In this document: positions 1 through 64,000 of the stretch, one piece after another
Position numbering within the stretch: position 1 is the stretch's first letter
Layout: the number at the start of each line of letters is the position of its first letter
Assembly: GCF_004354045.1 (NCBI RefSeq)
Contig: NZ_SMRT01000012.1
Location: 124,001-188,000, forward strand
From: Paenibacillus piri
GTDB lineage: Bacteria > Bacillota > Bacilli > Paenibacillales > NBRC-103111
DNA length: 64,000 nt
Direction: 5' to 3'
Position numbers and translations under genes: made by a program
The notes under the pieces: generated by a model
Database searches by the model: none
Seen by the model: only the letters and a program-made list of their open reading frames with translations
What the model was told of the DNA's origin: nothing

Positions 1-788
1 CGAAACCGGGCGGCCGCATTGCCGACGGGGCAATCTGGTTCGAAGGAAAAAATCTGGTCGAGTTAACCGAGGAAGAGATGTCTTCGATTCGGGGAAATGA
101 GATTTCGATGATTTTTCAGGAGCCTATGACTTCGCTGAATCCTGTCCTTACTATCGGCGACCAGATGTCGGAAGTGCTGCTGCGGCACCGCAAGATAACG
201 AAGAAGAAAGCGATGGAATTGGTCGTCGAAATTCTCCAGTTTGTCGGGGTCGCCCGGGCGGACGAGATCATCCATGATTATCCCCACCGGTTTTCCGGCG
301 GTATGCGCCAGCGGGTAATGATCGGTATGGCGATGCTCTGTCAACCGAAGCTGCTTATCGCCGATGAGCCCACCACAGCGCTTGATGTAACGATTCAGGC
401 TCAAGTGCTGGACTTGATGAAACGGATGAGCGAACAATTTGACACATCCGTCATCATGATCACACATGATTTAGGCGTTGTGGCGGAGGTGGCGGATCAC
501 GTCGTCGTCATGTATGCAGGCCAGGTTGTGGAGAATGCATCGGCCGACTCTCTTTTTGAAGAAGCGCTGCATCCGTATACGAGAGCACTGCTGAAATCGA
601 TCCCGTCGATTGACGAGGTGAAGGATGTGCTTTACGCCATTCCGGGTACGGTGCCGGACGCTGCGAATTATCCGCCGGGCTGCCGCTTTGCGGACCGCTG
701 CGATATCGCACAGCCTTCCTGCAGGGAGAAGCTGCCGGATTTGCGGGAAATAAGGCCCGGACATTTGGCCCGCTGCGATCTCATTTAA
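1..788 (+). CDS. Peptide ABC transporter ATP-binding protein (OppD/DppD type), 5' partial
   Basis: This is the C-terminal part of the first ATPase of a dipeptide/oligopeptide importer. The frame is open from base 3, so the gene begins before the window and the Walker A motif lies outside it. Visible motifs are the Q-loop (FQEPMTSLNP), the ABC signature (FSGGMRQRV), Walker B (LLIADEPTTALD) and the H-loop (MITHD). They are followed by the oligopeptide-specific tail with LHPYTRALL and the cysteine pair region PPGCRFADRC. It would hydrolyse ATP on the cytoplasmic side together with the next gene, its usual heterodimer partner. The transport substrate cannot be read from the ATPase. Confidence 0.93.
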   Translation, partial: KPGGRIADGAIWFEGKNLVELTEEEMSSIRGNEISMIFQEPMTSLNPVLTIGDQMSEVLLRHRKITKKKAMELVVEILQFVGVARADEIIHDYPHRFSGGMRQRVMIGMAMLCQPKLLIADEPTTALDVTIQAQVLDLMKRMSEQFDTSVIMITHDLGVVAEVADHVVVMYAGQVVENASADSLFEEALHPYTRALLKSIPSIDEVKDVLYAIPGTVPDAANYPPGCRFADRCDIAQPSCREKLPDLREIRPGHLARCDLI

Positions 789-824
789 ATCTAAAGACCA
801 CTTTTTCAGAAGGGGTGAACAATC

Positions 825-1805
825 ATGCGGGAGCCGTTATTGGAGGTATCCGGCCTTAAAAAATATTTTCCTATCCAAGCCGGGCTGCTCCGTAGAACGA
901 TAGGATATGTAAAAGCGATAGACGATGTTTCCTTCCAGCTGGGCAAAGGCGAAACCTTGGGCATTGTAGGCGAATCCGGCTGCGGGAAATCGACGTTGGG
1001 GCGCATGATCATGCGCGTTCTCGAGCCGTCGGAAGGAAGTATAATTTTTGACGACCAAGACCTGACCCGTCTGCGCGGACAGAAGCTTCGCGCCCAAAGG
1101 CAGAAGTTTCAGATGGTGTTCCAGGACCCGTACGCTTCTTTGAATCCGAAGATGAAGGTTGCGGATATTTTGGCCGAGCCGTTAATCGTCAATGGACTGA
1201 TGGACAGGAAAGAGGCGGCCGGTCAGGTTGGACAGCTATTGAAGCGCGTCGGACTGCGGGAAGGCGATGCGCAGAAGTACCCCCATGAATTTTCCGGGGG
1301 GCAGCGTCAACGGGTAGGGATAGCGCGTGCGTTGTCGCTAAGCCCCAAGCTGATCGTGGCGGACGAAGCGGTATCTGCATTGGACGTTTCCATCCAGGCG
1401 CAAATCCTTAATCTGATGATGGACTTGAAAAAGGACTTTGACCTTTCCTACATGTTTATTTCCCATAATCTGGCCGTCGTTCGCCATATTAGCGACCGGG
1501 TCGGCGTTATGTACTTGGGACATATGGTGGAAATCGGAGAAAAGACAAGCTTGTTCCAATCTCCGCTGCATCCGTATACGCAGGCGCTGCTTTCTTCCTC
1601 GCCTGTTGCGAAAAGAGACTCGGAGCGTAAAAAAATTATTTTGCAGGGAGAAGTCCCGAGTCCTGCAAACCCGCCTTCAGGCTGCCCGTTTCATACCCGC
1701 TGCCCGAAGGTGACGGAAAGCTGCAAGTCGATACGCCCCGCTATGCAGGAAGTCGCTCCAGGCCATGCGGTAGCGTGTCATTTATACGAATTCAAAGGAG
1801 AATAG
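825..1805 (+). CDS. Peptide ABC transporter ATP-binding protein (OppF/DppF type)
   Basis: This is the second ATPase of the peptide importer, 326 residues, the usual family length. Walker A (GESGCGKST) is near residues 49-57. The signature FSGGQRQRVGIARAL, Walker B (LIVADEAVSALD) and H-loop (FISHN) follow, and the HPYTQALL/cysteine tail marks the opp/dpp subfamily. Walker B carries DEAVSALD where most relatives have DEPVSALD, a mild variation. A strong ribosome binding site (AGAAGGGGTG) precedes the ATG. It lies 36 bases after the first ATPase, and its stop is two bases before the next start, so these genes are one operon. Confidence 0.95.
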   Translation: MREPLLEVSGLKKYFPIQAGLLRRTIGYVKAIDDVSFQLGKGETLGIVGESGCGKSTLGRMIMRVLEPSEGSIIFDDQDLTRLRGQKLRAQRQKFQMVFQDPYASLNPKMKVADILAEPLIVNGLMDRKEAAGQVGQLLKRVGLREGDAQKYPHEFSGGQRQRVGIARALSLSPKLIVADEAVSALDVSIQAQILNLMMDLKKDFDLSYMFISHNLAVVRHISDRVGVMYLGHMVEIGEKTSLFQSPLHPYTQALLSSSPVAKRDSERKKIILQGEVPSPANPPSGCPFHTRCPKVTESCKSIRPAMQEVAPGHAVACHLYEFKGE

Positions 1806-1807
1806 CG

Positions 1808-2926
1808 ATGAATGAAGCGATCGCAGTACAAGTGCTGGATCCGGCCATTGGCCAAACGTATACCGCGCAGCTCGTAAAGAGCGGATCAGGCTACGCAATC
1901 AATCGTACTCCGAACGGAGAGCTGACGGAAAAGCCGCAGCTGTTTTTAAGTCCCGGATGGATTGATTTGCATGCTCACGTCTATGACGGAGTTACCAGCT
2001 TAAGCGTCCCCGCCGATGACATCGGTCTGCGAACAGGCGTCCATATGGTCGTCGATGCGGGCAGCGCGGGGGAAGCGACCTTGCCTGGATTTATGAAATA
2101 CGTTGCGCCTCAGGCGCAGACAGAGATCAGAGCGTGGCTCAACATAAGCTCGATCGGGCTTGTCCATCTGCGCGAGGTTGCCAGCCTCGATACGATTCAT
2201 ATCGACCGGACCGTGAAGGCGGTGCTGGATCACCAACCGTTTCTGTGCGGGATTAAGGTCCGTTCCAGCGGAGCGATTGTCGGCGATATGGGGCTGCAGC
2301 CGCTTCAGCTGGCCAAGCTGGCCGCCCGGGAAGCCGGCGTGCCGGTGATGGTTCATATCGGCGAGGCTCCTCCCGTTATTGACGGAGTGCTCGATTTGTT
2401 GGAGGAAGGTGACGTTGTCACTCACTGCTACCATGGAAAGACGGGCCATCCTTGGGAGAAGGACGGCAAGCCGGGCCGGGCTTTACAAAAAGCGTTGGAC
2501 CGCGGAGTGCTGCTGGATGTAGGCCACGGAGCGGCAAGCTTTCATTTCGATGTTTGCAAGAAAGCGTTGGCTGCCGGATTTATGCCGTCTACGATCAGCA
2601 CGGATTTGCATATTCGCAACATAGGCGGTCCGGTTTACGATCTTTCCACAACGATGACCAAGCTGCTTGCCTGCGGAATGCCGCTTGAACATGTAGTCGC
2701 AGCGGTCACGGCCGAGCCGGCAAAAGCTTTGCGCCTCAAGGATTGGTGCGATTTCAGCGGAATGATCAAGCGGGCGACGTTATTCCGGTTGACGGATTCA
2801 TCCGGGTCCGGGCCCGAATACCGGGACGCGCAGGGCAACAAGCTGAAGCCGGATCGAGTGATTGTACCGTCCGCGGTAATTACGGCAGGTCAATGGACGT
2901 CATTGGACGACTGCCGCTTACAATAG
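1808..2926 (+). CDS. Amidohydrolase/deacetylase-family metallohydrolase
   Basis: A 372-residue TIM-barrel metal hydrolase of the amidohydrolase superfamily. Metal-site residues are visible: HxH in DLHAHVYDG (H55, H57), a lysine likely to be carboxylated (K150 in CGIKVRSSG), H183 (MVHIGE), H206/H209 (VTHCYHGK) and the catalytic aspartate D266 (STDLHIRN). This matches the branch annotated as amidohydrolase/deacetylase, which acts on cyclic or N-acylated amino-acid-like substrates. The exact substrate is unknown. ATG 1808 is chosen over an in-frame ATG at 1775 because AAAGGAG lies just upstream and the earlier start would run far into the transporter gene. The position inside a peptide-import operon suggests it deblocks an imported peptide or amino acid. 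Confidence 0.85.
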   Translation: MNEAIAVQVLDPAIGQTYTAQLVKSGSGYAINRTPNGELTEKPQLFLSPGWIDLHAHVYDGVTSLSVPADDIGLRTGVHMVVDAGSAGEATLPGFMKYVAPQAQTEIRAWLNISSIGLVHLREVASLDTIHIDRTVKAVLDHQPFLCGIKVRSSGAIVGDMGLQPLQLAKLAAREAGVPVMVHIGEAPPVIDGVLDLLEEGDVVTHCYHGKTGHPWEKDGKPGRALQKALDRGVLLDVGHGAASFHFDVCKKALAAGFMPSTISTDLHIRNIGGPVYDLSTTMTKLLACGMPLEHVVAAVTAEPAKALRLKDWCDFSGMIKRATLFRLTDSSGSGPEYRDAQGNKLKPDRVIVPSAVITAGQWTSLDDCRLQ

Positions 2927-2971
2927 CATCTTGGATTTGCAGAACATTTCATATTCTGGGGAGGAATTCAT

Positions 2972-4516
2972 TTGAAACTGAAGATTTGGATGCTCGCATT
3001 ATGTTTCGTTATCGTATTGTCAGGATGTACATCCGGCGGAAACCCGTCGTCAGCCCCGTCAACGGGTACAGGCGAAGGAAAACCGGCCAAAGCTGCCAAG
3101 GATACGCTGGTCGTCGGACAGGATGTGGACGCCGGCACCCTGGATCCGCAGAAACAGGGTAAAATGCCCGACATGAATATTTTGATTAACATGTTCGATA
3201 CGCTCGTAGCCCGGGACGAAAGCAACAAGCTCGCTCCTTCTCTGGCGACGGAATGGAAGGCGTTGGATGATACCACATGGGAGTTCAAGCTGCGGGAAGG
3301 CGTGAAGTTCCATAACGGCGAGGCGTTTAACGCCGACACTGTGAAATACAGTATCGACCGGCTGAACAACCCGGAGACCAAATCGCCTATCGTCGAGTTG
3401 AAAACGGTGAAAGAGGTTGTAGTTGTCGATGCCAAGACGGTCAAAATTATTACCAACGGGCCAGACCCGATTCTGCCTAATAAAATGACGCTGTTCGGCG
3501 GCGTGATGGTTCCTCCCGGCTATATTAAGGAAAAGGGCGATGAAAATTTTGCCAAAAATCCTGTAGGTACAGGCCCGTTTAAATTTGTATCGTGGCAAAA
3601 AGACAGCCAGGTTGCGATGGAAGCGAATGCCGATTATTGGCAGGGAGCGCCCAAGATGAAAAAGCTGACCTTCAAGATTATACCCAATGCGTCTAATATG
3701 TCGGCGGCGATCAGAGCCGGAGAAATTGACATAGCAGCGGGCATCAAACCCGATGTAGCTGTTCAACTGAAGGGTCAATCGGATGTGAAGGTTGTTTCGA
3801 GTCCGGGTATCCGCACATTCTATATTTCGCTGGACACGACAAAGGAAGGGCCGCTTGCCAAGAAAGAGGTTCGTCAAGCGCTTAACTACGGCGTCGATAT
3901 CAATACGATTATTAAAACCGTGATGGACGGTCATGCAGAGCGGGCCGCTACCCTGGTACCGAAGCAAAATTTCGGATTCGATCCAGCTATAACGCCTTAT
4001 GAGTACAATCCCGAAAAGGCCAAGCAATTGTTGGCTCAGGCAGGTTACCCGCAAGGATTCTCCATTGCGCTCGATGCCGATAATCTTGAAGTAAATAACG
4101 TTCAGGTCATCGCCGCACAGCTGGAAAAAATAGGCGTAAAGGTTCAGCTCAACCTGATGGACAGCAAAACATTGACGGCTAACATCGCTGCCAAGAAAGC
4201 GGCGCCGATGTATTTTATCGGCAACACCGGCTGGACTATGGACGCGATGAGCAACTTCCAATCTTATATTAAAAGCGACCGCCGTTATAACCGTTGGGTG
4301 AATGCGGAAGCGGACCGGTTGATCGATGAAGAAGAACAGACAATTGATTCGCAAAAGCGTCAAGCGACCTTTACCAAGCTGCAAACATTATTAAAAGAGG
4401 AAGCTCCGTTTATGTATCTGTATCAAATTAACGGCTTGTACGGCATGAGAACGAATGTCGAATGGCAGCCGAATCCGATCGGTTTGCTGTCGATGTACAA
4501 AGCAAGCTTGAAGTAA
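2972..4516 (+). CDS. Peptide ABC transporter substrate-binding lipoprotein (SBP family 5)
   Basis: This is the extracellular binding protein of the importer, 514 residues from a TTG start preceded by GGGGAGGAA. The N-terminus is a lipoprotein signal: a charged start, a hydrophobic stretch, then the lipobox LSGC with the lipidated cysteine near residue 19 and a Ser/Gly/Pro-rich linker. The mature part has the family-5 pattern, with DTLVVGQDVDAGTLDPQ at its start, then WEFKLREGVKFHNGE, and later VGTGPFKFVSWQ. It would capture peptides outside the membrane and hand them to the two permeases that follow. The order (two ATPases, hydrolase, binding protein, permeases) is unusual because the ATPases come first. 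Confidence 0.94.
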   Translation: MKLKIWMLALCFVIVLSGCTSGGNPSSAPSTGTGEGKPAKAAKDTLVVGQDVDAGTLDPQKQGKMPDMNILINMFDTLVARDESNKLAPSLATEWKALDDTTWEFKLREGVKFHNGEAFNADTVKYSIDRLNNPETKSPIVELKTVKEVVVVDAKTVKIITNGPDPILPNKMTLFGGVMVPPGYIKEKGDENFAKNPVGTGPFKFVSWQKDSQVAMEANADYWQGAPKMKKLTFKIIPNASNMSAAIRAGEIDIAAGIKPDVAVQLKGQSDVKVVSSPGIRTFYISLDTTKEGPLAKKEVRQALNYGVDINTIIKTVMDGHAERAATLVPKQNFGFDPAITPYEYNPEKAKQLLAQAGYPQGFSIALDADNLEVNNVQVIAAQLEKIGVKVQLNLMDSKTLTANIAAKKAAPMYFIGNTGWTMDAMSNFQSYIKSDRRYNRWVNAEADRLIDEEEQTIDSQKRQATFTKLQTLLKEEAPFMYLYQINGLYGMRTNVEWQPNPIGLLSMYKASLK

Positions 4517-4542
4517 TCAGGTTGTCTTGGGGGTGAGTTCCA

Positions 4543-5460
4543 TTGCTATCATATGTATTGCGCCGTTGTTTCTACGCCGTATTTGTATTGTTCGGGGTAG
4601 CGACCGTCGTATTTTTCATCACTAGACTTACCGGGGACCCGTTATCGATTATGCTGCCGCCGGACGCTACGCCTGAGCAGGAGCAAGTGCTCAGGCGCGC
4701 GTTGGGCATGGACCGGTCGCTGATCGAGCAATACGGAGTTTACCTCATCAACCTGCTGCAGCTCGACCTGGGTGTTTCATTGCGGTATGACGAGCCTACG
4801 TTCCGTCTTATTCTTGAGCGGATGCCGGCAACGATTCAATTGGCGGGGGCGGCCATGATCTTTTCGCTCATCGTCGCCATACCCGCAGACATCATTGCGG
4901 CGATCAAACGCGGAAGCCTGATTGAGAAGGCGATTATGTCCTTCGTAGTATTGGTGCAATCCGTACCTGTCTTTTGGGTAGGAATGGTGATGGTATTATT
5001 ATTTGCCGTAAATCTCAAATTATTCCCTACAGGAGGGATCGGCGGCTTCAACCATCTGCTTCTGCCGGCCGTTGCGCTTGGAACCCATCTTCTTGCCCTG
5101 GTAACCCGGCTGCTGCGGTCTTCGCTGATTGACGCCTTGAGCTCGGATTATGTACGTACCGCCAGATCCAAGGGATTGCCGTCGCGCGTGGTCATTGCCA
5201 AGCATGCTTTTCGCAACTGTCTGCTGCCGATAGTTACGATTGTCGGCCTGGAAATCGGCGCGCTTTTGGGCGGATCGGTCGTGACCGAAACCGTATTTGC
5301 TTGGCCGGGCGTCGGGCAGCTGTTGATTCAATCGATCTATAACCGCGATTATCCGCTGGTTCAGGGAGCTATCATCATACTTGCGGGCATTTTCGTTCTC
5401 GTAAATTTGCTTGTTGATATTTGCTATGTGTTTATCGATCCGCGCATCCAGTACAAATAG
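4543..5460 (+). CDS. Peptide ABC transporter permease (DppB/OppB type)
   Basis: A 305-residue membrane permease with six predicted helices. It begins with MLSYVLRRCFYAVFVLFG, the typical DppB first helix. The DPLSIMLPPDAT segment and a 'binding-protein-dependent transport' loop (VRTARSKGLPSRVVIAKHAFRN, near residues 203-224) match the family. It starts at TTG 4543 behind GGGGGTGAG, 26 bases after the binding-protein gene. It pairs with the following permease to form the membrane channel. Confidence 0.94.
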   Translation: MLSYVLRRCFYAVFVLFGVATVVFFITRLTGDPLSIMLPPDATPEQEQVLRRALGMDRSLIEQYGVYLINLLQLDLGVSLRYDEPTFRLILERMPATIQLAGAAMIFSLIVAIPADIIAAIKRGSLIEKAIMSFVVLVQSVPVFWVGMVMVLLFAVNLKLFPTGGIGGFNHLLLPAVALGTHLLALVTRLLRSSLIDALSSDYVRTARSKGLPSRVVIAKHAFRNCLLPIVTIVGLEIGALLGGSVVTETVFAWPGVGQLLIQSIYNRDYPLVQGAIIILAGIFVLVNLLVDICYVFIDPRIQYK

Positions 5461-5474
5461 AGGGGGGACCTGCG

Positions 5475-6323
5475 ATGAAAAAGTTGTGGAGCGGAAAAAA
5501 GGCGAACGGATACGCCGGATTTGCGATCTTTATTCTTGTCTTTTTTCTGATCATGGCGGTTGCTGCACCAAAGCTGGCCCCCCATGATCCGAATATGCAA
5601 AACTTGCTGCTGCGGTTCAAGCCGCCGTTCTGGCTCAGCGGCTCTGAGCCTGGTTATTGGCTCGGCGCTGACCATTTAGGACGGGATTTGCTTAGCCGCA
5701 TCATTTATGGCAGCCAAATCTCCATGCTGGTAGGGATAGCCGCCATGTTCGTATCCGGGGTGCTCGGTACGATAATCGGTTTATTGTCCGGCTACTACAA
5801 TGCGCTAGACCATGTCACGATGCGCATCGCCGACATTCAGCTCGCATTTCCGACCATATTGCTGGCGTTGGCGATTGTTGCGGTAATTGGCGGCGGCCTT
5901 AATAACTTGATTTTCGTATTGGGCATCACCGGTTGGGTTCCTTATGCCAGGGTTATTCGTTCCGAGGTGCTGAGCATACGGTCCAGCGACTTTGTAGTGG
6001 CCGCCCGGACGATTGGCGTCAGCGACTTCAGGCTGCTCTTCCGCCATATTCTCCCCAACATCGTTGCGCCGGTCGTTACGATCGCCACGTTTCAGGTGGC
6101 TTCAGCGATCATCGCCGAGTCCTCGCTCAGCTTTCTTGGACTGGGTGTTCCCGTCGATGTGCCCAGCTGGGGCAATATGTTGAATCAGGGACAGCTTTAT
6201 ATGGAATCCGCCTGGTGGATTTCCGTGTTTCCGGGAATATCCATTATGCTGATCGTGCTCGCCATTAATATTTTGGGCGATACATGGCGCGACGGGATGA
6301 ATCCGAAGGCAAGAAAGCGGTAG
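5475..6323 (+). CDS. Peptide ABC transporter permease (DppC/OppC type)
   Basis: A 282-residue second permease. It has the DppC hallmarks: an N-terminal helix, then the motif WLGADHLGRDLLSRIIYG, then the EAA-like loop with DFVVAARTIGVSDFRLLFRH and LSFLGLGVPVDVPSWG. ATG 5475 is chosen because AGGGGGGACC lies just upstream; the longer frame from 5421 would overlap the previous permease. It completes the importer set of two ATPases, one binding protein and two permeases. Confidence 0.94.
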   Translation: MKKLWSGKKANGYAGFAIFILVFFLIMAVAAPKLAPHDPNMQNLLLRFKPPFWLSGSEPGYWLGADHLGRDLLSRIIYGSQISMLVGIAAMFVSGVLGTIIGLLSGYYNALDHVTMRIADIQLAFPTILLALAIVAVIGGGLNNLIFVLGITGWVPYARVIRSEVLSIRSSDFVVAARTIGVSDFRLLFRHILPNIVAPVVTIATFQVASAIIAESSLSFLGLGVPVDVPSWGNMLNQGQLYMESAWWISVFPGISIMLIVLAINILGDTWRDGMNPKARKR

Positions 6324-6338
6324 GAGGTTGAAGAAAAG

Positions 6339-7592
6339 ATGGCGTGGTCCTATGCAACACATTATTCATGCGATAATTGCGGCGAAGTTTATGATTTGAA
6401 TCAGCCTCTAAATACATGTCCGCAATGCGGAGGCTTGCTGGAAATTCATTACGATTTAGACAAAATGAAGCTGGAGCTAAGGCCGGAGCAGTTCGCCGGG
6501 CGGGAGCCTTCGATGTGGCGTTGGCATGAATTTTATCCGCTGCGCAGCGCGTCCCATATGATTTCGCTCGGAGAGGGCGGCACGCCGCTGATCCCTTCCG
6601 TCTATGCGGGTCCGAAGCTTGGGCTCGACCGTCTTTACTTCAAAAATGATGCCTTGATGCCGACGGGCAGCTTCAAGGACAGGGGCTTCAGTCTTGCCGT
6701 GAGCTTTGCCAAGGAGCTGGGAATCACTCGCGGGCTGACGTACAGCTCCGGTAATGCAGGAGCTTCCTTTGCGGCCTACGCTAAGCGCGCAGGTATGCAC
6801 GCCGCCGTACTTGTCGAATATTTAGCCAACCCGGTTAAAAAATCGATTATTGAATTATACGGTGCGGATACCGCCACATTGTATTTCGACAGTATGACGG
6901 AAATTACGGACATGCTGGAGCAGGCCGTAACCAATCTGGGCTTGTACCAGTTTGTAAACTTTATTAATCCGGTGCGTCATGAAGCGATGAAGGGTTATGC
7001 GTACGAAATCAGCCAGTTGATGGACTGGGCGGCGCCGGATGTCATGATTCATCCGGTCGGTACGGGCGGCGGAATTTGGGGAGCCTGGAAGGGCTTCCGT
7101 GAGCTGCAGCAGCTCGGCTGGATATCCTCGCTTCCCCGTATGGTTGCCGTACAACCAAGCGCTACGGCTCCGATTCCCCGGGCGTTCAGGCAGGGGCTCA
7201 CTCGCGCGGAGCGCCACGGGGATACCTCCAAGACGATTGCGCAAAGCATTGCGGCGGACTCGCCGATTCAAGGAGGAACGAGGGTGCTGCGCGCCGTTTA
7301 CGATTCGGGCGGATTCGCCGAGGAAGTGACGGACGAAGAAATTTTAGAGGCGATGCAGTGGCTGGGCAACGAAGGCATATGCGCCGAGCCCGCCTCCGCA
7401 TCGACCGTAGCCGCCCTGAAGCGGGCGGTAGCGGAGGGCCGAATTCAAAGCGGCGAGTCCGTGGTTTGCGTAATTACCGGCAGCGGATTGAAGCAGCCTG
7501 GCGCCATTCAGCAGACGGTGACGGAATCGCCGCTAAGGCTGAATGCCAGCTATCCGGAGCTTCGCGAGCTGTTAAGCAAGCTTTGGGGATGA
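6339..7592 (+). CDS. Threonine-synthase-like PLP-dependent enzyme with N-terminal zinc ribbon
   Basis: A 417-residue fold-type II PLP enzyme. An N-terminal zinc-ribbon has two CxxC pairs (C11/C14 and C27/C30). The PLP lysine is K113 in PTGSFKDRGF. The phosphate-binding and cofactor loops SSGNAGAS and PVGTGGG are also present. Relatives are annotated as threonine synthase, but it sits in a peptide-degradation operon away from hom and thrB. A lyase or deaminase acting on a hydroxy- or amino-acid released from the imported peptide is a reasonable alternative. Start ATG 6339 has GGAGG 12 bases upstream and lies 15 bases after the permease. Confidence 0.82.
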   Translation: MAWSYATHYSCDNCGEVYDLNQPLNTCPQCGGLLEIHYDLDKMKLELRPEQFAGREPSMWRWHEFYPLRSASHMISLGEGGTPLIPSVYAGPKLGLDRLYFKNDALMPTGSFKDRGFSLAVSFAKELGITRGLTYSSGNAGASFAAYAKRAGMHAAVLVEYLANPVKKSIIELYGADTATLYFDSMTEITDMLEQAVTNLGLYQFVNFINPVRHEAMKGYAYEISQLMDWAAPDVMIHPVGTGGGIWGAWKGFRELQQLGWISSLPRMVAVQPSATAPIPRAFRQGLTRAERHGDTSKTIAQSIAADSPIQGGTRVLRAVYDSGGFAEEVTDEEILEAMQWLGNEGICAEPASASTVAALKRAVAEGRIQSGESVVCVITGSGLKQPGAIQQTVTESPLRLNASYPELRELLSKLWG

Positions 7593-7621
7593 TCCAGCGA
7601 CCATAATGGGGAGATGATGTA

Positions 7622-8773
7622 GTGCAGCATGCGAGTCCTGTTATTACCGCATTAATGGAATGTATTTCGCGTCCGTCGCCGAACCCGCCGGGAGAAGTGG
7701 CCGTCGTGGCCGATTGGGTGGCCGGCTGGGCCGAAAAATTCGGCGCCGTTGTGGAAAGGCAGACGGTTGAACCGGGAAAGGACAACGTGATTGTGACCTT
7801 GGATTTCGGACCCGGACCTTGCCTTGTATTCAACACCCATATGGATGTGAATGACCCTGCCGGTCAAATTTGGTCCCACCCGCCCTTTCAACCGAGGCTG
7901 GAAGGGGGCAGGCTGTATGGGGTAGGCTCCTGCGACGCCAAAGGCAGTCTGGTTGCGATGCTGGCCGCCCTGGAGAAGGTGGCGGACAGACCGGCCGGGC
8001 TGCGGGGCAAGCTCGTGCTTACCGCTGTTATGGGTGAAGAGGCCGGCGGAATCGGCTCCTTGCATTTGGTTCAGCAAGGGCTTAAAGCCGACGGAGCCGT
8101 TGTCGGGGAGCCGACAGGGCTGGAGGTCGCGATTGCCCACAAGGGGACCTATATGAGAAAGCTGCGGTTCCGCGGAAAAGCCGCCCATTCGGGCCGTCCC
8201 GAGCTCGGAATCAATGCCATTGTGCATGCGGCCCGGTTTATAGTGGAATACGACAAATTAAACGAAAGCTTATCGCAGCATGCCCACCCGCAGCTTGGGC
8301 CGGCCAGCAGCGCCGTCACCATCATTAAGGGCGGCACGAGACAAAATACGATCCCGAATCAAACGGAAATGATCATCGACCGCAGGCTCATTCCGGGGCA
8401 GACCCATGAGGATGCCGACCGGGAGCTTGAGACCATCTTGACCGCGCTCAAGAAGGAGATTCCGGAATTGGAGATTGATCCCGTTGAAATCGTGGTGGCG
8501 ACCATTCCTTCGGAAACCCGGGAAGCCGAAACGATTGTCGGCGTTGCTCTCGAGGCCGCCGGGCATGTGACAGGAATTCCACAGCAGCCGCAAGGCTTCA
8601 AGGCAGGCTGCGATATGAGCAAGCTGGTCACCATTGCCGGCATTCCTACAGTCGTCCTCGGTCCGGGCAATCTGGAGCAGGCCCATGCTCCGGATGAATT
8701 CGTCGACATTTCCCAAGTGGAGCAAGCCGTTCTCATTTATGAACGCATTGCCCGACAATTTTTAGGCAGGTGA
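7622..8773 (+). CDS. M20-family metallopeptidase / deacylase (ArgE-DapE type)
   Basis: A 383-residue di-zinc hydrolase of the M20 family. The metal and catalytic residues are visible: H73 and D75 (THMDV), D106 (SCDAKGS), the E139/E140 pair (MGEEAGG), E163 (GEPTGL), and a late histidine in AHAPDE. A lid/dimerisation domain with AHSGRPELGINAI lies in the middle. Family members cleave amide bonds of N-acyl amino acids or short peptides in the cytoplasm. It starts at GTG 7622 after GGGGAGATGATG. It shares bases with the next gene start, which implies translational coupling. Confidence 0.88.
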   Translation: MQHASPVITALMECISRPSPNPPGEVAVVADWVAGWAEKFGAVVERQTVEPGKDNVIVTLDFGPGPCLVFNTHMDVNDPAGQIWSHPPFQPRLEGGRLYGVGSCDAKGSLVAMLAALEKVADRPAGLRGKLVLTAVMGEEAGGIGSLHLVQQGLKADGAVVGEPTGLEVAIAHKGTYMRKLRFRGKAAHSGRPELGINAIVHAARFIVEYDKLNESLSQHAHPQLGPASSAVTIIKGGTRQNTIPNQTEMIIDRRLIPGQTHEDADRELETILTALKKEIPELEIDPVEIVVATIPSETREAETIVGVALEAAGHVTGIPQQPQGFKAGCDMSKLVTIAGIPTVVLGPGNLEQAHAPDEFVDISQVEQAVLIYERIARQFLGR

Positions 8774-8778
8774 GGCTT

Positions 8779-9837
8779 ATGAGTCCAATCGTTGATTTTT
8801 TGCAGCGCTGCCGCGATCGCCGGGCGTTTTCCGGAGCTGCATACGCCTTCGGCACTTCCTCCGGCTTGAAGGAGCAGGGCATTGTCGGAACATTGGCGTG
8901 GGACGGAGAACCGGTACAAGCGGACAGCTTGTGGGATCTGGCGTCCGTTACAAAGCCGATTGCGATGCTTCCGCTGATGCTCCTGCTGGAGCAAGGGGAA
9001 GTGTGCCTCGATGACGGAATAGCAGCCTTTTTGCCCGACTATGCGGGAACGGATAAAGCCAATATTACGCTGCGGCAGCTGCTTACTCATTCAGGGGGGA
9101 TCCCCGGCCAGCAGCCGCTTTACCAATCGGCCCATTCGAAAGAGACGTTATTGACAGCCGTAAGGAACTTGCCGTTGCGCTCCAAACCGGGAACGCGGGT
9201 GGAATATACGTCGCAAGGCTATATGATACTCGGGGAAATAATCGAAAAGGCGGCCGGAAAAAGTCTTGATACCGTTTTGCGCGAGCTGGTATTTGAACCG
9301 CTGGGCATGAAGGATACGATGTTCAACCCTCCGGCGGCCCTTGCATCCCGTGCTGCGGCGACCGAATATTGCCCGTGGCGGGGCAGACTTGTTCGGGGGG
9401 AGGTGCATGACGAAAATGCCGTTGTATTGGGCGGAGTGGCCGGTCATGCCGGACTGTTCAGTACGGCGTCGGACATGGCGCTGCTTTGTCGAGAGCTGCT
9501 GCGCTGCGGACAAATAGGGAACGGTCGTTTGCTGCAGCACAGCACTTTGCGCCTTATGTCCCGCAACCATACTTCCTCGTTGAATTTAGCCAGAGGACTT
9601 GGCTGGCAAGCCAAGGATGCGGACGACTCTCCGGCGGGCGACCTGTTCTCGGCGTCGTCGTACGGACATACGGGCTTTACGGGAACCAGCATCTGGATGG
9701 ATCCTGAAAAGGATATATTTGCGGTGCTTCTGACTAACCGCGTACACCCGGTACGATCCAATATGGCTATTAAGAGAATCCGATCCATTTACCACAATTT
9801 GGTTGTATTATGTATGGAGAAGCCGGAATCCAGATAG
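8779..9837 (+). CDS. Serine hydrolase of the beta-lactamase / DD-peptidase fold
   Basis: A 352-residue protein of the class C beta-lactamase-like family. It has the SxxK nucleophile motif SVTK (S56-K59), a Tyr motif region VEYTSQGYM and the third motif GHTGFTGT. No clear signal peptide is present, so it probably acts in the cytoplasm, as expected for a peptidase or esterase rather than a resistance enzyme. ATG 8779 is preferred to GTG 8770 because AGGTGAGG sits between them. Its context with M20 peptidase, dipeptide epimerase and alanine dehydrogenase suggests a role in trimming imported, possibly D-amino-acid-containing, peptides. Confidence 0.85.
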   Translation: MSPIVDFLQRCRDRRAFSGAAYAFGTSSGLKEQGIVGTLAWDGEPVQADSLWDLASVTKPIAMLPLMLLLEQGEVCLDDGIAAFLPDYAGTDKANITLRQLLTHSGGIPGQQPLYQSAHSKETLLTAVRNLPLRSKPGTRVEYTSQGYMILGEIIEKAAGKSLDTVLRELVFEPLGMKDTMFNPPAALASRAAATEYCPWRGRLVRGEVHDENAVVLGGVAGHAGLFSTASDMALLCRELLRCGQIGNGRLLQHSTLRLMSRNHTSSLNLARGLGWQAKDADDSPAGDLFSASSYGHTGFTGTSIWMDPEKDIFAVLLTNRVHPVRSNMAIKRIRSIYHNLVVLCMEKPESR

Positions 9838-9846
9838 GAGAACCGC

Positions 9847-10926
9847 ATGCGGATAACAGAAGTAGAGACGAAACGAATCAGCGTGCCGCTGAAAAAGCCG
9901 TTTAAAACCGCGTTACGGACTGTGCATACTGCGGAGACGGTGCTTGTGAAAATCAGTTCGGATTGCGGGCGCGCCGGATGGGGAGAAGCGCCCCCAACCG
10001 CTGCCATAACGGGGGAAAGCTTGCAGAGCATCGAAGCGTTCATCACAGCTGTGAAACCAAAGCTAATCGGGGAAAGCTTGCTGCAATATGAACGCGTATT
10101 TCATCTGCTGAACCGTTCCGCTGTAGGTAACAGCAGCGGCAAAGCCGCTGTCGATATGGCCTTGTACGATCTGATCGCTCAGCAATGCGGCCTCCCCTTG
10201 TATCAATTGCTTGGGGGATACCGGAATGAAATCGAAACCGACTATACCGTAAGCGTCAACACCCCGGAGGAAATGGGGGAGGACGCAGCCGAATATGTCA
10301 GCAGCGGCTTTACGGTGTTGAAAATAAAGGTTGGTATTGACGATGCTTCCAAGGATCTGGAACGGGTGCGTGAAATTCGCAGCCGGGTCGGCAGCGGTAT
10401 CAAATTGAGGCTGGACGCCAATCAGGGTTGGGAAACGAAAACGGCGATTAGTACGATCCGCGCCATGGAGGATGCAGGATTGGATATCGAGCTGGTGGAG
10501 CAGCCGGTGCGAGCCGGGGATATTGCCGGGCTCAAGCAGGTCACGGATGCTGTTGATACTTTGATCATGGCGGACGAGGGCGTGTTTTCTCCATCCGATG
10601 CCTTCGAGGTGCTCAAGCAGCGCGCTGCGGATTTGATCAATATCAAGCTGATGAAAGCGGGCGGCATTTACCACGCTGACACCATCTGCCGTATGGCGGA
10701 CTTTTGCGGAATGGAATGCATGGTCGGCAGCATGATTGAAACGCGTGTCGGCATAACGGCTGCGGCCCATTTCGCTGCAGGCAAAAGAAATATTACCCGC
10801 ATTGATCTGGACGCTCCGCTCATGATGGCAAAAGACGTTGTGGATGGCGGAGCCGTGTACGACGGGAAAATCATCAGGCTTCCGGATTCACCGGGTCTTG
10901 GGATTACCGATGTTTTATCGGAATGA
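9847..10926 (+). CDS. Dipeptide epimerase (L-Ala-D/L-Glu epimerase type, enolase superfamily)
   Basis: A 359-residue enolase-superfamily enzyme of the muconate-lactonizing subgroup. Catalytic features are the KxK motif LKIKVG (K159, K161), metal ligands D190 (RLDANQGW), E218 (LVEQP) and D243 (MADEG), the opposite-face lysine K267 (INIKLMK), and a C-terminal substrate-specifying DLDAP. The DxD motif near the C-terminus is known in dipeptide epimerases such as YkfB. It would interconvert L,D- and L,L-dipeptides, the step that lets murein peptides be degraded by ordinary peptidases. The start is 9 bases after the previous stop. Confidence 0.87.
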   Translation: MRITEVETKRISVPLKKPFKTALRTVHTAETVLVKISSDCGRAGWGEAPPTAAITGESLQSIEAFITAVKPKLIGESLLQYERVFHLLNRSAVGNSSGKAAVDMALYDLIAQQCGLPLYQLLGGYRNEIETDYTVSVNTPEEMGEDAAEYVSSGFTVLKIKVGIDDASKDLERVREIRSRVGSGIKLRLDANQGWETKTAISTIRAMEDAGLDIELVEQPVRAGDIAGLKQVTDAVDTLIMADEGVFSPSDAFEVLKQRAADLINIKLMKAGGIYHADTICRMADFCGMECMVGSMIETRVGITAAAHFAAGKRNITRIDLDAPLMMAKDVVDGGAVYDGKIIRLPDSPGLGITDVLSE

Positions 10927-10954
10927 CTTCATTCGCAAGGACATAACTATCAAA

Positions 10955-10986
10955 TTAACGGTTCAATTGCTTATTAGCACCGTTAA
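10955..10986. promoter_or_regulatory. Inverted repeat upstream of ridA
   Basis: TTAACGGT (10955-10962) and ACCGTTAA (10979-10986) form a perfect 8-base inverted repeat with a 16-base spacer, in the 80-base gap before ridA. It could be an operator for an internal promoter, or an mRNA hairpin that separates the upstream operon from ridA-ald. No T-run follows, so it is not a normal terminator. Confidence 0.3.
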
Positions 10987-11006
10987 CATTCCAGGGAGGC
11001 TATCAA

Positions 11007-11474
11007 ATGAGTAAAATTGCACAACGATTGAATGATTTAGGAATCGAACTGCCGGTTCCCGGCGCGCCGGCCGCTATGTACATCCCGGCAGTTACGGTTA
11101 ATAATTTAGTATACACATCGGGCAATGATTGCCGGATTCAAGGAAAGCTGATGTATGAAGGAAAGCTGGGCAAGGATCTTACGATTGAACAAGGGCAGCA
11201 AGCCGCCAGACAGACCATGATCAATCTGCTTGGCGTGCTGCAGGCGCATCTGGGCGATTTGGATCGGATAGAAAAAATTGTGAAGCTGCTCGCCTTTGTA
11301 AACAGCGCTGAAGGTTTTGCCGATCAGCCTTATGTCATTAACGGAGCTTCCCAACTGCTGGAAGAAGTATTCGGCGAAGCGGGCAAACATGCCCGTTCGG
11401 CTATCGGGACATCGGAGCTGCCTTTTAACACGCCGGTTGAAATCGAAATGATCGTTCAACTGAAATCTGTCTAA
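11007..11474 (+). CDS. RidA-family (YjgF/UK114) protein
   Basis: A 155-residue RidA-like protein. It has the compact trimeric chorismate-mutase-like fold signature, including VYTSGND near the start, GKDLTIEQGQQAARQTMINLLGV in two short segments, and a C-terminal EIEMIVQL strand. The family removes reactive enamine/imine intermediates made by PLP-dependent dehydratases, though this longer 'YjgH-like' branch (about 150 rather than 125 residues) is less well studied. The PLP enzyme and dehydrogenase in the same operon fit that role. Its ribosome binding site is CAGGGAGG. Confidence 0.86.
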   Translation: MSKIAQRLNDLGIELPVPGAPAAMYIPAVTVNNLVYTSGNDCRIQGKLMYEGKLGKDLTIEQGQQAARQTMINLLGVLQAHLGDLDRIEKIVKLLAFVNSAEGFADQPYVINGASQLLEEVFGEAGKHARSAIGTSELPFNTPVEIEMIVQLKSV

Positions 11475-11507
11475 AATCTGCGCTGCTGCAAATCGGGAGG
11501 TTTACTT

Positions 11508-12635
11508 ATGATCATCGGCGTCCCTAAGGAAATTAAAAACAATGAGAACCGCGTTTCCTTGACACCTGCTAACGTCGAAGCGTTGCATAGCCACGGACAC
11601 ACGGTTTACATCGAGAAATCTGCGGGACTGAGCAGCGGGTTTCATGATGATGAATATGCAGCCCAAGGAGCTATTATTTCAGATACGGCTGAAGAGGTAT
11701 GGGCCAAAGCCGATATGGTTATGAAAGTAAAGGAGCCGCTGCCGGAGGAGTATGCTTTTTTTCGGGAGGGATTGATCCTTTTTACTTATTTGCATCTCGC
11801 TCCTGTGCCGGAATTGACCGCAGCACTCGTCAAGCGGGGCATGATTGCGATTGCTTATGAAACGATTCAAACGGACGATCGCGCATTGCCTTTACTGATC
11901 CCTATGAGTGAAGTGGCGGGCCGCATGTCCGTTCAAATAGGAGCACAATTACTTGAAAAGCCGTATGGAGGGAAAGGGGTTTTGCTGAGCGGAGTTCCGG
12001 GGGTACAGCCGGCGGAAGTCGTAATTATCGGCGGGGGCATTGTCGGAACAAACGCCGCGAAGATGGCGGTGGGAGCAGGGGCCCGTGTGACACTGCTTGA
12101 TGTGAACGCCGATCGTCTGCGGTATTTGGACGATATTTTCGGCAGCCGGATCACTACGATGATTTCCGCCCCCTATCACATCGAGCAAGCGGTCCGCAAG
12201 GCCGACCTGCTGATTGGTGCCGTTTTGATTCCGGGTGCGCGGGCGCCCAAGCTCGTCAAGGCGGATATGGTCAAGCAAATGTCCATGGGTTCCGTTATTG
12301 TTGATGTGGCGGTTGACCAGGGAGGCTCTATCGAAACGATCGACAGGGTAACGACGCATTCCGATCCGGTTTACGTCAAGCACGGTGTACTCCACTATGC
12401 TGTAGCGAACATGCCCGGCGCCGTAGCGAGAACGTCCACGCTTGCTTTGACGAATGCGACATCGCCTTATGCGCTGCAAATCGCCAGCCTGGGAATCCGG
12501 GAGGCGGTTGCGCGCAATAAAGCGTTGTCCCGCGGAGTGAACATAGCGGGCGGTTTCGTTACTTATGAAGCTGTCGCCAGGGAACAGAACTATCCTTACG
12601 TAGATGTAAATCAAGCTTTGTCCGTCGGGGCATGA
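11508..12635 (+). CDS. ald: Alanine dehydrogenase
   Basis: A 375-residue NAD-dependent L-alanine dehydrogenase that deaminates alanine to pyruvate and ammonia. The N-terminus [20 protein letters not shown] is diagnostic. Active-site residues K75 (MKVKEP) and H96 (YLHLAP) are in place, the Rossmann loop reads [11 protein letters not shown], and VDVAVDQGG holds the catalytic aspartate region. It is the last gene of the peptide operon and is followed by a strong terminator. That makes alanine a likely end product of the peptides imported by the upstream genes. Confidence 0.96.
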
Positions 12636-12651
12636 CACCCGTAACCGGGAT

Positions 12652-12695
12652 AAGCGAAGCAACGCGATCGGATCGCGCGGCTTCGCTTGTTTTTT
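12652..12695 (+). terminator. Rho-independent terminator after ald
   Basis: AAGCGAAGC pairs with GCTTCGCTT and an inner CGCGATC/GATCGCG stem stacks on it. A run of six T bases follows. It ends the long peptide operon and lies between convergent genes. Confidence 0.9.
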
Positions 12696-12720
12696 AAAAT
12701 AGGGTAGGTGACCCGATTCA

Positions 12721-13197
12721 TCATTCGGCACGCCGCAGTGACAGGGGATTGCCGTTTTCAAGCAAGCTCTTTAAGCCGCTGAGAATGACCGGCCAGCCGT
12801 TGTTGATGCCGTCGTTACTAATGCCGTTAAAGCCCGTATGCTCACTGCGGAAATCCGTCGGCAGCAGCTCCTCGTGCTTAAGCGACAGCTTGACAATCGA
12901 GTCCATCGGCAGCAGCTCAAAGGTCACCTTCGTCGATTGTTCGCGAACCGTCCGGTCTTCCGCCCATTGAAATGTATAGGAAAGAAGCTGATGCGGGCGG
13001 CTCTTCAATACGACGCCTTGTGCGGCGACCGTTCCATTCTCAATCCTGAAGGTTACAGGCGAGCCTTCATTCCAGTCGGACTGAATTTTCCTTCCGAACC
13101 AATATTTTTCCGTAAATTCGCCATTCGTCAGAGCTTCCCAAAGCTTTTCCGGCGTCGTTGCAATGTAGGTGACATATACAAAGGTTGAATTATTCAT
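12721..13197 (-). CDS. SRPBCC / AHSA1-family protein
   Basis: A 158-residue protein of the activator-of-Hsp90-ATPase-1-like START/SRPBCC family. It contains the typical TPEKLWEALTNGEFTEKYWFG opening (split here as TPEKLWEALT and EKYWFGR) and the QFEL-type SKVTFELLP strand. Members bind hydrophobic ligands; in Firmicutes they are usually encoded directly after an ArsR-type regulator. Here the ArsR gene upstream is broken and its stop overlaps this ATG (ATGAATAA). The gene may therefore now be expressed without repression. Function beyond ligand binding is unknown. Confidence 0.85.
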   Translation of the reverse strand: MNNSTFVYVTYIATTPEKLWEALTNGEFTEKYWFGRKIQSDWNEGSPVTFRIENGTVAAQGVVLKSRPHQLLSYTFQWAEDRTVREQSTKVTFELLPMDSIVKLSLKHEELLPTDFRSEHTGFNGISNDGINNGWPVILSGLKSLLENGNPLSLRRAE

Positions 13198-13384
13198 CGG
13201 CGTTCTCCAGTTTGTTTTTCAATTCGCTCAAAGCCTCCATGCGATGAAGTTCGTATTTCCGAATCAGCGATCATAGATGTCGCCGATCGGAGCGGCATTC
13301 AGGTAATGCAGTTTATTTCGTCAGTGCCATTCGATCGCGATTAAATTCGCCTCCTCCAATATGATCAGGTGATTGGCTGTGAAT
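13190..13384 (-). pseudogene. Decayed ArsR-family regulator (C-terminal remnant)
   Basis: Reading the minus strand gives NHLIILEEANLIAIEWH, a stop, RNKLHYLNAAPIGDIYDR, a second stop or shift, then IRKYELHRMEALSELKNKL in another frame. This is the second half of an ArsR regulator of the type paired with SRPBCC genes. The start codon and the first half, including most of the winged helix, are missing, and at least two lesions interrupt the rest. The promoter and operator are kept immediately upstream, so a deletion has joined the promoter to the middle of the gene. Confidence 0.85.
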
Positions 13385-13386
13385 AT

Positions 13387-13416
13387 ATTATATGCAACCA
13401 TTTGGATGCATGTCAA
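13387..13416 (-). promoter_or_regulatory. Promoter with ArsR-type operator
   Basis: On the minus strand TTGACA (13416-13411) and TATAAT (13392-13387) are separated by 18 bases. The spacer holds the near-perfect dyad ATGCATCCAAATGGTTGCAT (13392-13411). This is the expected place for an ArsR operator controlling the regulator and the SRPBCC gene; the regulator itself is broken. Confidence 0.7.
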
Positions 13417-13496
13417 GCGCTAAATCGATTGCGAAGTTCCGATATGTCCATTGTGCTGGGCCATGGTTATCAAATCTGATGGGTCAAACTAAAACA

Positions 13497-13535
13497 AAAC
13501 GCCCCGATTCCATTTGTAAAACGGAGCGGGACGTG
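13497..13535 (-). terminator. Possible orphan terminator
   Basis: Read on the minus strand, CGTCCCGCTCC can pair with GGAATCGGGGCG (one bulge, one mismatch), followed by TTTTGTTTT. No minus-strand gene lies immediately upstream, so it may be a relic or act on read-through. The rest of 13417-13820 holds no gene that I can support. Confidence 0.4.
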
Positions 13536-13822
13536 TTGAGTCATATATTTTGTTTATGTTGATTACAGATGAAATCAGACTCGTAAAAATTGCATTTTAT
13601 GGAAAAAAATAATAATATTTGTATGATCTTTTTTGGGCCCACGATTAAAATATAATACTATAACGGAAAGAAAAAGTTTTGACCTATTGCGGCGAAATCG
13701 CTCCTTTTTTGCAAAATATTCGGTAATGGCGGAGGGCCGGCATTGGCTTGCCGAAACCCCTTATCCCTGTGGTTTTGACGCTCCGGCGACGAAATTGACC
13801 GCTCCAAACAGCCCGTCCCGTA

Positions 13823-13886
13823 TTGACATCATTAGGCAGGAGTGTTATAAAATTAGGTGTTGGCACTCTAGCTGATTGAGTGCTAA
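13823..13886 (+). promoter_or_regulatory. Sigma-A promoter and CIRCE element of htpG
   Basis: TTGACA (13823-13828), a 17-base spacer and TATAAA (13846-13851) form a good sigma-A promoter. Just downstream is TTGGCACTC-N9-GAGTGCTAA (13860-13886). It differs from the CIRCE consensus TTAGCACTC-N9-GAGTGCTAA at one base. CIRCE is the HrcA operator, so htpG should be derepressed on protein-folding stress. Confidence 0.93.
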
Positions 13887-13964
13887 AAGTCCGACGAATA
13901 AATTGCGAAGCCGGCAGTTATTCACCGGACTTCTAAAGCTCGAAAACCAAAAGGAGGAGTACCC

Positions 13965-15845
13965 TTGGCCAAGAAGCAGTTTAAAGCCGAATCCAAACGA
14001 TTATTGGAAATGATGATCAACTCCATTTATACGCAGAGGGAAATTTTCCTTCGGGAGCTGATTTCCAATGCAAGCGATGCGATCGATAAAATTTATTACA
14101 AAGCGCTTACGGATGAAAATCTCGTTTTCGACAATGACAGCTACTTCATTAAAGTGACTGCCGATAAATCGAGTCGGCTGCTGAAGATCCGGGATACCGG
14201 GATCGGTATGACGAAAGACGAGCTTGAGAACAACCTCGGCATCATCGCCAAGAGCGGGTCGCTGGCTTTCAAGAAGGAGAACGAAGCGAAGGACGGACAC
14301 GATATCATCGGTCAATTCGGCGTCGGCTTCTACTCGGCTTTCATGGTTGCGGACGTAGTGACTGTTGTCAGCAAGGCGATCGGCAGCGACGTCGCGTACA
14401 AGTGGGAGTCTACGGGCGCGGACGGGTATACGATCGAGGAATGCGAGAAGGATTCGGTCGGCACCGAAATTACGCTCCAGATCAAGGAGAATACGGAAGA
14501 CGATAATTACGACGAGTTTCTGAGCGAATATCGGCTTAAAGCGATCATCAAGAAATATTCCGATTTCATCCGTTATCCGATCAAGATGGACATTACCGGC
14601 AGCAGACCGAAAGCGGATAGCGAGAATGAATTCGAGGACTATATCGAAGAGCAAACCGTTAACAGCATGATTCCGATCTGGAAAAAGAGCAGAAGCGAGC
14701 TCAAGCCGGAAGATTACGACAACTTCTACGCCGAGAAGCATTACGGCTTCGACAAGCCGATCAAGCATATTCATATCAGCGCCGAAGGCGCTGTACGATA
14801 TAATGCCATTCTGTTCATTCCGGAGAACATTCCTTTCAACTACTATTCGAAGGAATTCGAGAAGGGGCTGGAGCTGTATTCGAACGGCGTGCTCATTATG
14901 AACAAATGCGCCGACCTGCTTCCCGATTACTACAGCTTCGTCAAGGGCATGGTCGATTCCGAGGATTTATCTCTCAACATTTCGCGCGAGATGCTGCAAC
15001 ACGACCGCCAGCTGAAGCTGATTGCAAAAAATATCAAGAGCAAGATCAAGAGCCAGCTGCAAAGCATGCTGAAGGATGAACGGGAGAAGTACGAGCAATT
15101 CTATACGTCGTTCGGCAGACAATTGAAGTACGGTCTTTACAGCGAATACGGCAGCCATAAGGATGAGCTGCAGGACTTGCTCCTGTTTTATTCTTCCAAG
15201 CAGAAAAAGCTCGTATCGTTGGACGAATACGTCTCTGCCATGCCGGAAGATCAGAAATATATATATTATGCGGCAGGCGAGTCTAACGAGCGCATTGAGA
15301 AGCTTCCGCAAACGGAGCTTGTCGCCGACAAAGGCTACGAAATTTTGTACTTCACCGACGATATCGACGAATTTGCGATCAAGATGCTGATGTCGTACAA
15401 GGAGAAGGAGTTCAAATCCGTATCGAGCGGCGATCTCGGCATCGAGGCGGACGACAGCCGCGACAAGACGGAAGACGGGCAGGACGACAGCAAGGAGCTG
15501 TTCGAGCACATGAACGGCCTGTTGGCGGGCAAGGTCAAGCAAGTCAAGGCGTCGAAGCGATTGAAGTCGCATCCCGTATGCTTCTCGACGGATGGCGAGG
15601 TGACGATCGAGATGGAAAAAATATTGAAATCGATGCCGAACAATCCCGACGTGAAAGCGGACAAGGTGCTGGAAATCAACGTCAACCATCCGGTGTTCCA
15701 ATCGTTGAAGGACGCTTACGACAAGGACAAGGAGAAGCTTGGCTTGTACACGGCGCTGCTGTATAACCAGGCCCTGCTGATCGAAGGCTTGCCGATTCAG
15801 GATCCGGTCGAGTTTACGAACGATATTTGCAAAATTATGGTGTAG
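13965..15845 (+). CDS. htpG: Molecular chaperone HtpG (Hsp90)
   Basis: A 626-residue bacterial Hsp90. It has the GHKL ATPase motifs [21 protein letters not shown] and [12 protein letters not shown] in the first 130 residues, followed by the middle domain and the C-terminal dimerisation domain. The cytosolic chaperone helps proteins fold under stress. It starts at TTG 13965 behind AAAGGAGGAG. A CIRCE element and sigma-A promoter lie upstream and a terminator follows directly, so it is a single-gene unit. CIRCE control of htpG differs from Bacillus subtilis, where htpG is not under HrcA. Confidence 0.97.
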
Positions 15846-15867
15846 TCTTCATACCGCGCTGCAAATT

Positions 15868-15894
15868 AAAGTCCCTTGAAAGGGGCTTTTTTTT
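15868..15894 (+). terminator. Terminator after htpG
   Basis: AAAGTCCCTT pairs with AAGGGGCTTT in a tight hairpin followed by an eight-T run. Confidence 0.85.
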
Positions 15895-16008
15895 GTAATC
15901 GGACCGGATGCGCTTGAAATTGTCGCGGCGGCAGTTCCCGATCCGTGCCGCGCAACGGAATCCCTCTTTTAAAGGGAAAATAAAAATGTTACAATGCATA
16001 CATTGGAA

Positions 16009-16024
16009 TGTAATAAAAATTACA
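16009..16024. promoter_or_regulatory. Palindromic operator candidate before the RpiR gene
   Basis: TGTAATAAAAATTACA is a 16-base dyad ending 18 bases before the RpiR start. It matches AGTAATAAATATTACT at 17541-17556 in front of the next operon, the shared core being GTAATAAA(A/T)ATTAC. A candidate TACAAT -10 box lies at 15990-15995. This fits autoregulation by RpiR. Confidence 0.6.
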
Positions 16025-16042
16025 ACAAAATGGAGCCGGTGC

Positions 16043-16897
16043 ATGGACAATCCCAATCCCATCCTTCAATTAAAAAATAAAATTTCGGAGTTAACAGCAA
16101 CACAGCGCAAGGTTGCGGACTACATTATTAAAAATCCGGTTGATGTCGCTTTTCTGACGGTGGATCAGCTCGCTGGAATAGTCGGAACGAGCACGACGAC
16201 AATCATGAGACTAACATTCAGTCTGGGATATTCCGGTTATACCGAATTTCAAAGAGGGCTTCAAGAAATTTTGAAAAATCGGGCGGACCCGAATACCCGG
16301 CTGGCGGCCAATTTAAAAGATACAAACAGAAGCGACCTATGGATCCGCTGCGCCGAAAATCATATTAATAACATTCAATCGACTGTAGAGATGGTTTCCG
16401 GGGAAACTTTGAGCAAGGTGTTAGACATGATCGTTTCGGCAGATCGGATATATTGTACCGGGGTAAGAAGCGGTTTGCCGATCGCGCAGTGCTTAACCTA
16501 CGGGCTGAACCGACTTCTTGGCAACTGCGATTTGGTTCATGCGGACCATTTTGAATGGACGGAAAGAGTACATAATTATACTTCTTCGGATCTGGTAATT
16601 GCCACTTCTTTCCCCAGATATGCGAGAAAGGTATTCGAATATGTAAAAATGGCGAGAGAAAATAACGCGCAGGTTATATCGATTACAGACAGCTACTCAT
16701 CCCCTCTGGCCAAATATTCGGATTTCATCTTGCCTTGTAATGTGGGCAGCGTAGCATTTCATAATTCGGTGATCGCCCCGATGTTTGTCGCCGACTATAT
16801 TATAAGTGCGGTAGCAATCAAAGTTCCTGAGAAAACGAAGCAGCGTCTGAATAAGCTGGATTCGATTCTTAAGGAAACGAATTATCATTTAACTTAA
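16043..16897 (+). CDS. MurR/RpiR-family transcriptional regulator
   Basis: A 284-residue regulator with an N-terminal RpiR helix-turn-helix (about residues 10-80, including TATQRKVADYI and GTSTTTIMRLTFSLGYSGY) and a C-terminal SIS sugar-isomerase domain (about 110-250, including YCTGVRSGLPIAQ and ITDSYSSPLAKYSD) that normally senses a phosphosugar or related acid. ATG 16043 is chosen over an in-frame ATG at 15908 because TGGAG precedes it and the length then matches the family. It likely controls the downstream carboxylate operon through the shared palindrome. Confidence 0.92.
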   Translation: MDNPNPILQLKNKISELTATQRKVADYIIKNPVDVAFLTVDQLAGIVGTSTTTIMRLTFSLGYSGYTEFQRGLQEILKNRADPNTRLAANLKDTNRSDLWIRCAENHINNIQSTVEMVSGETLSKVLDMIVSADRIYCTGVRSGLPIAQCLTYGLNRLLGNCDLVHADHFEWTERVHNYTSSDLVIATSFPRYARKVFEYVKMARENNAQVISITDSYSSPLAKYSDFILPCNVGSVAFHNSVIAPMFVADYIISAVAIKVPEKTKQRLNKLDSILKETNYHLT

Positions 16898-16954
16898 AAG
16901 TCTGTTAGGATTTATTGAATTTAGCCGGTTGTAAAAGCATGTCAAGAAATAAAG

Positions 16955-16987
16955 GTCCGATGCTTCGTTGCGTCGGGCTATTTTTTT
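16955..16987 (+). terminator. Terminator after the RpiR gene
   Basis: GTCCGATGC pairs with GCGTCGGGC around a six-base loop, and seven T bases follow shortly after. Confidence 0.85.
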
Positions 16988-17032
16988 GTTTAGAAAATTA
17001 TGCGCAGCATATTTCCATGCATAATCGGGGGC

Positions 17033-17449
17033 TCCCCCAAAAGTAAGGTCAAGAGTTGCTTGCACTCTTGACGAAACCCGGTGGATACGGGTTAGCGGAA
17101 TTCGCTTCAGGGCTTCACTTCACTACCCTAAAAATGTCAGATCCGCCAAACGTTTCACAGCTTACGGACTCCAGAGTCGCTATTTGAGCCCAAATGCACC
17201 ATTTTCCAATTTAACGGACTGAGGAGTCGCTATTTCGCTAGAATTGAGGCCGATCGGCAGCTGGCAAAGCAAATAAGGTCACTGTAGTCCGTTAGATTTC
17301 AGAATTGGCGAAATCGAAGCAAATAACGTCCGCTCAGTCCCTTAGCCCGGCGATGCAACGAGCAGCAAGTCTGTAGAGGCGATCCACTCCTAATCCCCCA
17401 TTTTCATCATCAATGGTGCCGCACAGCGGCATGGATGGCTTTTGGGGGA
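17033..17449. mobile_element. MITE-like element with 11-base terminal inverted repeats
   Basis: TCCCCCAAAAG (17033-17043) and its exact complement CTTTTGGGGGA (17439-17449) bound a 417-base stretch without coding potential. Inside are a perfect hairpin (GTCAAGAGT, 7-base loop, ACTCTTGAC; 17048-17072) and four copies of a 26-27 base unit in two opposed pairs. No clear target duplication could be fixed. It fills most of the gap between the RpiR gene and its presumed operon. A non-autonomous element is an inference; it could instead be a fixed intergenic repeat of the genus. Confidence 0.45.
17161..17345. repeat. Four-copy intergenic repeat in two opposed pairs
   Basis: Units at 17161-17186 and 17212-17238 read roughly TTACGGACTCCAGAGTCGC and AACGGACTGAGGAGTCGC, each ending in TATTT. 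Units at 17269-17295 and 17319-17345 are the same motif on the other strand (AAATAAGGTC.. and AAATAACGTC.., ending in TAGTCCGTTAG and CAGTCCCTTAG). The spacing is 50-51 bases within each pair, so the whole can fold into a long cruciform. Confidence 0.75.
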
Positions 17450-17499
17450 CTTTGTACCTTGTCATTGTTTTGTTCCATCAGACCATTTGAAAAAAAGGG

Positions 17500-17556
17500 T
17501 TTACATCAAAAAAAATCAGTGTTACTATACGAAATGTAGAAGTAATAAATATTACT
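17500..17556 (+). promoter_or_regulatory. Promoter and RpiR operator of the carboxylate operon
   Basis: TTTACA (17500-17505), 17 bases and TACTAT (17523-17528) form a promoter. The perfect-arm palindrome AGTAATAAATATTACT (17541-17556) lies just downstream, where a bound repressor would block initiation. It nearly repeats the dyad before the RpiR gene. Confidence 0.7.
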
Positions 17557-17621
17557 ATTGAACATCGATGTTGTTATATTTACTACTTTTAATAATAAGA
17601 CAGGAAGTTGGGGAAACATTA

Positions 17622-18284
17622 ATGACTAGTTTGTACTTCGGGGCTAACCCACCATTGTTGTCTGAAGACATAATTGAACGGGCCAAACGGCTTAACACAA
17701 CATTGCTTAGTGATGTAATGGGCTGCACCGGTGCAATGGACTATGAGATCAAGCCTGTCGCATCCGGAATGAAGGTGTTCGGAACCGCGATGACCGTCAG
17801 CTTAAGACCCGGCGATAACCTATTTCTTCATAAGGCGATCAGCATGGGGCAAAAAGGTTATGTATTAGTCGCCGATGGAAAGGGTCATGTTGCAAACGCT
17901 TACCTGGGCGAGCTGATGGCTGAAGCCGCAAAGACGTTAGGGCTGGAAGGTATTGTTATAGATGGGGCTGCACGCGATCGCCAGGCTCTCTGCGAACTGA
18001 ATCTCCCGATTTTTTGCAAAGGCTTCATTCCTAACGGTCCGCATAAGGATGGTCCGGGTACGCTGAATACGCCGGTCTCCTGCGGTGGCGTTTCCGTACA
18101 ACCGGGAGATCTTGTCGTCGGCGACGACGATGGCGTCGTTGTCGTACCGAGAGGCATAATCGAAGAAGTGTTCAGCTTAGCCGAGAAAAAAGCGGATTAT
18201 GAGGAGCAACGCAAGCAAGCGATTCGAAGCGGTAATGTCGAGCCTGCGTGGCTTAAAACGAAGATGGAGCTTTTTGGCTTGTAG
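17622..18284 (+). CDS. RraA-family aldolase-like protein
   Basis: A 220-residue RraA/HMG-aldolase-family protein. It has the active-site signature GELMAEAA (G96-E97) and DGAARDR with the R118-D119 pair that in characterised aldolases binds substrate and metal. The family cleaves 4-hydroxy-4-methyl-2-oxoglutarate or 4-carboxy-4-hydroxy-2-oxoadipate to pyruvate and a second acid; RNase-inhibitor paralogs lack the E and full motif. The location in a carboxylate transport operon favours the enzyme role. ATG 17622 is chosen because it gives the family length; a longer frame from 17568 adds only a hydrophobic non-family stretch. Confidence 0.85.
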   Translation: MTSLYFGANPPLLSEDIIERAKRLNTTLLSDVMGCTGAMDYEIKPVASGMKVFGTAMTVSLRPGDNLFLHKAISMGQKGYVLVADGKGHVANAYLGELMAEAAKTLGLEGIVIDGAARDRQALCELNLPIFCKGFIPNGPHKDGPGTLNTPVSCGGVSVQPGDLVVGDDDGVVVVPRGIIEEVFSLAEKKADYEEQRKQAIRSGNVEPAWLKTKMELFGL

Positions 18285-18325
18285 TGCGACAACACTGAAA
18301 TGAAATGGCATATTAGAAAGGATAA

Positions 18326-19204
18326 ATGATGATGCAACTTGGATTTATCGGATTTGGAGAAGCTGCTTTTGAAATGTCGTCAGGATTAAAAGAGCAAGGT
18401 TTTGGAAAAATATTTGCATATGACCCGTTATGGAATCATCCTACATTCGGCTTGCTCGTAAAAGAAAGGGCGCATAAGGCGGGGGTAGAGCTGAAGACCG
18501 AAGCGGAGGGCGTCTTGGATCAAGCAGACATTCTTATTGTCGCCGTACCTGCCAACAAAGCGTATGAAGTGAGCGGCACATTAAAACCTTATTTAAAAAA
18601 GGGATGTATCTATGTTGATGTATCCGCTTCAAATCCTGATGTGAAACGCAGAATAAGCGATAATATCAAAGGGAAGGAAGTGCCCTTTGTGGACGCCGCC
18701 ATGATGGGGCCTTTGCCCGTTTATAAGCATACAGTTCCCATCCTCGCAAGTGGCGACGGCACAGACGCTTTGACCCGGCATATGTCACCTTACGGAATGG
18801 CGATCAGTAAAGTGAGTGAAAATCCCGGAGACGCTTCCGCGGTAAAATTGATCCGCAGCATTTACATGAAAGGCACCGCGGCTCTTCTGATCGAACTGCT
18901 GGAGGCCGCTCACCGCTTTCAAGTCGAAGATTTGGTGATCGGCTCGATCAGCGAAACGATGGACGGCAAAAGCTTTGAGCAAAGCATGAACCGGCTGGTG
19001 ACAGGAACCTCGATCCATGCCGTAAGAAGAGCGGCCGAGTTGGAAGGCTCCATTGAGATGCTGGAGGCCGCCCAACTGGATTCGCTGATGTCGCAAGCGG
19101 CCAGGGACAAGCTGCGCTTGCTTTCCACTTATAACTTGAAGGAAAAATTCCAAGGGAAAACGCCGGCGAAATGGCTGGAAGTTATTACGGCTATACAGCA
19201 ATAA
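18326..19204 (+). CDS. NAD(P)-dependent oxidoreductase, 6PGDH-like with DUF1932
   Basis: A 292-residue beta-hydroxyacid-dehydrogenase-like protein. The N-terminal Rossmann motif is GFIGFGEAAFEMSSGL, followed by VDAAMMGPLP and a helical C-terminal domain of the DUF1932 type. Such proteins oxidise or reduce small hydroxyacids in the cytoplasm. The start region has three consecutive in-frame ATGs (18326, 18329 and 18332) after GAAAGGAT, so the start is uncertain by two codons. It likely works with the RraA-like aldolase next to it, but the substrate cannot be named. Confidence 0.82.
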   Translation: MMMQLGFIGFGEAAFEMSSGLKEQGFGKIFAYDPLWNHPTFGLLVKERAHKAGVELKTEAEGVLDQADILIVAVPANKAYEVSGTLKPYLKKGCIYVDVSASNPDVKRRISDNIKGKEVPFVDAAMMGPLPVYKHTVPILASGDGTDALTRHMSPYGMAISKVSENPGDASAVKLIRSIYMKGTAALLIELLEAAHRFQVEDLVIGSISETMDGKSFEQSMNRLVTGTSIHAVRRAAELEGSIEMLEAAQLDSLMSQAARDKLRLLSTYNLKEKFQGKTPAKWLEVITAIQQ

Positions 19205-19240
19205 CGATAGTGGCACTTATATATGAGAGGGGTATTGTAT

Positions 19241-20266
19241 ATGAAAAAAATAGTTGCGTTCACGGCGGTTTGCGTATTGGCATTAGGAACTTTGATAGGC
19301 TGTACCGCGAAATCTCCGGTCGCCTCCAAAAAGGACGGTGAACCGGCAGGAGCAGCTCAAGCAAGCGCGTCGCAGCCGGATTATCCGAAAAAACCGATTA
19401 CGCTGATCGTTTCGTTTGCGGCGGGCGGCGGCACAGACCTCGGTGCCCGTTTGTTGACGCCTATATTGGAAAAGGAACTAGGGGTTCCCGTCGTTGTTGA
19501 AAATAAACCCGGCGGAGGCGGCTGGATCGGTTATTCCGAGCTGCTGGGCGCCAAGCCTGACGGATATACGCTTGCGTACGTAAATACGCCGGGTCTCATT
19601 ACCGGTTATGTCAATCCGACGGCGAAACGTAAAGAAAATCTGGACAGCTTCGATTTTATTATTAACCACGTTCTTGACGCGGGCGTTATTGCCGTTCGCG
19701 CGGACGACAAACGGTTCGCCGATATTAAAGATCTGGTTGAATACGCTAAGAAAAACGAGCTTTCCGCAAGCAGCAACGGCGTCGGCTCCGGCAATCATTT
19801 TGCTTCCCTGCAAATGAACAAGCAGCTCGGAACCAAATTGAGAGCGGTTCAATTCGGCGGCACGGCTGAAGCATTGACAAGCGTACTTGGCAGTCACGTG
19901 GATGTGCTCATGGCAAAAGTCGGTGAAGTAGTCGAACCAATGAAGGAAGGCCAGTTGAAGGTGCTCGCGGTCATGATGCCGAATCGCGTACCGCAGCTGC
20001 CGGATGTGCCTACATTAAAAGAAGCGGTCGGAACGAATATTGACAACTACTCCATTCGCGGTATCGCCGGCCCGAAAGGCATGGATCCGCAAATCGTCGC
20101 AAAGCTTCAGGGAGCATTTGAAAAAGCAATGAAAAATCCGGAGCATGCCAAGAAAATGAGCGATATGGGATTGAATATCGATACGACCAAAGGCGCAGAC
20201 TTTAAGCAAATGCTGAAAAAAGAAGAAACCAGTGTTAACGAATTGAAAAGCTTGCTCGGCTGGTAA
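19241..20266 (+). CDS. Tripartite tricarboxylate transporter substrate-binding lipoprotein (Bug/TctC family)
   Basis: A 341-residue extracellular binding protein. The lipoprotein signal (MKKIVAFTAVCVLALGTLIGC, split MKKIVAFTAV and lipobox LIGC) puts the lipidated cysteine at residue 21. The mature protein has the Bug signature YPKKPITLIVSFAAGGGTD and the PGGGGWIGYSEL loop that holds the ligand carboxylate. ATG 19241 follows GAGAGGGG; the upstream in-frame ATG 19223 lacks that site. It delivers a carboxylic acid to the TctA/TctB membrane pair encoded next. Confidence 0.93.
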   Translation: MKKIVAFTAVCVLALGTLIGCTAKSPVASKKDGEPAGAAQASASQPDYPKKPITLIVSFAAGGGTDLGARLLTPILEKELGVPVVVENKPGGGGWIGYSELLGAKPDGYTLAYVNTPGLITGYVNPTAKRKENLDSFDFIINHVLDAGVIAVRADDKRFADIKDLVEYAKKNELSASSNGVGSGNHFASLQMNKQLGTKLRAVQFGGTAEALTSVLGSHVDVLMAKVGEVVEPMKEGQLKVLAVMMPNRVPQLPDVPTLKEAVGTNIDNYSIRGIAGPKGMDPQIVAKLQGAFEKAMKNPEHAKKMSDMGLNIDTTKGADFKQMLKKEETSVNELKSLLGW

Positions 20267-20305
20267 GACGACGGATGCAATTTATATTAAAGGATGTGCT
20301 TTCCC

Positions 20306-20755
20306 TTGAAAAATATAAGTATTTATATGGCTATCTTCTTTCTTATTTTTAGCGGCGTCATGTTCTGGGAATCTTTATCGATGAGTTTTTACAGCGAGTA
20401 TGGTCCAGGACCCGGGCTGCTGCCGATGTGGGTCAGCGGAATTATTTTCGTTTTGTCCTCCATATATTTGGTGACGGCTTTTAAGAAGGACATTATTCTT
20501 TTTGCCCATATATTGCCTAAGGGAGAAGGATTTATCAACGTGCTTGTATGCATGGGGTCGCTGATTCTTTTTATGATCCTGGTTCCGTTTGCGGGATTTT
20601 TAATCAGCAGCACCGTTACCTTGTTCATCCTTTTCTTACGCGGTTACAAATGGTATTGGAGCCTCGGATTTTCCGCTTCCGTCGCCTTTATCATATTTTG
20701 GGTGTTTGGCGTCATGCTGCAAGTACCGTTGCCGGTAAATGATCTTGGTTGGTAG
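20306..20755 (+). CDS. TctB-family small subunit of a TTT transporter
   Basis: A 149-residue membrane protein with four predicted helices and the TctB-like motif YGPGPGLLPMWVS between the first two helices. TTG 20306 is chosen (protein begins MKNISIYM) because AAAGGATG lies 9 bases upstream; an in-frame ATG at 20294 overlaps that site. It is the small membrane subunit of the tripartite carboxylate transporter. Confidence 0.85.
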   Translation: MKNISIYMAIFFLIFSGVMFWESLSMSFYSEYGPGPGLLPMWVSGIIFVLSSIYLVTAFKKDIILFAHILPKGEGFINVLVCMGSLILFMILVPFAGFLISSTVTLFILFLRGYKWYWSLGFSASVAFIIFWVFGVMLQVPLPVNDLGW

Positions 20756-20770
20756 GAGGATTAATTCATC

Positions 20771-21523
20771 ATGGAATCACTAGTGTATTTGCTGAACGGG
20801 TTCGAAACGGCGTTAACCTGGACTAATCTGCTTTATTGCCTTATCGGGGTCACCTTCGGGATGTTCATCGGAGTATTGCCCGGGCTCGGTCCGACGGCCG
20901 GAACAGCGCTCCTTCTACCGCTTACTTTTGCTTTGGAACCGGTTTCCGCTATCATTATGCTCGCAGGAATTTATTACGGTTCCATGTACGGCGGGACGAT
21001 TACCTCAGTGCTTATCAATACGCCAGGCGAAGCCGCTTCCTTAATCACTTGCCTGGACGGATATCCGCTGGCCAAGCAGGGACGGGCGGGCGCGGCGCTG
21101 GGCATCGCCGGAATAGGGTCGTTTATCGGGGGCATTATTTCGATTGTCGGTCTGGTCCTAATCGGGCCTTTCCTCGCAAAACAAGCGCTTAAGTTTGGGC
21201 CTCCGGAATTTTTTGCACTCGTCATACTTGGACTTTCGCTGCTGCTCGGGCTAATGGGAAAATCGCTATTGAAAGGGTTGATTGGAGCGCTTTTCGGATT
21301 ATCGCTGGCATTTATCGGTCTGGATCAAAGCTCGGGCATCGTCCGGTTCGGCTTCGGGCAGACGGAGCTGATGAAAGGCATTGATTTTATATCGATTGCG
21401 ATGGGGATGTTCGGACTTTCCGAGCTGTTTATTAGTGCGGAAGCCAGCTTGCGCGGCAAGGCGCCGGAGCCGCCGAAGGTGAAAGGGCTGCTTCTAAAAA
21501 GGAAGAATGGGGTCCTTCCATGA
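20771..21523 (+). CDS. TctA-family permease, N-terminal half (frame-split)
   Basis: This is the first 250 residues of a TctA large permease, with the signature GVLPGLGPTAGTALLLPLT and YYGSMYGGTITSVLINTPGE. Translation ends early with KGLLLKRKNGVLP at a TGA that overlaps the next ATG. In the minus-one frame the sequence reads SKKEEWGPSMKAIGRG, the natural continuation. One missing base in the A5 run near 21497-21501 would explain the split. Together the two halves give about 502 residues, the normal TctA length. This could be a real split, a frameshifted gene or a sequencing error. Confidence 0.85.
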   Translation: MESLVYLLNGFETALTWTNLLYCLIGVTFGMFIGVLPGLGPTAGTALLLPLTFALEPVSAIIMLAGIYYGSMYGGTITSVLINTPGEAASLITCLDGYPLAKQGRAGAALGIAGIGSFIGGIISIVGLVLIGPFLAKQALKFGPPEFFALVILGLSLLLGLMGKSLLKGLIGALFGLSLAFIGLDQSSGIVRFGFGQTELMKGIDFISIAMGMFGLSELFISAEASLRGKAPEPPKVKGLLLKRKNGVLP

Positions 21524-22278
21524 AAGCGATCGGCAGGGGGAGCATACTCGGATTTATCATCGGTTTAATTCCGGGGACCAACTCGGTTATTCCGACCATT
21601 TTAAGCTATTCGATGGAAAAAAAGCTGTCGAAAAATCCGTCCCGCTTCGGAAATGGAGCCTTGGAAGGCGTCGCAGGTCCGGAGACGGCAAACAATTCGT
21701 ATTGCGGCGGCGCTTTAATCCCGCTGCTCACCTTGGGCATCCCGAGCTCTCCGACGATAGCCGTCTTGTTGGGCGCTTTTATTATGCATGGTCTTACGCC
21801 AGGGCCTACGTTGTTCCAGAAAAACCCCGATCTGGTTTGGGGCATTATAGCGAGCATGTTTATCGGCAATGCGATTTTGTTAATTATGAACCTGCCGATG
21901 GCCAACTTGTGGGCGCGGATTACGATGGTTCCGTTTAAACTGCTGTTTCCGATCATTATCATGATTACGATCGTTGGTACGTACAGCTTGAACAATAGTA
22001 TGTTCGATGTAGGAGCTATGCTGGTGTTTGGCATTTTAGGGTATTTGTTTAAGAAGGCGGAAATCCCGTTGGCGCCGATTATTTTGACTTTCGTGCTGGG
22101 AAGCCTGCTGGAAAAAACCTTATTGCAATCGCTCACCATTTTCCAGGGCAGTTTTTTAGGGTTCTTTACGCGGCCAATTTCCGGAACGATTTTATCGATA
22201 GCTGTCATTTCGATGGTATTCAGCATTATTTCCTCGGTAAGAAACAAACGTATCATTAATGAAGATGTAGAGATGTAG
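21520..22278 (+). CDS. TctA-family permease, C-terminal half (frame-split)
   Basis: 252 residues matching the second half of TctA, with FIIGLIPGTNSVIPTILSYS and GVAGPETANNSYCGGALIPLLTLG (shown in parts: GPETANNSYCGG, LIPLLTLGIP). It overlaps the first half by an ATGA. AAGGAAG 10-12 bases upstream could support separate translation, so a functional two-piece permease is possible. The N-terminal half has the symmetric first inverted domain, and neither half is expected to transport alone. Confidence 0.85.
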   Translation: MKAIGRGSILGFIIGLIPGTNSVIPTILSYSMEKKLSKNPSRFGNGALEGVAGPETANNSYCGGALIPLLTLGIPSSPTIAVLLGAFIMHGLTPGPTLFQKNPDLVWGIIASMFIGNAILLIMNLPMANLWARITMVPFKLLFPIIIMITIVGTYSLNNSMFDVGAMLVFGILGYLFKKAEIPLAPIILTFVLGSLLEKTLLQSLTIFQGSFLGFFTRPISGTILSIAVISMVFSIISSVRNKRIINEDVEM

Positions 22279-22305
22279 CAACTTCCAAATTAGATCCGTT
22301 ATATA

Positions 22306-22364
22306 CGCGTTCTTTGAAAGGCACTGAGTCTATCGGCGACTTGGTCGTTCTTTCAGAGAACGCG
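22306..22364 (+). terminator. Long hairpin between TctA and the Ldh-family gene
   Basis: CGCGTTCTTTGAAAG (22306-22320) pairs with CTTTCAGAGAACGCG (22350-22364), a 15-base stem with one wobble and a 29-base loop. The following CTTTATTT is T-poor. It may attenuate transcription into the Ldh-family gene or protect the upstream mRNA. Confidence 0.45.
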
Positions 22365-22411
22365 CTTTATTTAGCCGCAATTATAAAGTCAAAATGGGAG
22401 GGAAAAATCGC

Positions 22412-23470
22412 ATGACGGAACCATCCGGTATTAAAGTGAACTATGAGGAGCTTGAACAATATGTCAGAGCTCTTTTTCAAGGGGCGGGCGTGGAGGAAGA
22501 ACAGGCGGCAACGATCGCAAGGCATCTCGTATTAGCCAATTTAAGAGGCATCGATTCCCACGGGGTAAGCCGGGTTGATATTTATACAAGAAGGTTGGAC
22601 TACGGCCTGGAACGAAAAAAGACGACGGTACACGTCGACAAAGAAACCGCCTCCAGCACGCTAATCGACGGTGGCAACGGAATGGGCATCGTTCTGGCCT
22701 CGAAAGGAATCGAGATTGCAGTCGAGAAGGCGAAGGAGACGGGGCTGGCGGTAGTCGGGATCAAAAACTCCGGCCATTGCGGGATGCTGGCGGACTATAC
22801 GCAATATGCGGCAAAGCATCTTTGTCTGGCTCTCGCTACAACGAATGCACCTTCCAATATGGCGCCTTGGGGCGGGAAACAAGGCTTTTTCGGCACCAAT
22901 CCGTTCTCTTATGGAGTACCGGCGGGAGAAGAGCAGGACATCATTTTCGATATGGCTACAAGCGTCGTGGCGCGCGGGAAAATTACGCTCGCCCGGAAAA
23001 ACAATCAGCAGATCCCGTTAGGTTGGGCAATTACCAAAGAAGGAAAACCGACGACCGACCCGGATGAAGCTTTGGATGGCTTGGTTCTTCCTGTCGGGGG
23101 GGCGAAAGGGTATGGCTTGGCGTTTCTGGTCGACGTTTTATCAGGCCTGCTCACCGGTGCGGCATTCGGACCGTACATAGGCAGCTTGTACAAAGATTTG
23201 GATCGGAATCAAAAGATCGGCCAGTTCTTTTTCGTCATGAGAGCGGACCTATTTGAGCATATGGAGGAGTTCCAACGGCGAATCGATCAAATGATCCGTG
23301 AAATCAGGCAAATCCCGCTGGCGGACGGTTTCGAAAAAATTTACATGCCGGGAGAGCTGGAGCATGAGAAGTCGGTGGAAAGAAAGCTTGGCGGCATTCC
23401 GTTAACCGGTTCCGTCCTGCAGGAGCTTGAAGCGGTGGGCAAGCGGTACGGCATTGATTGCCCTTTTTAA
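22412..23470 (+). CDS. Ldh-family (malate/lactate/ureidoglycolate-type) oxidoreductase
   Basis: A 352-residue NAD(P)-dependent dehydrogenase of the type-2 malate/L-lactate dehydrogenase family. The conserved DSHGVSR segment is near residues 48-54, the catalytic histidine is H122 in NSGHCGML, and GTNPFSYGVPAG and GGAKGYGLAF mark the cofactor site. Relatives act on 2-oxo or 2-hydroxy acids. The start at ATG 22412 follows GGGAGGG. It is probably the last enzyme of the carboxylate operon, reducing or oxidising a keto acid made from the imported compound. Confidence 0.9.
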   Translation: MTEPSGIKVNYEELEQYVRALFQGAGVEEEQAATIARHLVLANLRGIDSHGVSRVDIYTRRLDYGLERKKTTVHVDKETASSTLIDGGNGMGIVLASKGIEIAVEKAKETGLAVVGIKNSGHCGMLADYTQYAAKHLCLALATTNAPSNMAPWGGKQGFFGTNPFSYGVPAGEEQDIIFDMATSVVARGKITLARKNNQQIPLGWAITKEGKPTTDPDEALDGLVLPVGGAKGYGLAFLVDVLSGLLTGAAFGPYIGSLYKDLDRNQKIGQFFFVMRADLFEHMEEFQRRIDQMIREIRQIPLADGFEKIYMPGELEHEKSVERKLGGIPLTGSVLQELEAVGKRYGIDCPF

Positions 23471-23522
23471 ATCAACGTATGAATGAAGCATTCGTATTAA
23501 GCTGTAAAAGGAGAAGGACAAA

Positions 23523-24209
23523 GTGGAAAGCGGAATACTGATCGGACTTATAAAAATTATATTCATTAACATCGTTTTAAGTGGCGATAACGCAGTCGTC
23601 ATTGCTTTGGCCTGCCGCAATTTAGCCAAAGAACAGCAACAAAAGGCGATTTTTTACGGAAGCTTCGGAGCTATCGTATTAAGAGTAGCCTTAACCTTCA
23701 TCGCTGTATGGATGCTGCACATTCCGCTTGTCCAAGCGGCAGGCGGCTTGCTTCTCGTTTATATTGCGGTCAAGCTGTTAAAAAATGGGGAAGGCGAAGA
23801 AAAAATCAACTCCAGCCCCCGCATCGACGAGGCAATCAAAACGATTATTATTGCCGATTTGGTGATGAGCCTCGATAACGTGCTCGCCGTTGCCGGGGCC
23901 GCCGATGGCAACTATTTTTTAATCGGGTTCGGTTTGTTGATCAGCATCCCTTTGATTATTTGGGGAAGCCAGCTGTTAATGAGACTGATGAACCGTTTTC
24001 CAGTTATCGTTCTGCTCGGCGCCGGACTACTCGGCTTTACGGCAGGGGAGATGATCATAGGCGACCGGTTAGTCAGCCAGGTTGCAGAAGCTGTTTTTCC
24101 GCAAATCCGCTATATTTTGCCCGCCGGGTCGGTTCTACTCATTATCGTGCTGGGTATCGTGAACAAAAGACGCGAAGTCCGGACAGAGAAAGCGGGAAGC
24201 TCTATGTAG
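23523..24209 (+). CDS. TerC-family integral membrane protein
   Basis: A 228-residue membrane protein with seven predicted helices. The TerC signatures LSGDNAVVIALACRNL (helix 1-2) and ADLVMSLDNVLAVAG (helix 5) carry the paired aspartate-asparagine motifs. Family members such as YjbE/YkoY are linked to metal, chiefly manganese, export and to protein metalation at the membrane. It starts at GTG 23523 after AAAGGAG. No metal-sensing leader is visible in the 50-base gap. Confidence 0.88.
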   Translation: MESGILIGLIKIIFINIVLSGDNAVVIALACRNLAKEQQQKAIFYGSFGAIVLRVALTFIAVWMLHIPLVQAAGGLLLVYIAVKLLKNGEGEEKINSSPRIDEAIKTIIIADLVMSLDNVLAVAGAADGNYFLIGFGLLISIPLIIWGSQLLMRLMNRFPVIVLLGAGLLGFTAGEMIIGDRLVSQVAEAVFPQIRYILPAGSVLLIIVLGIVNKRREVRTEKAGSSM

Positions 24210-24271
24210 GACCGGTTAGAAAAAAAGAGAGGCAGGAGGAGACACAAGAGTAGAACAGTAAGAGGGCATAG

Positions 24272-24430
24272 ATGTGGGGTGGAAAGTTTACGGGCCGTCT
24301 TTGAAGTCGTGTTCCCCCTGCCTAATCTAATCGAAGGAACACGACTTCAACAACGGCTGTAACCCTACATCCATCCCTCCCTCCCAACGCTCAAATGTAT
24401 CCTACACCAAGGATCCGGCAAGGCGGTTTT
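24272..24430. repeat. Cruciform repeat, copy 1
   Basis: This 159-base non-coding block recurs with about 90% agreement at 53537-53692. Nested arms include GATGTGGGGT/ACCCTACATC outside and GCCGTCTTTGAAGTCGTG.. paired with ..CACGACTTCAACAACGGC inside. Copy 1 has an extra CTCC in the CCATCCCTCC tail. It lies just after the terC-like gene and could serve as its transcript end. Confidence 0.85.
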
Positions 24431-24440
24431 CTATTGGCGA

Positions 24441-24468
24441 TTGGAAAGCCGCTCGTATGTAGTATAAT
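24441..24468 (+). promoter_or_regulatory. Promoter directly in front of structured repeat copy A
   Basis: TTGGAA (24441-24446), a 16-base spacer and TATAAT (24463-24468) make a sigma-A-like promoter. Its expected start lies at about 24475, so the transcript would open with the structured repeat. Confidence 0.55.
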
Positions 24469-24473
24469 ATAAA

Positions 24474-24589
24474 GTGAACTCGCTCAGCTTTGCTGAACAT
24501 CAGGGAATCAGATGGGGACTCTACCCCACCTGATTTAAGGCCCCTTAGAGGTGGGGGTCTTAACCCGATAAAGTCGTAATCGGATCAAC
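24474..24589 (+). repeat. Structured 116-base repeat, copy A
   Basis: It recurs as copy B at 31971-32088, same orientation. It folds as a CAGC/GCTG hairpin, then AATCAG-A-TGGGG paired with CCCCA-C-CTGATT, and a CCGAT/ATCGG hairpin. CCCCACCT can instead pair with AGGTGGGG downstream (8 bases), so two folds exclude each other. It begins where the promoter at 24441-24468 would start and ends 56 bases before the AraC gene. It could be a leader RNA or the end of an IS200/IS605-like element. Confidence 0.7.
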
Positions 24590-24644
24590 GAACCTAGGCG
24601 AAAGGAGAAAACGCGGCCTGTCGCATCCAACATTTCGGCTCGCT

Positions 24645-25466
24645 ATGTCGCGTTACATGCTTATGCTGCTGCGCACATATACCCCCCTTCCTCCATTGTC
24701 CATGTTTGTGGACATGATCTGGTATTTGGACGGGTACAATCCGTCTCATTCGCGGGAGCGGTCTTTGCCCGACGGTACGGCGGACATGATCATTAATCTT
24801 GACGAAGCTCCCATTCGTCTGTTCGACCGGCATGATCGCGAGATCGTTTCCAGACAATCGATACTTTGCGGGCCGCATTCGGATTTTTTTGTTATCGATT
24901 CGTCCGGCAGGGCGAAAGTGATCGGCGTTCATTTCAAACCGGGAGGCTTGCGTCCGTTTGTGAAAGAGCCGCTTCGCGAGTTTTTGAACCGTCATATACC
25001 GCTGGATCTCATATGGGGCTCCAAAGCGGGCGAGCTTTATGAGGAACTGCTCGGCACCGACGTACCGGAAGCGATGTTTCGTATTTTGGAGAAATGGCTG
25101 CTGTCGTCCGTTCACGGATCTATGGAATACGATCAGGCCGTTCAGTATGCATTGGATCAGCTTCAGTGCAAGCCGGTCGCGGAAGTCATTGAACAGACCG
25201 GATTCAGTCATAGAAGATTCAATCAAATTTTCAAGGAAGAAATGGGCATGACACCGAAACGGCTGCAGCGTATTTACCGTTTTCAGGAAGCGTTGAATCT
25301 GATGAACGACGACGGGGCTTGGACATGGACCGACGTCGCCTTCGCTTGCGGATACTATGATCAGGCCCATTTTATTAAAGATTTTCAATCGTTCTCCGGC
25401 ATCAATCCGGGCGATTATCGGGCGATACCGGGCAGGCATCACAATCATGTTTCATTACGGACATAG
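24645..25466 (+). CDS. AraC-family transcriptional regulator
   Basis: A 273-residue regulator. The N-terminal domain (about 1-150) is the DUF6597-like sensor with LPPLSMFVDMIWYLDGY and the SHERSLPDG-like SRERSLPDGTADMIINL. The C-terminal AraC DNA-binding domain (about 165-260) has two helix-turn-helix units ending in ACGYYDQAHFIKDFQSFSG. A good ribosome binding site sits too far from ATG 24645; CTG 24618 or ATG 24657 are possible starts. It likely regulates the adjacent VOC-family gene. Confidence 0.88.
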   Translation: MSRYMLMLLRTYTPLPPLSMFVDMIWYLDGYNPSHSRERSLPDGTADMIINLDEAPIRLFDRHDREIVSRQSILCGPHSDFFVIDSSGRAKVIGVHFKPGGLRPFVKEPLREFLNRHIPLDLIWGSKAGELYEELLGTDVPEAMFRILEKWLLSSVHGSMEYDQAVQYALDQLQCKPVAEVIEQTGFSHRRFNQIFKEEMGMTPKRLQRIYRFQEALNLMNDDGAWTWTDVAFACGYYDQAHFIKDFQSFSGINPGDYRAIPGRHHNHVSLRT

Positions 25467-25549
25467 GTCAAAAATTTACAATACTCCGGCTCGTTCCCAG
25501 GTTACAATAAAAACGTTACCCAACAACTTAAGCAGGAGAGGTGAAAATA

Positions 25550-25960
25550 ATGGCAGCGAGTCATCATAAGCCCGTCGGTTACCAAAGCGTCGTACCGTAT
25601 TTTACGGTACAGGATGCGGCTCAAATGATCCGATTTCTTACACAGGTGTTTAATGCGGAAGAATTGAACCGCCATTCGAACGAGGACGGCTCGATTACAC
25701 ATGCCGAGCTCCGTCTGGGCGAGACGATCGTCGAAGTGTCGGATGGGAACGACAAGTATCCGCCGCGCAGCAATTCGCTGCATGTATTTGTCGAAGATAC
25801 CGACGATTGCTATCGCAGGGCGTTGGACGCAGGGGCCGTATCGCTGTACGAACCGGCGGACATGCCATACGGGGAGCGCAGCGGCGGGATAGAAGATCCG
25901 TTCGGCAACCACTGGTATATCGCTACGTTTACAAAAGGAAAAGACCGCGGGTACTATTGA
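25550..25960 (+). CDS. VOC-family (glyoxalase/PhnB-like) protein
   Basis: A 136-residue two-beta-alpha-beta-beta-beta module protein of the vicinal oxygen chelate superfamily. It opens with QSVVPYFTVQDAAQMIRFL, typical of PhnB-like members, and ends with GIEDPFGNHWYIATF where a metal-binding residue normally sits. AGGAGAG precedes ATG 25550; GTG 25541 is too close to it. The substrate is unknown; neighbours suggest a small detoxification unit with the AraC regulator. Confidence 0.88.
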   Translation: MAASHHKPVGYQSVVPYFTVQDAAQMIRFLTQVFNAEELNRHSNEDGSITHAELRLGETIVEVSDGNDKYPPRSNSLHVFVEDTDDCYRRALDAGAVSLYEPADMPYGERSGGIEDPFGNHWYIATFTKGKDRGYY

Positions 25961-26139
25961 TGGAACGCCGCCGGTCGGCCGATCGGCGCTTGCCGTACCG
26001 GAAAACAGGAAATGCCGGGACCGCATTTCCCCGGCGGCAATCCGAGCCCCGGCTACGGCTCGAATGAGCGCCATGCAATGCCAACGCGCGCCCCGGTTCG
26101 CACGCGTTGGATCATATGCTTTGTTGTATGCGGGTGCTC
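25961..26139. other. Gap without a gene
   Basis: This stretch contains GC-rich self-complementary bits (GCCGGTCGGCCGATCGGC) but no T-run, gene or clear control site before the TetR promoter. Confidence 0.5.
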
Positions 26140-26189
26140 TTGCCAGCGGATGACGGTTTATGCTATGATTTGTTTGTTCGTTCAAACAA
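26140..26189 (+). promoter_or_regulatory. TetR promoter and operator 1
   Basis: TTGCCA (26140-26145), 18 bases and TATGAT form a promoter. The dyad TTGTTTGTTCGTTCAAACAA (26170-26189) follows directly, with arms TTGTTTG and CAAACAA. The same arms occur at 26837-26856 before the MMPL exporter. Confidence 0.75.
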
Positions 26190-26219
26190 TACATAGGCGC
26201 AGCGCTTCGGGAGGTAAAC

Positions 26220-26804
26220 ATGACTGAGCATGATAAGAGAGAGAAGATTATCGACGCCGCCTACAAGGTGCTGGCCGAGAGAGGTTACGATGAAGCGTCG
26301 ACCAAGGAAATTGCTCGCACAGCAGGCGTTGCGCAAGGATTGATCGGCTACTATTTTTCCAACAAGGATTTGTTGTTCGCGGAAGTTTTCCGTCGGGAGT
26401 CGGAAAGATATTGCGAATCGCTGGGCTTCATCCGAAGCCACGGCGAGGAGCCGTTGACCGCCGACACAATCAAGTCCGCCTTGAGCGTTCCGAAATCGAG
26501 AGCCGAGAACAACCCGTCATGGATCAGGCTGCGCTATGAACTGTTCGCACTGGGCTTGAGAAATCGTTCCGTTTCCGGCAGCATCAAGGATACGCTGGCG
26601 CGTAAACGGGCTCATCTGACAGAGCTGATCGAATCGGTGAGCAAGCTTCCCGAGCAGCATTCGCGCAACTTGGCCCCGATTCTTCTCGCCGTCTTCGATG
26701 GACTCGGCATGCAGCGGCTGTGCGATGAAGATTTTGATTACAATGCAGCCTATGATACGCTGGCGGCGATGCTCGAGGCTTATATTAAGTCTGTTCAACA
26801 ATAG
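26220..26804 (+). CDS. TetR-family repressor of the MMPL exporter
   Basis: A 194-residue TetR regulator. The N-terminal helix-turn-helix is EKIIDAAYKVLAERGYDEAS then TKEIARTAGVAQGLIGYYFSN (residues about 8-48); the rest is the ligand-sensing helical domain. Identical-arm palindromes lie before this gene and before the MMPL gene that follows 69 bases later, so it should repress both and release them when a lipophilic ligand binds. Confidence 0.92.
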   Translation: MTEHDKREKIIDAAYKVLAERGYDEASTKEIARTAGVAQGLIGYYFSNKDLLFAEVFRRESERYCESLGFIRSHGEEPLTADTIKSALSVPKSRAENNPSWIRLRYELFALGLRNRSVSGSIKDTLARKRAHLTELIESVSKLPEQHSRNLAPILLAVFDGLGMQRLCDEDFDYNAAYDTLAAMLEAYIKSVQQ

Positions 26805-26836
26805 ATTAGAGAAGAACATATTTTTTTTCTAACATT

Positions 26837-26856
26837 TTGTTTGATCGATCAAACAA
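26837..26856. promoter_or_regulatory. TetR operator 2 before the MMPL gene
   Basis: TTGTTTGATCGATCAAACAA is a perfect 20-base palindrome placed 17 bases before the MMPL start. It shares both seven-base arms with operator 1. Confidence 0.85.
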
Positions 26857-26873
26857 TAAAAGGAGAAGCAAGC

Positions 26874-29363
26874 ATGGACAACTCAAATGAACCACAAAGA
26901 CGGCCGAAGTCGTCGACCGAAAAGCTGCAATCGCCGGATGGGCAGCCGAAGCCGCAAGGTAATGAGCCGCAATCGCCGGACGATCAGCTGCAGTCACCCG
27001 CCGATTGGTCTCAGTCGTCGGGTGGGAAGCAGAAGTCGCCGAACGAGAGGCGGCAATCGACTGGTGGGCAGCTGAAAATGCCGAACAGGCAGACGGCGCT
27101 GGGGAAAATCGGGCGCTTCATCGTAAGGGCCCGTTGGCTGATTATTATATTGGGCGTTATTTCCTTCGCGGCTTGTGCCGTTATCGGCGCCGGCACGGTT
27201 GGGAAGCTGTCGCTCAGCAGATGGGAAGTGCCGGGCTCCGAATCGTATCAGGCCGGAAGGACGCTCGAGCATATGTTCAACGCTGGCAGTCCGAATCTTA
27301 CCCTGCTGGTGACGGCCAAAGACGGCACCATCGATAGTCCGGTTGTTCGCAAGGCGGGCCTAGAGCTAACCGGGCAATTGGCCGACGAGGAAGCGGTGAA
27401 AGAAGCGTCCTCTTATTGGTCGCGCGGCGGCACCCGAACGCTCCGCAGTGAGGATGGAAGACAGGCGCTAATCCTTGCGCATTTGAAGGGAAGCGTAACG
27501 GAAGCAAGAACGGCTCTTGCCGAATTATCCCCGCGGTATGCCAGAGAGAATGAATTCGTCAAGGTGGAGGTCGGAGGTCAGGATGAAATATTCAGACAGG
27601 CCGCAGAGCTAGCTCGTCAAGATTTCATACGCGCGGAGATCATCATTTTGCTTGGCGTATTTGTACTTCTGCTGCTTGTTTACCGGCGTTTTCGCGCAAC
27701 CGCTTTAACGATTGGCGCAGGGTTGTTTGCAATGGCCGGCACGTTGGCCGGACTTGCCGCCATCGTCGCCTTCACGGAAGTATCGACATTTGCGCTTAAT
27801 TTGACGCTTGTTATGGGACTGGGGCTGGGCATTGATTACTCGCTCTTCATGATCGTCCGGTTCAGGGAGGAGCTCGCTTCGGGCAAGAACGTCCATGATT
27901 CCACTGTACGAACGGTCGAAACGGCAGGTCGGACCATTATGTTCAGCGGAGTCACCGTTGCGGCGTCATGTGCGGTGTTGTTCGTCTTTCCGTTTCCATT
28001 CCTGCAGTCGTTTGCCTATACCGGCGTGCTGGTCGTCTTGAGCGGCATGATCGGATCGCTGCTTATTTTGCCGGCGTGGATCGCAGTGCTTGGCAGCCGT
28101 CTCGCGCGGCGGACTAAGGATGGAGCGGCGCCGGTTTCAAGAGATGGTTCCGGTCACTTCGACACCCGCACAGGAGGATGGTGGTACAGAAGCGCCAAGA
28201 CGATCATGCGCCGTCCGGTTCTGTATGGCGGGGCTGCAATCATTGTCTTGGCTCTGCTCGGCTCTCCGGTCATGAATCTGCAATTCGGGCTGCCCGACCA
28301 TCGTGTGCTGCCCGCGCATGCCTCGAGCCGGCTTGTGGAGGATCAAAAGCTCGCCGGCTTCAAAGCTGAGGAGACGGATGCGATCCAAATCGTCGCACCG
28401 GCGGTTTCTCATCCGTCCCTCGCAACGGATGAGATTGCGGGCTATGCGGCGAAGCTGTCGCGGGTTCAGGGCGTCATCCAGGTCGATTCCATCGCCGGCT
28501 CCTTCTCCGAAGGCCGGATCGTTACGCCGCCGGACGAGACACATGCCCGCTTTGCCGGCGCTGAAGGCGGCACCTTTCTGACGGTCGTTCCTTACGGGGC
28601 GAGTATTAATGCCGATGCCCCGAAGATCGTCAGAGAAATCAGGACGATTCAAGCGCCTTTTGACGTAATGGTCGGCGGCTACCCGGCGGATTTAACCGAT
28701 TTTCGCGACAAGCTGCTGGAAAGGATACCGCTCGCGCTCGTACTCGTGCTTGCGATTACGTTTATCATTTTATTTCTCATGACCGGCAGTATCGTACTCC
28801 CGTTAAAAGCGATCCTGCTCAATGTGCTTAGTCTTACCATCATGTTCGGCGCGCTGGTCTGGGTGTTCCAGGACGGACATCTGTCCGGTCTGCTTCGCTT
28901 TACTCCAGCCGGATCGATAGAGCCGAGTATCCCGATTCTGATGTTCTGCATCGCATACGGATTGTCGATGGATTACGAGGTGTTCATCTTGTCGCGGATC
29001 AAGGAGGAATACGACCGATCCGGCAATTTGGAGGAATCCGTTGCAAGAGGAATTCAGCAAAGCGGCTCGCTTGTTACGCTTGCCGCCGCGATTCTTGCCT
29101 TCACGTTCGCCGCATACGCAACCGGAGAAGTTGTATTCCTCAAAATGCTCGGTATCGGAATGACGCTTGCCGTACTGGTGGACGCCACGTTGATCAGATC
29201 CGTTCTCGTACCCGCCTTCATGAAGCTTGCCGGCAGAGCGAACTGGTGGGCCCCGCCTGCAATGCGGCGCATTTATGAACGGTACGGCATTTCGGAAGGG
29301 GAGACGATGCCGGCCGTACACAGCATGGACGGAACGAAGCAGGCCGAACGAACATTTTCGTGA
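26874..29363 (+). CDS. MMPL-family RND exporter
   Basis: An 829-residue membrane protein with two MMPL halves, about twelve helices and two large outer loops. GLGLGIDYSLFMIVRFREEL (about residues 318-337, shown in parts elsewhere) and the matching YGLSMDYEVFILSRIKEEY in the second half hold the paired aspartates of the proton path. It exports lipids or lipophilic compounds using the proton gradient. Before the first helix is a hydrophilic N-terminus of about 70 residues made of imperfect 10-11 residue repeats around QSPD/QSPAD. ATG 26874 follows AAGGAGAAG. Its TetR regulator lies directly upstream. Confidence 0.92.
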   Translation: MDNSNEPQRRPKSSTEKLQSPDGQPKPQGNEPQSPDDQLQSPADWSQSSGGKQKSPNERRQSTGGQLKMPNRQTALGKIGRFIVRARWLIIILGVISFAACAVIGAGTVGKLSLSRWEVPGSESYQAGRTLEHMFNAGSPNLTLLVTAKDGTIDSPVVRKAGLELTGQLADEEAVKEASSYWSRGGTRTLRSEDGRQALILAHLKGSVTEARTALAELSPRYARENEFVKVEVGGQDEIFRQAAELARQDFIRAEIIILLGVFVLLLLVYRRFRATALTIGAGLFAMAGTLAGLAAIVAFTEVSTFALNLTLVMGLGLGIDYSLFMIVRFREELASGKNVHDSTVRTVETAGRTIMFSGVTVAASCAVLFVFPFPFLQSFAYTGVLVVLSGMIGSLLILPAWIAVLGSRLARRTKDGAAPVSRDGSGHFDTRTGGWWYRSAKTIMRRPVLYGGAAIIVLALLGSPVMNLQFGLPDHRVLPAHASSRLVEDQKLAGFKAEETDAIQIVAPAVSHPSLATDEIAGYAAKLSRVQGVIQVDSIAGSFSEGRIVTPPDETHARFAGAEGGTFLTVVPYGASINADAPKIVREIRTIQAPFDVMVGGYPADLTDFRDKLLERIPLALVLVLAITFIILFLMTGSIVLPLKAILLNVLSLTIMFGALVWVFQDGHLSGLLRFTPAGSIEPSIPILMFCIAYGLSMDYEVFILSRIKEEYDRSGNLEESVARGIQQSGSLVTLAAAILAFTFAAYATGEVVFLKMLGIGMTLAVLVDATLIRSVLVPAFMKLAGRANWWAPPAMRRIYERYGISEGETMPAVHSMDGTKQAERTFS

Positions 29364-29436
29364 AGCAGGCACGTACTTCCTGCGACCGGGAGCACAGCAT
29401 GGACGGCGGAGAGCCGGGGCCGATCCCGCCGCACAA

Positions 29437-29474
29437 AAGGAGCGCCTTGGCTTTCGTGCCGAGGCGCTTCCTTA
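29437..29474 (+). terminator. Terminator after the MMPL exporter
   Basis: AAGGAGCGCCTTGGC pairs with GCCGAGGCGCTTCCTT with one bulge and one wobble. The following T content is weak. The remaining bases to 29581 hold nothing I can identify. Confidence 0.6.
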
Positions 29475-29581
29475 TGTTGCATTCGATGGCAGCTGCTTGC
29501 GAGCAAGAAGCCAGCTCTTAAATATCGGCTGCCTCGGCTGCTCTTTCCAAATGGGAAGGCTTCTTCATTTGAAGAGCGGTA

Positions 29582-30079
29582 TCAGGCAAGCGGTGCGACA
29601 CCTTTATCGACCCAGGTATCATAGGTAGGACCGTACACTTCCGGAATCCGCAAGCCGGCTTGTCTCATCAGTACGGTCATTTGACCGCGGTGATGGGATT
29701 GATGCATAAGAATAAAACGTAAAGTAGCGCCGTTTTTCCATTCTTCGCCCATAACGTTCTGACTTATTAGAAGCTGTTCGTCGCTCCATTGGGCTTTAAC
29801 CGCATTCAGGAATGAGCGGCCGATTTTACGGTAATTTTGTGCAATTACGGCGGCTGATTCGGGAACGGGCGCGTCTTCCGCCAGTCCGTCAAAAACAAGC
29901 CCGCAATAGGTCATATATTGAACGGACATGACAAGATGCCATGCAATTTGTCCAAGTGTCCGGCGTTCATTCGCAACTGGCTGTTGCAACGATGCGTCCG
30001 TCAATGCGTTCAGGACCTCTTCCGTCAATTGAAACTCCCGATCCCACTCCTCGGCAAAGTCATTGATTGTCGTATACAT
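29582..30079 (-). CDS. DinB-family protein
   Basis: A 165-residue four-helix-bundle protein of the DinB/YfiT-like family. The metal-binding histidine triad is visible: H48 (AWHLVMS) and H126/H130 in LMHQSHHRGQ. Family members are thiol-dependent transferases or hydrolases of mostly unknown substrate. ATG 30079 is preceded by GGAGGAAATA. It is isolated and points towards the MMPL gene. The 230-base gap on its 5' side holds no other gene. Confidence 0.88.
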   Translation of the reverse strand: MYTTINDFAEEWDREFQLTEEVLNALTDASLQQPVANERRTLGQIAWHLVMSVQYMTYCGLVFDGLAEDAPVPESAAVIAQNYRKIGRSFLNAVKAQWSDEQLLISQNVMGEEWKNGATLRFILMHQSHHRGQMTVLMRQAGLRIPEVYGPTYDTWVDKGVAPLA

Positions 30080-30312
30080 ATTATTTCCTCCATTCGGATG
30101 TTTTGTAAGTTCATAAGCAGTATATACGACAATAGCTGACAGTTACGGTCAGTGATTCGAAATCTTTTGCCGCAAAACGAGCCAGACTTCAGGACTGCCC
30201 TTCAGGTCAATAATCCCATCCTAAAAATAGCAATCGGTAAGAAAGGGCGATGTAATCGATATGCTATAATGATTGCAATAAGACAAACGAAGGAACAACG
30301 CAGGAGGGGACC

Positions 30313-30864
30313 ATGAGCAAGCAAGTTCTATTTGTGCATAGTGCGGGGGCGCAAGGCCGCCATCAGGGAAGCGGCGAGCTGGTGGCCAGTCTGCAAAATG
30401 CGTTAGGCGAGTCATACCGGGTTTCCTATCCGATCATGCCCAATCCGGAAAGGCCGTCGTATAAGCCGTGGAAATTAAAGCTTGCCGAGGAGCTGGCAGA
30501 GGTGCAGAACGAAGTCATTCTTGTCGGACATTCTTTAGGGGGTTCGGTTCTGCTGAAATATTTTTCCGAGGAAAACTGTACGAATGCCGTTGCCGGGCTA
30601 TTTCTGGTCGCAACGCCGTATTGGGGTAAAGACCCAAATTGGCAAGTGGACGATTTTTTGCTGCGGGAGCAATTCGCAACCAAGCTGACCGCGATCCCGC
30701 GAATGTTTATTTACCATAGCCGCGACGATGAAGTGGTGCCGATCGAGCACGCTTTGCGTTATGCCGAATCCATTCCGCAGGCGGCGGTTCATGTGCTTGA
30801 CCGCTGCGGTCATGCATTCAAAGCCGGCCTGCCTCAGCTTGTTGAAGATATCAAAAGCCTCTAA
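30313..30864 (+). CDS. Alpha/beta hydrolase (RBBP9/YdeN type)
   Basis: A 183-residue small serine hydrolase. The nucleophile elbow is GHSLGG (S74), the acid is in HSRDDEVVP (D138 or D139) and the catalytic histidine is H167 in RCGHAF. It begins with VLFVHSAGAQG, the oxyanion-region loop of the RBBP9/YdeN branch. Cytoplasmic esterase or peptidase activity is expected, but the substrate is unknown. GCAGGAGGGG precedes the ATG. Confidence 0.87.
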   Translation: MSKQVLFVHSAGAQGRHQGSGELVASLQNALGESYRVSYPIMPNPERPSYKPWKLKLAEELAEVQNEVILVGHSLGGSVLLKYFSEENCTNAVAGLFLVATPYWGKDPNWQVDDFLLREQFATKLTAIPRMFIYHSRDDEVVPIEHALRYAESIPQAAVHVLDRCGHAFKAGLPQLVEDIKSL

Positions 30865-30984
30865 GTTTCTTGTTTTATTGGAACAGCCTTTTTCAAAATA
30901 AAGGAAACATCAGCTGGCTTTTGTGATAATATATACTTGTCCGATTGGATAAGGTTAATTTTTAAACAAAAAGGTGGAAACAAT

Positions 30985-31368
30985 ATGACCAACACGATAT
31001 CAAAAGGCCGGCTTTGGACGGCGCGAATCATGAGCGGAATTGCAATACTGTTTATGCTGTTTGACAGTATTTCCAAATTGTTCTTGCCTGCTCCCGTCGT
31101 AGAAGGGACCGTCTTTCTCGGATTCACCGCACAACATATCGTACCAATCGGCATACTAGGACTTATCCCGACGATCTTGTATATCATCCCCCGCACTTCC
31201 GTACTGGGCGCAGTGCTGTTGACCGGCTATTATGGCGGAGCGATCGCTGTGCAGATTCGCATAGATGCGCCGCTTTTTTCGAATATATTATTTCCGGTCT
31301 ATATAGCGGTGCTGGTTTGGGGAGGACTTTGGTTGAGGGATGAGCGAGTGCGCAATATGCTCAGATAA
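30985..31368 (+). CDS. DoxX-like membrane protein
   Basis: A 127-residue protein with four predicted helices. It resembles the DoxX-like family, with the SGIAILFMLFDSISKLF first helix and the TGYYGGAIAVQIRI segment. ATG 30985 is preferred over TTG 30937 because AAGGTGGAAA lies 6 bases upstream. The role is unknown; relatives are often co-located with stress regulators. Confidence 0.85.
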   Translation: MTNTISKGRLWTARIMSGIAILFMLFDSISKLFLPAPVVEGTVFLGFTAQHIVPIGILGLIPTILYIIPRTSVLGAVLLTGYYGGAIAVQIRIDAPLFSNILFPVYIAVLVWGGLWLRDERVRNMLR

Positions 31369-31392
31369 TTGGGGCTGCTGTAAAATGAACGG

Positions 31393-31424
31393 GACGCGAC
31401 CGTTAAGCCGGTCACGTCTTTTTT
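31393..31424 (+). terminator. Terminator after the DoxX-like gene
   Basis: GACG-C-GACCG pairs with CGGTC-A-CGTC, followed by six T bases. Confidence 0.85.
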
Positions 31425-31533
31425 CATTGGATCCGGGAGCCCGTTTGAATGTTGCGAAAACAATAGCAAACGGTCGTATTGAAGCGGATTCGCGGAAAAA
31501 AAAGGAAGTGCAGCCAGAAACCGGAGCAATGAA

Positions 31534-31715
31534 TCAAACTGGATTAGCACTCAATAGAATTCTTCCGCGACTATGACTGTCCTCGCTTCGCATGTGTGCC
31601 TCCTTTACCTCGCTCAGCGGATATACCCTGTCAATTTCCGCTTTGATTGTGCCATCCGCGAGCAGTTGCGCTACCGCTTTATTGTCATCATACGTAGGAA
31701 ACGCGGTGCTAAGTT
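31534..31715 (-). pseudogene. C-terminal remnant of a zinc-type alcohol dehydrogenase / quinone oxidoreductase
   Basis: The minus strand encodes AVAQLLADGTIKAEIDRVYP, then LSEVKEAHMRSEDSHSRGRI and a stop. This is the usual last 55 residues of a medium-chain quinone-oxidoreductase-like enzyme. The rest of the gene is missing; a GntR fragment is joined directly upstream. The piece cannot be functional. Confidence 0.75.
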
Positions 31716-31740
31716 TGGCTGTAGCTTCGAATTCGCGTCA

Positions 31741-31970
31741 GATGCTTTGATAAATTTCCTCGATATCCTGCATATTCGGCTTGTACACCGTAATCCGCAT
31801 TTTTCATCCAAAACGACCAAACCTTCTTTTTCCAAAGCCCGGATGGATTCTCTTGCCGGACTGCGACTGACCTCAAACTGTCTGGCGATTTTCGCTTCAC
31901 AGACTGTTTCCCCGCGCGCCCATGTCCCCTTAATGATCATCTGCTTAATCGAATCATACACTTGCTCGTA
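31741..31970 (-). pseudogene. GntR-family regulator remnant, truncated at both ends
   Basis: The minus strand encodes the winged helix VYDSIKQMIIKGTW, CEAKIARQFEVSRSPARESI and RALEKEGLVVLDEK. The normal continuation RITVYKPNMQDIEEIYQS is in another frame, so a shift lies near 31797-31805. The start codon is lost exactly where structured repeat B begins (31971), and the effector-binding domain is missing. Insertion of the repeat probably removed the start. Confidence 0.8.
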
Positions 31971-32088
31971 GTGAACTCGTTCAGCATTGCTGAACATCGG
32001 GGAATCACATGGGGACTCTACCCCGCCTGATTCAAGGTCCGCCATAGAGGTGGGGGTCTTAACCCGATAAAGTCGTAATCGGATAAAC
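31971..32088 (+). repeat. Structured 118-base repeat, copy B
   Basis: This is the second copy of the 24474-24589 repeat. GTTCAGC-ATT-GCTGAAC is a perfect hairpin here. GAATCA..TGGGG pairs with CCCCG..TGATTC, and CCCCGCCT can instead pair with AGGTGGGG through one G-T wobble, so both folds are kept. It interrupts a GntR gene and lies upstream of the PadR gene. No strong promoter precedes this copy. Confidence 0.7.
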
Positions 32089-32127
32089 AGAACAGACGAT
32101 GCTGATGAGGCTAATCTTTGTATGATA

Positions 32128-32184
32128 TTGACAATGATGGCGCAACGACTTATTATGTATCGTATAGATATATCGAATCGACAT
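32128..32184 (+). promoter_or_regulatory. PadR promoter and possible operator
   Basis: TTGACA (32128-32133), 17 bases and TATTAT (32151-32156) form a strong promoter. ATGT (32155) and ACAT (32181) flank an AT-rich, partly symmetric core, in line with PadR-type operators of the ATGT..ACAT kind. The operator part is tentative. Confidence 0.6.
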
Positions 32185-32201
32185 AAATTCGGAGGTTGGG
32201 C

Positions 32202-32744
32202 ATGTACGAATTATTTGTGCTGGGCGAGTTGATGACGGGAGAGAAGCACGGTTACATTCTTCAGGAAATACTTAAGCGGACAGGGGGGCCGGGTCGGCAG
32301 ATCAGCTCGGGAACCTTGTACCCGCTGCTGTCCCGGTTGGTGGAAAGCGGGCTTATCCATCTTCGGCTTGAAGAGGAATCGGAGGGGGGGAGACCGCGGA
32401 AAATTTATGAGATAACGGAGGTCGGACGCGACCGTTTTCAACAGCTGATGGAACAGCCGCTGGAGAGCACTACGGATACGGACCGACTTGTTCATTTTAA
32501 AATGGTTTATTTTCAATATGTTGCCAAAAATGTCCGGCTTGCCTGTCTGGAGCAATATTTGAACCATCTCCAAACCGCCTGGACGTATGTTGACAAGTTC
32601 GAATCGCAATTGAAACGGCTGAAGCCGAGTCCCGACATGCAGCGTATCCAGCTGCTTCGGGTGTTCGAGCATAGAAAGCATGTCGGAGCGGCCGATATGG
32701 AATGGGTAAGCAAAGAAATCGAACGAATCATGAAGGAGGAATGA
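32202..32744 (+). CDS. PadR-family transcriptional regulator
   Basis: A 180-residue PadR regulator with the winged-helix core LVLGELMTGEKHGYILQEIL (positions about 4-23, in part), SSGTLYPLLSRLVESGLI and the RKIYEITEVGRDRF wing. A C-terminal helical dimerisation part follows. ATG 32202 follows GGAGGTTGGG. Its stop overlaps the start region of the MFS exporter gene, so the two are translated together; it likely represses that operon. Confidence 0.9.
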   Translation: MYELFVLGELMTGEKHGYILQEILKRTGGPGRQISSGTLYPLLSRLVESGLIHLRLEEESEGGRPRKIYEITEVGRDRFQQLMEQPLESTTDTDRLVHFKMVYFQYVAKNVRLACLEQYLNHLQTAWTYVDKFESQLKRLKPSPDMQRIQLLRVFEHRKHVGAADMEWVSKEIERIMKEE

Positions 32745-32746
32745 GC

Positions 32747-33907
32747 ATGGATCGGCTTTGGACGAAACCGTTTATTCAGATGACGGTTGTGGCATTATTC
32801 CTGTTTACGGCATTGTATTTGCTACTCCCGACGCTGCCGCTGTTCATAAAACAGCTGGGAGGCAGCGAAGCTCAGGTCGGACTGGCGGCAGGGGTGTTTA
32901 CGTTGACGGCTGTCGTTTTTCGTCCCGTTGTCGGTATGCTGCTGGATCGTTACGGAAGAAGGCCGTTCATTATATGGGGTTTGGCGTTGTTCGTATTGTC
33001 AATGTATTTGTATGACTGGGCCGCAGGCATTGCCGCCCTGATGGCGCTTCGTGTTGTTCACGGGGTGAGCTGGGCTTTATCCACAACAGCCGTTGGAACG
33101 TCGGTCACGGATGTTATTCCGCCGTCTCGCCGCGGAGAAGGGATGGGGTGGTTCGGCATGGCGATGACCGTGGCTATGGCCATCGGTCCGATGCTCGGCA
33201 TTTGGGTGCTGCACAACTATTCCTTCCATAGCCTGTTTTATACCGCTGCCGCATTTTCCATCGCTGCGCTGCTGCTAGCGCTTTTGACCGACATTCCATT
33301 CCAGCCCAAAGCTTCGACAAGACGGATAACCTTATTTGAAAAATCGGTTTTGCCTGTTACGGCGAGCTATTTTTTCCTGGCCATCGTTTATGGCGGAATT
33401 ACGACATTCGTACCGCTTTTCGCGGACTCGGTCGGGGTTAATCCCGGCACGTTCTTCCTGGTGTACGCCTTGTCGCTCACGCTGATCAGACCTGTTGCCG
33501 GCAAACTGTCAGATCGGCTCGGCGCCGTATTGGTGATTGTCCCGGCACTCTTGGTTACGGCTTCCGCGCTGCTGGTATTAAGCGCCTCCGCCGGGTTTGC
33601 CGGCGTTATTATTGCCGCCGTTCTGTACGGCATTGGCTTCGGCTCGGTGCAGCCGGCCCTCCAGGCGGCAAACTTGCGTCTGGCTCATCCGGACAGGAGA
33701 GGGGCTGCGACCGCTTCCTTCATGACCGCATTTGACCTCGGAATCGGACTTGGTTCGATCGTGCTGGGCTGGGTTTCGCAATATACGGGATACCCGGCTT
33801 TATTTACGGTCAGTGCCGTGTGCGTATGTATTTCGCTGCTGATTTTTATCGTATTCGTCAGACGGCTGTTACAGAAGCATCAGGAGCAGCACCATGTCGC
33901 GTCGTAA
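32747..33907 (+). CDS. MFS transporter
   Basis: A 386-residue major facilitator protein with twelve predicted helices. The MFS motif A is visible as GMLLDRYGRRPFIIWG between helices 2 and 3. It resembles drug-efflux members. ATG 32747 is chosen because GAAGGAGGA has proper spacing there; ATG 32741 directly abuts it. It is co-transcribed with the PadR gene, a common arrangement for inducible drug exporters. Confidence 0.88.
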   Translation: MDRLWTKPFIQMTVVALFLFTALYLLLPTLPLFIKQLGGSEAQVGLAAGVFTLTAVVFRPVVGMLLDRYGRRPFIIWGLALFVLSMYLYDWAAGIAALMALRVVHGVSWALSTTAVGTSVTDVIPPSRRGEGMGWFGMAMTVAMAIGPMLGIWVLHNYSFHSLFYTAAAFSIAALLLALLTDIPFQPKASTRRITLFEKSVLPVTASYFFLAIVYGGITTFVPLFADSVGVNPGTFFLVYALSLTLIRPVAGKLSDRLGAVLVIVPALLVTASALLVLSASAGFAGVIIAAVLYGIGFGSVQPALQAANLRLAHPDRRGAATASFMTAFDLGIGLGSIVLGWVSQYTGYPALFTVSAVCVCISLLIFIVFVRRLLQKHQEQHHVAS

Positions 33908-33955
33908 TATCGGAGCGAGAGGGGCGCGGGACCGGCTGCCGGATACTTCGCGCTT

Positions 33956-36900
33956 TCAGGCGCATGGAAGGTCGAAGGATACTTTCGTGCCGACGCCTTC
34001 CGTACTTTCGATTCGAAGGCTCTTCCCGTAAAGAAGCTTGATGCGCTGACTTATGTTCCACAGCCCGACGCCTTTCATCTCAACATCCGGCTTGAGCAGC
34101 TGTACCCGTTTCGCTTCGCTCATACCGCATCCGTCATCTTCTACAGCAAAGCTGATCCTGGCATCCGTATTGGCTTTTATGGATATTTTAACGGTACCCC
34201 CCTGCAGACCGGACATTACGCCGTGTCGGATCGCATTTTCGACCAATGGCTGCAGGATCAGCGGAGGAATCCGGATATCGAGATTGGCGTCTACATCATA
34301 TTCCACTCGCAGCCTGTCGCCGAAACGCGCTTTTTCGATGCTGATATACGCCTCGACCAGCTCCAATTCATGTTTAACGGTCGTCGGCGAGCCCAACTGC
34401 TTGAAATCAAAGCTACCCCTCAAATATTGCGAAAGCTGCAGCGTCAATTCCTCCGCCTGCTGCGGCTCGTCCGTACAAAGCGCAGCGATGGAGTTCAGGG
34501 CGTTGTACAAAAAATGAGGCTTGATCTGGGAACGCAAAAAAGCAATTTCCGCGTCCCGGGCGTGTTCCACGGACGCCTTCAATCGGGTCAAGCTTCGGAC
34601 CCGCGCCATCAGTTCCTCCGCCTCAAACGGTTTTCCGACAAAATCGTTGGCGCCGTTTTCGAGCGACAGCGTCATATCGTCAACCCTGTTTCCGGCGGTC
34701 AGCATCAGCACCGGAAGCTCAAAGGGAGAGAATCGCTCGCGAATCGCGTTCAGCACCTCGTAGCCGGACATGTCGGGCATCATAATGTCCAGTACAATGA
34801 GGAAAAATTCCCGGTTTTTCGACAGCTCCTCCAGCGCTATTTGCCCGCGGTTTACCGCCACGATGGAATATCCCTCCAGCTTGAGCAGATTGATCATGGA
34901 TTGGAGATTGCCGAAATCGTCGTCCACCACCAATATCGTTTCATCCTTTTCCCCATTGATGCAGATCGGATATTCCCGATGCGGATAGGAGATGCTTGTC
35001 TCCGTTTGCAGAGCGGTCACTTCATTTTCCTGTTCCTTGATAGGGTTCGAAGCCGCGTTCGATAACGGAAGCGTAAAGCTGAATATCGAGCCTTGCCCGG
35101 GGCTGGAGCTGACATCAATATGTCCGCCGTGAAGCTCCACCAGCTTCCTGGTAATACTTAATCCGAGACCTGTTCCGCCATATGACCTCGTTTCGGAAGC
35201 CTCCGCCTGCTCGAAAGCTTTAAATATGCGCTCCTGCATAGGCTCCGCTATACCGATCCCCGTATCGCTTACACGTACCTCGACCATGCCGCGAATGACC
35301 GCTGCGCTGACGCTGACGATGCCCCGGTCGGTAAATTTGATCGCATTGCCGATCAGATTGTGCAAAATTTGAATCAGCCGGTTGCCGTCCGCGTACACCG
35401 CAGGCATAGCGTCGGAAACTTCGTTGACGAGCGCCAGCCGCTTTCCGCCAAGCAAAAACGAGTGAATCCGGATGACGGAATCGACGACAGTTTTCAGCTC
35501 CATGCTTGTTTTAAACAAAGCGATATCGCCGTGTTTCATTTTGGAATAGTCGAGCAGTTCGTTGACCAGATAGGTTAATCTTTTGCCGCTTCCCATCACA
35601 ATGGCCAAATTTTGCGCCTGTTTTTCGGTAACCGGACCCTCCACCCCCTTGAGAAGCGTATCCGTAATACTGACGATGGCATTTAAAGGCGTTTTCAGCT
35701 CATGCGAAGTGTTGGAGAGGAAATCGTCCTTGATTTTGTCCAGCTGGAGCAGCTGGTTTTTCATTTCGTTGATCGTATGATAAGCTTCGAAAAAACGGAT
35801 CGTTATCAAAAAGATCATCATGATATTGAATACAACAATATACAATTGTCCGAGCCACAGCTTTTCTTTCAGCGAAAAGGCAAACAGGATCAAGTCGATG
35901 GAGTACAGATTGATGCAAAGGATCGCCATGAACAGCAAAAATGTTTTTAACCGTTCGTTTGCGGCGCTTCGGATATGGAGCATAGCCGTTCTCAAGAGCA
36001 GCCAAATAATCATCAGCTCATACAAAAACATAATAAAGGGCTGATAGGCGATATAAGAGTGAATGGGCAGGAAAATTATGAGAATGATATAGACGCCCAA
36101 TATGACAGCAACGATTCGAGTGAATTTTAATGAAATAATATTTTTCTGCAATTGATAAAAAAAGACGGCAAGCACAATAAAGCAGGCGATAGAGCAAATA
36201 TCTCTCGCTTTATACAGCAATTCGAAGGAGACGCCGGGTAAAAACAAGGAGAGCGGCCGTTCTCCCGTCAAGCCGCTGTAAAACGCATAGAGCGAGCAGA
36301 TGATCGCAAAAAAGAGCAGGGAATAATCTTTCTTGCGGTATATGGCGGCCGTCGCAAAGCAAATCATGTAAATGATCGCAAGAGTGCCGAGTATCGCTAG
36401 AGTGATAAGTTCATGCGCCATGCTTTTTTGCTGAAGCCCGATCATGGCCGCCTGCTCGCCGAAATAAATCGATACCGGAATGCCCGCGTTGACATAATCG
36501 TAATTGGCCACCTGGACGATGATTTCCAGATCGCCTTTTTCATACGGAAATAATCCGATTTGCGGAACATTCCCCGATACATAGTCCGCTGCCTCCATGG
36601 AAGGCTTTCCGTCTTCGAGCAGCTTTTGTCCATTGGCATAAACTGCGCTTGAAAAACGTACATTCGATTTTTTTAACGCAAAAATCCCGCTGACGGGCAA
36701 GTTTTTCAATATCATCCGGTAAGTGGCGGCGCCATAAGCGGGCAACGGCTGGCCGTCGATCATTTTGCCGTTCCACTGGGAGGGCACCTCCATATAATCG
36801 GTGAGAGAGGGCTTATCCGCGCCTGCCTGTCCGAAATGGCCGGGGGTTAGCAGACGGTTCCAATAAAATTCCCATTCGCCGTCCAGTTTAATTATTGTAT

Positions 36901-37051
36901 GCTGCTTATAATTCCATGCGGAGAGATCCATGACGCCGTCCCGGACGTGCAGATCATCCGCGGCATTCCCATTATCCAGGAAAATGGACAGCGGAAGTAA
37001 CGAAAAACAAACCAAGCCAATCAGACAGACGACGAACGCACTTTTGAGCAC
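33956..37051 (-). CDS. Hybrid membrane histidine kinase with two kinase modules and a receiver
   Basis: A 1031-residue protein. The order is an N-terminal helix, an outer ligand-binding 7TMR-DISM-like region (about 30-200, GEWEFYWNRLL and PSQWNG), seven helices (about 205-410), and a HisKA module with SHELKTPLNAI (phospho-histidine near 453) plus ATPase motifs (DTGIGIAEPM, GGTGLGLSI). Next come a receiver (ILVVDDDFGN near 707, VLDIMMPD) and a second LytS-like kinase part with SQIKPHFLYNALN (near 843), LQPLVENAIRHG and DDGCGM. The gene is alone; no DNA-binding output regulator is adjacent. AAGGAGCGGGTT precedes the ATG. Confidence 0.92.
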   Translation of the reverse strand: MLKSAFVVCLIGLVCFSLLPLSIFLDNGNAADDLHVRDGVMDLSAWNYKQHTIIKLDGEWEFYWNRLLTPGHFGQAGADKPSLTDYMEVPSQWNGKMIDGQPLPAYGAATYRMILKNLPVSGIFALKKSNVRFSSAVYANGQKLLEDGKPSMEAADYVSGNVPQIGLFPYEKGDLEIIVQVANYDYVNAGIPVSIYFGEQAAMIGLQQKSMAHELITLAILGTLAIIYMICFATAAIYRKKDYSLLFFAIICSLYAFYSGLTGERPLSLFLPGVSFELLYKARDICSIACFIVLAVFFYQLQKNIISLKFTRIVAVILGVYIILIIFLPIHSYIAYQPFIMFLYELMIIWLLLRTAMLHIRSAANERLKTFLLFMAILCINLYSIDLILFAFSLKEKLWLGQLYIVVFNIMMIFLITIRFFEAYHTINEMKNQLLQLDKIKDDFLSNTSHELKTPLNAIVSITDTLLKGVEGPVTEKQAQNLAIVMGSGKRLTYLVNELLDYSKMKHGDIALFKTSMELKTVVDSVIRIHSFLLGGKRLALVNEVSDAMPAVYADGNRLIQILHNLIGNAIKFTDRGIVSVSAAVIRGMVEVRVSDTGIGIAEPMQERIFKAFEQAEASETRSYGGTGLGLSITRKLVELHGGHIDVSSSPGQGSIFSFTLPLSNAASNPIKEQENEVTALQTETSISYPHREYPICINGEKDETILVVDDDFGNLQSMINLLKLEGYSIVAVNRGQIALEELSKNREFFLIVLDIMMPDMSGYEVLNAIRERFSPFELPVLMLTAGNRVDDMTLSLENGANDFVGKPFEAEELMARVRSLTRLKASVEHARDAEIAFLRSQIKPHFLYNALNSIAALCTDEPQQAEELTLQLSQYLRGSFDFKQLGSPTTVKHELELVEAYISIEKARFGDRLRVEYDVDANLDIRIPPLILQPLVENAIRHGVMSGLQGGTVKISIKANTDARISFAVEDDGCGMSEAKRVQLLKPDVEMKGVGLWNISQRIKLLYGKSLRIESTEGVGTKVSFDLPCA

Positions 37052-37188
37052 ATAACCCGCTCCTTTTGCAAATGATGAATAGTATTCGACAAAATCATCT
37101 CATTTCCTTTCCAAAATCTGCGCTTGCCTTACTGCCGGGATGAGGAGACGGAGGGGAACGAGGGGGTGAAAATATTTGCACCGGTTTA

Positions 37189-37217
37189 TTTACAAACCGA
37201 TGGTCTGTATGTATAAT
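37189..37217 (+). promoter_or_regulatory. TetR-type promoter with operator in the spacer
   Basis: TTTACA (37189-37194) and TATAAT (37212-37217) are 17 bases apart. The dyad ACAAACCGATGGTCTGT (37192-37208) fills the spacer. This is the typical site for an autoregulated TetR repressor. Confidence 0.75.
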
Positions 37218-37280
37218 ATGAAATATAAACGAACAGATTCGATACTCGCATCGATAAGAGATGAATATGGAGGAGTAACA

Positions 37281-37874
37281 TTGAAGCAGGAGGAACGCAG
37301 ACAGCAAACGATCCGTCAGCTGCTTGACGCTACCGGAGAATTGATTCGGCAGCAGGGCTGCCATTCCGTCACCATGAAGCAGATCATGGAGCGGTCGTCA
37401 TTGTCCAAGGGAGCCATTTTCCATTATGTGAAAAGCAAGGACGAAATATTTGTATGGGTGCTTCAGGACCGGCTCGACCAATTGAACCGGCGGTTTATGA
37501 ACGAGGTAGAGCCGGACCATCCGACGTTCGGCGGGCCGATGCAGCAGATCAGCCAAAGTCTGCCGGCACTTGAAGATGCCCAGGATATCACGAATAAAAT
37601 TTTGATGTACTTGCTCGGCAAAGAAGACGAGCCCGCTGTTGCGGAGGCGCTCAAGCAGTTTTACGAGCGGTCTGTCCATTTATCCAGGCAATGGATCGTC
37701 ACGGGACAAAAGCACGGGGTCATTCCGCAAACGGTCGATGCGGACAAAGCCGCAGAAATGTTCGTGCTGCTTTCGTTCGGACTGCGCGTTCGCTCCTCGA
37801 TGCCGATTGCTTCGTTCTTGTTTACTGCGGATGATTTTTCAACATTTATCATTGACTTGCTTCAACTCAAATAA
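37281..37874 (+). CDS. TetR-family transcriptional regulator
   Basis: A 197-residue TetR protein with a helix-turn-helix near residues 10-50 (QTIRQLLDATGELIRQQG, MKQIMERSSLSKGAIFHYVK). TTG 37281 is chosen because GGAGGAG precedes it; the longer frame from 37176 would include the promoter and operator. It likely controls itself and the two membrane-protein genes that follow within 25 bases of each other. Confidence 0.88.
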   Translation: MKQEERRQQTIRQLLDATGELIRQQGCHSVTMKQIMERSSLSKGAIFHYVKSKDEIFVWVLQDRLDQLNRRFMNEVEPDHPTFGGPMQQISQSLPALEDAQDITNKILMYLLGKEDEPAVAEALKQFYERSVHLSRQWIVTGQKHGVIPQTVDADKAAEMFVLLSFGLRVRSSMPIASFLFTADDFSTFIIDLLQLK

Positions 37875-37899
37875 ACGGAATTGAACAGGAGGGCACAGG

Positions 37900-38361
37900 A
37901 TGAGCTTGTGGCTGACCTTGCATGTGCTTGGAGTTGTTTTATTTTTGGGAAATATTATAACGGCTGCGTTTTGGAAAGTTCGTGCCGATGTGCAGAACGA
38001 CCCGGCCGTTATCCACAGCACGGTCAAAAATGTGATGCTGGCCGATTATGTGTTTACGATTCCGGGACTCGCACTGATCATCGTTTCCGGAATTGCCATG
38101 GCGATTCGCGCCGGAATACCGCTTTCGGGAATGAACTGGCTGCTGCTGTCGCTTATTTTATTCGCCGTCACCGGCATCGTCTGGCTGGCTGTTCTGATTC
38201 CACTGCAAAAGAGCATGATTCGCTACAGCGCCGATTGGATGAGGAGCGGTGTGATGCCTAGGGCATACCGGCAAGCGTCCTTCTATTGGGCCGTATTCGG
38301 CATTGCCGCGTCGCTGCTTCCGGTCCTGATTCTGATTTTAATGATCACGAAAAGCTTCTGA
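37900..38361 (+). CDS. DUF2269-like membrane protein
   Basis: A 153-residue membrane protein with four predicted helices, opening with LWLTLHVLGVVLFLGNIITA and including the GLALIIVSGIAMAI helix. This matches the DUF2269 family, whose function is unknown. ACAGGAGGGCACAGG precedes the ATG. It is in an operon with the TetR and DoxX genes. Confidence 0.83.
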   Translation: MSLWLTLHVLGVVLFLGNIITAAFWKVRADVQNDPAVIHSTVKNVMLADYVFTIPGLALIIVSGIAMAIRAGIPLSGMNWLLLSLILFAVTGIVWLAVLIPLQKSMIRYSADWMRSGVMPRAYRQASFYWAVFGIAASLLPVLILILMITKSF

Positions 38362-38386
38362 TACGTTCACTGGGAGGAATTGCCGC

Positions 38387-38839
38387 ATGGAACCTTTTAT
38401 CGCGCTCATCGCATCGTTTGTTCTGTTTCGTGCCGCCGGCTTGGCGGGCTTGTCTTATTTCGACGGCTGGCAGCCTTCACTGCAAGCAGCTGCCGCCGTC
38501 ATGATACTGCTCGCCGCTTCCGGCCACTGGGGGAAAAGACGGCCCGATCTGATCCGGATGGTCCCGCGTGTCTTTCCGAGGCCGGGCTTGATCGTAACGG
38601 TCACCGGATGGCTGGAAATTGCCGGAGCCGTCGGCATATTAATCCCTGTGGTGTCCGGCGCGGCTTCGGTCTGCCTGGCCGTTCTGCTTGTGGCCATGTT
38701 TCCGGCGAATGTGCGGGCGGCCCGGGAAAAATTAACGATCGGCGGCAAGCCGGTGCCCGATTTGCCGGTTCGAACGCTGCTGCAGCTTGTATTTCTCGCG
38801 GCGGTTCTGCTGCCTGCGCTATTTCCGCAAGCTTTATAA
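38387..38839 (+). CDS. DoxX-family membrane protein
   Basis: A 150-residue membrane protein with four predicted helices, ASGHWGKRRPDLIRMVP and GWLEIAGAVGILIP as family markers. DoxX proteins are thought to take part in quinone- or thiol-linked redox stress responses at the membrane. GGGAGGAATTGCCGC precedes the ATG. It is the last gene of the TetR operon. Confidence 0.83.
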   Translation: MEPFIALIASFVLFRAAGLAGLSYFDGWQPSLQAAAAVMILLAASGHWGKRRPDLIRMVPRVFPRPGLIVTVTGWLEIAGAVGILIPVVSGAASVCLAVLLVAMFPANVRAAREKLTIGGKPVPDLPVRTLLQLVFLAAVLLPALFPQAL

Positions 38840-38927
38840 CGGGGGGCTGGCGTCACTGCAATTGCAGTGGCGTTTTCGCATGACTTGGAGCCGAACCCCT
38901 GGTTTGTATTTTATTGTAACTCGGGCC

Positions 38928-38958
38928 TTGACTCTCCCCTTGGGGAAGACTTTAGACT
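38928..38958 (+). promoter_or_regulatory. MerR-type promoter with a 19-base spacer
   Basis: TTGACT (38928-38933) and TAGACT (38953-38958) are 19 bases apart. The spacer contains the dyad CTCTCCCC-TT-GGGGAAGAC. An over-long spacer with a central dyad is the hallmark of MerR-activated promoters. It lies in front of the MerR gene itself, so the protein should activate its own expression. Confidence 0.85.
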
Positions 38959-38981
38959 AGTTCGGGAAGGGAGTGATCCAC

Positions 38982-39743
38982 ATGCTGTACACGGTCAAGG
39001 AGGTAGCCTCGTTATCCAACGTCACGATCAAGGCGCTGCATCATTACCACCGCATCGGTCTGCTGCTGCCGTGCGAGATCAGCGAAGCGGGGTACCGGAT
39101 GTACGGAACGAAGGAGCTGGAGCGGCTGCAGCAAATTTTGTTCTACAGGGAATTGGATTTTCCGCTGGAGCAAATTAAAGAGCTGCTGGCGGGAGAGCCG
39201 GAACGGCTGCCGCTGCTGGCCGAACAGGAACGGCTTCTCCTTGCCCGCAAGCAAAGGCTGGAAACGATCCTTCGTACGTTACGGAAATCTGTCGAAAGCA
39301 TGATGAAAGGAGAGCCTATGAACAACCAGGACATGTTTAAAGGGTTTGAGAACGAGGAAGCGTGGAGAAAAGCGATGAGCGGGCAAAATCAATACTTGAA
39401 GGAGACGTACGGGGTTGACGCATTGGAAACGGCTCGGATCGATGTTCAAAAAATGAATGAACAGGCAGCGGAAGCGACTGCTTTTATGTCGGGAATAGCC
39501 GATGCGCTGAGAGCGGGGATCAAGCATAGCGACGAGCAAATCAGGCAGTCCATTCGCATGCATCTTGAATTTTTAAATGAGCACGGGCATCGCTTAACCG
39601 CGGGCGATTTTGCCTCGCAGACCCGTTTTTTTATGAACGATGACTTTCATCTGAGCATGCTCGAGGCGCAGCAAACAGGGTTGGCTTATTATTTGTCCGC
39701 CGCCGCGGAAGCTTTTGCAGCAGATCGTTCCTCAAATGAATAA
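38982..39743 (+). CDS. MerR-family activator with TipAS antibiotic-recognition domain
   Basis: A 253-residue protein. The MerR winged helix (LYTVKEVASLSNVTIKALHH.., residues 1-70) is followed by the coiled coil and the TipAS domain (about 115-250, with FENEEAWRKAM and HIDE-like IKHSDEQIRQSIRMHLEF). TipA/Mta-type proteins bind thiopeptides or other drugs and activate their own and efflux genes. ATG 38982 is preferred to GTG 38973 because GGGAAGGGAG sits before it. A MerR-type promoter lies directly upstream. Confidence 0.92.
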   Translation: MLYTVKEVASLSNVTIKALHHYHRIGLLLPCEISEAGYRMYGTKELERLQQILFYRELDFPLEQIKELLAGEPERLPLLAEQERLLLARKQRLETILRTLRKSVESMMKGEPMNNQDMFKGFENEEAWRKAMSGQNQYLKETYGVDALETARIDVQKMNEQAAEATAFMSGIADALRAGIKHSDEQIRQSIRMHLEFLNEHGHRLTAGDFASQTRFFMNDDFHLSMLEAQQTGLAYYLSAAAEAFAADRSSNE

Positions 39744-39769
39744 CGTCGGGTGCCTCGATCGATCCGATT

Positions 39770-39808
39770 AAATCCATGGAATCCGCGGAACGACCGTGGA
39801 TTTTTTTT
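39770..39808 (+). terminator. Terminator after the MerR gene
   Basis: AAATCCATGG pairs with CCGTGGATTT around 14 bases, then eight T bases follow. The stretch to 39933 holds no gene. Confidence 0.9.
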
Positions 39809-39933
39809 CTTATCTGATTTTTATCGTCCTACAGCTTTCGGTGCATTTCAAATGGCATAGAAAATCGATTTCTTTATTTACGATAAGCCTATTTTCTAAA
39901 TCAAAAGGAGTAATGATAAAATTCGAGTCAATC

Positions 39934-40401
39934 TCAACTTTCTGTAATCCGTAACTTGCTCACAACGCTGTCAGATCCCACAAAAATGGAACCGCCTCTT
40001 TTCACCGTCTCTCGCACAAGATCGATTACCTTCTCTTTATCTGCTTGGATCACATCGAACCAGCTCTGCGGGGCCTCTGTCTTCTCGTCGTGGGTAAACC
40101 CCCAGATGGCCAGTTCCAATAGGATGGGAATCAAGTTCAATCCTTTCTCCGTTAGACAATACACCTCTTTTCGCTTGTCAGTAGGATGAGGCATTTTGCT
40201 AAGAACATTCTTTTGCTCTAAATGGATGAGACGAGCAGTGAGGATGTTTGTTGAGATCCCTTCTTCAGAATGTAAAAATTCGTTAAATGTTTTTTTGCCA
40301 AAATAGACGATGTCGCGAACAATCAGCATAGACCAATTGTCGCCAATCGTTTCAAGAGAAAAATTAATCGGACAACGAGACTTATTATCTGAACGTTTCA
40401 T
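39934..40401 (-). CDS. HxlR-family transcriptional regulator
   Basis: A 155-residue HxlR winged-helix regulator: CPINFSLETIGDNWSMLIVR opening, ILTARLIHLEQKNVLSKM recognition region and KEVYCLTEKGLNLIPIL wing. It has a cysteine near residue 10, the redox-sensing position known in some HxlR proteins such as HypR. It is divergent from a VOC gene and an MFS exporter gene and likely controls them through the repeats in the gap. Confidence 0.9.
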   Translation of the reverse strand: MKRSDNKSRCPINFSLETIGDNWSMLIVRDIVYFGKKTFNEFLHSEEGISTNILTARLIHLEQKNVLSKMPHPTDKRKEVYCLTEKGLNLIPILLELAIWGFTHDEKTEAPQSWFDVIQADKEKVIDLVRETVKRGGSIFVGSDSVVSKLRITES

Positions 40402-40417
40402 ACTGCAATATTAACAC

Positions 40418-40458
40418 ACTTGCATGATAAAAGTAAATTCAACTTGCATTATGAGAGT
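40418..40458. promoter_or_regulatory. HxlR operator candidate: two direct repeats
   Basis: ACTTGCATGATAAAAGT (40418-40434) and ACTTGCATTATGAGAGT (40442-40458) are 14 of 17 bases identical and 24 bases apart in register. They lie in the divergent promoter region. Confidence 0.7.
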
Positions 40459-40576
40459 TATTAGGCTATAGTTCATGTGTAGTTCTTTTTTGTGTCCAAT
40501 TATGGAGGTGAATTTGTTGATTCGGAATGGACATGGATAAGACTACGCCATTTATTAAACGATGAGGAGAATGAAC

Positions 40577-40960
40577 ATGCTAAAAAAAGCCTGGATTGAT
40601 CTGCCTGCGAAGGATCCCGAAAAATCCGTACAATTTTTTAAGCAATTGGGATTTTCGGAAGAACCACAGTACGGGACATGCGTCTCCGTAGGCGAACTGT
40701 TCGTGATGTTGTCCGTTGACTCGGAATTTCGGCAAAACGCCATGAATGACGTTGCAGATCCGAAACAAGGCACCGAGGTGATGATTACCGTTGAAGTGGC
40801 GAGTAAGGATGAAGTGGATGACTTGGTAATAAAAGCGGGACAAGCAGGCGGAGCCATCTACAGAGAGCCCCAGCACCTTCAAGGAAGCATGTACTGGGCT
40901 TGCTTCACGGATTTGGACGGTCATCGCTGGAACGTGTTATATCTGGGAGGATACGAGTGA
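40577..40960 (+). CDS. VOC-family (glyoxalase-like) protein
   Basis: A 127-residue VOC protein. It begins KAWIDLPAKDPEKSVQFF and ends CFTDLDGHRWNVLYLGG, where H is a probable metal ligand. Start ATG 40577 follows GAGGAGA; an ATG at 40562 overlaps that site. It could be a drug-binding or detoxifying protein, in line with the MFS exporter that follows. Confidence 0.87.
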   Translation: MLKKAWIDLPAKDPEKSVQFFKQLGFSEEPQYGTCVSVGELFVMLSVDSEFRQNAMNDVADPKQGTEVMITVEVASKDEVDDLVIKAGQAGGAIYREPQHLQGSMYWACFTDLDGHRWNVLYLGGYE

Positions 40961-41000
40961 TCACAAGTCTGAAATGGACGATTAAAGAAGGTGATTGCTG

Positions 41001-42452
41001 ATGACAGGGAAAACAGTAGACCTAATCGAACCGTCCGATTTCCGGATATCGAAAATATTGGCGCCTTTAATCGCCATTATCGTGGGCAGTTTTTTGGTCA
41101 TTCTCGATACGACGGTTATGAACGTCGTTTTACCAACGCTGGTGAAAGACTTTAAGGTAGGCTTGTCAGCCTTGGAGTGGACGGTGACAGGGTATATGTT
41201 GGCAACCGCTGCCGTCATTCCGATGGCTGGATGGTTGTCGGACCGATATGGCGCTAAGCATATTTTTTTAACTTCCATCTTTATGTTCACGTTAGGCTCG
41301 GCTCTTTGCTCGACGTCGAATCAGGTGGAATGGCTTATCGCATTTCGGGTGATCCAGGGGCTCGGGGGCGGTTTTGTGATTCCGGTAGGACTTGCCTACG
41401 TGTTCAAACTGAGTCCCCCAGAAAAGGTCGGCATGGCGATGGGGCTGTTCGGTGTGCCTATTTTATTGGCTCCTGCGATTGGACCGGTCATATCCGGATG
41501 GCTTGCTGAATTTCATTCGTGGCGCTGGATATTCCTGATTAATATTCCGGTGGGTTTATTTAGCATCCTATACGGCATGAGGAGCTTGCCAAGGATCGAC
41601 AAAAAGCCTGTTTCCGCTCTCGATCTGCCTGGACTATTATTAGGTCCACTTGCCTTTGTCGCCTTGATGTACGGGGTAAATGAAGGCGTAAGGAGTTGGA
41701 CATCCGCAACCACGATCACGAGCCTTGTTCTGGGTGTAGTCCTGCTTCTGGCGTTCATTCTTGTGGAACTCCGCTCGGCACAGCCGCTTCTTGAACTTCG
41801 CGTGTTTCAATCTTTCAACTTTTCGTTGGCGATGATCGTTCAGTGGATTGTAACATTCACGATTTTCGGAGCACTGTTCCTAGTGCCACAATTTTTACAG
41901 CAAGCGGGCGGATTCGGCGCATTCGACACCGGGTTAACGTTGCTGCCGCAACCGATCGCAGCGGCACTCACAATGCCGCTTGGGGGGTACTTGTTTGACC
42001 GAATCGGGGTTCGCTGGCTCATTGTGATTGGCCTTGGTCTTTTGATAGCCGCACTGTGGCAATTCACATACATGGATCAGTTGACCTCATATCAATCATT
42101 GGTGCTACCGCTCGCAATGGCTGGTTGTGGAATGGGATTGATGATGATGCCGCTTGATACACATATTCTAAATCAAGCGCCGCGGGAGTTAGTCAGCCGG
42201 GTCACCTCATTAGCCGGAGCTACTCAGCAACTGGTCTGTTCACTAACAGTAGCGACGCTTGTAACCGTTTACTCAACGCGCTTGACCCGGCTAATGGCAG
42301 AGGCAACGGCATCATCCAGCAATCAAGAGGTTTTTGCATCACAAGCATTCGGTTTTACCTTTGGCATCATGGTTATAGTCGGCTTGTGCGGGATAGTTTT
42401 AGGACTATTCCTTCGGAAAGGTAGGAAAACCGCAAATTTGCCGGTTTTCTAG
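41001..42452 (+). CDS. MFS transporter of the DHA2 (EmrB/QacA) family
   Basis: A 483-residue exporter with fourteen predicted helices. The DHA2 markers are LDTTVMNVVLPTL in helix 1, WLSDRYGAKHIFL after helix 2 and the motif C region GPVISGWL in helix 5. It uses the proton gradient to expel drugs. ATG 41001 follows AAGAAGGTG. The HxlR gene, the VOC gene and this one form an inducible resistance-like set. Confidence 0.92.
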   Translation: MTGKTVDLIEPSDFRISKILAPLIAIIVGSFLVILDTTVMNVVLPTLVKDFKVGLSALEWTVTGYMLATAAVIPMAGWLSDRYGAKHIFLTSIFMFTLGSALCSTSNQVEWLIAFRVIQGLGGGFVIPVGLAYVFKLSPPEKVGMAMGLFGVPILLAPAIGPVISGWLAEFHSWRWIFLINIPVGLFSILYGMRSLPRIDKKPVSALDLPGLLLGPLAFVALMYGVNEGVRSWTSATTITSLVLGVVLLLAFILVELRSAQPLLELRVFQSFNFSLAMIVQWIVTFTIFGALFLVPQFLQQAGGFGAFDTGLTLLPQPIAAALTMPLGGYLFDRIGVRWLIVIGLGLLIAALWQFTYMDQLTSYQSLVLPLAMAGCGMGLMMMPLDTHILNQAPRELVSRVTSLAGATQQLVCSLTVATLVTVYSTRLTRLMAEATASSSNQEVFASQAFGFTFGIMVIVGLCGIVLGLFLRKGRKTANLPVF

Positions 42453-42608
42453 CAGTCCCGCCAGACTGAATGACAACGTTTGTACATTTCTCATCTCCAG
42501 TTCACGACACAACAAGTAAGCGGCAGTCTAGGACTTTGATATGAACGAAACCTGTCAAGCGCCTCTGTTGCTGCAGCTCCAACGGGAGACACTAGCTATT
42601 GCTTAATG

Positions 42609-42640
42609 CCTGCCAGGTTTTGTTTGGCAGGTTTTGTTTT
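42609..42640 (+). terminator. Terminator after the DHA2 exporter
   Basis: CCTGCCA pairs with TGGCAGG and TTTTGTTTT follows. It lies about 155 bases after the stop; the space between holds no gene. Confidence 0.8.
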
Positions 42641-42669
42641 ATTCGATCAGGCCGGTCGTGTAGATGGCA

Positions 42670-42719
42670 TTGACTTCCGCTTGGCGATGCTCTACAATAA
42701 TGTAAATGAATCGTTCATT
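42670..42719 (+). promoter_or_regulatory. Promoter and TetR-type operator of the SDR gene
   Basis: TTGACT (42670-42675), 17 bases and TACAAT (42693-42698) make a promoter. AATGAA-TCG-TTCATT (42705-42719) is a perfect dyad just after it. The TetR encoded behind the SDR is the likely ligand of this site. Confidence 0.75.
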
Positions 42720-42751
42720 CATTTCAAAACGACAAGGAGGATTTGTCGCCA

Positions 42752-43645
42752 ATGGAGAGAATAGATGCGAACGGGTTTGTGAGAGGCAAATATGTGATCA
42801 TGACCGGAGCCACCAGCGGTATCGGGCTGGCTGCCGCGAAGGAGCTCGCGTTCCGGGGCGCAAATTTGGGCATAGTCGCTCGCAATGAAGCCAAAGCGAA
42901 GGAAGCCGCGGCCCGGATTAAGGCTGCTGCCGGCAGCAGCGCGACGGTAGATATTTTTATGGCCGATATGGCTTCCCAACAGTCCATACGCAAGGCAGCG
43001 GCGGATATATTGGAGCGATGGCCTCAAATTCATATTTTGGTGAATAATGCGGGCGCGATGTTCATTGAGCGGAGGCTTACTGCCGACGATATTGAAATGA
43101 CTTGGGCGGTTAATCATCTGGCACCGTTCCTGCTTACGAATCTGCTCCTGGACCGGTTGAAAGAATGCGGCCGCGGCCGCATTATTACAACCGCTTCTCA
43201 CGGTCACAGGATGGCCGGGAAGGGGATACGCTTTGACGATCTCGGCGCGGAGAAGCTTTATCGTTTTCCGGGTAACGTATTGGGCGGCGCCAATTTGCGT
43301 TACGGCGAGACGAAGCTCGCCAATATCATGTTCACGAATGAGCTGGGCCGGAAACTGGAAGGGACTGGATTAACGGCCGCTTGCTTCGACCCCGGTCTGG
43401 TGTCGACGAATTTTAACCAGGACAACGGGCGGCTGGCCCGCATGACGATGGCTGTCATGAAATGGTTTTCCCGCAGTCCGGAGAAGGGCGCCGAGACTTT
43501 GGTATGGCTGGCGGATGAGGAGAAAATAACGGTTTCCGACGGGAGCTATTTCAAGGACAGGCAGAGCGTCAAGCCTTCCGGGCATGCACTCGATCAGGAC
43601 GCCGCCGGACGTTTATGGGAGATCAGCGAGAAGCAGCTCCGATAA
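42752..43645 (+). CDS. Short-chain dehydrogenase/reductase (SDR)
   Basis: A 297-residue classical SDR, retinol-dehydrogenase-like. The cofactor loop is TGATSGIG (18-25), NNAG follows, and the catalytic YxxxK is YGETK (near residue 185). It reduces or oxidises an alcohol or carbonyl using NAD(P). ATG 42752 is 12 bases after AAGGAGG; TTG 42743 would be too close. It is co-transcribed with the TetR gene. Confidence 0.9.
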   Translation: MERIDANGFVRGKYVIMTGATSGIGLAAAKELAFRGANLGIVARNEAKAKEAAARIKAAAGSSATVDIFMADMASQQSIRKAAADILERWPQIHILVNNAGAMFIERRLTADDIEMTWAVNHLAPFLLTNLLLDRLKECGRGRIITTASHGHRMAGKGIRFDDLGAEKLYRFPGNVLGGANLRYGETKLANIMFTNELGRKLEGTGLTAACFDPGLVSTNFNQDNGRLARMTMAVMKWFSRSPEKGAETLVWLADEEKITVSDGSYFKDRQSVKPSGHALDQDAAGRLWEISEKQLR

Positions 43646-43686
43646 GTCGGGAATAGGCAGGCCGGAAAATCATGATGGGGGTAATG

Positions 43687-44280
43687 ATGTTGAAGCGAGT
43701 ACAAGACTCTAATACGGAAGCGATTCCCGATGACCGCAGGGAGCAGATCAAGCGAGCGGCCCTCCGAGTGTTTGCGCGGCAAGGAATCCAGGGAACGAAA
43801 ATGAGCGCGATTGCAGCAGAGGCCGGCATCAGTCAAGGTTTGTCCTACCGTTATTTCAGCTCCAAGGAGCAGATTCTTACGATGCTTGTCCAGGAAGCGT
43901 TGGATGAAGCGCAGGCGGCGCTTCGGAGCTTCGACCGATTACCGGGCTCGCCGGAACAACAATTCAGAGCCTTTACGCAGCTGATGCTTGAGGATCGCCA
44001 TAAACATTATTTTATGCTGCTGCAGCAAGTATCCGCATCGGAAGATGCGCCGGTTCAGGCGAAACAGCTGATCGCCCGCTATAGTCCGGAGGATACGATT
44101 AGCCTTCTTGTTCCCGCGTTTATTAAAGGCCAGCAGCTGGGACAATTTTGCGAAGGCGATCCTTACAAGCTGCTATTCCTGTACTTCTCCGTCATCACCG
44201 GCCTGATGCTGCAGGACTTGCCGATCGCCGAAGACTATTGGCCGCAGCAGGTCGATCTGTTGATGAAGATACTGATTTGA
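43687..44280 (+). CDS. TetR-family transcriptional regulator
   Basis: A 197-residue TetR protein with EQIKRAALRVFARQGIQGTK and ISQGLSYRYFSSKEQI in its DNA-binding part. Several start codons are close together (43672, 43684, 43687); 43687 gives the best spacing to GGGGG. It lies 41 bases after the SDR gene and probably controls it through the dyad at 42705-42719. Confidence 0.85.
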   Translation: MLKRVQDSNTEAIPDDRREQIKRAALRVFARQGIQGTKMSAIAAEAGISQGLSYRYFSSKEQILTMLVQEALDEAQAALRSFDRLPGSPEQQFRAFTQLMLEDRHKHYFMLLQQVSASEDAPVQAKQLIARYSPEDTISLLVPAFIKGQQLGQFCEGDPYKLLFLYFSVITGLMLQDLPIAEDYWPQQVDLLMKILI

Positions 44281-44344
44281 ATAAATCCGCCGTTGGCGCG
44301 CAAGGTTTGCCCGGTTACCATACAATTTATTATTACCGGCTTTG

Positions 44345-44373
44345 TTGACAAATTAATTGAAGTACCCTATAAT
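44345..44373 (+). promoter_or_regulatory. Consensus sigma-A promoter of the T-box operon
   Basis: TTGACA, 17 bases, TATAAT: both hexamers match the consensus perfectly. Transcription would start about 44380, at the beginning of the T-box leader. Confidence 0.9.
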
Positions 44374-44379
44374 AACCGT

Positions 44380-44646
44380 AATTTCATATTCCAATGTTAT
44401 GATTAGAAATAGTAGAAATGAAATAACCTTTCAGAGAGCCGTTGTTGGGTGCGAAACGGCAGCGTTATCCATTTCGAACTCGTCTATGAACAGCTGCCTG
44501 AACTTGTAGGGTTAGACGGAATTCCACCGTTAAAGGGATAGATGGTGTTAGCCATCGAAGAAGATCATTTCACATTGGAAATGAATTAGAGTGGTACCGC
44601 GGGTTCAACCTCGTCTCTATACGCAGAGACGGGGTTTTTTTGTTGA
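44380..44646 (+). ncRNA. T-box riboswitch leader, probably leucine-specific
   Basis: The conserved T-box GAGTGGTACCGCGG is at 44589-44602. A stem I apical hairpin GCCGTT/AACGGC (with the AGAGAG stretch before it) and the later terminator AACCTCGTCTCT/AGAGACGGGGTT with a T-run (44607-44643) are present. The likely specifier is CTC at 44479-44481 in GAACTC, a leucine codon. Uncharged tRNA-Leu would stabilise the antiterminator and allow transcription of the isopropylmalate synthase gene. Confidence 0.93.
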
Positions 44647-44713
44647 TTAAAACCGGGCTTAATCAACCCCGCTTTTAAATATATACTTATAAATCGCATA
44701 GGAGGAACTATAG

Positions 44714-46246
44714 ATGAACCGTAAAATAATTGTATTGGACACAACGCTGCGCGACGGCGAGCAGGTGCCGGGCGCCAAACTGAATATGCAGCAAAAAGTC
44801 GAAATTGCCCAGCAGTTGAAACGGCTGCATGTGGATATCATCGAAGCGGGTTTTCCCGCATCTTCGGCGGGCGATTTTCAAGCGGTCCAGGAAATTGCCC
44901 GAAGCGTGGGCGACAGCGTCACGATTACCGCGCTTGCCCGCGCTGTCAAAAACGATATCGACGCCGTCTACGAGAGCATCAAACTGGCGCAAAATCCGCT
45001 CATTCATATCGTGCTGGGCACCTCGAACATTCATGTGGAGAAAAAGTTTAACCGCTCCAAGGAAGCAGTTATGCAGATGGGTGTCGATGCGGTCAAATAT
45101 GCCAAAACATTGCTGCCGAATGTGCAGTATTCCACGGAAGACGCGTCAAGGTCTGATTTTGAATATTTGTGGAAAACGATTGAAGCCGTAGTCAAAGCCG
45201 GAGCAACCATGATTAACGTACCCGATACGGTAGGCTTTGCCGTCCCGGAACAATTCGGGGATCTGATTCGCCGCCTCAACGAACGGTTGAAAAATTTGAA
45301 CGAAAACGTGGTGCTGAGCGTTCACTGCCACAACGATCTCGGGCTGGCCACGGCCAATACGCTGAGTGCGATTAAAAACGGCGCCGAAAAAATCGAATGC
45401 ACCATCAACGGATTAGGCGAACGGGCGGGCAATACGTCGTTGGAGGAAGTGGTGATGGCGCTCAAGGTCAGGGAGAGCTTCTATAACAGCTATACCGATA
45501 TTCAAACGAAGGAGCTGCTCAGAACGTCCAGGCTGGTAAGTCATTTGACAGGGCTGGATGTCCAGGTCAACAAAGCGATCACAGGGGAAAATGCGTTTGC
45601 GCATTCCTCCGGCATTCATCAGGACGGACTGCTGAAGGATAAGCAGGTCTATGAAATCATGTCGCCGGAGGATGTCGGAGCCGAAAGCATGGAATTGATC
45701 CTGACGGCGCGTTCCGGCCGGCATGCATTCAAAAACGCCGTGGAGAAAATGGGCTTCGCGACGACGGACGCCGCGGATTTCGAGCAGCTGTTCGGTAAAT
45801 TTCTTGCGTTGGCCGATGCGAAGAAAGAGGTTTACGATCACGATGTGTTTTATTTGGTGACAAGTCACCGCACCCTCAATGAAAGCGAGAAGCATCTGTA
45901 CGAGCTGGAATCGTTCCAGGTCGTCAGCAATGACCTGCATCCTACGGCTACCGTCCAATTGAAAAAAGGCTCCGAAACGATGACAGGCAGCGCGGTCGGA
46001 GACGGTCCGATCGATGCTTTGTACAGCGTCATCAAATCGTTGGTAGGGTTGGAGGTACAACTGAAGGATTATAAAATCAACAGCTTGTCCAGAGGCAAGG
46101 AAGCGATCGGCAGGGTTAACATACGTATCGAATATGAAGGCAAAACGTATTCCGGACGTGCCATGGACACGGATATTATCAAAGCAAGCGCGAACGCCTT
46201 CTTGAACGGGATTAATGCCGTCCTGCTGGAGCTTGTAAAAGCGTAA
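44714..46246 (+). CDS. leuA: 2-isopropylmalate synthase
   Basis: A 510-residue LeuA. The HMGL-like TIM barrel has DTTLRDGEQVPG (R13, D14 and E16 region) and HCHNDLGLA near 203, which hold the metal and acyl-CoA. The C-terminal regulatory domain (about 390-510) binds leucine for feedback inhibition. It condenses 2-oxoisovalerate with acetyl-CoA in the first leucine step. The related citramalate synthase is a possible alternative, but the leucine-type T-box favours LeuA. It stands alone, with leuBCD not in the window. AGGAGGAAC precedes the ATG. Confidence 0.93.
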   Translation: MNRKIIVLDTTLRDGEQVPGAKLNMQQKVEIAQQLKRLHVDIIEAGFPASSAGDFQAVQEIARSVGDSVTITALARAVKNDIDAVYESIKLAQNPLIHIVLGTSNIHVEKKFNRSKEAVMQMGVDAVKYAKTLLPNVQYSTEDASRSDFEYLWKTIEAVVKAGATMINVPDTVGFAVPEQFGDLIRRLNERLKNLNENVVLSVHCHNDLGLATANTLSAIKNGAEKIECTINGLGERAGNTSLEEVVMALKVRESFYNSYTDIQTKELLRTSRLVSHLTGLDVQVNKAITGENAFAHSSGIHQDGLLKDKQVYEIMSPEDVGAESMELILTARSGRHAFKNAVEKMGFATTDAADFEQLFGKFLALADAKKEVYDHDVFYLVTSHRTLNESEKHLYELESFQVVSNDLHPTATVQLKKGSETMTGSAVGDGPIDALYSVIKSLVGLEVQLKDYKINSLSRGKEAIGRVNIRIEYEGKTYSGRAMDTDIIKASANAFLNGINAVLLELVKA

Positions 46247-46266
46247 CAGAGCCATATCATATACGA

Positions 46267-46312
46267 AAAGGGACCCGGAAATTCAACACTCAACCCCGGT
46301 GTCCCTTTTTTC
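46267..46312 (+). terminator. Terminator after leuA
   Basis: AAAGGGACCCGG pairs with CCGGTGTCCCTTT, followed by a T-run. A second hairpin, TTCCAGCC/GGCTGGAA (46310-46330), directly abuts it and could end the minus-strand small gene. Confidence 0.88.
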
Positions 46313-46370
46313 CAGCCAGGTTGGCTGGAAACGAACGCATCGCCATTGCGGCGGACAAGAGAAAACGGTT

Positions 46371-46547
46371 TCATTTATGTTTGAATCCAAGCTCCTCCAT
46401 TGTGTACTTACTATCCCATACAAATTCCAGATCATATTCGGCCGAATCATTGGTGACGAGCTTATACAGGCAGGCGCAGAAGCTGCCGACAATGCCGGCG
46501 AATAAAACCGTCCAGAGAAAAAGCTCAGCCCAAAGTCCGGATGCCAT
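46371..46547 (-). CDS. Small 58-residue single-helix membrane protein
   Basis: The minus strand holds an intact 58-codon frame starting MASGLWAELFLWTVLFAG and ending YTMEELGFKHK. An excellent ribosome binding site (AGAAGGAG, 8 bases before ATG) precedes it. One hydrophobic helix (about residues 6-27) includes FCAC, a CxC-like cysteine pair near the inner face, and is followed by an acidic cytoplasmic tail with TNDSAEYDLEFVWDSKYT. It is convergent with leuA. I do not recognise a family; the codon pattern and site quality say it is a real gene. Confidence 0.72.
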   Translation of the reverse strand: MASGLWAELFLWTVLFAGIVGSFCACLYKLVTNDSAEYDLEFVWDSKYTMEELGFKHK

Positions 46548-46652
46548 ACACTCATCTCCTTCTATGCTTTCGTCATTTCATTTTATGAGCGATGCTTCAG
46601 GAACATGCTTGTATATTCCGCCCATTTGAAAACGATGCTCAACCGCCCTCAG

Positions 46653-46675
46653 CCCGCGATGAATCGCGGGTTTTT
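46653..46675 (+). terminator. Orphan terminator hairpin
   Basis: CCCGCGAT-GA-ATCGCGGG followed by five T bases, with no plus-strand gene before it within 400 bases. It may belong to an unseen short transcript or be a relic. Confidence 0.6.
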
Positions 46676-46847
46676 CATGTTGTACGACTATGTGCGACAT
46701 ACGAATGACGGTTCGGGGGTCGGGCGGTTCGGCAGGACTTAAGTCCAGTGCAAGACTCAACCTCGGACAGTTATCGTTTTTATACGCTTAAGTTAAACTG
46801 GGTTAGGTAAAGGATTAATCAACGGCCGGTGAGGAGCGTATGATGGT

Positions 46848-47498
46848 ATGGAGTGGATAAGCACTTTATTTGGACAGTACGGATATTTTGTTTTGTTTTT
46901 TGGATTATTCGCCGAATCGTTGGCCTTGCCTTTTCCGGGCGAGCTGGCGATGGCCGTATCCGGTCATATGACGAATCTGGGCAGCTTTCAAATTCCGTAT
47001 ATCGTCGCTCTCTCTTACTTGGGAGCTATTGCAGGAACAACCGTCACGTATTATCTTGGTTATAGGCTGGGAACGCCGTTTTTCGAAAAATACGGGAAAT
47101 ACTTTTTTATGACCCGGGACAGGCGGCTAAAGGTGACCCGGTGGTTCGATCAATACGGCGATAAGCTGATTCTGATCAGCTACTTTATTCCCGGGCTGCG
47201 CCATTTTACCGGCTATGTTTCCGGCATGCTGAGGGTTCGGCTGAGAACTTTTTTAATTTATAATTATATAGGCGGGCTTTTATGGGTATTAACATATGTA
47301 ACGGTTGGCGTCGTGTTCGGTCAAAAAATCGAGCAATGGCTCCATCTCATTTCCCGGTATTCCGTCGCGGCCATTGTAATTGCGTTGTTGGGACTTGCGA
47401 TCGGATATGCGATTAAACAAAATAAAGCCGCTTTAGCTGCGTGGCTTCGCACTATGATTAGAGGCACTAGAAAGGGGTCTCCGGAAAATGACCGCTAG
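46848..47498 (+). CDS. DedA-family membrane protein
   Basis: A 216-residue DedA/SNARE-associated (VTT) protein with about five helices. It has the reentrant motif FAESLALPFPGELAMAVSG (in part), the ARFIPGLR-like SYFIPGLRHFTGYVSGM, and a C-terminal helix. DedA proteins scramble or recycle lipids, including undecaprenyl phosphate and phosphatidylethanolamine. Its end overlaps the start of the next gene by 11 bases, so it is translationally coupled to a lipid glycosyltransferase. Confidence 0.9.
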   Translation: MEWISTLFGQYGYFVLFFGLFAESLALPFPGELAMAVSGHMTNLGSFQIPYIVALSYLGAIAGTTVTYYLGYRLGTPFFEKYGKYFFMTRDRRLKVTRWFDQYGDKLILISYFIPGLRHFTGYVSGMLRVRLRTFLIYNYIGGLLWVLTYVTVGVVFGQKIEQWLHLISRYSVAAIVIALLGLAIGYAIKQNKAALAAWLRTMIRGTRKGSPENDR

Positions 47499-48672
47499 AA
47501 AAGAAAAAATACTCATACTTACAGGTTCGTTGGGGGAAGGTCATAATAAAGCGGCGCAGGCTCTGCTCGAGGCAGCCCGGATGTATCGTCCCGATGTGGA
47601 AGTGAAGGTGGTCGATTTTCTGGTGTGGACGCATCCGCATCTGCACGCATTAGGCAAATATTGCTACTTGCAGTGGGTGAAAAGTCTTCCTTCGGTATAC
47701 GGATACTTGTACAGCAAAACCCGTGAAGATAACGCGTATTCCAAATGGTTCAAACGGATGAGGTCGTTCAATACGGGCAGAATGCTGGAGCTGCTTGACG
47801 AAGTCAAGCCGACGGAGGTGGTCAGCACGTTCCCGGGAGCCGCGGCGGCGATGTCGTATTTAAAGTCGAACGGCTTGACGTCCGTCCCGACGGTCACCGT
47901 GTTGACGGATTACACCGATCACAGCTACTGGATTCATCCTTGCACGGACCGCTATTTGGTCGGCGCCGAGCATGTCAAGCAAAAATTGCTGCGCTACCGC
48001 ATCCCCGAGCAGCGGATTGTCGTGACCGGCATACCGATCAGGCAGCCGTTCACTATGAAGTATGACCGCCGCGCTCTGCGCGATAAGCACCAGCTCGACC
48101 TAACGATGCCGACGGTGCTGATTATGGGGGGCGGGCATGGAGTGATCGGCAAGCAGCTGATGTCCGTTCTGCTGTCGAAAGAGCTTCGCACGCCGGTGCA
48201 ATTTATTTTCGTATGCGGCCGCAACGAAAAGCTGCGGCATCGGCTCTCGGAGGAGCTGGAGGGAGCCCGTACGCATCACCGCATCCGCATTACCGGATAT
48301 GTGGATCATGTGCACGAGCTGATGGCTTTATCCGATTTGATCGTAACCAAGCCCGGAGGCCTTACCGTATCCGAGGCGCTGGCGCTTGAGCTGCCGATGA
48401 TGCTGTACAAGCCGATTCCGGGACAGGAGCAGGATAATGCGGCATACCTTGTCAGTCTGGGCGCCGCCGTGCAGGCGGAAACCGCCGATGATTTGAAGGA
48501 GCAGCTGATGCAGGTGATTTATAACCGCTCGCTGCTGTTGAAGCTGAAAAGAAATGCACGATCAAGCCAACTGAAAAAAGGCGCCCTTCTCTCGCTGACT
48601 GCGATTTTGGAAACGAAGCAGCCTTATATAACGGCCAAAGAAAGCCGTGAAGTTATGTTCGCCAACGCATAA
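47488..48672 (+). CDS. Lipid glycosyltransferase (MGDG synthase/UgtP family)
   Basis: A 394-residue GT-B glycosyltransferase. The N-terminal MGDG-synthase domain starts LILTGSLGEGHNKAAQALLE, and the C-terminal GT28 part has MGGGHGVIG and TKPGGLTVSEALALELPM that bind the nucleotide sugar. Relatives add glucose or galactose to diacylglycerol at the inner membrane face, making glycolipids or the anchor for lipoteichoic acid. It forms a two-gene operon with DedA. Confidence 0.9.
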   Translation: MTARKEKILILTGSLGEGHNKAAQALLEAARMYRPDVEVKVVDFLVWTHPHLHALGKYCYLQWVKSLPSVYGYLYSKTREDNAYSKWFKRMRSFNTGRMLELLDEVKPTEVVSTFPGAAAAMSYLKSNGLTSVPTVTVLTDYTDHSYWIHPCTDRYLVGAEHVKQKLLRYRIPEQRIVVTGIPIRQPFTMKYDRRALRDKHQLDLTMPTVLIMGGGHGVIGKQLMSVLLSKELRTPVQFIFVCGRNEKLRHRLSEELEGARTHHRIRITGYVDHVHELMALSDLIVTKPGGLTVSEALALELPMMLYKPIPGQEQDNAAYLVSLGAAVQAETADDLKEQLMQVIYNRSLLLKLKRNARSSQLKKGALLSLTAILETKQPYITAKESREVMFANA

Positions 48673-48739
48673 GCCGCAAACGTATTTGGATTTCACTGCC
48701 TGCGGCAAACCGGTTTGCTTGAAATTTCCTTGCTTCGGA

Positions 48740-48770
48740 CCTGCGGTTTATTAAGCCGCGGGTTTATTTT
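48740..48770 (+). terminator. Terminator after the glycosyltransferase gene
   Basis: CCTGCGG pairs with CCGCGGG around TTTATTAAG, then TTTATTTT follows. Confidence 0.8.
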
Positions 48771-48858
48771 GGCTTGTTGGCGGCAAAATATAAATATGTC
48801 AAGTAATGTTTTTATTATTTCGAACTTCCTATATAATACATAAGAAGGAGGTGGCGGT

Positions 48859-49350
48859 ATGAATCGTCCTAAATTGACAATCCCCAGAACAAAGACGGAA
48901 ATGGTTCACGATCTCATCTCGGTTATCGTTATCGCAGCTTCCTTCGTTTATATTTTTATGATGTGGCCGGAGCTCCCTTCGCGGGTTCCGATTCATTTTA
49001 ACGCAGTGGGCGAGGTTGATAATTGGGGAGGGAAAGGCTCTGTTTTTGTGCTGCCCGCCGTATCCGTCATTATTTATATCGGACTCGCCATTTTAAGCCG
49101 GTTCCCGCATGTGTTCAACTATACGGTTGAAATTACCGAGAAGAACGCCAATGCGCAATATAAAAACGCACGCTTGATGCTGAGCTGGATCAAGATTGAA
49201 ATCGTTCTGTTATTCGGCTTTTTATTATGGAAGACGATTCAGGCGGCTATCGAAACGTCCAACCGTATCGGCATGCAATTTTTGCTGTTCATTTGTATAT
49301 TTATCGTGACGATCGCATATTTTGTGTACAGGACGGTAAGGTTGAAATGA
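48859..49350 (+). CDS. DUF1648-containing membrane protein
   Basis: A 163-residue protein with the DUF1648 segment (MMWPELPSRVPIHFNAVGEV, residues about 34-53) and about four helices. Such proteins resemble the N-terminal domain of SdpI-like immunity proteins but here only that module is present. Function is unknown. AAGAAGGAGGTGGCGGT precedes the ATG. It stands alone with its own leader. Confidence 0.83.
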   Translation: MNRPKLTIPRTKTEMVHDLISVIVIAASFVYIFMMWPELPSRVPIHFNAVGEVDNWGGKGSVFVLPAVSVIIYIGLAILSRFPHVFNYTVEITEKNANAQYKNARLMLSWIKIEIVLLFGFLLWKTIQAAIETSNRIGMQFLLFICIFIVTIAYFVYRTVRLK

Positions 49351-49378
49351 AGTCGTTGGATACATTACGTATCTAATG

Positions 49379-49415
49379 ATACATATTGTATATTCGTCTC
49401 GAAATAAGCTATAAT
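49379..49415 (+). promoter_or_regulatory. Promoter and dyad of the 60-residue peptide gene
   Basis: TTGTAT (49386-49391), 18 bases and TATAAT (49410-49415) form a promoter. ATACA-TAT-TGTAT (49379-49391) overlaps the -35 box, and GATAC-ATTAC-GTATC lies just before it, so two dyads could bind regulators. Confidence 0.6.
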
Positions 49416-49453
49416 GATATTGCAAACTATTCTGATGAAAGGAAGGATCGCCG

Positions 49454-49636
49454 ATGAAAAAAGCAAGCTATTTGCGGCCGATGGTGCTCAGTAGTTGCAC
49501 GATTAAATTTGAAACGGCGCAAAGCTGGAATCGCGGGCATGGCAACCTGGATCATCCTGGACATGGGAACGGCGGGATTAATTATCCGCAGCCTCCGTAT
49601 ACAGGGCCACATAACGGCAAAGGCAAGGGCAATTAA
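49454..49636 (+). CDS. Orphan 60-residue peptide, RiPP-precursor-like
   Basis: A 60-codon gene with a strong site (AAAGGAAGG) and ATG. The first half, MKKASYLRPMVLSSCTIKFE, carries a KxxYxxPxV pattern that resembles the leader of ribosomally made peptides recognised by RRE proteins. The second half is free of hydrophobic stretches and rich in Gly, His, Asn and Pro (GHGNLDHPGHGNGGINYPQP, PHNGKGKGN). It has its own promoter and a perfect terminator, so it is a one-gene transcript. No maturation enzyme is nearby. I cannot name a family; a structural or secreted peptide is an alternative. Confidence 0.7.
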   Translation: MKKASYLRPMVLSSCTIKFETAQSWNRGHGNLDHPGHGNGGINYPQPPYTGPHNGKGKGN

Positions 49637-49667
49637 CGGCAGAAGCAGTCGCCGCGAGGAATGGATG

Positions 49668-49691
49668 GGCCGTGTCGCGGACACGGCCTTT
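49668..49691 (+). terminator. Terminator after the peptide gene
   Basis: GGCCGTGTC-GCG-GACACGGCC is a perfect nine-base stem followed by a short T-run. Confidence 0.8.
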
Positions 49692-49712
49692 AATGAGATA
49701 ATGTTCTTTCGA

Positions 49713-50096
49713 TCATTTGCTTGGAGGCTCGAAGAGTTCGATAGGATTACCTGCTGGATCATCTAGTAAGATCTGCTTACCACCAAAACCTGTGACAATA
49801 TCATTGCGGAAGCGTAGGCCTGCTTTACGCAGGGTCTCGACAAAGCCGCCCAGGTCATCGACCTCGATTTGAATCCGATTCCAGCCTCCGGGTTCCGGTT
49901 TTCGCCCATCCGGCATAGCTTGAGCTGCTCCGCCTTGACCATTTTTGGCATTCACAAGAAGATTCAAGTCACCTCGCTGCAAAACGGCAAAACCGGGTGC
50001 AGGATGTGCTTTGACAAAGAAGTCAAGATGCTGCGTGTAGAATGCGATTGTCGCATCTACATCGTCGACAATGTAACGTACTCTGATAGGGGCCAT
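49713..50096 (-). CDS. VOC-family (glyoxalase) protein
   Basis: A 127-residue VOC protein: RYIVDDVDATIAFYTQHLDF opening, FRNDIVTGFGGKQILLDDPA late segment, and a C-terminal ELFEP with a metal-ligand glutamate. It matches lactoylglutathione-lyase-like proteins. AAGGAGGAG precedes the ATG. The substrate is unknown. Confidence 0.87.
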   Translation of the reverse strand: MAPIRVRYIVDDVDATIAFYTQHLDFFVKAHPAPGFAVLQRGDLNLLVNAKNGQGGAAQAMPDGRKPEPGGWNRIQIEVDDLGGFVETLRKAGLRFRNDIVTGFGGKQILLDDPAGNPIELFEPPSK

Positions 50097-50168
50097 TCTT
50101 TCTCCTCCTTAATTCGCTTTTCCAAGCTCTCTTGACAGGAACCACAACACAAGGCACTATGGTCGGGG

Positions 50169-50576
50169 TCAGCCGGCGCGGCGGGAGCGGGCCAGTGTTA
50201 GCCCGGCGAGGACCATGCCGGTCAGCCCCATCACGATGGCCGCGATGGCACCGGCTCGCCCGTCGCCGGTGCCGAAATCACCGGTGAATATGGTCAGATG
50301 CAGCACAGCGTAGGCTATGACAATCAGCCCCACCACCGTGGCCACGATAGCCCCACGTCGCCCGCTGCCGGTGCCGAAACGACCGGCGGAGCGAGCCAGA
50401 GACAGACCGGCGAGAATCGCGCTGACCAGCCCCACCACCGCGTCTATCGCGGCCCAGAGTCGCCCGGGGGTGGTTACTCCATATCCGACATTACCGTTGG
50501 TCACTTCAGCAGAGGCAATTGTTGGAACAAGTAGAAATGCACAAAGTATTACGAATGAAACTAGCTTCATTTTCAT
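50169..50576 (-). CDS. DUF6223-like membrane protein of likely foreign origin
   Basis: A 135-residue protein with an N-terminal signal (MKMKLVSFVILCAFLLVP, cleavage near SAEV) and three to four further helices. Two similar segments contain AGLSLARSAGRFGTG and AGLTLARSRRAG, so the core is internally repeated. It resembles the DUF6223 family, which I know mainly from actinobacteria. The middle and 3' part is far GC-richer than its neighbours while the signal peptide is typical of Firmicutes. Confidence 0.68.
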   Translation of the reverse strand: MKMKLVSFVILCAFLLVPTIASAEVTNGNVGYGVTTPGRLWAAIDAVVGLVSAILAGLSLARSAGRFGTGSGRRGAIVATVVGLIVIAYAVLHLTIFTGDFGTGDGRAGAIAAIVMGLTGMVLAGLTLARSRRAG

Positions 50577-50625
50577 TTGTTAATTACTCCTCTTTGTTGT
50601 TTTTGCAAACGGAGTACATATCAGC

Positions 50626-50817
50626 TTAAATGTGAATATACAATTTCTGAGAAAAAATCAAGAGAAGGATAATGCCCGTTATTCCGTATAGTGCAATGAT
50701 TATAGTTCGAAGCCTTTGCGTTATTTTTACATCCACCTTTACAACGAAGTTAAGCGATACTGCGGAAATGATCAGGAATAATAAAACCAGTATATAATCG
50801 AATATAGCAGGAGGCAT
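50626..50817 (-). CDS. Small two-helix membrane protein
   Basis: A 63-residue protein with two predicted helices (FDYILVLLFLIISAVSLNFV and IIIALYGITGIILLLIF). GGAGGAAAAAG precedes the ATG, so it is likely a real gene. No family is recognised. It lies between two other minus-strand membrane-protein genes and may be co-transcribed with them. Confidence 0.6.
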   Translation of the reverse strand: MPPAIFDYILVLLFLIISAVSLNFVVKVDVKITQRLRTIIIALYGITGIILLLIFSQKLYIHI

Positions 50818-50885
50818 CTTTTTCCTCCATTCCTATCGAAGATGGCTCGGTTTCTATACGGTAGCCTTGATCTGCGGGTTGCTTA

Positions 50886-51332
50886 CTATGGTTTCGTGAG
50901 GGCATCAGCCTTCCTTGCTAAGGATATCGTTTCCCGAAGCAGCATAATAGCAAGTAGCGGATGAAGAGCAGATATATATCCAATTCCGGACGGTAATATG
51001 GCGCTGACCGCTATCAAAATGATGATGCCGATCAAACCTGCGCTACGCAGGCGAAGAGAAAGCGGCAGCCGAGCGATGAAAGAAATCACGAGTATCAGGA
51101 TCGAAACAATGATCAGCAATCTGGCAAAGCCTGTATGGCTGGCCCATTGGGCCGAATTCCAAAACAGTGCGAGACCGGCAAGAAACACCTGGATCAATAT
51201 GCAAATCGCAAATATCCTTACCATTGCCTTAAACACCAAACGCGCTCTGACAACGAGCGGTGAAAGATTGGTTATTTCCACCGCGCGATCCCCGACTTCA
51301 GGTTCACTGCGGTTTACGGATAGATTGCTCAT
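50886..51332 (-). CDS. Four-helix membrane protein of unknown function
   Basis: A 148-residue protein with four predicted helices (for example IFAICILIQVFLAGLALF and LLIIVSILILVISFIA). The N-terminal 30 residues are hydrophilic (SVNRSEPEVGDRAVEITNLS). The ribosome binding site is weak (GCGAGGA). No family is recognised. It is adjacent to the 63-residue protein and divergent from the two-component regulator. Confidence 0.7.
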   Translation of the reverse strand: MSNLSVNRSEPEVGDRAVEITNLSPLVVRARLVFKAMVRIFAICILIQVFLAGLALFWNSAQWASHTGFARLLIIVSILILVISFIARLPLSLRLRSAGLIGIIILIAVSAILPSGIGYISALHPLLAIMLLRETISLARKADALTKP

Positions 51333-51380
51333 CTTTGAATCCTCGCTTTCGTTAAAATAAGATCGGTCGGGTTAAATATT

Positions 51381-51391
51381 CCCCCCCCCCC
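51381..51391. repeat. Homopolymer run of 11 C
   Basis: Eleven consecutive C bases (G on the minus strand) lie 49 bases before the start of the four-helix membrane gene. It is prone to slippage in replication and sequencing. The gap 51392-51693 otherwise holds only the promoter region of the regulator that follows and a doubtful short frame on the minus strand. Confidence 0.9.
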
Positions 51392-51693
51392 TTTAGCGCC
51401 GAGTTCAAACAGTGCTCTCTCAATTGACATCGCACACAATTCAGCTCTTTCCTTCCAATTTCAATATTACGTTTTCCATGAAAACGATCCTCCCGTTCAC
51501 TCATCCTTTCTTGTTCTTCGCTGCTATTTCTCTCGTTTATAGTCAGTATAAACAATAAATGTCGAGAACTTATGCAGATCTTCATCTTTTTTTGTGGATT
51601 TCTTCAAGAACATGTTAAATCACGGTATAATTTTCGGTAAGTGGTGTATTATTCTCGCACTGGAAGCAGACTAAACTGAAAAGATGTGATGGA

Positions 51694-52380
51694 ATGGAAC
51701 CGAAATTGTTGCTTGTGGACGACGAACCGGGCATGCTTGAGGAGATGCACACCTATCTGCAACGCGAAGGGTTTAAGGTATTGACCGCCAGTACTGGCAA
51801 GGAAGCGCTCACGATTGCCCGGTCCGAACGGCCTGATGTCGTCGTGCTTGATTGGATGCTCCCCGAGAAAAGCGGCATCGACGTATGCCGCGAAATAAGG
51901 CAAACCTCGCATTGCGGTATTATTATGGTTACGGCTCGATCGGATGAATCGGATAAAATCGTCGGTCTGGAAATTGGCGCGGACGATTATTTGACGAAGC
52001 CGTTCAGCTTGCGCGAGCTCGCTTCACGCATCCGAGCTTTACTTCGCCGCTTGCGCGGTCCTGAAGACAGGTTGATGTTGTTGGAAAGAGACAACCTGAT
52101 CATTTCCGAGGCCAAATGTCAGGTATTCAAGGACGGCCAGGAGATCCAACTGACACCGACGGAATTCAAAATTTTGTACACGTTGGCTGCGCGTCCCGGA
52201 ATCGTTTTCAGCCGCCTGCAATTATTAAAAGCTGCACTCGCGGATGAATATATGGGATACGAAAGAACGATGGATTCCCATATCCGGAATCTTCGCCGCA
52301 AGCTGGGAGACGATCCGGCCAATCCTCGTTATATTCAAACGGTATACGGTTTCGGTTACCGATTCGGTGAACGTTCATGA
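51694..52380 (+). CDS. OmpR-family response regulator
   Basis: A 228-residue response regulator. The receiver has LLVDDEPGM (D9, D10), the phosphorylated D53 in VLDWMLPEKS and K in TKPFS; the C-terminal winged helix (about 130-225) has LTPTEFKILYTLA and YIQTVYGFGYRF. It binds DNA after phosphorylation by the kinase encoded next, with which its gene overlaps by four bases. Targets are not evident. Confidence 0.95.
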   Translation: MEPKLLLVDDEPGMLEEMHTYLQREGFKVLTASTGKEALTIARSERPDVVVLDWMLPEKSGIDVCREIRQTSHCGIIMVTARSDESDKIVGLEIGADDYLTKPFSLRELASRIRALLRRLRGPEDRLMLLERDNLIISEAKCQVFKDGQEIQLTPTEFKILYTLAARPGIVFSRLQLLKAALADEYMGYERTMDSHIRNLRRKLGDDPANPRYIQTVYGFGYRFGERS

Positions 52381-53519
52381 AGATGACGGTCCGCATGAAA
52401 ATATTTGCCTATATGGTACTGCTGGTGCTCATTGTAAGTATCACTTTCTCGCTTACAACGCAAGTTTACACAGGCAGCCTGATCGATCAATTTCAAAGGG
52501 AACAAATCGACGCCAACTATTTGAGTGCCACGCCAGAAGAGCAAATCGAAATCTTTAAATCTTATTTCCTTGACAATATGCGGCTGAACGCACTGCTTAA
52601 TGTCACGCACGGCGTGCGCTTGTTCTTTTTTGTTACGATCGGGTTGCTCTTCAGTTTTTGGATATCGGGGGTGCTGACCCTCCCGCTCAAAAAGCTTATA
52701 GCAGCTATAGAGCGCGTGGCGCAGGGCGACCTGAACGTCAAAGTACCTGTAGACACAAAAGATGAGTATGGGAAAGTCGCCCAAACGTTCAATGATATGA
52801 CGTTTCGCCTGCGTGAAGCCGAAAAAGCCCGCAGACGATTGGTAGCCGATGTTGCTCACGAGCTGCGAACTCCGCTGTCTATCATGCAGCTAAAATTAGA
52901 AAATGCTCAACAGACCGGTCAATACGTCCCTCCGGAAATGCTGCTGAGACTCCATGACGAAGTGATCCGCTTAGGCCTGCTTGTGGAAGATCTTCATGTC
53001 TTGTCGTTAGCTGAGGCGGGCCGATTGCCATTGGATTGCAAACCGCTCGATCTGTCGGCAAGACTTGAACAAGTCGTTGATGATGTGAGGATGGAGGCTG
53101 AGGAGAACGGACTGGAAATGCGCTTCTATTCGAACACGAAGCCGGTAACGGTGATGGCCGACGCGAGACGGATCACGCAGGTTTTCATTAATTTGCTGAC
53201 CAATGCGATTCGTTACACGCCTCGTGGAGGGAAGATTACGGTTGAAATCGAAGACCGGGTCATTGATCGGAATGCGTTATTTGCATGTGTCTCGGTGATC
53301 GACACCGGTATCGGAATACCGGCGGAAGAGCTGCCCCACCTATTCGATCGATTTTACCGCGTAGAAGAAGCGCGCTCGCGGCATACAGGCGGTACGGGGC
53401 TCGGATTATCCATCGCTCATCATTTTGTAAGAGCCCACGGCGGTTTCATCCGCGTCGTGAGTGAGCCTGATCAAGGTACGAGATTTACCGTTTATTTGCC
53501 TTTGGGTAATGATATTTAA
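52377..53519 (+). CDS. HAMP-containing membrane histidine kinase
   Basis: A 380-residue sensor kinase: helix 1 (about 8-27), short outer part, helix 2 (about 82-103), HAMP (104-150), HisKA with the phospho-histidine H161 in ADVAHELRTPLSI, and an ATPase domain with NLLTNAIRYTPRGG, DTGIGIPAEELPHLF and HTGGTGLGLSI. The outer sensor part is short (about 55 residues). The gene overlaps the regulator gene by ATGA, so the two form one two-component system. Confidence 0.95.
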   Translation: MKMTVRMKIFAYMVLLVLIVSITFSLTTQVYTGSLIDQFQREQIDANYLSATPEEQIEIFKSYFLDNMRLNALLNVTHGVRLFFFVTIGLLFSFWISGVLTLPLKKLIAAIERVAQGDLNVKVPVDTKDEYGKVAQTFNDMTFRLREAEKARRRLVADVAHELRTPLSIMQLKLENAQQTGQYVPPEMLLRLHDEVIRLGLLVEDLHVLSLAEAGRLPLDCKPLDLSARLEQVVDDVRMEAEENGLEMRFYSNTKPVTVMADARRITQVFINLLTNAIRYTPRGGKITVEIEDRVIDRNALFACVSVIDTGIGIPAEELPHLFDRFYRVEEARSRHTGGTGLGLSIAHHFVRAHGGFIRVVSEPDQGTRFTVYLPLGNDI

Positions 53520-53536
53520 AAAAGTTGGTAACATGA

Positions 53537-53692
53537 ATGTGGGGTGGAAAGTTTACGGGCCGTCTTTGAAGTCGTGTTCCCCCTGCCAGGTCTAATCGAA
53601 GGAACACGACTTCAACAACGGCTGCAACCCCACATCCATCCCTCCCAACGCTCAAACGTAAATCCTGCACACGGACGCCGCAAGGCATTTTT
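53537..53692. repeat. Cruciform repeat, copy 2
   Basis: This 156-base block closely matches 24272-24430. The outer arms here pair as ATGTGGGGT with ACCCCACAT, a perfect match. It lies between the convergent histidine kinase and PhyH genes and may act as a two-way transcript end. Confidence 0.85.
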
Positions 53693-53701
53693 CGTGTCTG
53701 T

Positions 53702-54418
53702 TTATTTTTTGTACGAGCTCAAATTTTCCCGGTCGGTCAGCAGCTTGCCGGATTCGGCATAGCGGCACACGGCCGAGGCTACCTGGAAGGCGTAAGCTCT
53801 TCTCGGCTTGTCGGTATGATTCGTTTTACTGTGATGCAGCGTTTCCCGATGGAAAATAACCGCGTCTCCAGGGGCCATCGGCTTGCACGGGATGCCGTTC
53901 TCCGGTTCTGCGGCGCGCCGGTGCCGCTCGCCTGCTTCGTTCAGATTCGCTTGACGGCCCAGGCGGTGGGATCTGGGAGCCAGCCATAAGCCTGCATTTT
54001 CTTGAGTAATGTGATCCAAAGCAATGAATCCGTTCAGCATATGTCCCAAAATATGGGTATACATGTTGTCTTGATGCCACGCCAAACCTTCGCCGCGGGG
54101 AGGCACGACGGCATACATCCCCATCCACAGCTTCACGTCGTCGCCCAGAATGCGTTCGAACACTTCGATAATCCGATTGTCGGTCAAAAAGCGGACGGTT
54201 TCAGGAAACGCGGCCCCGCTTTCGGCAAAATGGGTAATCGCGTTGGATTTCCATTGTCCGTCGGACGACTGCCGGTTGGCGAATTCGCTGTTTTCCTTAT
54301 TGATGATATCGACCATTTCCTCCGTCAGGAAGCCCGGGGCGTAAAAAAAGCCTTCACGGTAAAATTCCTCGATCATATCCTCGGTCAGTACGAAGTTAGA
54401 TACGTTTTTCGTTATCAT
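53702..54418 (-). CDS. Phytanoyl-CoA dioxygenase (PhyH) family oxygenase
   Basis: A 238-residue Fe(II)/2-oxoglutarate oxygenase. The iron triad is visible as H115-x-D117 (AWHQDN) and a histidine in ETLHHSKTN (H195 or H196), with a downstream arginine (RRAYAF) for 2-oxoglutarate. Members hydroxylate lipid-like or small organic molecules. ATG 54418 is chosen because AAGGAGGGTT precedes it; a longer frame from 54496 lacks this. The AraC remnant on its 5' side may have been its regulator. Confidence 0.88.
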   Translation of the reverse strand: MITKNVSNFVLTEDMIEEFYREGFFYAPGFLTEEMVDIINKENSEFANRQSSDGQWKSNAITHFAESGAAFPETVRFLTDNRIIEVFERILGDDVKLWMGMYAVVPPRGEGLAWHQDNMYTHILGHMLNGFIALDHITQENAGLWLAPRSHRLGRQANLNEAGERHRRAAEPENGIPCKPMAPGDAVIFHRETLHHSKTNHTDKPRRAYAFQVASAVCRYAESGKLLTDRENLSSYKK

Positions 54419-54599
54419 AGGATGAACCCTCCTTGTTATTTGGTACAGCTTTAATGTATCGGAATAACGGCTTGAAAACTGCTTGAATGCAATCAATTAG
54501 TTGTACTTTTGTTCAGAGAGGAGCAGGACCCGGCGGAGCTGGAACGGCATGGGCAAGCGCCGACCGGTTTCGTACCGCATCCGGATGCGCTCAGAACGG

Positions 54600-54790
54600 C
54601 AAGACGGACTTGTCCGCCAAGGCGGCGAATGAGTACGAGCTGCTGATCATCTGTTTAAGGACAAGTCGTTGACCATTTCCGAAATCGCCGGCAAGGTCGG
54701 GTACGGCAATGATGACCGGCTGATTCGCGTATTTAAGAAGTACAAGGGCATTACGCCCGGGAAATACCGGGAGCAGATGGAGGGGGGGAG
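54600..54790 (+). pseudogene. AraC-family regulator remnant (C-terminal helix-turn-helix)
   Basis: DHLFKDKSLTISEIAGKVGY and GNDDRLIRVFKKYKGITPGK are the end of an AraC DNA-binding domain. Upstream, KAANEYE is in another frame, so at least one shift is present, and the N-terminal domain is gone. The stretch 54419-55037 holds nothing else I can support. Confidence 0.75.
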
Positions 54791-55037
54791 CGGCGAATGT
54801 AGAGGACCCGGCCGATTCGAACGGCGAAGGGCAAAACGGCGATGGTACAAGCCGTTGCTCGGATGCAGCAGTCCGTAGTGCTATCGTACAAAAACCCGGC
54901 CGGCGGCCGGGTTCATTCGCCTGCTGAGGCACCTGCCCCTACAAGCTGGCCGATTCGCCTGTTGAAAGAAGCGGGAACGGGGCTAGCGCCGGGAGACGCA
55001 AGACCGGCTCATTCATCCGGCTGGACCCGCATTCCGC

Positions 55038-55874
55038 TTACTCCTTCACCGCCCCGATCGTCACGCTGCTCATAAATTTGTCCTGATAGCGCAGGAACAC
55101 GAGGATCAGCGGCAAAGTCACCACGACGCAGCCCGTCATGATCAGCTCCCAAGGAATCGACCAGACGCTGTCCTTCTCGTTCAGCGTCGGCAGAATGACC
55201 ATGATCGGCATGAACTTGGGCTTGTTGACCATAATAAGCGGCCACAGAAAATCGTTCCATTTGTGAAGGAACGTCAAAATCGACAGTGCGCCGATGACCG
55301 GCGCCGATACCGGCAGCATAATGCTTGTAAATATGCGCCAATGCTTCGCGCCGTCCATTTTGGCGGCTTCCAGCAGTGCGTCCGGAATGCTGATCATGTA
55401 CTGGCGCAGCATGAACATGGCGAAGACGCTGGCGATGCCGGGGAAAATTTGCACGGCATAGCTGTTGAGCCAGCCGATCCGGCTGAACATGATATACAGC
55501 GGGGGAATCGACAGCTCCCCGGGCACCATCATGGTGGCGAGCAGTGCGAGAAAGATCGCGTTCTTCCCCGCGAATCGGTATTTGGCAAAGGCGAATGCGG
55601 CCATCGCCGATATGAAAATCGTCAGCACCGTATGCGCCGTGGATACGTAAAGCGAATTGAAAAAGGCTCTGACGATCGTATGCCCGTTATAATTGAGCAG
55701 ACGCCAATAGTTGTTGAAGGTCGGATCGAACGGGAGCCCTGCCGGATTCGCCGACAGTTCCTCCGCCGTCTTCAGCGAGCCCAGCAGCATAATGAGAATC
55801 GGGTAGACCGAGAAAACGACGACCCCGATCAGCAGCGCGTTCAGGATTAAAGCCGCCCACTGCCTGTTCGTCAT
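55038..55874 (-). CDS. Carbohydrate ABC transporter permease (MalG-like)
   Basis: A 278-residue permease with six predicted helices and the EAA loop EAAKMDGAKHWRIFTSIM, typical of carbohydrate uptake family-1 permeases that contact the ATPase. Its start overlaps the upstream permease gene by four bases. No ATPase gene is near; such Firmicutes importers share a common MsmX/UgpC-type ATPase. Confidence 0.93.
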   Translation of the reverse strand: MTNRQWAALILNALLIGVVVFSVYPILIMLLGSLKTAEELSANPAGLPFDPTFNNYWRLLNYNGHTIVRAFFNSLYVSTAHTVLTIFISAMAAFAFAKYRFAGKNAIFLALLATMMVPGELSIPPLYIMFSRIGWLNSYAVQIFPGIASVFAMFMLRQYMISIPDALLEAAKMDGAKHWRIFTSIMLPVSAPVIGALSILTFLHKWNDFLWPLIMVNKPKFMPIMVILPTLNEKDSVWSIPWELIMTGCVVVTLPLILVFLRYQDKFMSSVTIGAVKE

Positions 55875-56764
55875 TCTTGCTTCCCTCCTTTCAACAGATT
55901 ATACTGCAGGAGGGATACGAGCAAAATCATCGCAAATAATATCCAGCCTACGGCGCTCGCCAGTCCGAAGTTGCCTCCGCTTATATTTCTCGTCAGGATG
56001 CTGAGAATCGGAATAACCTCCGTCGGAGCGTCCATGCCCGTGGAGAACATGAGCAGCGGTTCGTTATATATTTTCAGCGAGCCGATCGTATCCATCATGA
56101 AGGCGAATAAAAAGATCGGCTTCATGAGCGGTACGGTAATGTACCATAAACGCTGTCCCGCGCCGGCGCCGTCGATCGTGGCCGCCTCCTGGATTTCGTC
56201 GCTGATCGTCGTCAGTCCGGCCAAGTAAATGACAAAATACCAGCCGACGGCGCGCCATATAATAAGCGCAACGACCGTCCATTTCATCAGTACGGGATCT
56301 TCCAGAAAAAAGATTTGCGTTCCCAGCAAGCTGTTGATAACGCCGTAGCGGGTGGCGAAAATAATTTTGAAAATAAGCGCCGAGGCGACGGACGCCATAA
56401 TTTGCGGCAAAAATATAAGCGGCTTATAGACGGCCTTCCATTTGGTCAGCCTGGAATTGACCGCTACGGCGAGCAGGAATGAAATCGCCATGACGGGCAC
56501 GATATGAACAATCCAGTAAAAAAGCGTGTTATACACGGCCGTCCAAAAGGTCGGATATTTGAACAGGGCGATGTAATTGTCCAGTCCGATGAAGCTTGCC
56601 GTCCCGTAGCCACGGTATTGATAAAAGCTCAGCACGAACGAGTAAAGGGAAGGAAAGACGAAAAATATAAAAAAAGATATGATAAACGGCAGTATAAACA
56701 AATAGGGCGTGAGCCGATCCAGCCTCGTATGAAGACTGTGCCCCTGTTTGGAAACGGATTGCAT
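55871..56764 (-). CDS. Carbohydrate ABC transporter permease (MalF-like)
   Basis: A 297-residue permease with six predicted helices and the EAA loop EAATIDGAGAGQRLWYIT. PYLFILPFIISFFIFFVFPS forms the first helix, as in LacF/UgpA types. It pairs with the MalG-like permease and the binding lipoprotein to import a sugar or sugar acid. GGGGGTGC lies before its ATG. Confidence 0.93.
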   Translation of the reverse strand: MQSVSKQGHSLHTRLDRLTPYLFILPFIISFFIFFVFPSLYSFVLSFYQYRGYGTASFIGLDNYIALFKYPTFWTAVYNTLFYWIVHIVPVMAISFLLAVAVNSRLTKWKAVYKPLIFLPQIMASVASALIFKIIFATRYGVINSLLGTQIFFLEDPVLMKWTVVALIIWRAVGWYFVIYLAGLTTISDEIQEAATIDGAGAGQRLWYITVPLMKPIFLFAFMMDTIGSLKIYNEPLLMFSTGMDAPTEVIPILSILTRNISGGNFGLASAVGWILFAMILLVSLLQYNLLKGGKQE

Positions 56765-56861
56765 CGAAAGCGCACCCCCTCGCGTTGTAAAGATGCGGTC
56801 CCCGGCTCCGTCCCGGGGACCGCTGCTGCGTGCGGCAGCGAAGCTTAAGTTTGAACCGGAG

Positions 56862-58199
56862 TTATTTCTTCTTGTACGGGTTGCCGATTTGATTTTTCAG
56901 ATCGGTCTCCGCCTGCTTCAATATTTGATCCAGCGAGCCTGCGCCGTTCAAATATTTCGACAGCGCTTCGTTCATCGTCGACCGCTCCAGATCGGCGGCC
57001 GGGCTGAAGCTGAACACCTTCACTTTTTCCAGCGCTTTAGACTCGGCCAGAGGCAGGCTGGCGCCGAAAAATTTATGCGGCTGCTGGATTTGCGGGTCTT
57101 GCAGCGCATCCTTCAAATAGGGCGTGATCGAGCGGATTTCATTCAGCGCAAGCGCCCCCTGCTTGGTCAGCAGCAGCTTGGACAGCACATCCTTCGCTTC
57201 TTTCTTATGCTTGCCCTTGGTTGGAATAATGAAGATCGAACCGCCCGCTTCGCTGCCGCCGTCCGCATCGGCCAGTATCGGCCATTCGGTGGCCGCCCAT
57301 TTGCCCGCTTGATCGGGGGCGTATTTGGGCAGGAAATTTTTAAACCAGTTGGAGATCAGGCTGGACGCGATCGTATTGTTGGCGAAGCCTTTTTCCCAGT
57401 CCGGGGTAAAATCGTTAATTTCGACCGTAACGCCGGAGTCTTTCAGCTGCTTGAACATGTCGAACGCTTTTTTAACCCCGGGGTCCGTGGCAATGATATA
57501 ATCCCCCTGATCGTTCGTAAATTTGGCCCCGTTGCCGCTCACGATCATGCCCAGATTATATCCGGCTGCCTGCTTGCCCAGGTTCCAGATCGAGCTGTCC
57601 GGAAATTTCTCCCGCAGCTTTTTACCGGCTGCAATGAAATCGTCCAAATTTTTGACTTTGGTCGGATCGATTCCGGCTGCATCGAACATATCTTTGCGGT
57701 AAAACCAAATTTTCGTCTTGATTTCGTATGGAATCGTCACAAACTTGCCCTTGTAGCCGGCCAGCTCGATAGCCGCCTGCGTCAGGTTGCCCTGCACAGG
57801 CTTGATAACGTCGGTCAAATCCTCCAATATGCCGGCCTCGGCAAACTCGGTCAGCTGCGTCCGGTTCAGCATGACAATATCCGGCATATCCTCGTTGGCC
57901 GCCAGAGCGAGACGCAGCTTTTTCGCCACATCCGGGTCGCCGGCTCCGCCCACCAGCCCTTCAATCTCGACTTTATCCTTCATGTCCGGATATGCCTTGA
58001 ATAGCGATTCCGTCGCCTTTTCCACCGTTTCCGTGCTTCCCCATACCATCCATGTCAGTTTTACTTTGCCGCCCTCGGCTGCGCCTTTGCCGTCTCCGCT
58101 GTCGCTGCAGCCCGCGAATACAAACGTCGCCAATAGCAATACCGAGATCAACGCGATCATGCTGCGCCGCTGTAAAACGCCTGTTTTTTCCGCTGTCAT
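56862..58199 (-). CDS. Carbohydrate ABC transporter substrate-binding lipoprotein
   Basis: A 445-residue family-1 solute-binding protein. The lipoprotein signal reads MIALISVLLLATFVFAGC with the lipidated cysteine near residue 31. VKLTWMVWGS opens the mature part. ATG 58199 follows GGGGAGGGATCGGA; the longer frame from 58310 has no ribosome binding site and would cover the control region. It binds an oligosaccharide outside the cell for the two permeases that follow. A cre-like site lies 107 bases upstream. Confidence 0.93.
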   Translation of the reverse strand: MTAEKTGVLQRRSMIALISVLLLATFVFAGCSDSGDGKGAAEGGKVKLTWMVWGSTETVEKATESLFKAYPDMKDKVEIEGLVGGAGDPDVAKKLRLALAANEDMPDIVMLNRTQLTEFAEAGILEDLTDVIKPVQGNLTQAAIELAGYKGKFVTIPYEIKTKIWFYRKDMFDAAGIDPTKVKNLDDFIAAGKKLREKFPDSSIWNLGKQAAGYNLGMIVSGNGAKFTNDQGDYIIATDPGVKKAFDMFKQLKDSGVTVEINDFTPDWEKGFANNTIASSLISNWFKNFLPKYAPDQAGKWAATEWPILADADGGSEAGGSIFIIPTKGKHKKEAKDVLSKLLLTKQGALALNEIRSITPYLKDALQDPQIQQPHKFFGASLPLAESKALEKVKVFSFSPAADLERSTMNEALSKYLNGAGSLDQILKQAETDLKNQIGNPYKKK

Positions 58200-58305
58200 T
58201 CCGATCCCTCCCCAAATGTATGTGCTGCCAACTAGCGCTGACACGTTTGCGTGCTTCTCCCTATACCCGTCACCTCCGGCAATGAGCGGATTGTGGCTAA
58301 ACAAC

Positions 58306-58319
58306 TGCAAACGCTCTCA
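58306..58319. promoter_or_regulatory. Candidate cre (CcpA) site
   Basis: TGCAAACGCTCTCA differs little from the cre consensus TGWAANCGNTNWCA (one clear mismatch). It lies in the divergent region between the sugar importer and the IclR gene, where catabolite repression would be expected. Confidence 0.45.
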
Positions 58320-58486
58320 ATCTTCGCTTTCAATTCGACGAAAACTCAATTTAACTTATGACCCGCCCCAAATAATAATGCTTTAATTTCATATTGTGAC
58401 AATGAACTTTTTATTTTTGAAAATTAATGTTAATAATCTGAGCCGGCGCTTAATACATTTCAGTATTGAGAAATGGAGTGATACTT

Positions 58487-59284
58487 TTGACGGAGTCCAA
58501 CCTGACCAAAACCAATAAACGCAACAATTATGCTCCCACCACCATCGGCAAAGTGCTCGCTGTGCTGGAATGCTTCTCCATGCATCATCCCCGTTTGACG
58601 GCAGCGGAAATCGGTTCGCAGCTCGGGCTGACCTCAAGCACGCTGTATCGGTATTTGAACGCAATGGAAAACGAAGGGTACATCGAAAGGGAGCCCGGTA
58701 CCAGTTATTATGTGATCGGGCTGCGCGTTGTCGAATTTGCAGGTATCGCTCTCGGACGATTGGAGGTTCGAAGACATGGTCAGATCGAGCTGGACGGCCT
58801 TTCCGAACGGTTGAAAATGAATGCGAATCTGGGGGTGCTGTACAGGGGCGATACGTTCCATCTTTGTTATTCGGTACAGACGGAGGTGGACCAACTGTAT
58901 ACGATTTTGGGCAGGCGGACGCCGGCCCACTGCACGGCGATGGGAAAGGCGATGCTCGCCCATATTCCCCGGCAGGAAGCGCATGAGATTGTCGACATGT
59001 ACGGCTTCAAAACGCTCAGCGAAAATTCGATCGCCACACACGAGCAGCTGGATTCGGCGCTTGACGAGGTGAAACGGACCGGTTATGCGGTCGATCGCGG
59101 GGAAGGTCGCTCGGCGACCTGGTGCGTCGCTTCGCCCGTGCGCGAGCAAGGCGGCAAAGTAGTGGCCGCCATGAGCGTCAGCTCCAGCAGGGAAAGGGTG
59201 GAGCTCCACATTGAACAAATTGCCAAGGATGTTAGTTTTTTCGCCAACCGGCTGTCTTACCGTTTAGGTTATTATGAATCGTAA
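58487..59284 (+). CDS. IclR-family transcriptional regulator
   Basis: A 265-residue IclR protein. The N-terminal winged helix (about 12-75; APTTIGKVLAVLECFSMHHP, LGLTSSTLYRYLNAMENEGY) is followed by the ligand-binding domain with GRRTPAHCTAMGKAML and DRGEGRSATWCVASPV. TTG 58487 is chosen since TGGAGTGAT precedes it. It is divergent from the importer and upstream of the catabolic genes, and likely senses a sugar-acid intermediate. Confidence 0.92.
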   Translation: MTESNLTKTNKRNNYAPTTIGKVLAVLECFSMHHPRLTAAEIGSQLGLTSSTLYRYLNAMENEGYIEREPGTSYYVIGLRVVEFAGIALGRLEVRRHGQIELDGLSERLKMNANLGVLYRGDTFHLCYSVQTEVDQLYTILGRRTPAHCTAMGKAMLAHIPRQEAHEIVDMYGFKTLSENSIATHEQLDSALDEVKRTGYAVDRGEGRSATWCVASPVREQGGKVVAAMSVSSSRERVELHIEQIAKDVSFFANRLSYRLGYYES

Positions 59285-59364
59285 TGCGGGGGAGACAGGG
59301 GAGAGCCTGTCGGTAGGCCATGTAATCAAGCCCAACTACTTCACCATCGGGAGGATGAAGATCC

Positions 59365-60267
59365 ATGGAGCAAATGAGGGGAATATTCGCCATACCGCCG
59401 ACCCCTTTTACAGCAAACGGGGAGCTGGATGAGCAAGGTCTGCGGAATATTATTCAGTTTTGTCTCGACTCGGGGGCCCATGGCATCGTGACGCCGGTTA
59501 ACGCCAGCGAATTTATAAGCTTGACGGACGAGGAACGCAAAACGGTTGTCCGGATTGCCGTACAAACGGCAGACGGCCGCATTCCCGTCGTTGCCGGCGT
59601 AGCGGGAACGAGCGAGGAGCACGCGGTTTATCATGCACGATATGCCCGGGAAGCCGGAGCCGACTCGCTGATTGCGATGCCGCCGTATGTGAAGAAAGCG
59701 GTACCGGACGAAATTGTGCATTATTACCAGGCGATCGACCGGGAGGCGAAGGGGCTGCCGGTATGGATTCAGAACAATGTGCCGCCGGTCGGAACGCCCA
59801 TGTCCCCGCCGCTGCTGGCCCGGATCATCGGCTCTACGGCATCCGTCCATTATGTAAAGGAGGAATGCTGGCCGGCCGGGCATTATATGACGGAGCTGTT
59901 TGCGCTGGCCGGAGACAAGGTGAAAGGCATCCAAGGCGGCATGGCCGGAAGATATTTGATCGACGAATACGCGCGTGGCGCCTGCGGGTCGATGCCGGCT
60001 TGCGAAATTTGCGACGTCCATGTCCAGTTGTGGGAGCTTCTCGAAGCCGGCGACGAGCGCGGAGCCCGCGACATGTTTAACCGCATGCTGCCGCTGCTCA
60101 ATATGGAATTCATGTACGGCGTGTCCATTTACAAGGAAGTGCTTCGCCGCCGTGGCATTATCGGAAGCACCTATATGCGCAACGCCGGCCATTTTCCGCT
60201 GGACGCGTTCGACCGCAAGGAGCTGGATGCCATTTTGCGCGATCTGCAGCCGTTATTCCGCGTGTGA
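59365..60267 (+). CDS. DapA-family lyase/aldolase (DHDPS/NAL superfamily)
   Basis: A 300-residue class I aldolase-superfamily protein. It opens with GIFAIPPTPFTANGELDEQG and has the Schiff-base lysine K165 in VHYVKEEC. The tyrosine of the usual YNxP motif is replaced: the position reads IQNNVPPVG (asparagine 137). So it is probably not DHDPS. A 2-keto-3-deoxy-sugar-acid aldolase or a dehydratase is likely by context. GGGAGG precedes ATG. It is followed by a 120-base gap before the next enzyme gene. Confidence 0.85.
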   Translation: MEQMRGIFAIPPTPFTANGELDEQGLRNIIQFCLDSGAHGIVTPVNASEFISLTDEERKTVVRIAVQTADGRIPVVAGVAGTSEEHAVYHARYAREAGADSLIAMPPYVKKAVPDEIVHYYQAIDREAKGLPVWIQNNVPPVGTPMSPPLLARIIGSTASVHYVKEECWPAGHYMTELFALAGDKVKGIQGGMAGRYLIDEYARGACGSMPACEICDVHVQLWELLEAGDERGARDMFNRMLPLLNMEFMYGVSIYKEVLRRRGIIGSTYMRNAGHFPLDAFDRKELDAILRDLQPLFRV

Positions 60268-60388
60268 ACCGGTGGCTCAAGCCGGGTTCCCCCCATAGTA
60301 ATCGGAAATGGTTGCGGAGCATCGCGCTACTTTTGTGGGCTCAAATCAGGGGCTTTGTCCGTGAAAATGGGTAGGAGGACATTCATCG

Positions 60389-61525
60389 ATGAAAATTATT
60401 GATGTCAAAACGTTCGTTGTAGGCAACCCGTGGAAAAATTGGGTGTTCGTGAAGCTGTATACCGACGAAGGCATTACCGGTGTCGGGGAAGCGACCGGCG
60501 GGTTGCAGACGAGGCCGAACGAGGCTTCGGTTCATGAGCTGAAGCCGCTGTTTATCGGCAAAGATCCGTGCAATGTCAATGAAATTATGGATCATATGCG
60601 CAAAGGCTTGTTTCTCGGCTATTCGACCGCAATGTCGGGGATCGAGCAGGCGTGCTGGGACATTCTCGGCAAAAGCTTGGGCGTTCCGGTGTGGAAGCTG
60701 CTGGGCGGCAAAATGCGGCCATCGATCCGCGCTTATGCGAACGGCTGGTACCGCGGTCCGCGCGACCCGCAGTTTTTCGCCGAAGCGGCACTGCGCGTCG
60801 TCGAAATGGGCTATACGGCGCTGAAGTTCGATCCGTTCGGCCATGCGTATCGATTTATGGAGCTGAGCGAGGAGCGGCTGTCGCTGAATATTGTCCGCGC
60901 GGTTCGGGAAGCCGTCGGGGACAAGGTCGATCTTCTGATCGAAGGCCACGACCGGTTTTCCGTCAGCACGGCCGTCAAGCTGGGGCATGCGCTGGCCGAA
61001 TTCAATCCGATGTGGTTCGAGACGCCGGTCATGTCGACCGATGTGGAAGCGACGATCGCGGTGGCGCGTCAAATTCCGATTCCCGTCGCCAGCGGAGAAC
61101 GATTCGATGCGCTGGAGAAATTTTCGCAGCTGCTGGGCAGCAAGGCCGTCAGCATCGCCCAGCCCGAGGTGCTCAAAATCGGCGGCATCGGAGGGATGAT
61201 GAAGGCGGCGGCGATCGCCGAATCGCATGAAAGCTTCATTGCACCGCATAATGCGCAGAGCCCGCTGTGCACGGTCGTCAATACGCATATCGGCGCAGCC
61301 GTGCCGAATTTGCTCATCCAGGAATGCTTCGACGATACGAATGTCGAATGGTCACGCCGGATCATGACCGGCACGGTCGGCGTAAAGGACGGCTATATTG
61401 AAATTCCGGATGCGCCCGGGCTCGGCGTAGAACTGAATGAAGACGAAATGGCCAAATATCCGTACGGCGACCAAAACTTTTTAAGACTGTTCGATGCGGG
61501 ATGGGAGAAGCGGCGGGATAGCTGA
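60389..61525 (+). CDS. Mandelate racemase/enolase-superfamily sugar-acid dehydratase
   Basis: A 378-residue enolase-superfamily protein of the galactonate-dehydratase type. Metal ligands are E185 (IEGHDRF, with H187), E211 (ETPVMS) and E237 (SGERFD); H287 (APHNAQSP) is the other catalytic base, and K147 (ALKFDPFG) is in the usual KxD site. The first metal ligand is Glu rather than Asp. It would dehydrate a hexonate or similar acid to a 2-keto-3-deoxy acid, which the DapA-type enzyme could then cleave. GTAGGAGG precedes ATG. Confidence 0.9.
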   Translation: MKIIDVKTFVVGNPWKNWVFVKLYTDEGITGVGEATGGLQTRPNEASVHELKPLFIGKDPCNVNEIMDHMRKGLFLGYSTAMSGIEQACWDILGKSLGVPVWKLLGGKMRPSIRAYANGWYRGPRDPQFFAEAALRVVEMGYTALKFDPFGHAYRFMELSEERLSLNIVRAVREAVGDKVDLLIEGHDRFSVSTAVKLGHALAEFNPMWFETPVMSTDVEATIAVARQIPIPVASGERFDALEKFSQLLGSKAVSIAQPEVLKIGGIGGMMKAAAIAESHESFIAPHNAQSPLCTVVNTHIGAAVPNLLIQECFDDTNVEWSRRIMTGTVGVKDGYIEIPDAPGLGVELNEDEMAKYPYGDQNFLRLFDAGWEKRRDS

Positions 61526-61553
61526 CCGAGTTGATGAACAAGGAGCGACCCAA

Positions 61554-62912
61554 ATGGAAACAAGCGTGAAAATTTCAATTATCGGTGCCGGGAGCGCGCA
61601 GTTTTCGGCGGGTATAGTCCGCGATTTGTGCATCAATCCCGGCTTGCGCGGAAGCCATATTACGCTGATGGATATCGACGAGAATCGGCTCGATTTCGTA
61701 TGGCGGCTGGCCAATCGGTTATCCGGCGAATTGAAGGCGGAGATCGGCTTTTCCAAAACGACCGACCGCCGGATCGCGCTTCAGGGCGCGGATTTTGTGC
61801 TCAATACGGCCCAGGCGGGCGGGCATCAATGGGCCGAGGATCAGCGGAAGCTCGGCGAAAAGCACGGCTATTACCGCGGCACGAAGCTGCATAATTTTCC
61901 GCAAATGCAGCTGTTTTTGGACGTGGCCCGCGATATGGAACGGATGTGCCCGAACGCCTGGCTGATCCAGTCGGCCAATCCGGTGTTCGAAGGCTGCTCG
62001 CTGATGCACCGCGAAACGAATCTTCGAATTTTAGGGCTGTGCCACGGTCATTACGGCTATTTGGAAATTGCCCATGCACTTGGCTTGGAGCCCGAGCATG
62101 TCAGCGCGCGGACGCAAGGCTTCAATCATTGGATATGGATGACCGACTTCCGGTACAAGGGGAAGGATGCCTATCCGCTGCTGGACGAATGGATCGAGAC
62201 GAAGGCCGAAGCGTATTGGGCGCAAAACGAATTTGAATTTTGGGATAACCAGTTGTCCCGGGCCGCCATTCATTTGTACCGGACGTTCGGGTTGATGCCG
62301 ATCGGCGATACGCCCCGCACCTGCGAAAACCAGGGGATCGGCTGGTGGCTGCATACCGATCTGGCGACGAAGCAGCATTGGTACGGAGCTCTCGGCGGCT
62401 TCGATTCCGAGCTCGGCTGGCAGGCGTACCTCGACCGGCTGCAGCATAAGGTCGCCGATATCGAGCAGGCCGTAACGGACGAAAGCAAGCCGGTTACGGG
62501 CATATTCCCGCCGGTTCAAAGCAAGGAGCAGATTGTCCCAATCATTCATGCTCTAGTGAACGATACGGAAGGCATGTTTCAGGTCAATATTCCGAACCGT
62601 GGCGGCATCGTCAAGGGCTTCCCCGACAATCTCGTCGTAGAATGCCAAGGCGTAGTGAGCGGTGCCGGCATCCGCGGCTTGAACCAGCCGCCGCTGCCCG
62701 CGAAGCTGATGGCCGGTGCGATGATCCCCCGCTGGAGCCAGGCGGAATGCATGATTGAGGCTATGCGTTTGTGCGACTATGGGCTGCTGCTGTCATGCCT
62801 GCTGATGGATCACCGCACCCGCAGCCTGCAGCAGGCTGAACAATATTTGCAGGAATGGTTCGCCGATCCCCGCAATGCGTCTTTGGCGCGCGCGTTCGGC
62901 GTCCTTCGTTAA
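61554..62912 (+). CDS. GH4 glycosidase, first of a tandem pair
   Basis: A 452-residue family-4 glycoside hydrolase, cytoplasmic, using NAD and a divalent metal. The NAD loop is IIGAGSAQF (9-17). Metal ligands are C163 in GLCHGHYG and H192 in GFNHWIW. GH4 acts by oxidation-elimination at C3; LplD-type members cut alpha-galacturonides. Context with a sugar-acid dehydratase favours a uronide substrate. ATG 61554 follows AAGGAGCGACC. The paralog follows 24 bases after the stop. Confidence 0.9.
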   Translation: METSVKISIIGAGSAQFSAGIVRDLCINPGLRGSHITLMDIDENRLDFVWRLANRLSGELKAEIGFSKTTDRRIALQGADFVLNTAQAGGHQWAEDQRKLGEKHGYYRGTKLHNFPQMQLFLDVARDMERMCPNAWLIQSANPVFEGCSLMHRETNLRILGLCHGHYGYLEIAHALGLEPEHVSARTQGFNHWIWMTDFRYKGKDAYPLLDEWIETKAEAYWAQNEFEFWDNQLSRAAIHLYRTFGLMPIGDTPRTCENQGIGWWLHTDLATKQHWYGALGGFDSELGWQAYLDRLQHKVADIEQAVTDESKPVTGIFPPVQSKEQIVPIIHALVNDTEGMFQVNIPNRGGIVKGFPDNLVVECQGVVSGAGIRGLNQPPLPAKLMAGAMIPRWSQAECMIEAMRLCDYGLLLSCLLMDHRTRSLQQAEQYLQEWFADPRNASLARAFGVLR

Positions 62913-62936
62913 CGGAAGCCGGGAGGCGAGGTTCAT

Positions 62937-64000
62937 ATGGATTCAAGTGTAAAAATTACAATTATTGGAGCGGGCAGCGCGCAGTTTTCCGCCGAAATCA
63001 TTAGAGATTTATGCGTCAGTCCGGGCTTGCAGGGCAGTCACGTCGCGCTGATGGACATTCACGAGCAGCGGCTCGAAATGGTATACCGGCTGGCTCGACG
63101 GCTTGCGGCCGAGATTGGGGCGGAGATCGGCTTTTCAAAAACGACGAACCGCGAAGCGGCGCTTCGGGGCGCGGACTTTGTCATCAATACCGCGCAGACG
63201 GGGGGACATGGCTGGACCGAAGCGCAGCGAGTTTTGGCTGAAAAGCACGGCTATTACCGCGGAGCGCGGCTGCATGATTTTCCGCAAATGGCTCTGTTTC
63301 TCGAGGTGGCCCGGGATGTGGAGCGGTTGTGTCCTCATGCGTGGCTGATTCAGTCGGCCAATCCGGTATTCGAAGGCTGCACGCTGATGCACCGCGAGAC
63401 GAAGGTAAAGGTGCTCGGGCTGTGCCACGGCCATTACGGCTATTTGCAGATCGCCCGGGTGCTCGGCCTCGATCCGGAGTTCGTTACCGCGGAGACGAAA
63501 GGCTTCAACCATTGGATATGGCTGACCGATTTCCGCTACAAAGGCGAAGACGCGTATCCACTGCTCGATGAATGGATCGACAAGCATGCCGAAGCGTACT
63601 GGGCGCAGGATAACTTCGAATTCCACGATACTCAAATGTCGCGGGCCGCGATCGATCAATATAAGCTGTACGGCTTGATGCCGATCGGCGATACGCCCCG
63701 GTTTGCCGGCTGGTGGTATCATACCGATCTGGCGGCGAAGCAGCGTTGGTACGGATCGCTCGGCGGCTTCGACTCGGAGCGCGGCTGGCAGCGCTATCTT
63801 CATAAAATGGAAGGCAACGTGCGGCAAATCGAACGGGCCGTTACGGACGAAGCCGGCAGAGTGACGGACATTTTCCGCCCGGTTCAGGGCCGGGAGCAAA
63901 TCGTGCCGATCATCGACTCTCTGGTCAACGATAACGAATGCTGCTACCAGGTGAATATTCCGAACGAGGGTCAGCTCGTTCAGGGCTTCCCGGACGATCT
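62937..64000 (+). CDS. GH4 glycosidase, second of a tandem pair, 3' partial
   Basis: The frame from ATG 62937 (after GGGAGGCGAGG) is open to the end of the window. It encodes MDSSVKITIIGAGSAQFSAE and continues with the same motifs as the upstream gene: NTAQTGGHGW, GLCHGHYG and GFNHWIW. The two proteins are clearly paralogs by duplication. The second lacks a few residues near the ENQGIGWW region of the first (it reads FAGWWYHT). Different anomers or sugars may explain keeping both. Confidence 0.9.
   Translation, partial: MDSSVKITIIGAGSAQFSAEIIRDLCVSPGLQGSHVALMDIHEQRLEMVYRLARRLAAEIGAEIGFSKTTNREAALRGADFVINTAQTGGHGWTEAQRVLAEKHGYYRGARLHDFPQMALFLEVARDVERLCPHAWLIQSANPVFEGCTLMHRETKVKVLGLCHGHYGYLQIARVLGLDPEFVTAETKGFNHWIWLTDFRYKGEDAYPLLDEWIDKHAEAYWAQDNFEFHDTQMSRAAIDQYKLYGLMPIGDTPRFAGWWYHTDLAAKQRWYGSLGGFDSERGWQRYLHKMEGNVRQIERAVTDEAGRVTDIFRPVQGREQIVPIIDSLVNDNECCYQVNIPNEGQLVQGFPDD

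Follow-up and report, generated by a model that had tools for sequence, protein, structure and literature searches.

Stop-codon-sparing, gene-less mini-elements of probable IS200/IS605 type in the genome of Paenibacillus piri

A hairpin-rich repeat seen at two places in the window, by which is meant the whole 64,000-nucleotide stretch of DNA analyzed here, was found to belong to a real and sizeable family of IS200/IS605-type mini-elements that spare stop codons, and not to be a leader RNA. The unit is about 112 nt long, too short to encode a transposase, and is probably a non-autonomous, gene-less IS200/IS605-type element similar to the palindrome-associated transposable elements (PATEs). This reading follows from a one-sided TTTAT/TTGAT target, from the lack of target site duplications (TSD) and terminal inverted repeats (TIR), and from hairpins near both ends, which are marks of IS200/IS605 elements.

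Two copies of a structured repeat had been reported in an earlier note at 24474-24589 and 31971-32088, and both are present and are copies of one unit. Their likeness is far beyond chance: the window contains two occurrences of a 26-base stretch from the unit's 3' end, a result matched in 0 of 100 shuffles. As a "two-copy" repeat, the unit was undercounted: at least 121 copies were recovered from the window's own 8-Mb genome using a covariance model built on 20 copies, a figure that is a lower bound as 150 of 2932 first-look candidates were scored. Using BLAST over the retrieved loci, 117 copies were gathered, of which 107 are full-length and share sharp ends between unrelated flanks. Position 1 of the full-length copies is A in 105 of 107, followed by G-T-G-A-A in 106 or 107, and the opposite end is mostly GGATAAA with no conservation farther outward. 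Mean identity to the consensus is 96.9% across these 107 copies. No copy of the 117 lies inside a gene as called by a simple, unpublished codon-usage script. Exact TSDs of 5-8 bases were found in 0 of 107 full-length copies, with slight excesses over chance for shorter matches across the junctions (4 bases in two copies, 0.4 expected; 3 bases in six copies, 1.7 expected). Terminal inverted repeats are absent when the first 30 nt are compared with the reverse complement of the last 30 nt, since 485 of 1000 shuffles score equally.

The insertion site was read from the one true empty site known, which lies in the same genome. There, a copy (C57:255999) is located inside another repeat whose vacant counterpart on contig C9 reads GTGTAATCA-AATCAA-GGC, and the occupied site reads GTGTAATCA-A[GTGAACT...ATCGG]ATCAA-GGC. 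From this pair it follows that the unit (GTGAACTCG...ATCGG) of about 112 nt lies between A and ATCAA (or ATAAA) and sits in A^ATAAA or A^ATCAA without duplication. On the opposite strand the target is TTTAT^T or TTGAT^T, and the unit lies 3' of TTTAT or TTGAT. A reading in which the element starts with AGTGA at an AGTGA target was overturned by the empty site: A and AT(A/C)AA belong to the target and GTGA to the element. The variants at this end among the 107 copies are ATAAA (TTTAT) in 86, ATCAA (TTGAT) in 7, and others in 14; judging from that single empty site, they would reflect differences among targets and not changes within the unit.

In the window, the mobile unit proper of copy A occupies 24474-24583 on the minus strand, its ends being set by the 107 full-length copies, the empty site, and the alignment. 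In this IS orientation it starts CCGATTACGAC... and finishes ...GCTGAGCGAGTTCAC. Target-derived bases follow at 24584-24588 (minus strand; ATCAA on the plus strand, TTGAT on the minus strand), assigned from the ATCAA outside the insertion at the empty site of another copy and from the 3' end variants, and this is the side on which an IS200/IS605-type target lies. A target-derived A at the other junction, 24473 on the plus strand, was assigned from the aligned ends and the empty site. The unit proper of copy B was placed by alignment of copies at 31971-32082 on the minus strand, with target-derived bases at 32083-32087 (minus strand; ATAAA on the plus strand, TTTAT on the minus strand; empty site and end variants) and a target-derived A at 31970 on the plus strand (aligned ends and empty site). 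Copy A sits in a TTGAT target and copy B in a TTTAT target. Directly upstream of copy A, at 24210-24435, is an unrelated repeat of about 220 bp, which has at least 17 further copies in the same genome at 85-91% identity, with weaker copies listed for several genus mates. Copy B is overlapped on the minus strand by a short reading frame of GntR type (31671-32045; 124 aa, with a GntR domain spanning residues 26-81), which looks like a gene remnant whose first residues and start were supplied by that copy.

Many copies of the unit are placed at the very end of a gene. In 38 of the 117 copies the gene on the strand of the earlier note's reading ends exactly as xAG-TGA across the junction. An upstream frame open for at least 80 codons reaches the unit in 41 of the 107 full-length copies, and in 38 of these it is the AG-TGA frame (2 and 1 in the other frames); no such frame reaches the unit in 66 of 107, and two do so in six copies. 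Orthologues of the genes at four occupied gene-end loci were compared in genus mates, where the unit was absent from all 27 sequences. All except one of these (26 of 27) keep the same final residue, with xA(A/G) as the last codon and then TAA or TAG, and the remaining one (L168) stops one codon earlier. When the unit was removed from full-length gene-end copies, xAA-TAA was regained in 34 of 35. From the orthologue ends and the removal of the unit together, the earlier gene end xAA-TAA is the target, which the GTGA of the unit rebuilds as xAG-TGA. The changes AAA to AAG, GAA to GAG, and CAA to CAG are silent, so that the last Lys, Glu, or Gln is kept, and TAA to TGA keeps a stop. Since the last residue and the stop are both preserved, gene ends are safe landing sites. 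Placement at gene ends was also seen elsewhere, at 6 of 21 named loci and, in two f17 genomes, at 4 of 11 loci.

Gene ends were used far more often than the supply of vacant sites in the fetched loci would predict. The 38 gene-end and 79 other copies compare with 7 gene-end and 132 other vacant AATAAA sites, a ninefold over-use (p 6e-9), and the over-use is about sevenfold when vacant AATAA sites are taken (24 gene-end, 341 other). This over-use is probably due in part to selection against more harmful sites. A genome could in this way be filled with about 120 copies at little cost, with an end sequence that makes insertion into xAA-TAA a silent change of the last codon plus another stop.

Such placement also bears on whether the unit is a cis-acting RNA or terminator (a leader, an attenuator, or a 3' UTR hairpin) that is kept for regulation at gene ends and was spread by an unrelated mobile element, an explanation we hold to be improbable. 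It would account for the stable folds of both window copies, for the position of the unit at some genes between the stop codon and an apparent native terminator (read by eye), and for the avoidance of divergent promoters, where 9 of 117 copies lie compared to 67 of 252 random intergenic positions. That avoidance, however, is expected from selection alone, the neighbouring genes are unrelated, the copies share no promoter, none of 12 genus mates has a match, and the insertion ends are sharp with a defined target. The earlier note had proposed more specifically a leader RNA transcribed from a TTGGAA-16-TATAAT promoter at copy A, with the two copies lying before an AraC and a PadR gene. The promoter-like site exists (10 of 12 matches to -35/-10 positions; 0.5 such sites expected in shuffles of the region) but lies outside the unit, in the flank of copy A. 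Similar sites precede 4 of the 107 full-length copies and are found at 6 of 535 control positions. For PadR, a better promoter-like site is seen at 32128-32156, downstream of copy B, where 1.0 such sites would be expected by chance. A leader or regulatory RNA for AraC and PadR was rejected on account of the outside promoter, the position of copy B, and the unrelated neighbours, and Rfam gave no match to the unit. The result also cautions against taking every structured, covarying repeat at a gene end for regulatory RNA, since it may be mobile DNA instead.

Both window copies fold better than their shuffles (z of -2.80 and -2.90, with 1 of 200 shuffles as good in each case). In the coordinates of copy A, alignment and covariation place a terminal hairpin, stem 1, at 24482-24498 beside the CGAGTTCAC end (GCTCAGC/GCTGAAC in copy A); a central hairpin, stem 2, at 24505-24536, the least variable part; and a third hairpin, stem 3, at 24537-24561, which carries CCCCCACCTCTAA on the minus strand, a motif with some similarity to the ends of the resident IS605. 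Stem 3 of copy A is partly spoiled by a 2-base gap. Folding and alignment place a further hairpin, CCGAT/ATCGG, at 24565-24583, which is the left end in IS orientation and can pair alternatively with 24499-24504. Palindromes are found near both termini of the unit: one hairpin lies about 8 nt inward of one terminus, and another is at the opposite end. In the copy of an Alkaliphilus metagenome-assembled genome (MAG; L204 3000-3250), about 80 nt of extra sequence was seen by eye inside the third hairpin, which suggests that this loop tolerates cargo.

Covariation was assessed in an alignment of 20 copies, hand-picked from the loci at hand with truncated or very divergent rows left out. In it, the four helices together comprise 28 pairs, and 95.2% of cells are paired, a share that drops to 34-49% when the partners are slid. 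The compensatory changes that the earlier note had suggested looking for were found, with changes on both sides in 23 cells compared to 6.6 in shuffles, although these counts are inflated by related rows. Three of five measures beat all 500 shuffles; the number of pairs with a change on both sides was reached by 22 of 500 and the number of further pair types by 460 of 500. Stem 1, beside CGAGTTCAC, is the most variable part and still keeps its pairing, with four of six modelled pairs changed on both sides. Of the two near-terminal palindromes, the one about 8 nt inward is that for which compensatory changes were counted. On these sequence comparisons, the compensatory changes support the proposed hairpins. 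In stem 2, 19 of 20 rows carry a G-U pair on the minus strand, which on the plus strand is an A-C mismatch. However, 11 of these 20 rows had been picked out with an exact pattern that covers stem 2, so that its constancy and the G-U pair are partly built in; in rows outside the selection by that pattern the pair is present in eight of nine, four of the nine being from this genome. This feature fits either a DNA hairpin that is bound by protein and keeps a conserved imperfection, or a minus-strand RNA.

The earlier note had also described two exclusive folds. The CCCC(A/G)CCT arm can indeed pair as described, and there is a further alternative in which CCCGAT pairs to an ATCGGG on its upstream side, or CCGAT to an ATCGG on its downstream side. 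No evidence for a switch between folds was found. Its other suggestion, an IS200/IS605-type end (omega-RNA-like) left without its gene, came close: the empty site, the target on one side only, the hairpins just inside the ends, and the absence of both TIR and TSD fit a gene-less element of this type. The IS orientation is on the strand opposite to the one it had used.

Read on the minus strand, the unit lies 3' of TTTAT or TTGAT (the next base being T), starts CCGAT..., carries near-terminal hairpins, and ends in a hairpin followed by CGAGTTCAC. A Y1 (HUH) TnpA supplied in trans may bind these hairpins on single-stranded DNA, and the bound TnpA would then excise the unit of about 112 nt and join it 3' of a new TTTAT or TTGAT. 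Wherever the target is the reverse complement of a gene end xAA-TAA, the GTGA end of the unit rewrites it as xAG-TGA. Which TnpA moved the unit, and the present activity of the unit, are matters that we infer.

This arrangement was compared to known systems on the basis of parts of the cited papers. The PATEs, defined in Haloquadratum (PMC3119063) and with one reported in Halanaerobium (PMC7290912), are alike in having no inverted repeats, no target duplication, near-terminal palindromes, a length too short for a gene, and many copies. Unlike them, as far as those accounts go, the unit resembles the resident IS605 weakly and in part of one end only, is found in several genera without a recognisable parent, and has an end that spares stop codons. 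ISDra2 inserts 3' to TTGAT without target duplication (PMC8612924), and TTTAT and TTTAA are given for the left ends of archaeal tnpB elements (PMC10640517). With ISDra2 and other IS605 elements that carry tnpB, the unit shares insertion 3' of TTGAT/TTTAT without duplication and a right-end hairpin with a short tail (PMC8612924), whereas it has neither tnpA nor tnpB in a total of about 112 nt. The two terminal hairpins of the unit differ in sequence, unlike those of IS608 as described in PMC7290912. GTAG-tagged REP sequences are likewise palindromic and of high copy number, and their ends often give a neighbouring ORF its stop, TAG (PMC3733652, in the portion used); they are 20-40 bp long by the same source, about a third of the length of the unit, and the stop at the unit existed already and was rebuilt as TGA. 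The bcr1 repeat and other bacterial MITEs (named in PMC3733652) are also short, gene-less, and mobile, but MITEs have inverted repeats and the unit has none.

Insertion into the lagging strand has been described for IS200/IS605-type transposition (in the part of PMC8612924 used here). In 85 of 117 copies the proposed active strand of the unit is on the side of negative GC skew, contrary to the lagging-strand expectation, which would place it on the G-rich side, although selection at gene ends confounds the comparison. Orientation is partly forced by the gene-end targets, and convergent and divergent gaps give small numbers. In tandem gaps away from gene ends, copies are co-oriented or reversed in a ratio of 34 to 15, compared to 34 to 42 for vacant sites.

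Mainly because of this co-orientation with the upstream gene, which lacks an explanation, another reading is kept, in which the hairpin RNA is an orphan guide RNA (omega-RNA), the scaffold for a nuclease that acts in trans and restores lost copies. We regard this as unlikely. In a TnpB-type version the RNA would be on the minus strand, with a guide from the flank after GAGUUCAC and the motif TTTAT; in an IscB-type version it would be on the plus strand, with the host gene end as guide and the motif ATAAA on the 3' side. The layout of target, element, and guide flank would suit such an RNA, as would the G-U pair of stem 2 on the minus strand, subject to the row selection described above. The end composed of a hairpin and GAGTTCAC is like stretches after tnpB in related genomes (TAGTTCAC, TGGTTCAC), a likeness judged by eye with the limits of those stretches not fixed. 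A core is common to copies from Paenibacillus through the Alkaliphilus MAG, with compensatory changes, the relatives having been found by that core, and tnpB is present in 8 of 11 carrier genomes. At 92 of 117 copies the upstream gene runs in the same direction as the plus strand, so that read-through mRNA would carry both guide and scaffold of a plus-strand RNA. Against this, IscB (PF14239) was detected in 0 of 9 genomes, with control genomes equally silent; Rfam gave no match to the unit at gathering score in the window and none up to E 10 at the copy in four loci, HEARO included; and wobbles in the G000 copies favour neither strand (69 cells for minus, 135 for plus, 99 of the latter in outer stem 3). 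A still less probable extension would have an orphan guide-RNA transposon transcribed as the tail of the host gene's mRNA with the gene end as its guide, and a TnpB- or IscB-like nuclease in trans that cuts the emptied site and brings the copy back. If true, this would be a gene-less selfish element that uses host mRNAs as its guide-RNA promoter. The PATE-like reading is preferred. With a defined target, defined ends, and an empty site, the family offers a countable system for the upkeep of gene-less IS200/IS605 elements, in which a transposase in trans, RNA-guided nucleases, and neutral landing sites alone could be separated.

Relatives of the unit are sporadic in Bacilli and in one MAG of the Clostridia. 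The search for further copies proposed earlier yielded, beyond those of the own genome, matches in other Bacilli and none in the 12 genus mates. An order-level draw gave matches in 11 of 392 genomes and a class-level draw in 3 of 398 using the exact end pattern, a stricter test, with the own genome included in both. The carriers include Paenibacillus mesophilus, P. sp. J2TS4, P. sp. P25, P. sp. 32O-W, Bacillaceae bacterium Marseille-Q3522, Evansella caseinilytica, and Polycladospora coralii (Thermoactinomycetaceae); the clostridial carrier is the one Alkaliphilus MAG, and MAGs may be contaminated. In plasmids and phages there was no BLAST match, viral contigs did not match the exact patterns (end pattern included), and the exact 26-base pattern was not found in the genome contigs collection. 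No published description of this repeat was found in a literature search.

Copies at transposon ends, which the earlier note had envisaged, were not observed: when one TnpA and six long ORFs of tnpB loci were used as tblastn queries, neither TnpA nor TnpB turned up in 32 carrier loci (199,259 bases), and the positive control was positive. An autonomous relative with the same ends was not found via PF01797 (11 genomes), via PF07282 (11 genomes), with the R2 model over 36 tnpA/tnpB loci, or with the end pattern in viral contigs and 398 class genomes. Besides one true copy, the sole match of the R2 model over those 36 loci starts at the left end of a resident IS605 (weak, E 4.7). Aligned with the left end of the resident IS605, that of the unit shows modest similarity (equalled by 34 of 2000 shuffles, in a region chosen by eye). 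The resident IS605 copies use TTTAT at two of four left ends and TTTAA at the other two, and finish in TCAC at four right ends; as the ends differ from those of the unit, the resident IS605 was rejected as direct parent. The single full-length resident TnpA (G000) has H-V-R for H-U-H, Arg replacing the second His, whereas the TnpA of a related IS605 in G106 has H-I-H.

A Y1_Tnp match was found in five of eight carriers tested and in none of three non-carrier genus mates. The three carriers in which no Y1_Tnp match was found (G045, G102, and G109) would suit a short repeat, REP-like or of another kind, that depends on a non-Y1 transposase (a serine recombinase, for example, or an unknown HUH enzyme), as would the six copies in G102 of a tnpB element with a serine recombinase that is IS607-like by sequence reading. 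The target and ends of the unit nevertheless fit IS200/IS605 closely, and the right end of the G102 tnpB element differs, and such a mover is in our estimate quite doubtful. A genome of 3 Mb from another family (G465; L275-L294) has 12 matches to the end pattern, and at least two of the ten that were read (L282 and L292) retain only the last part of the unit. Elsewhere in the window, a T-box leader was detected at 44390-44621 with a score over the Rfam gathering score.
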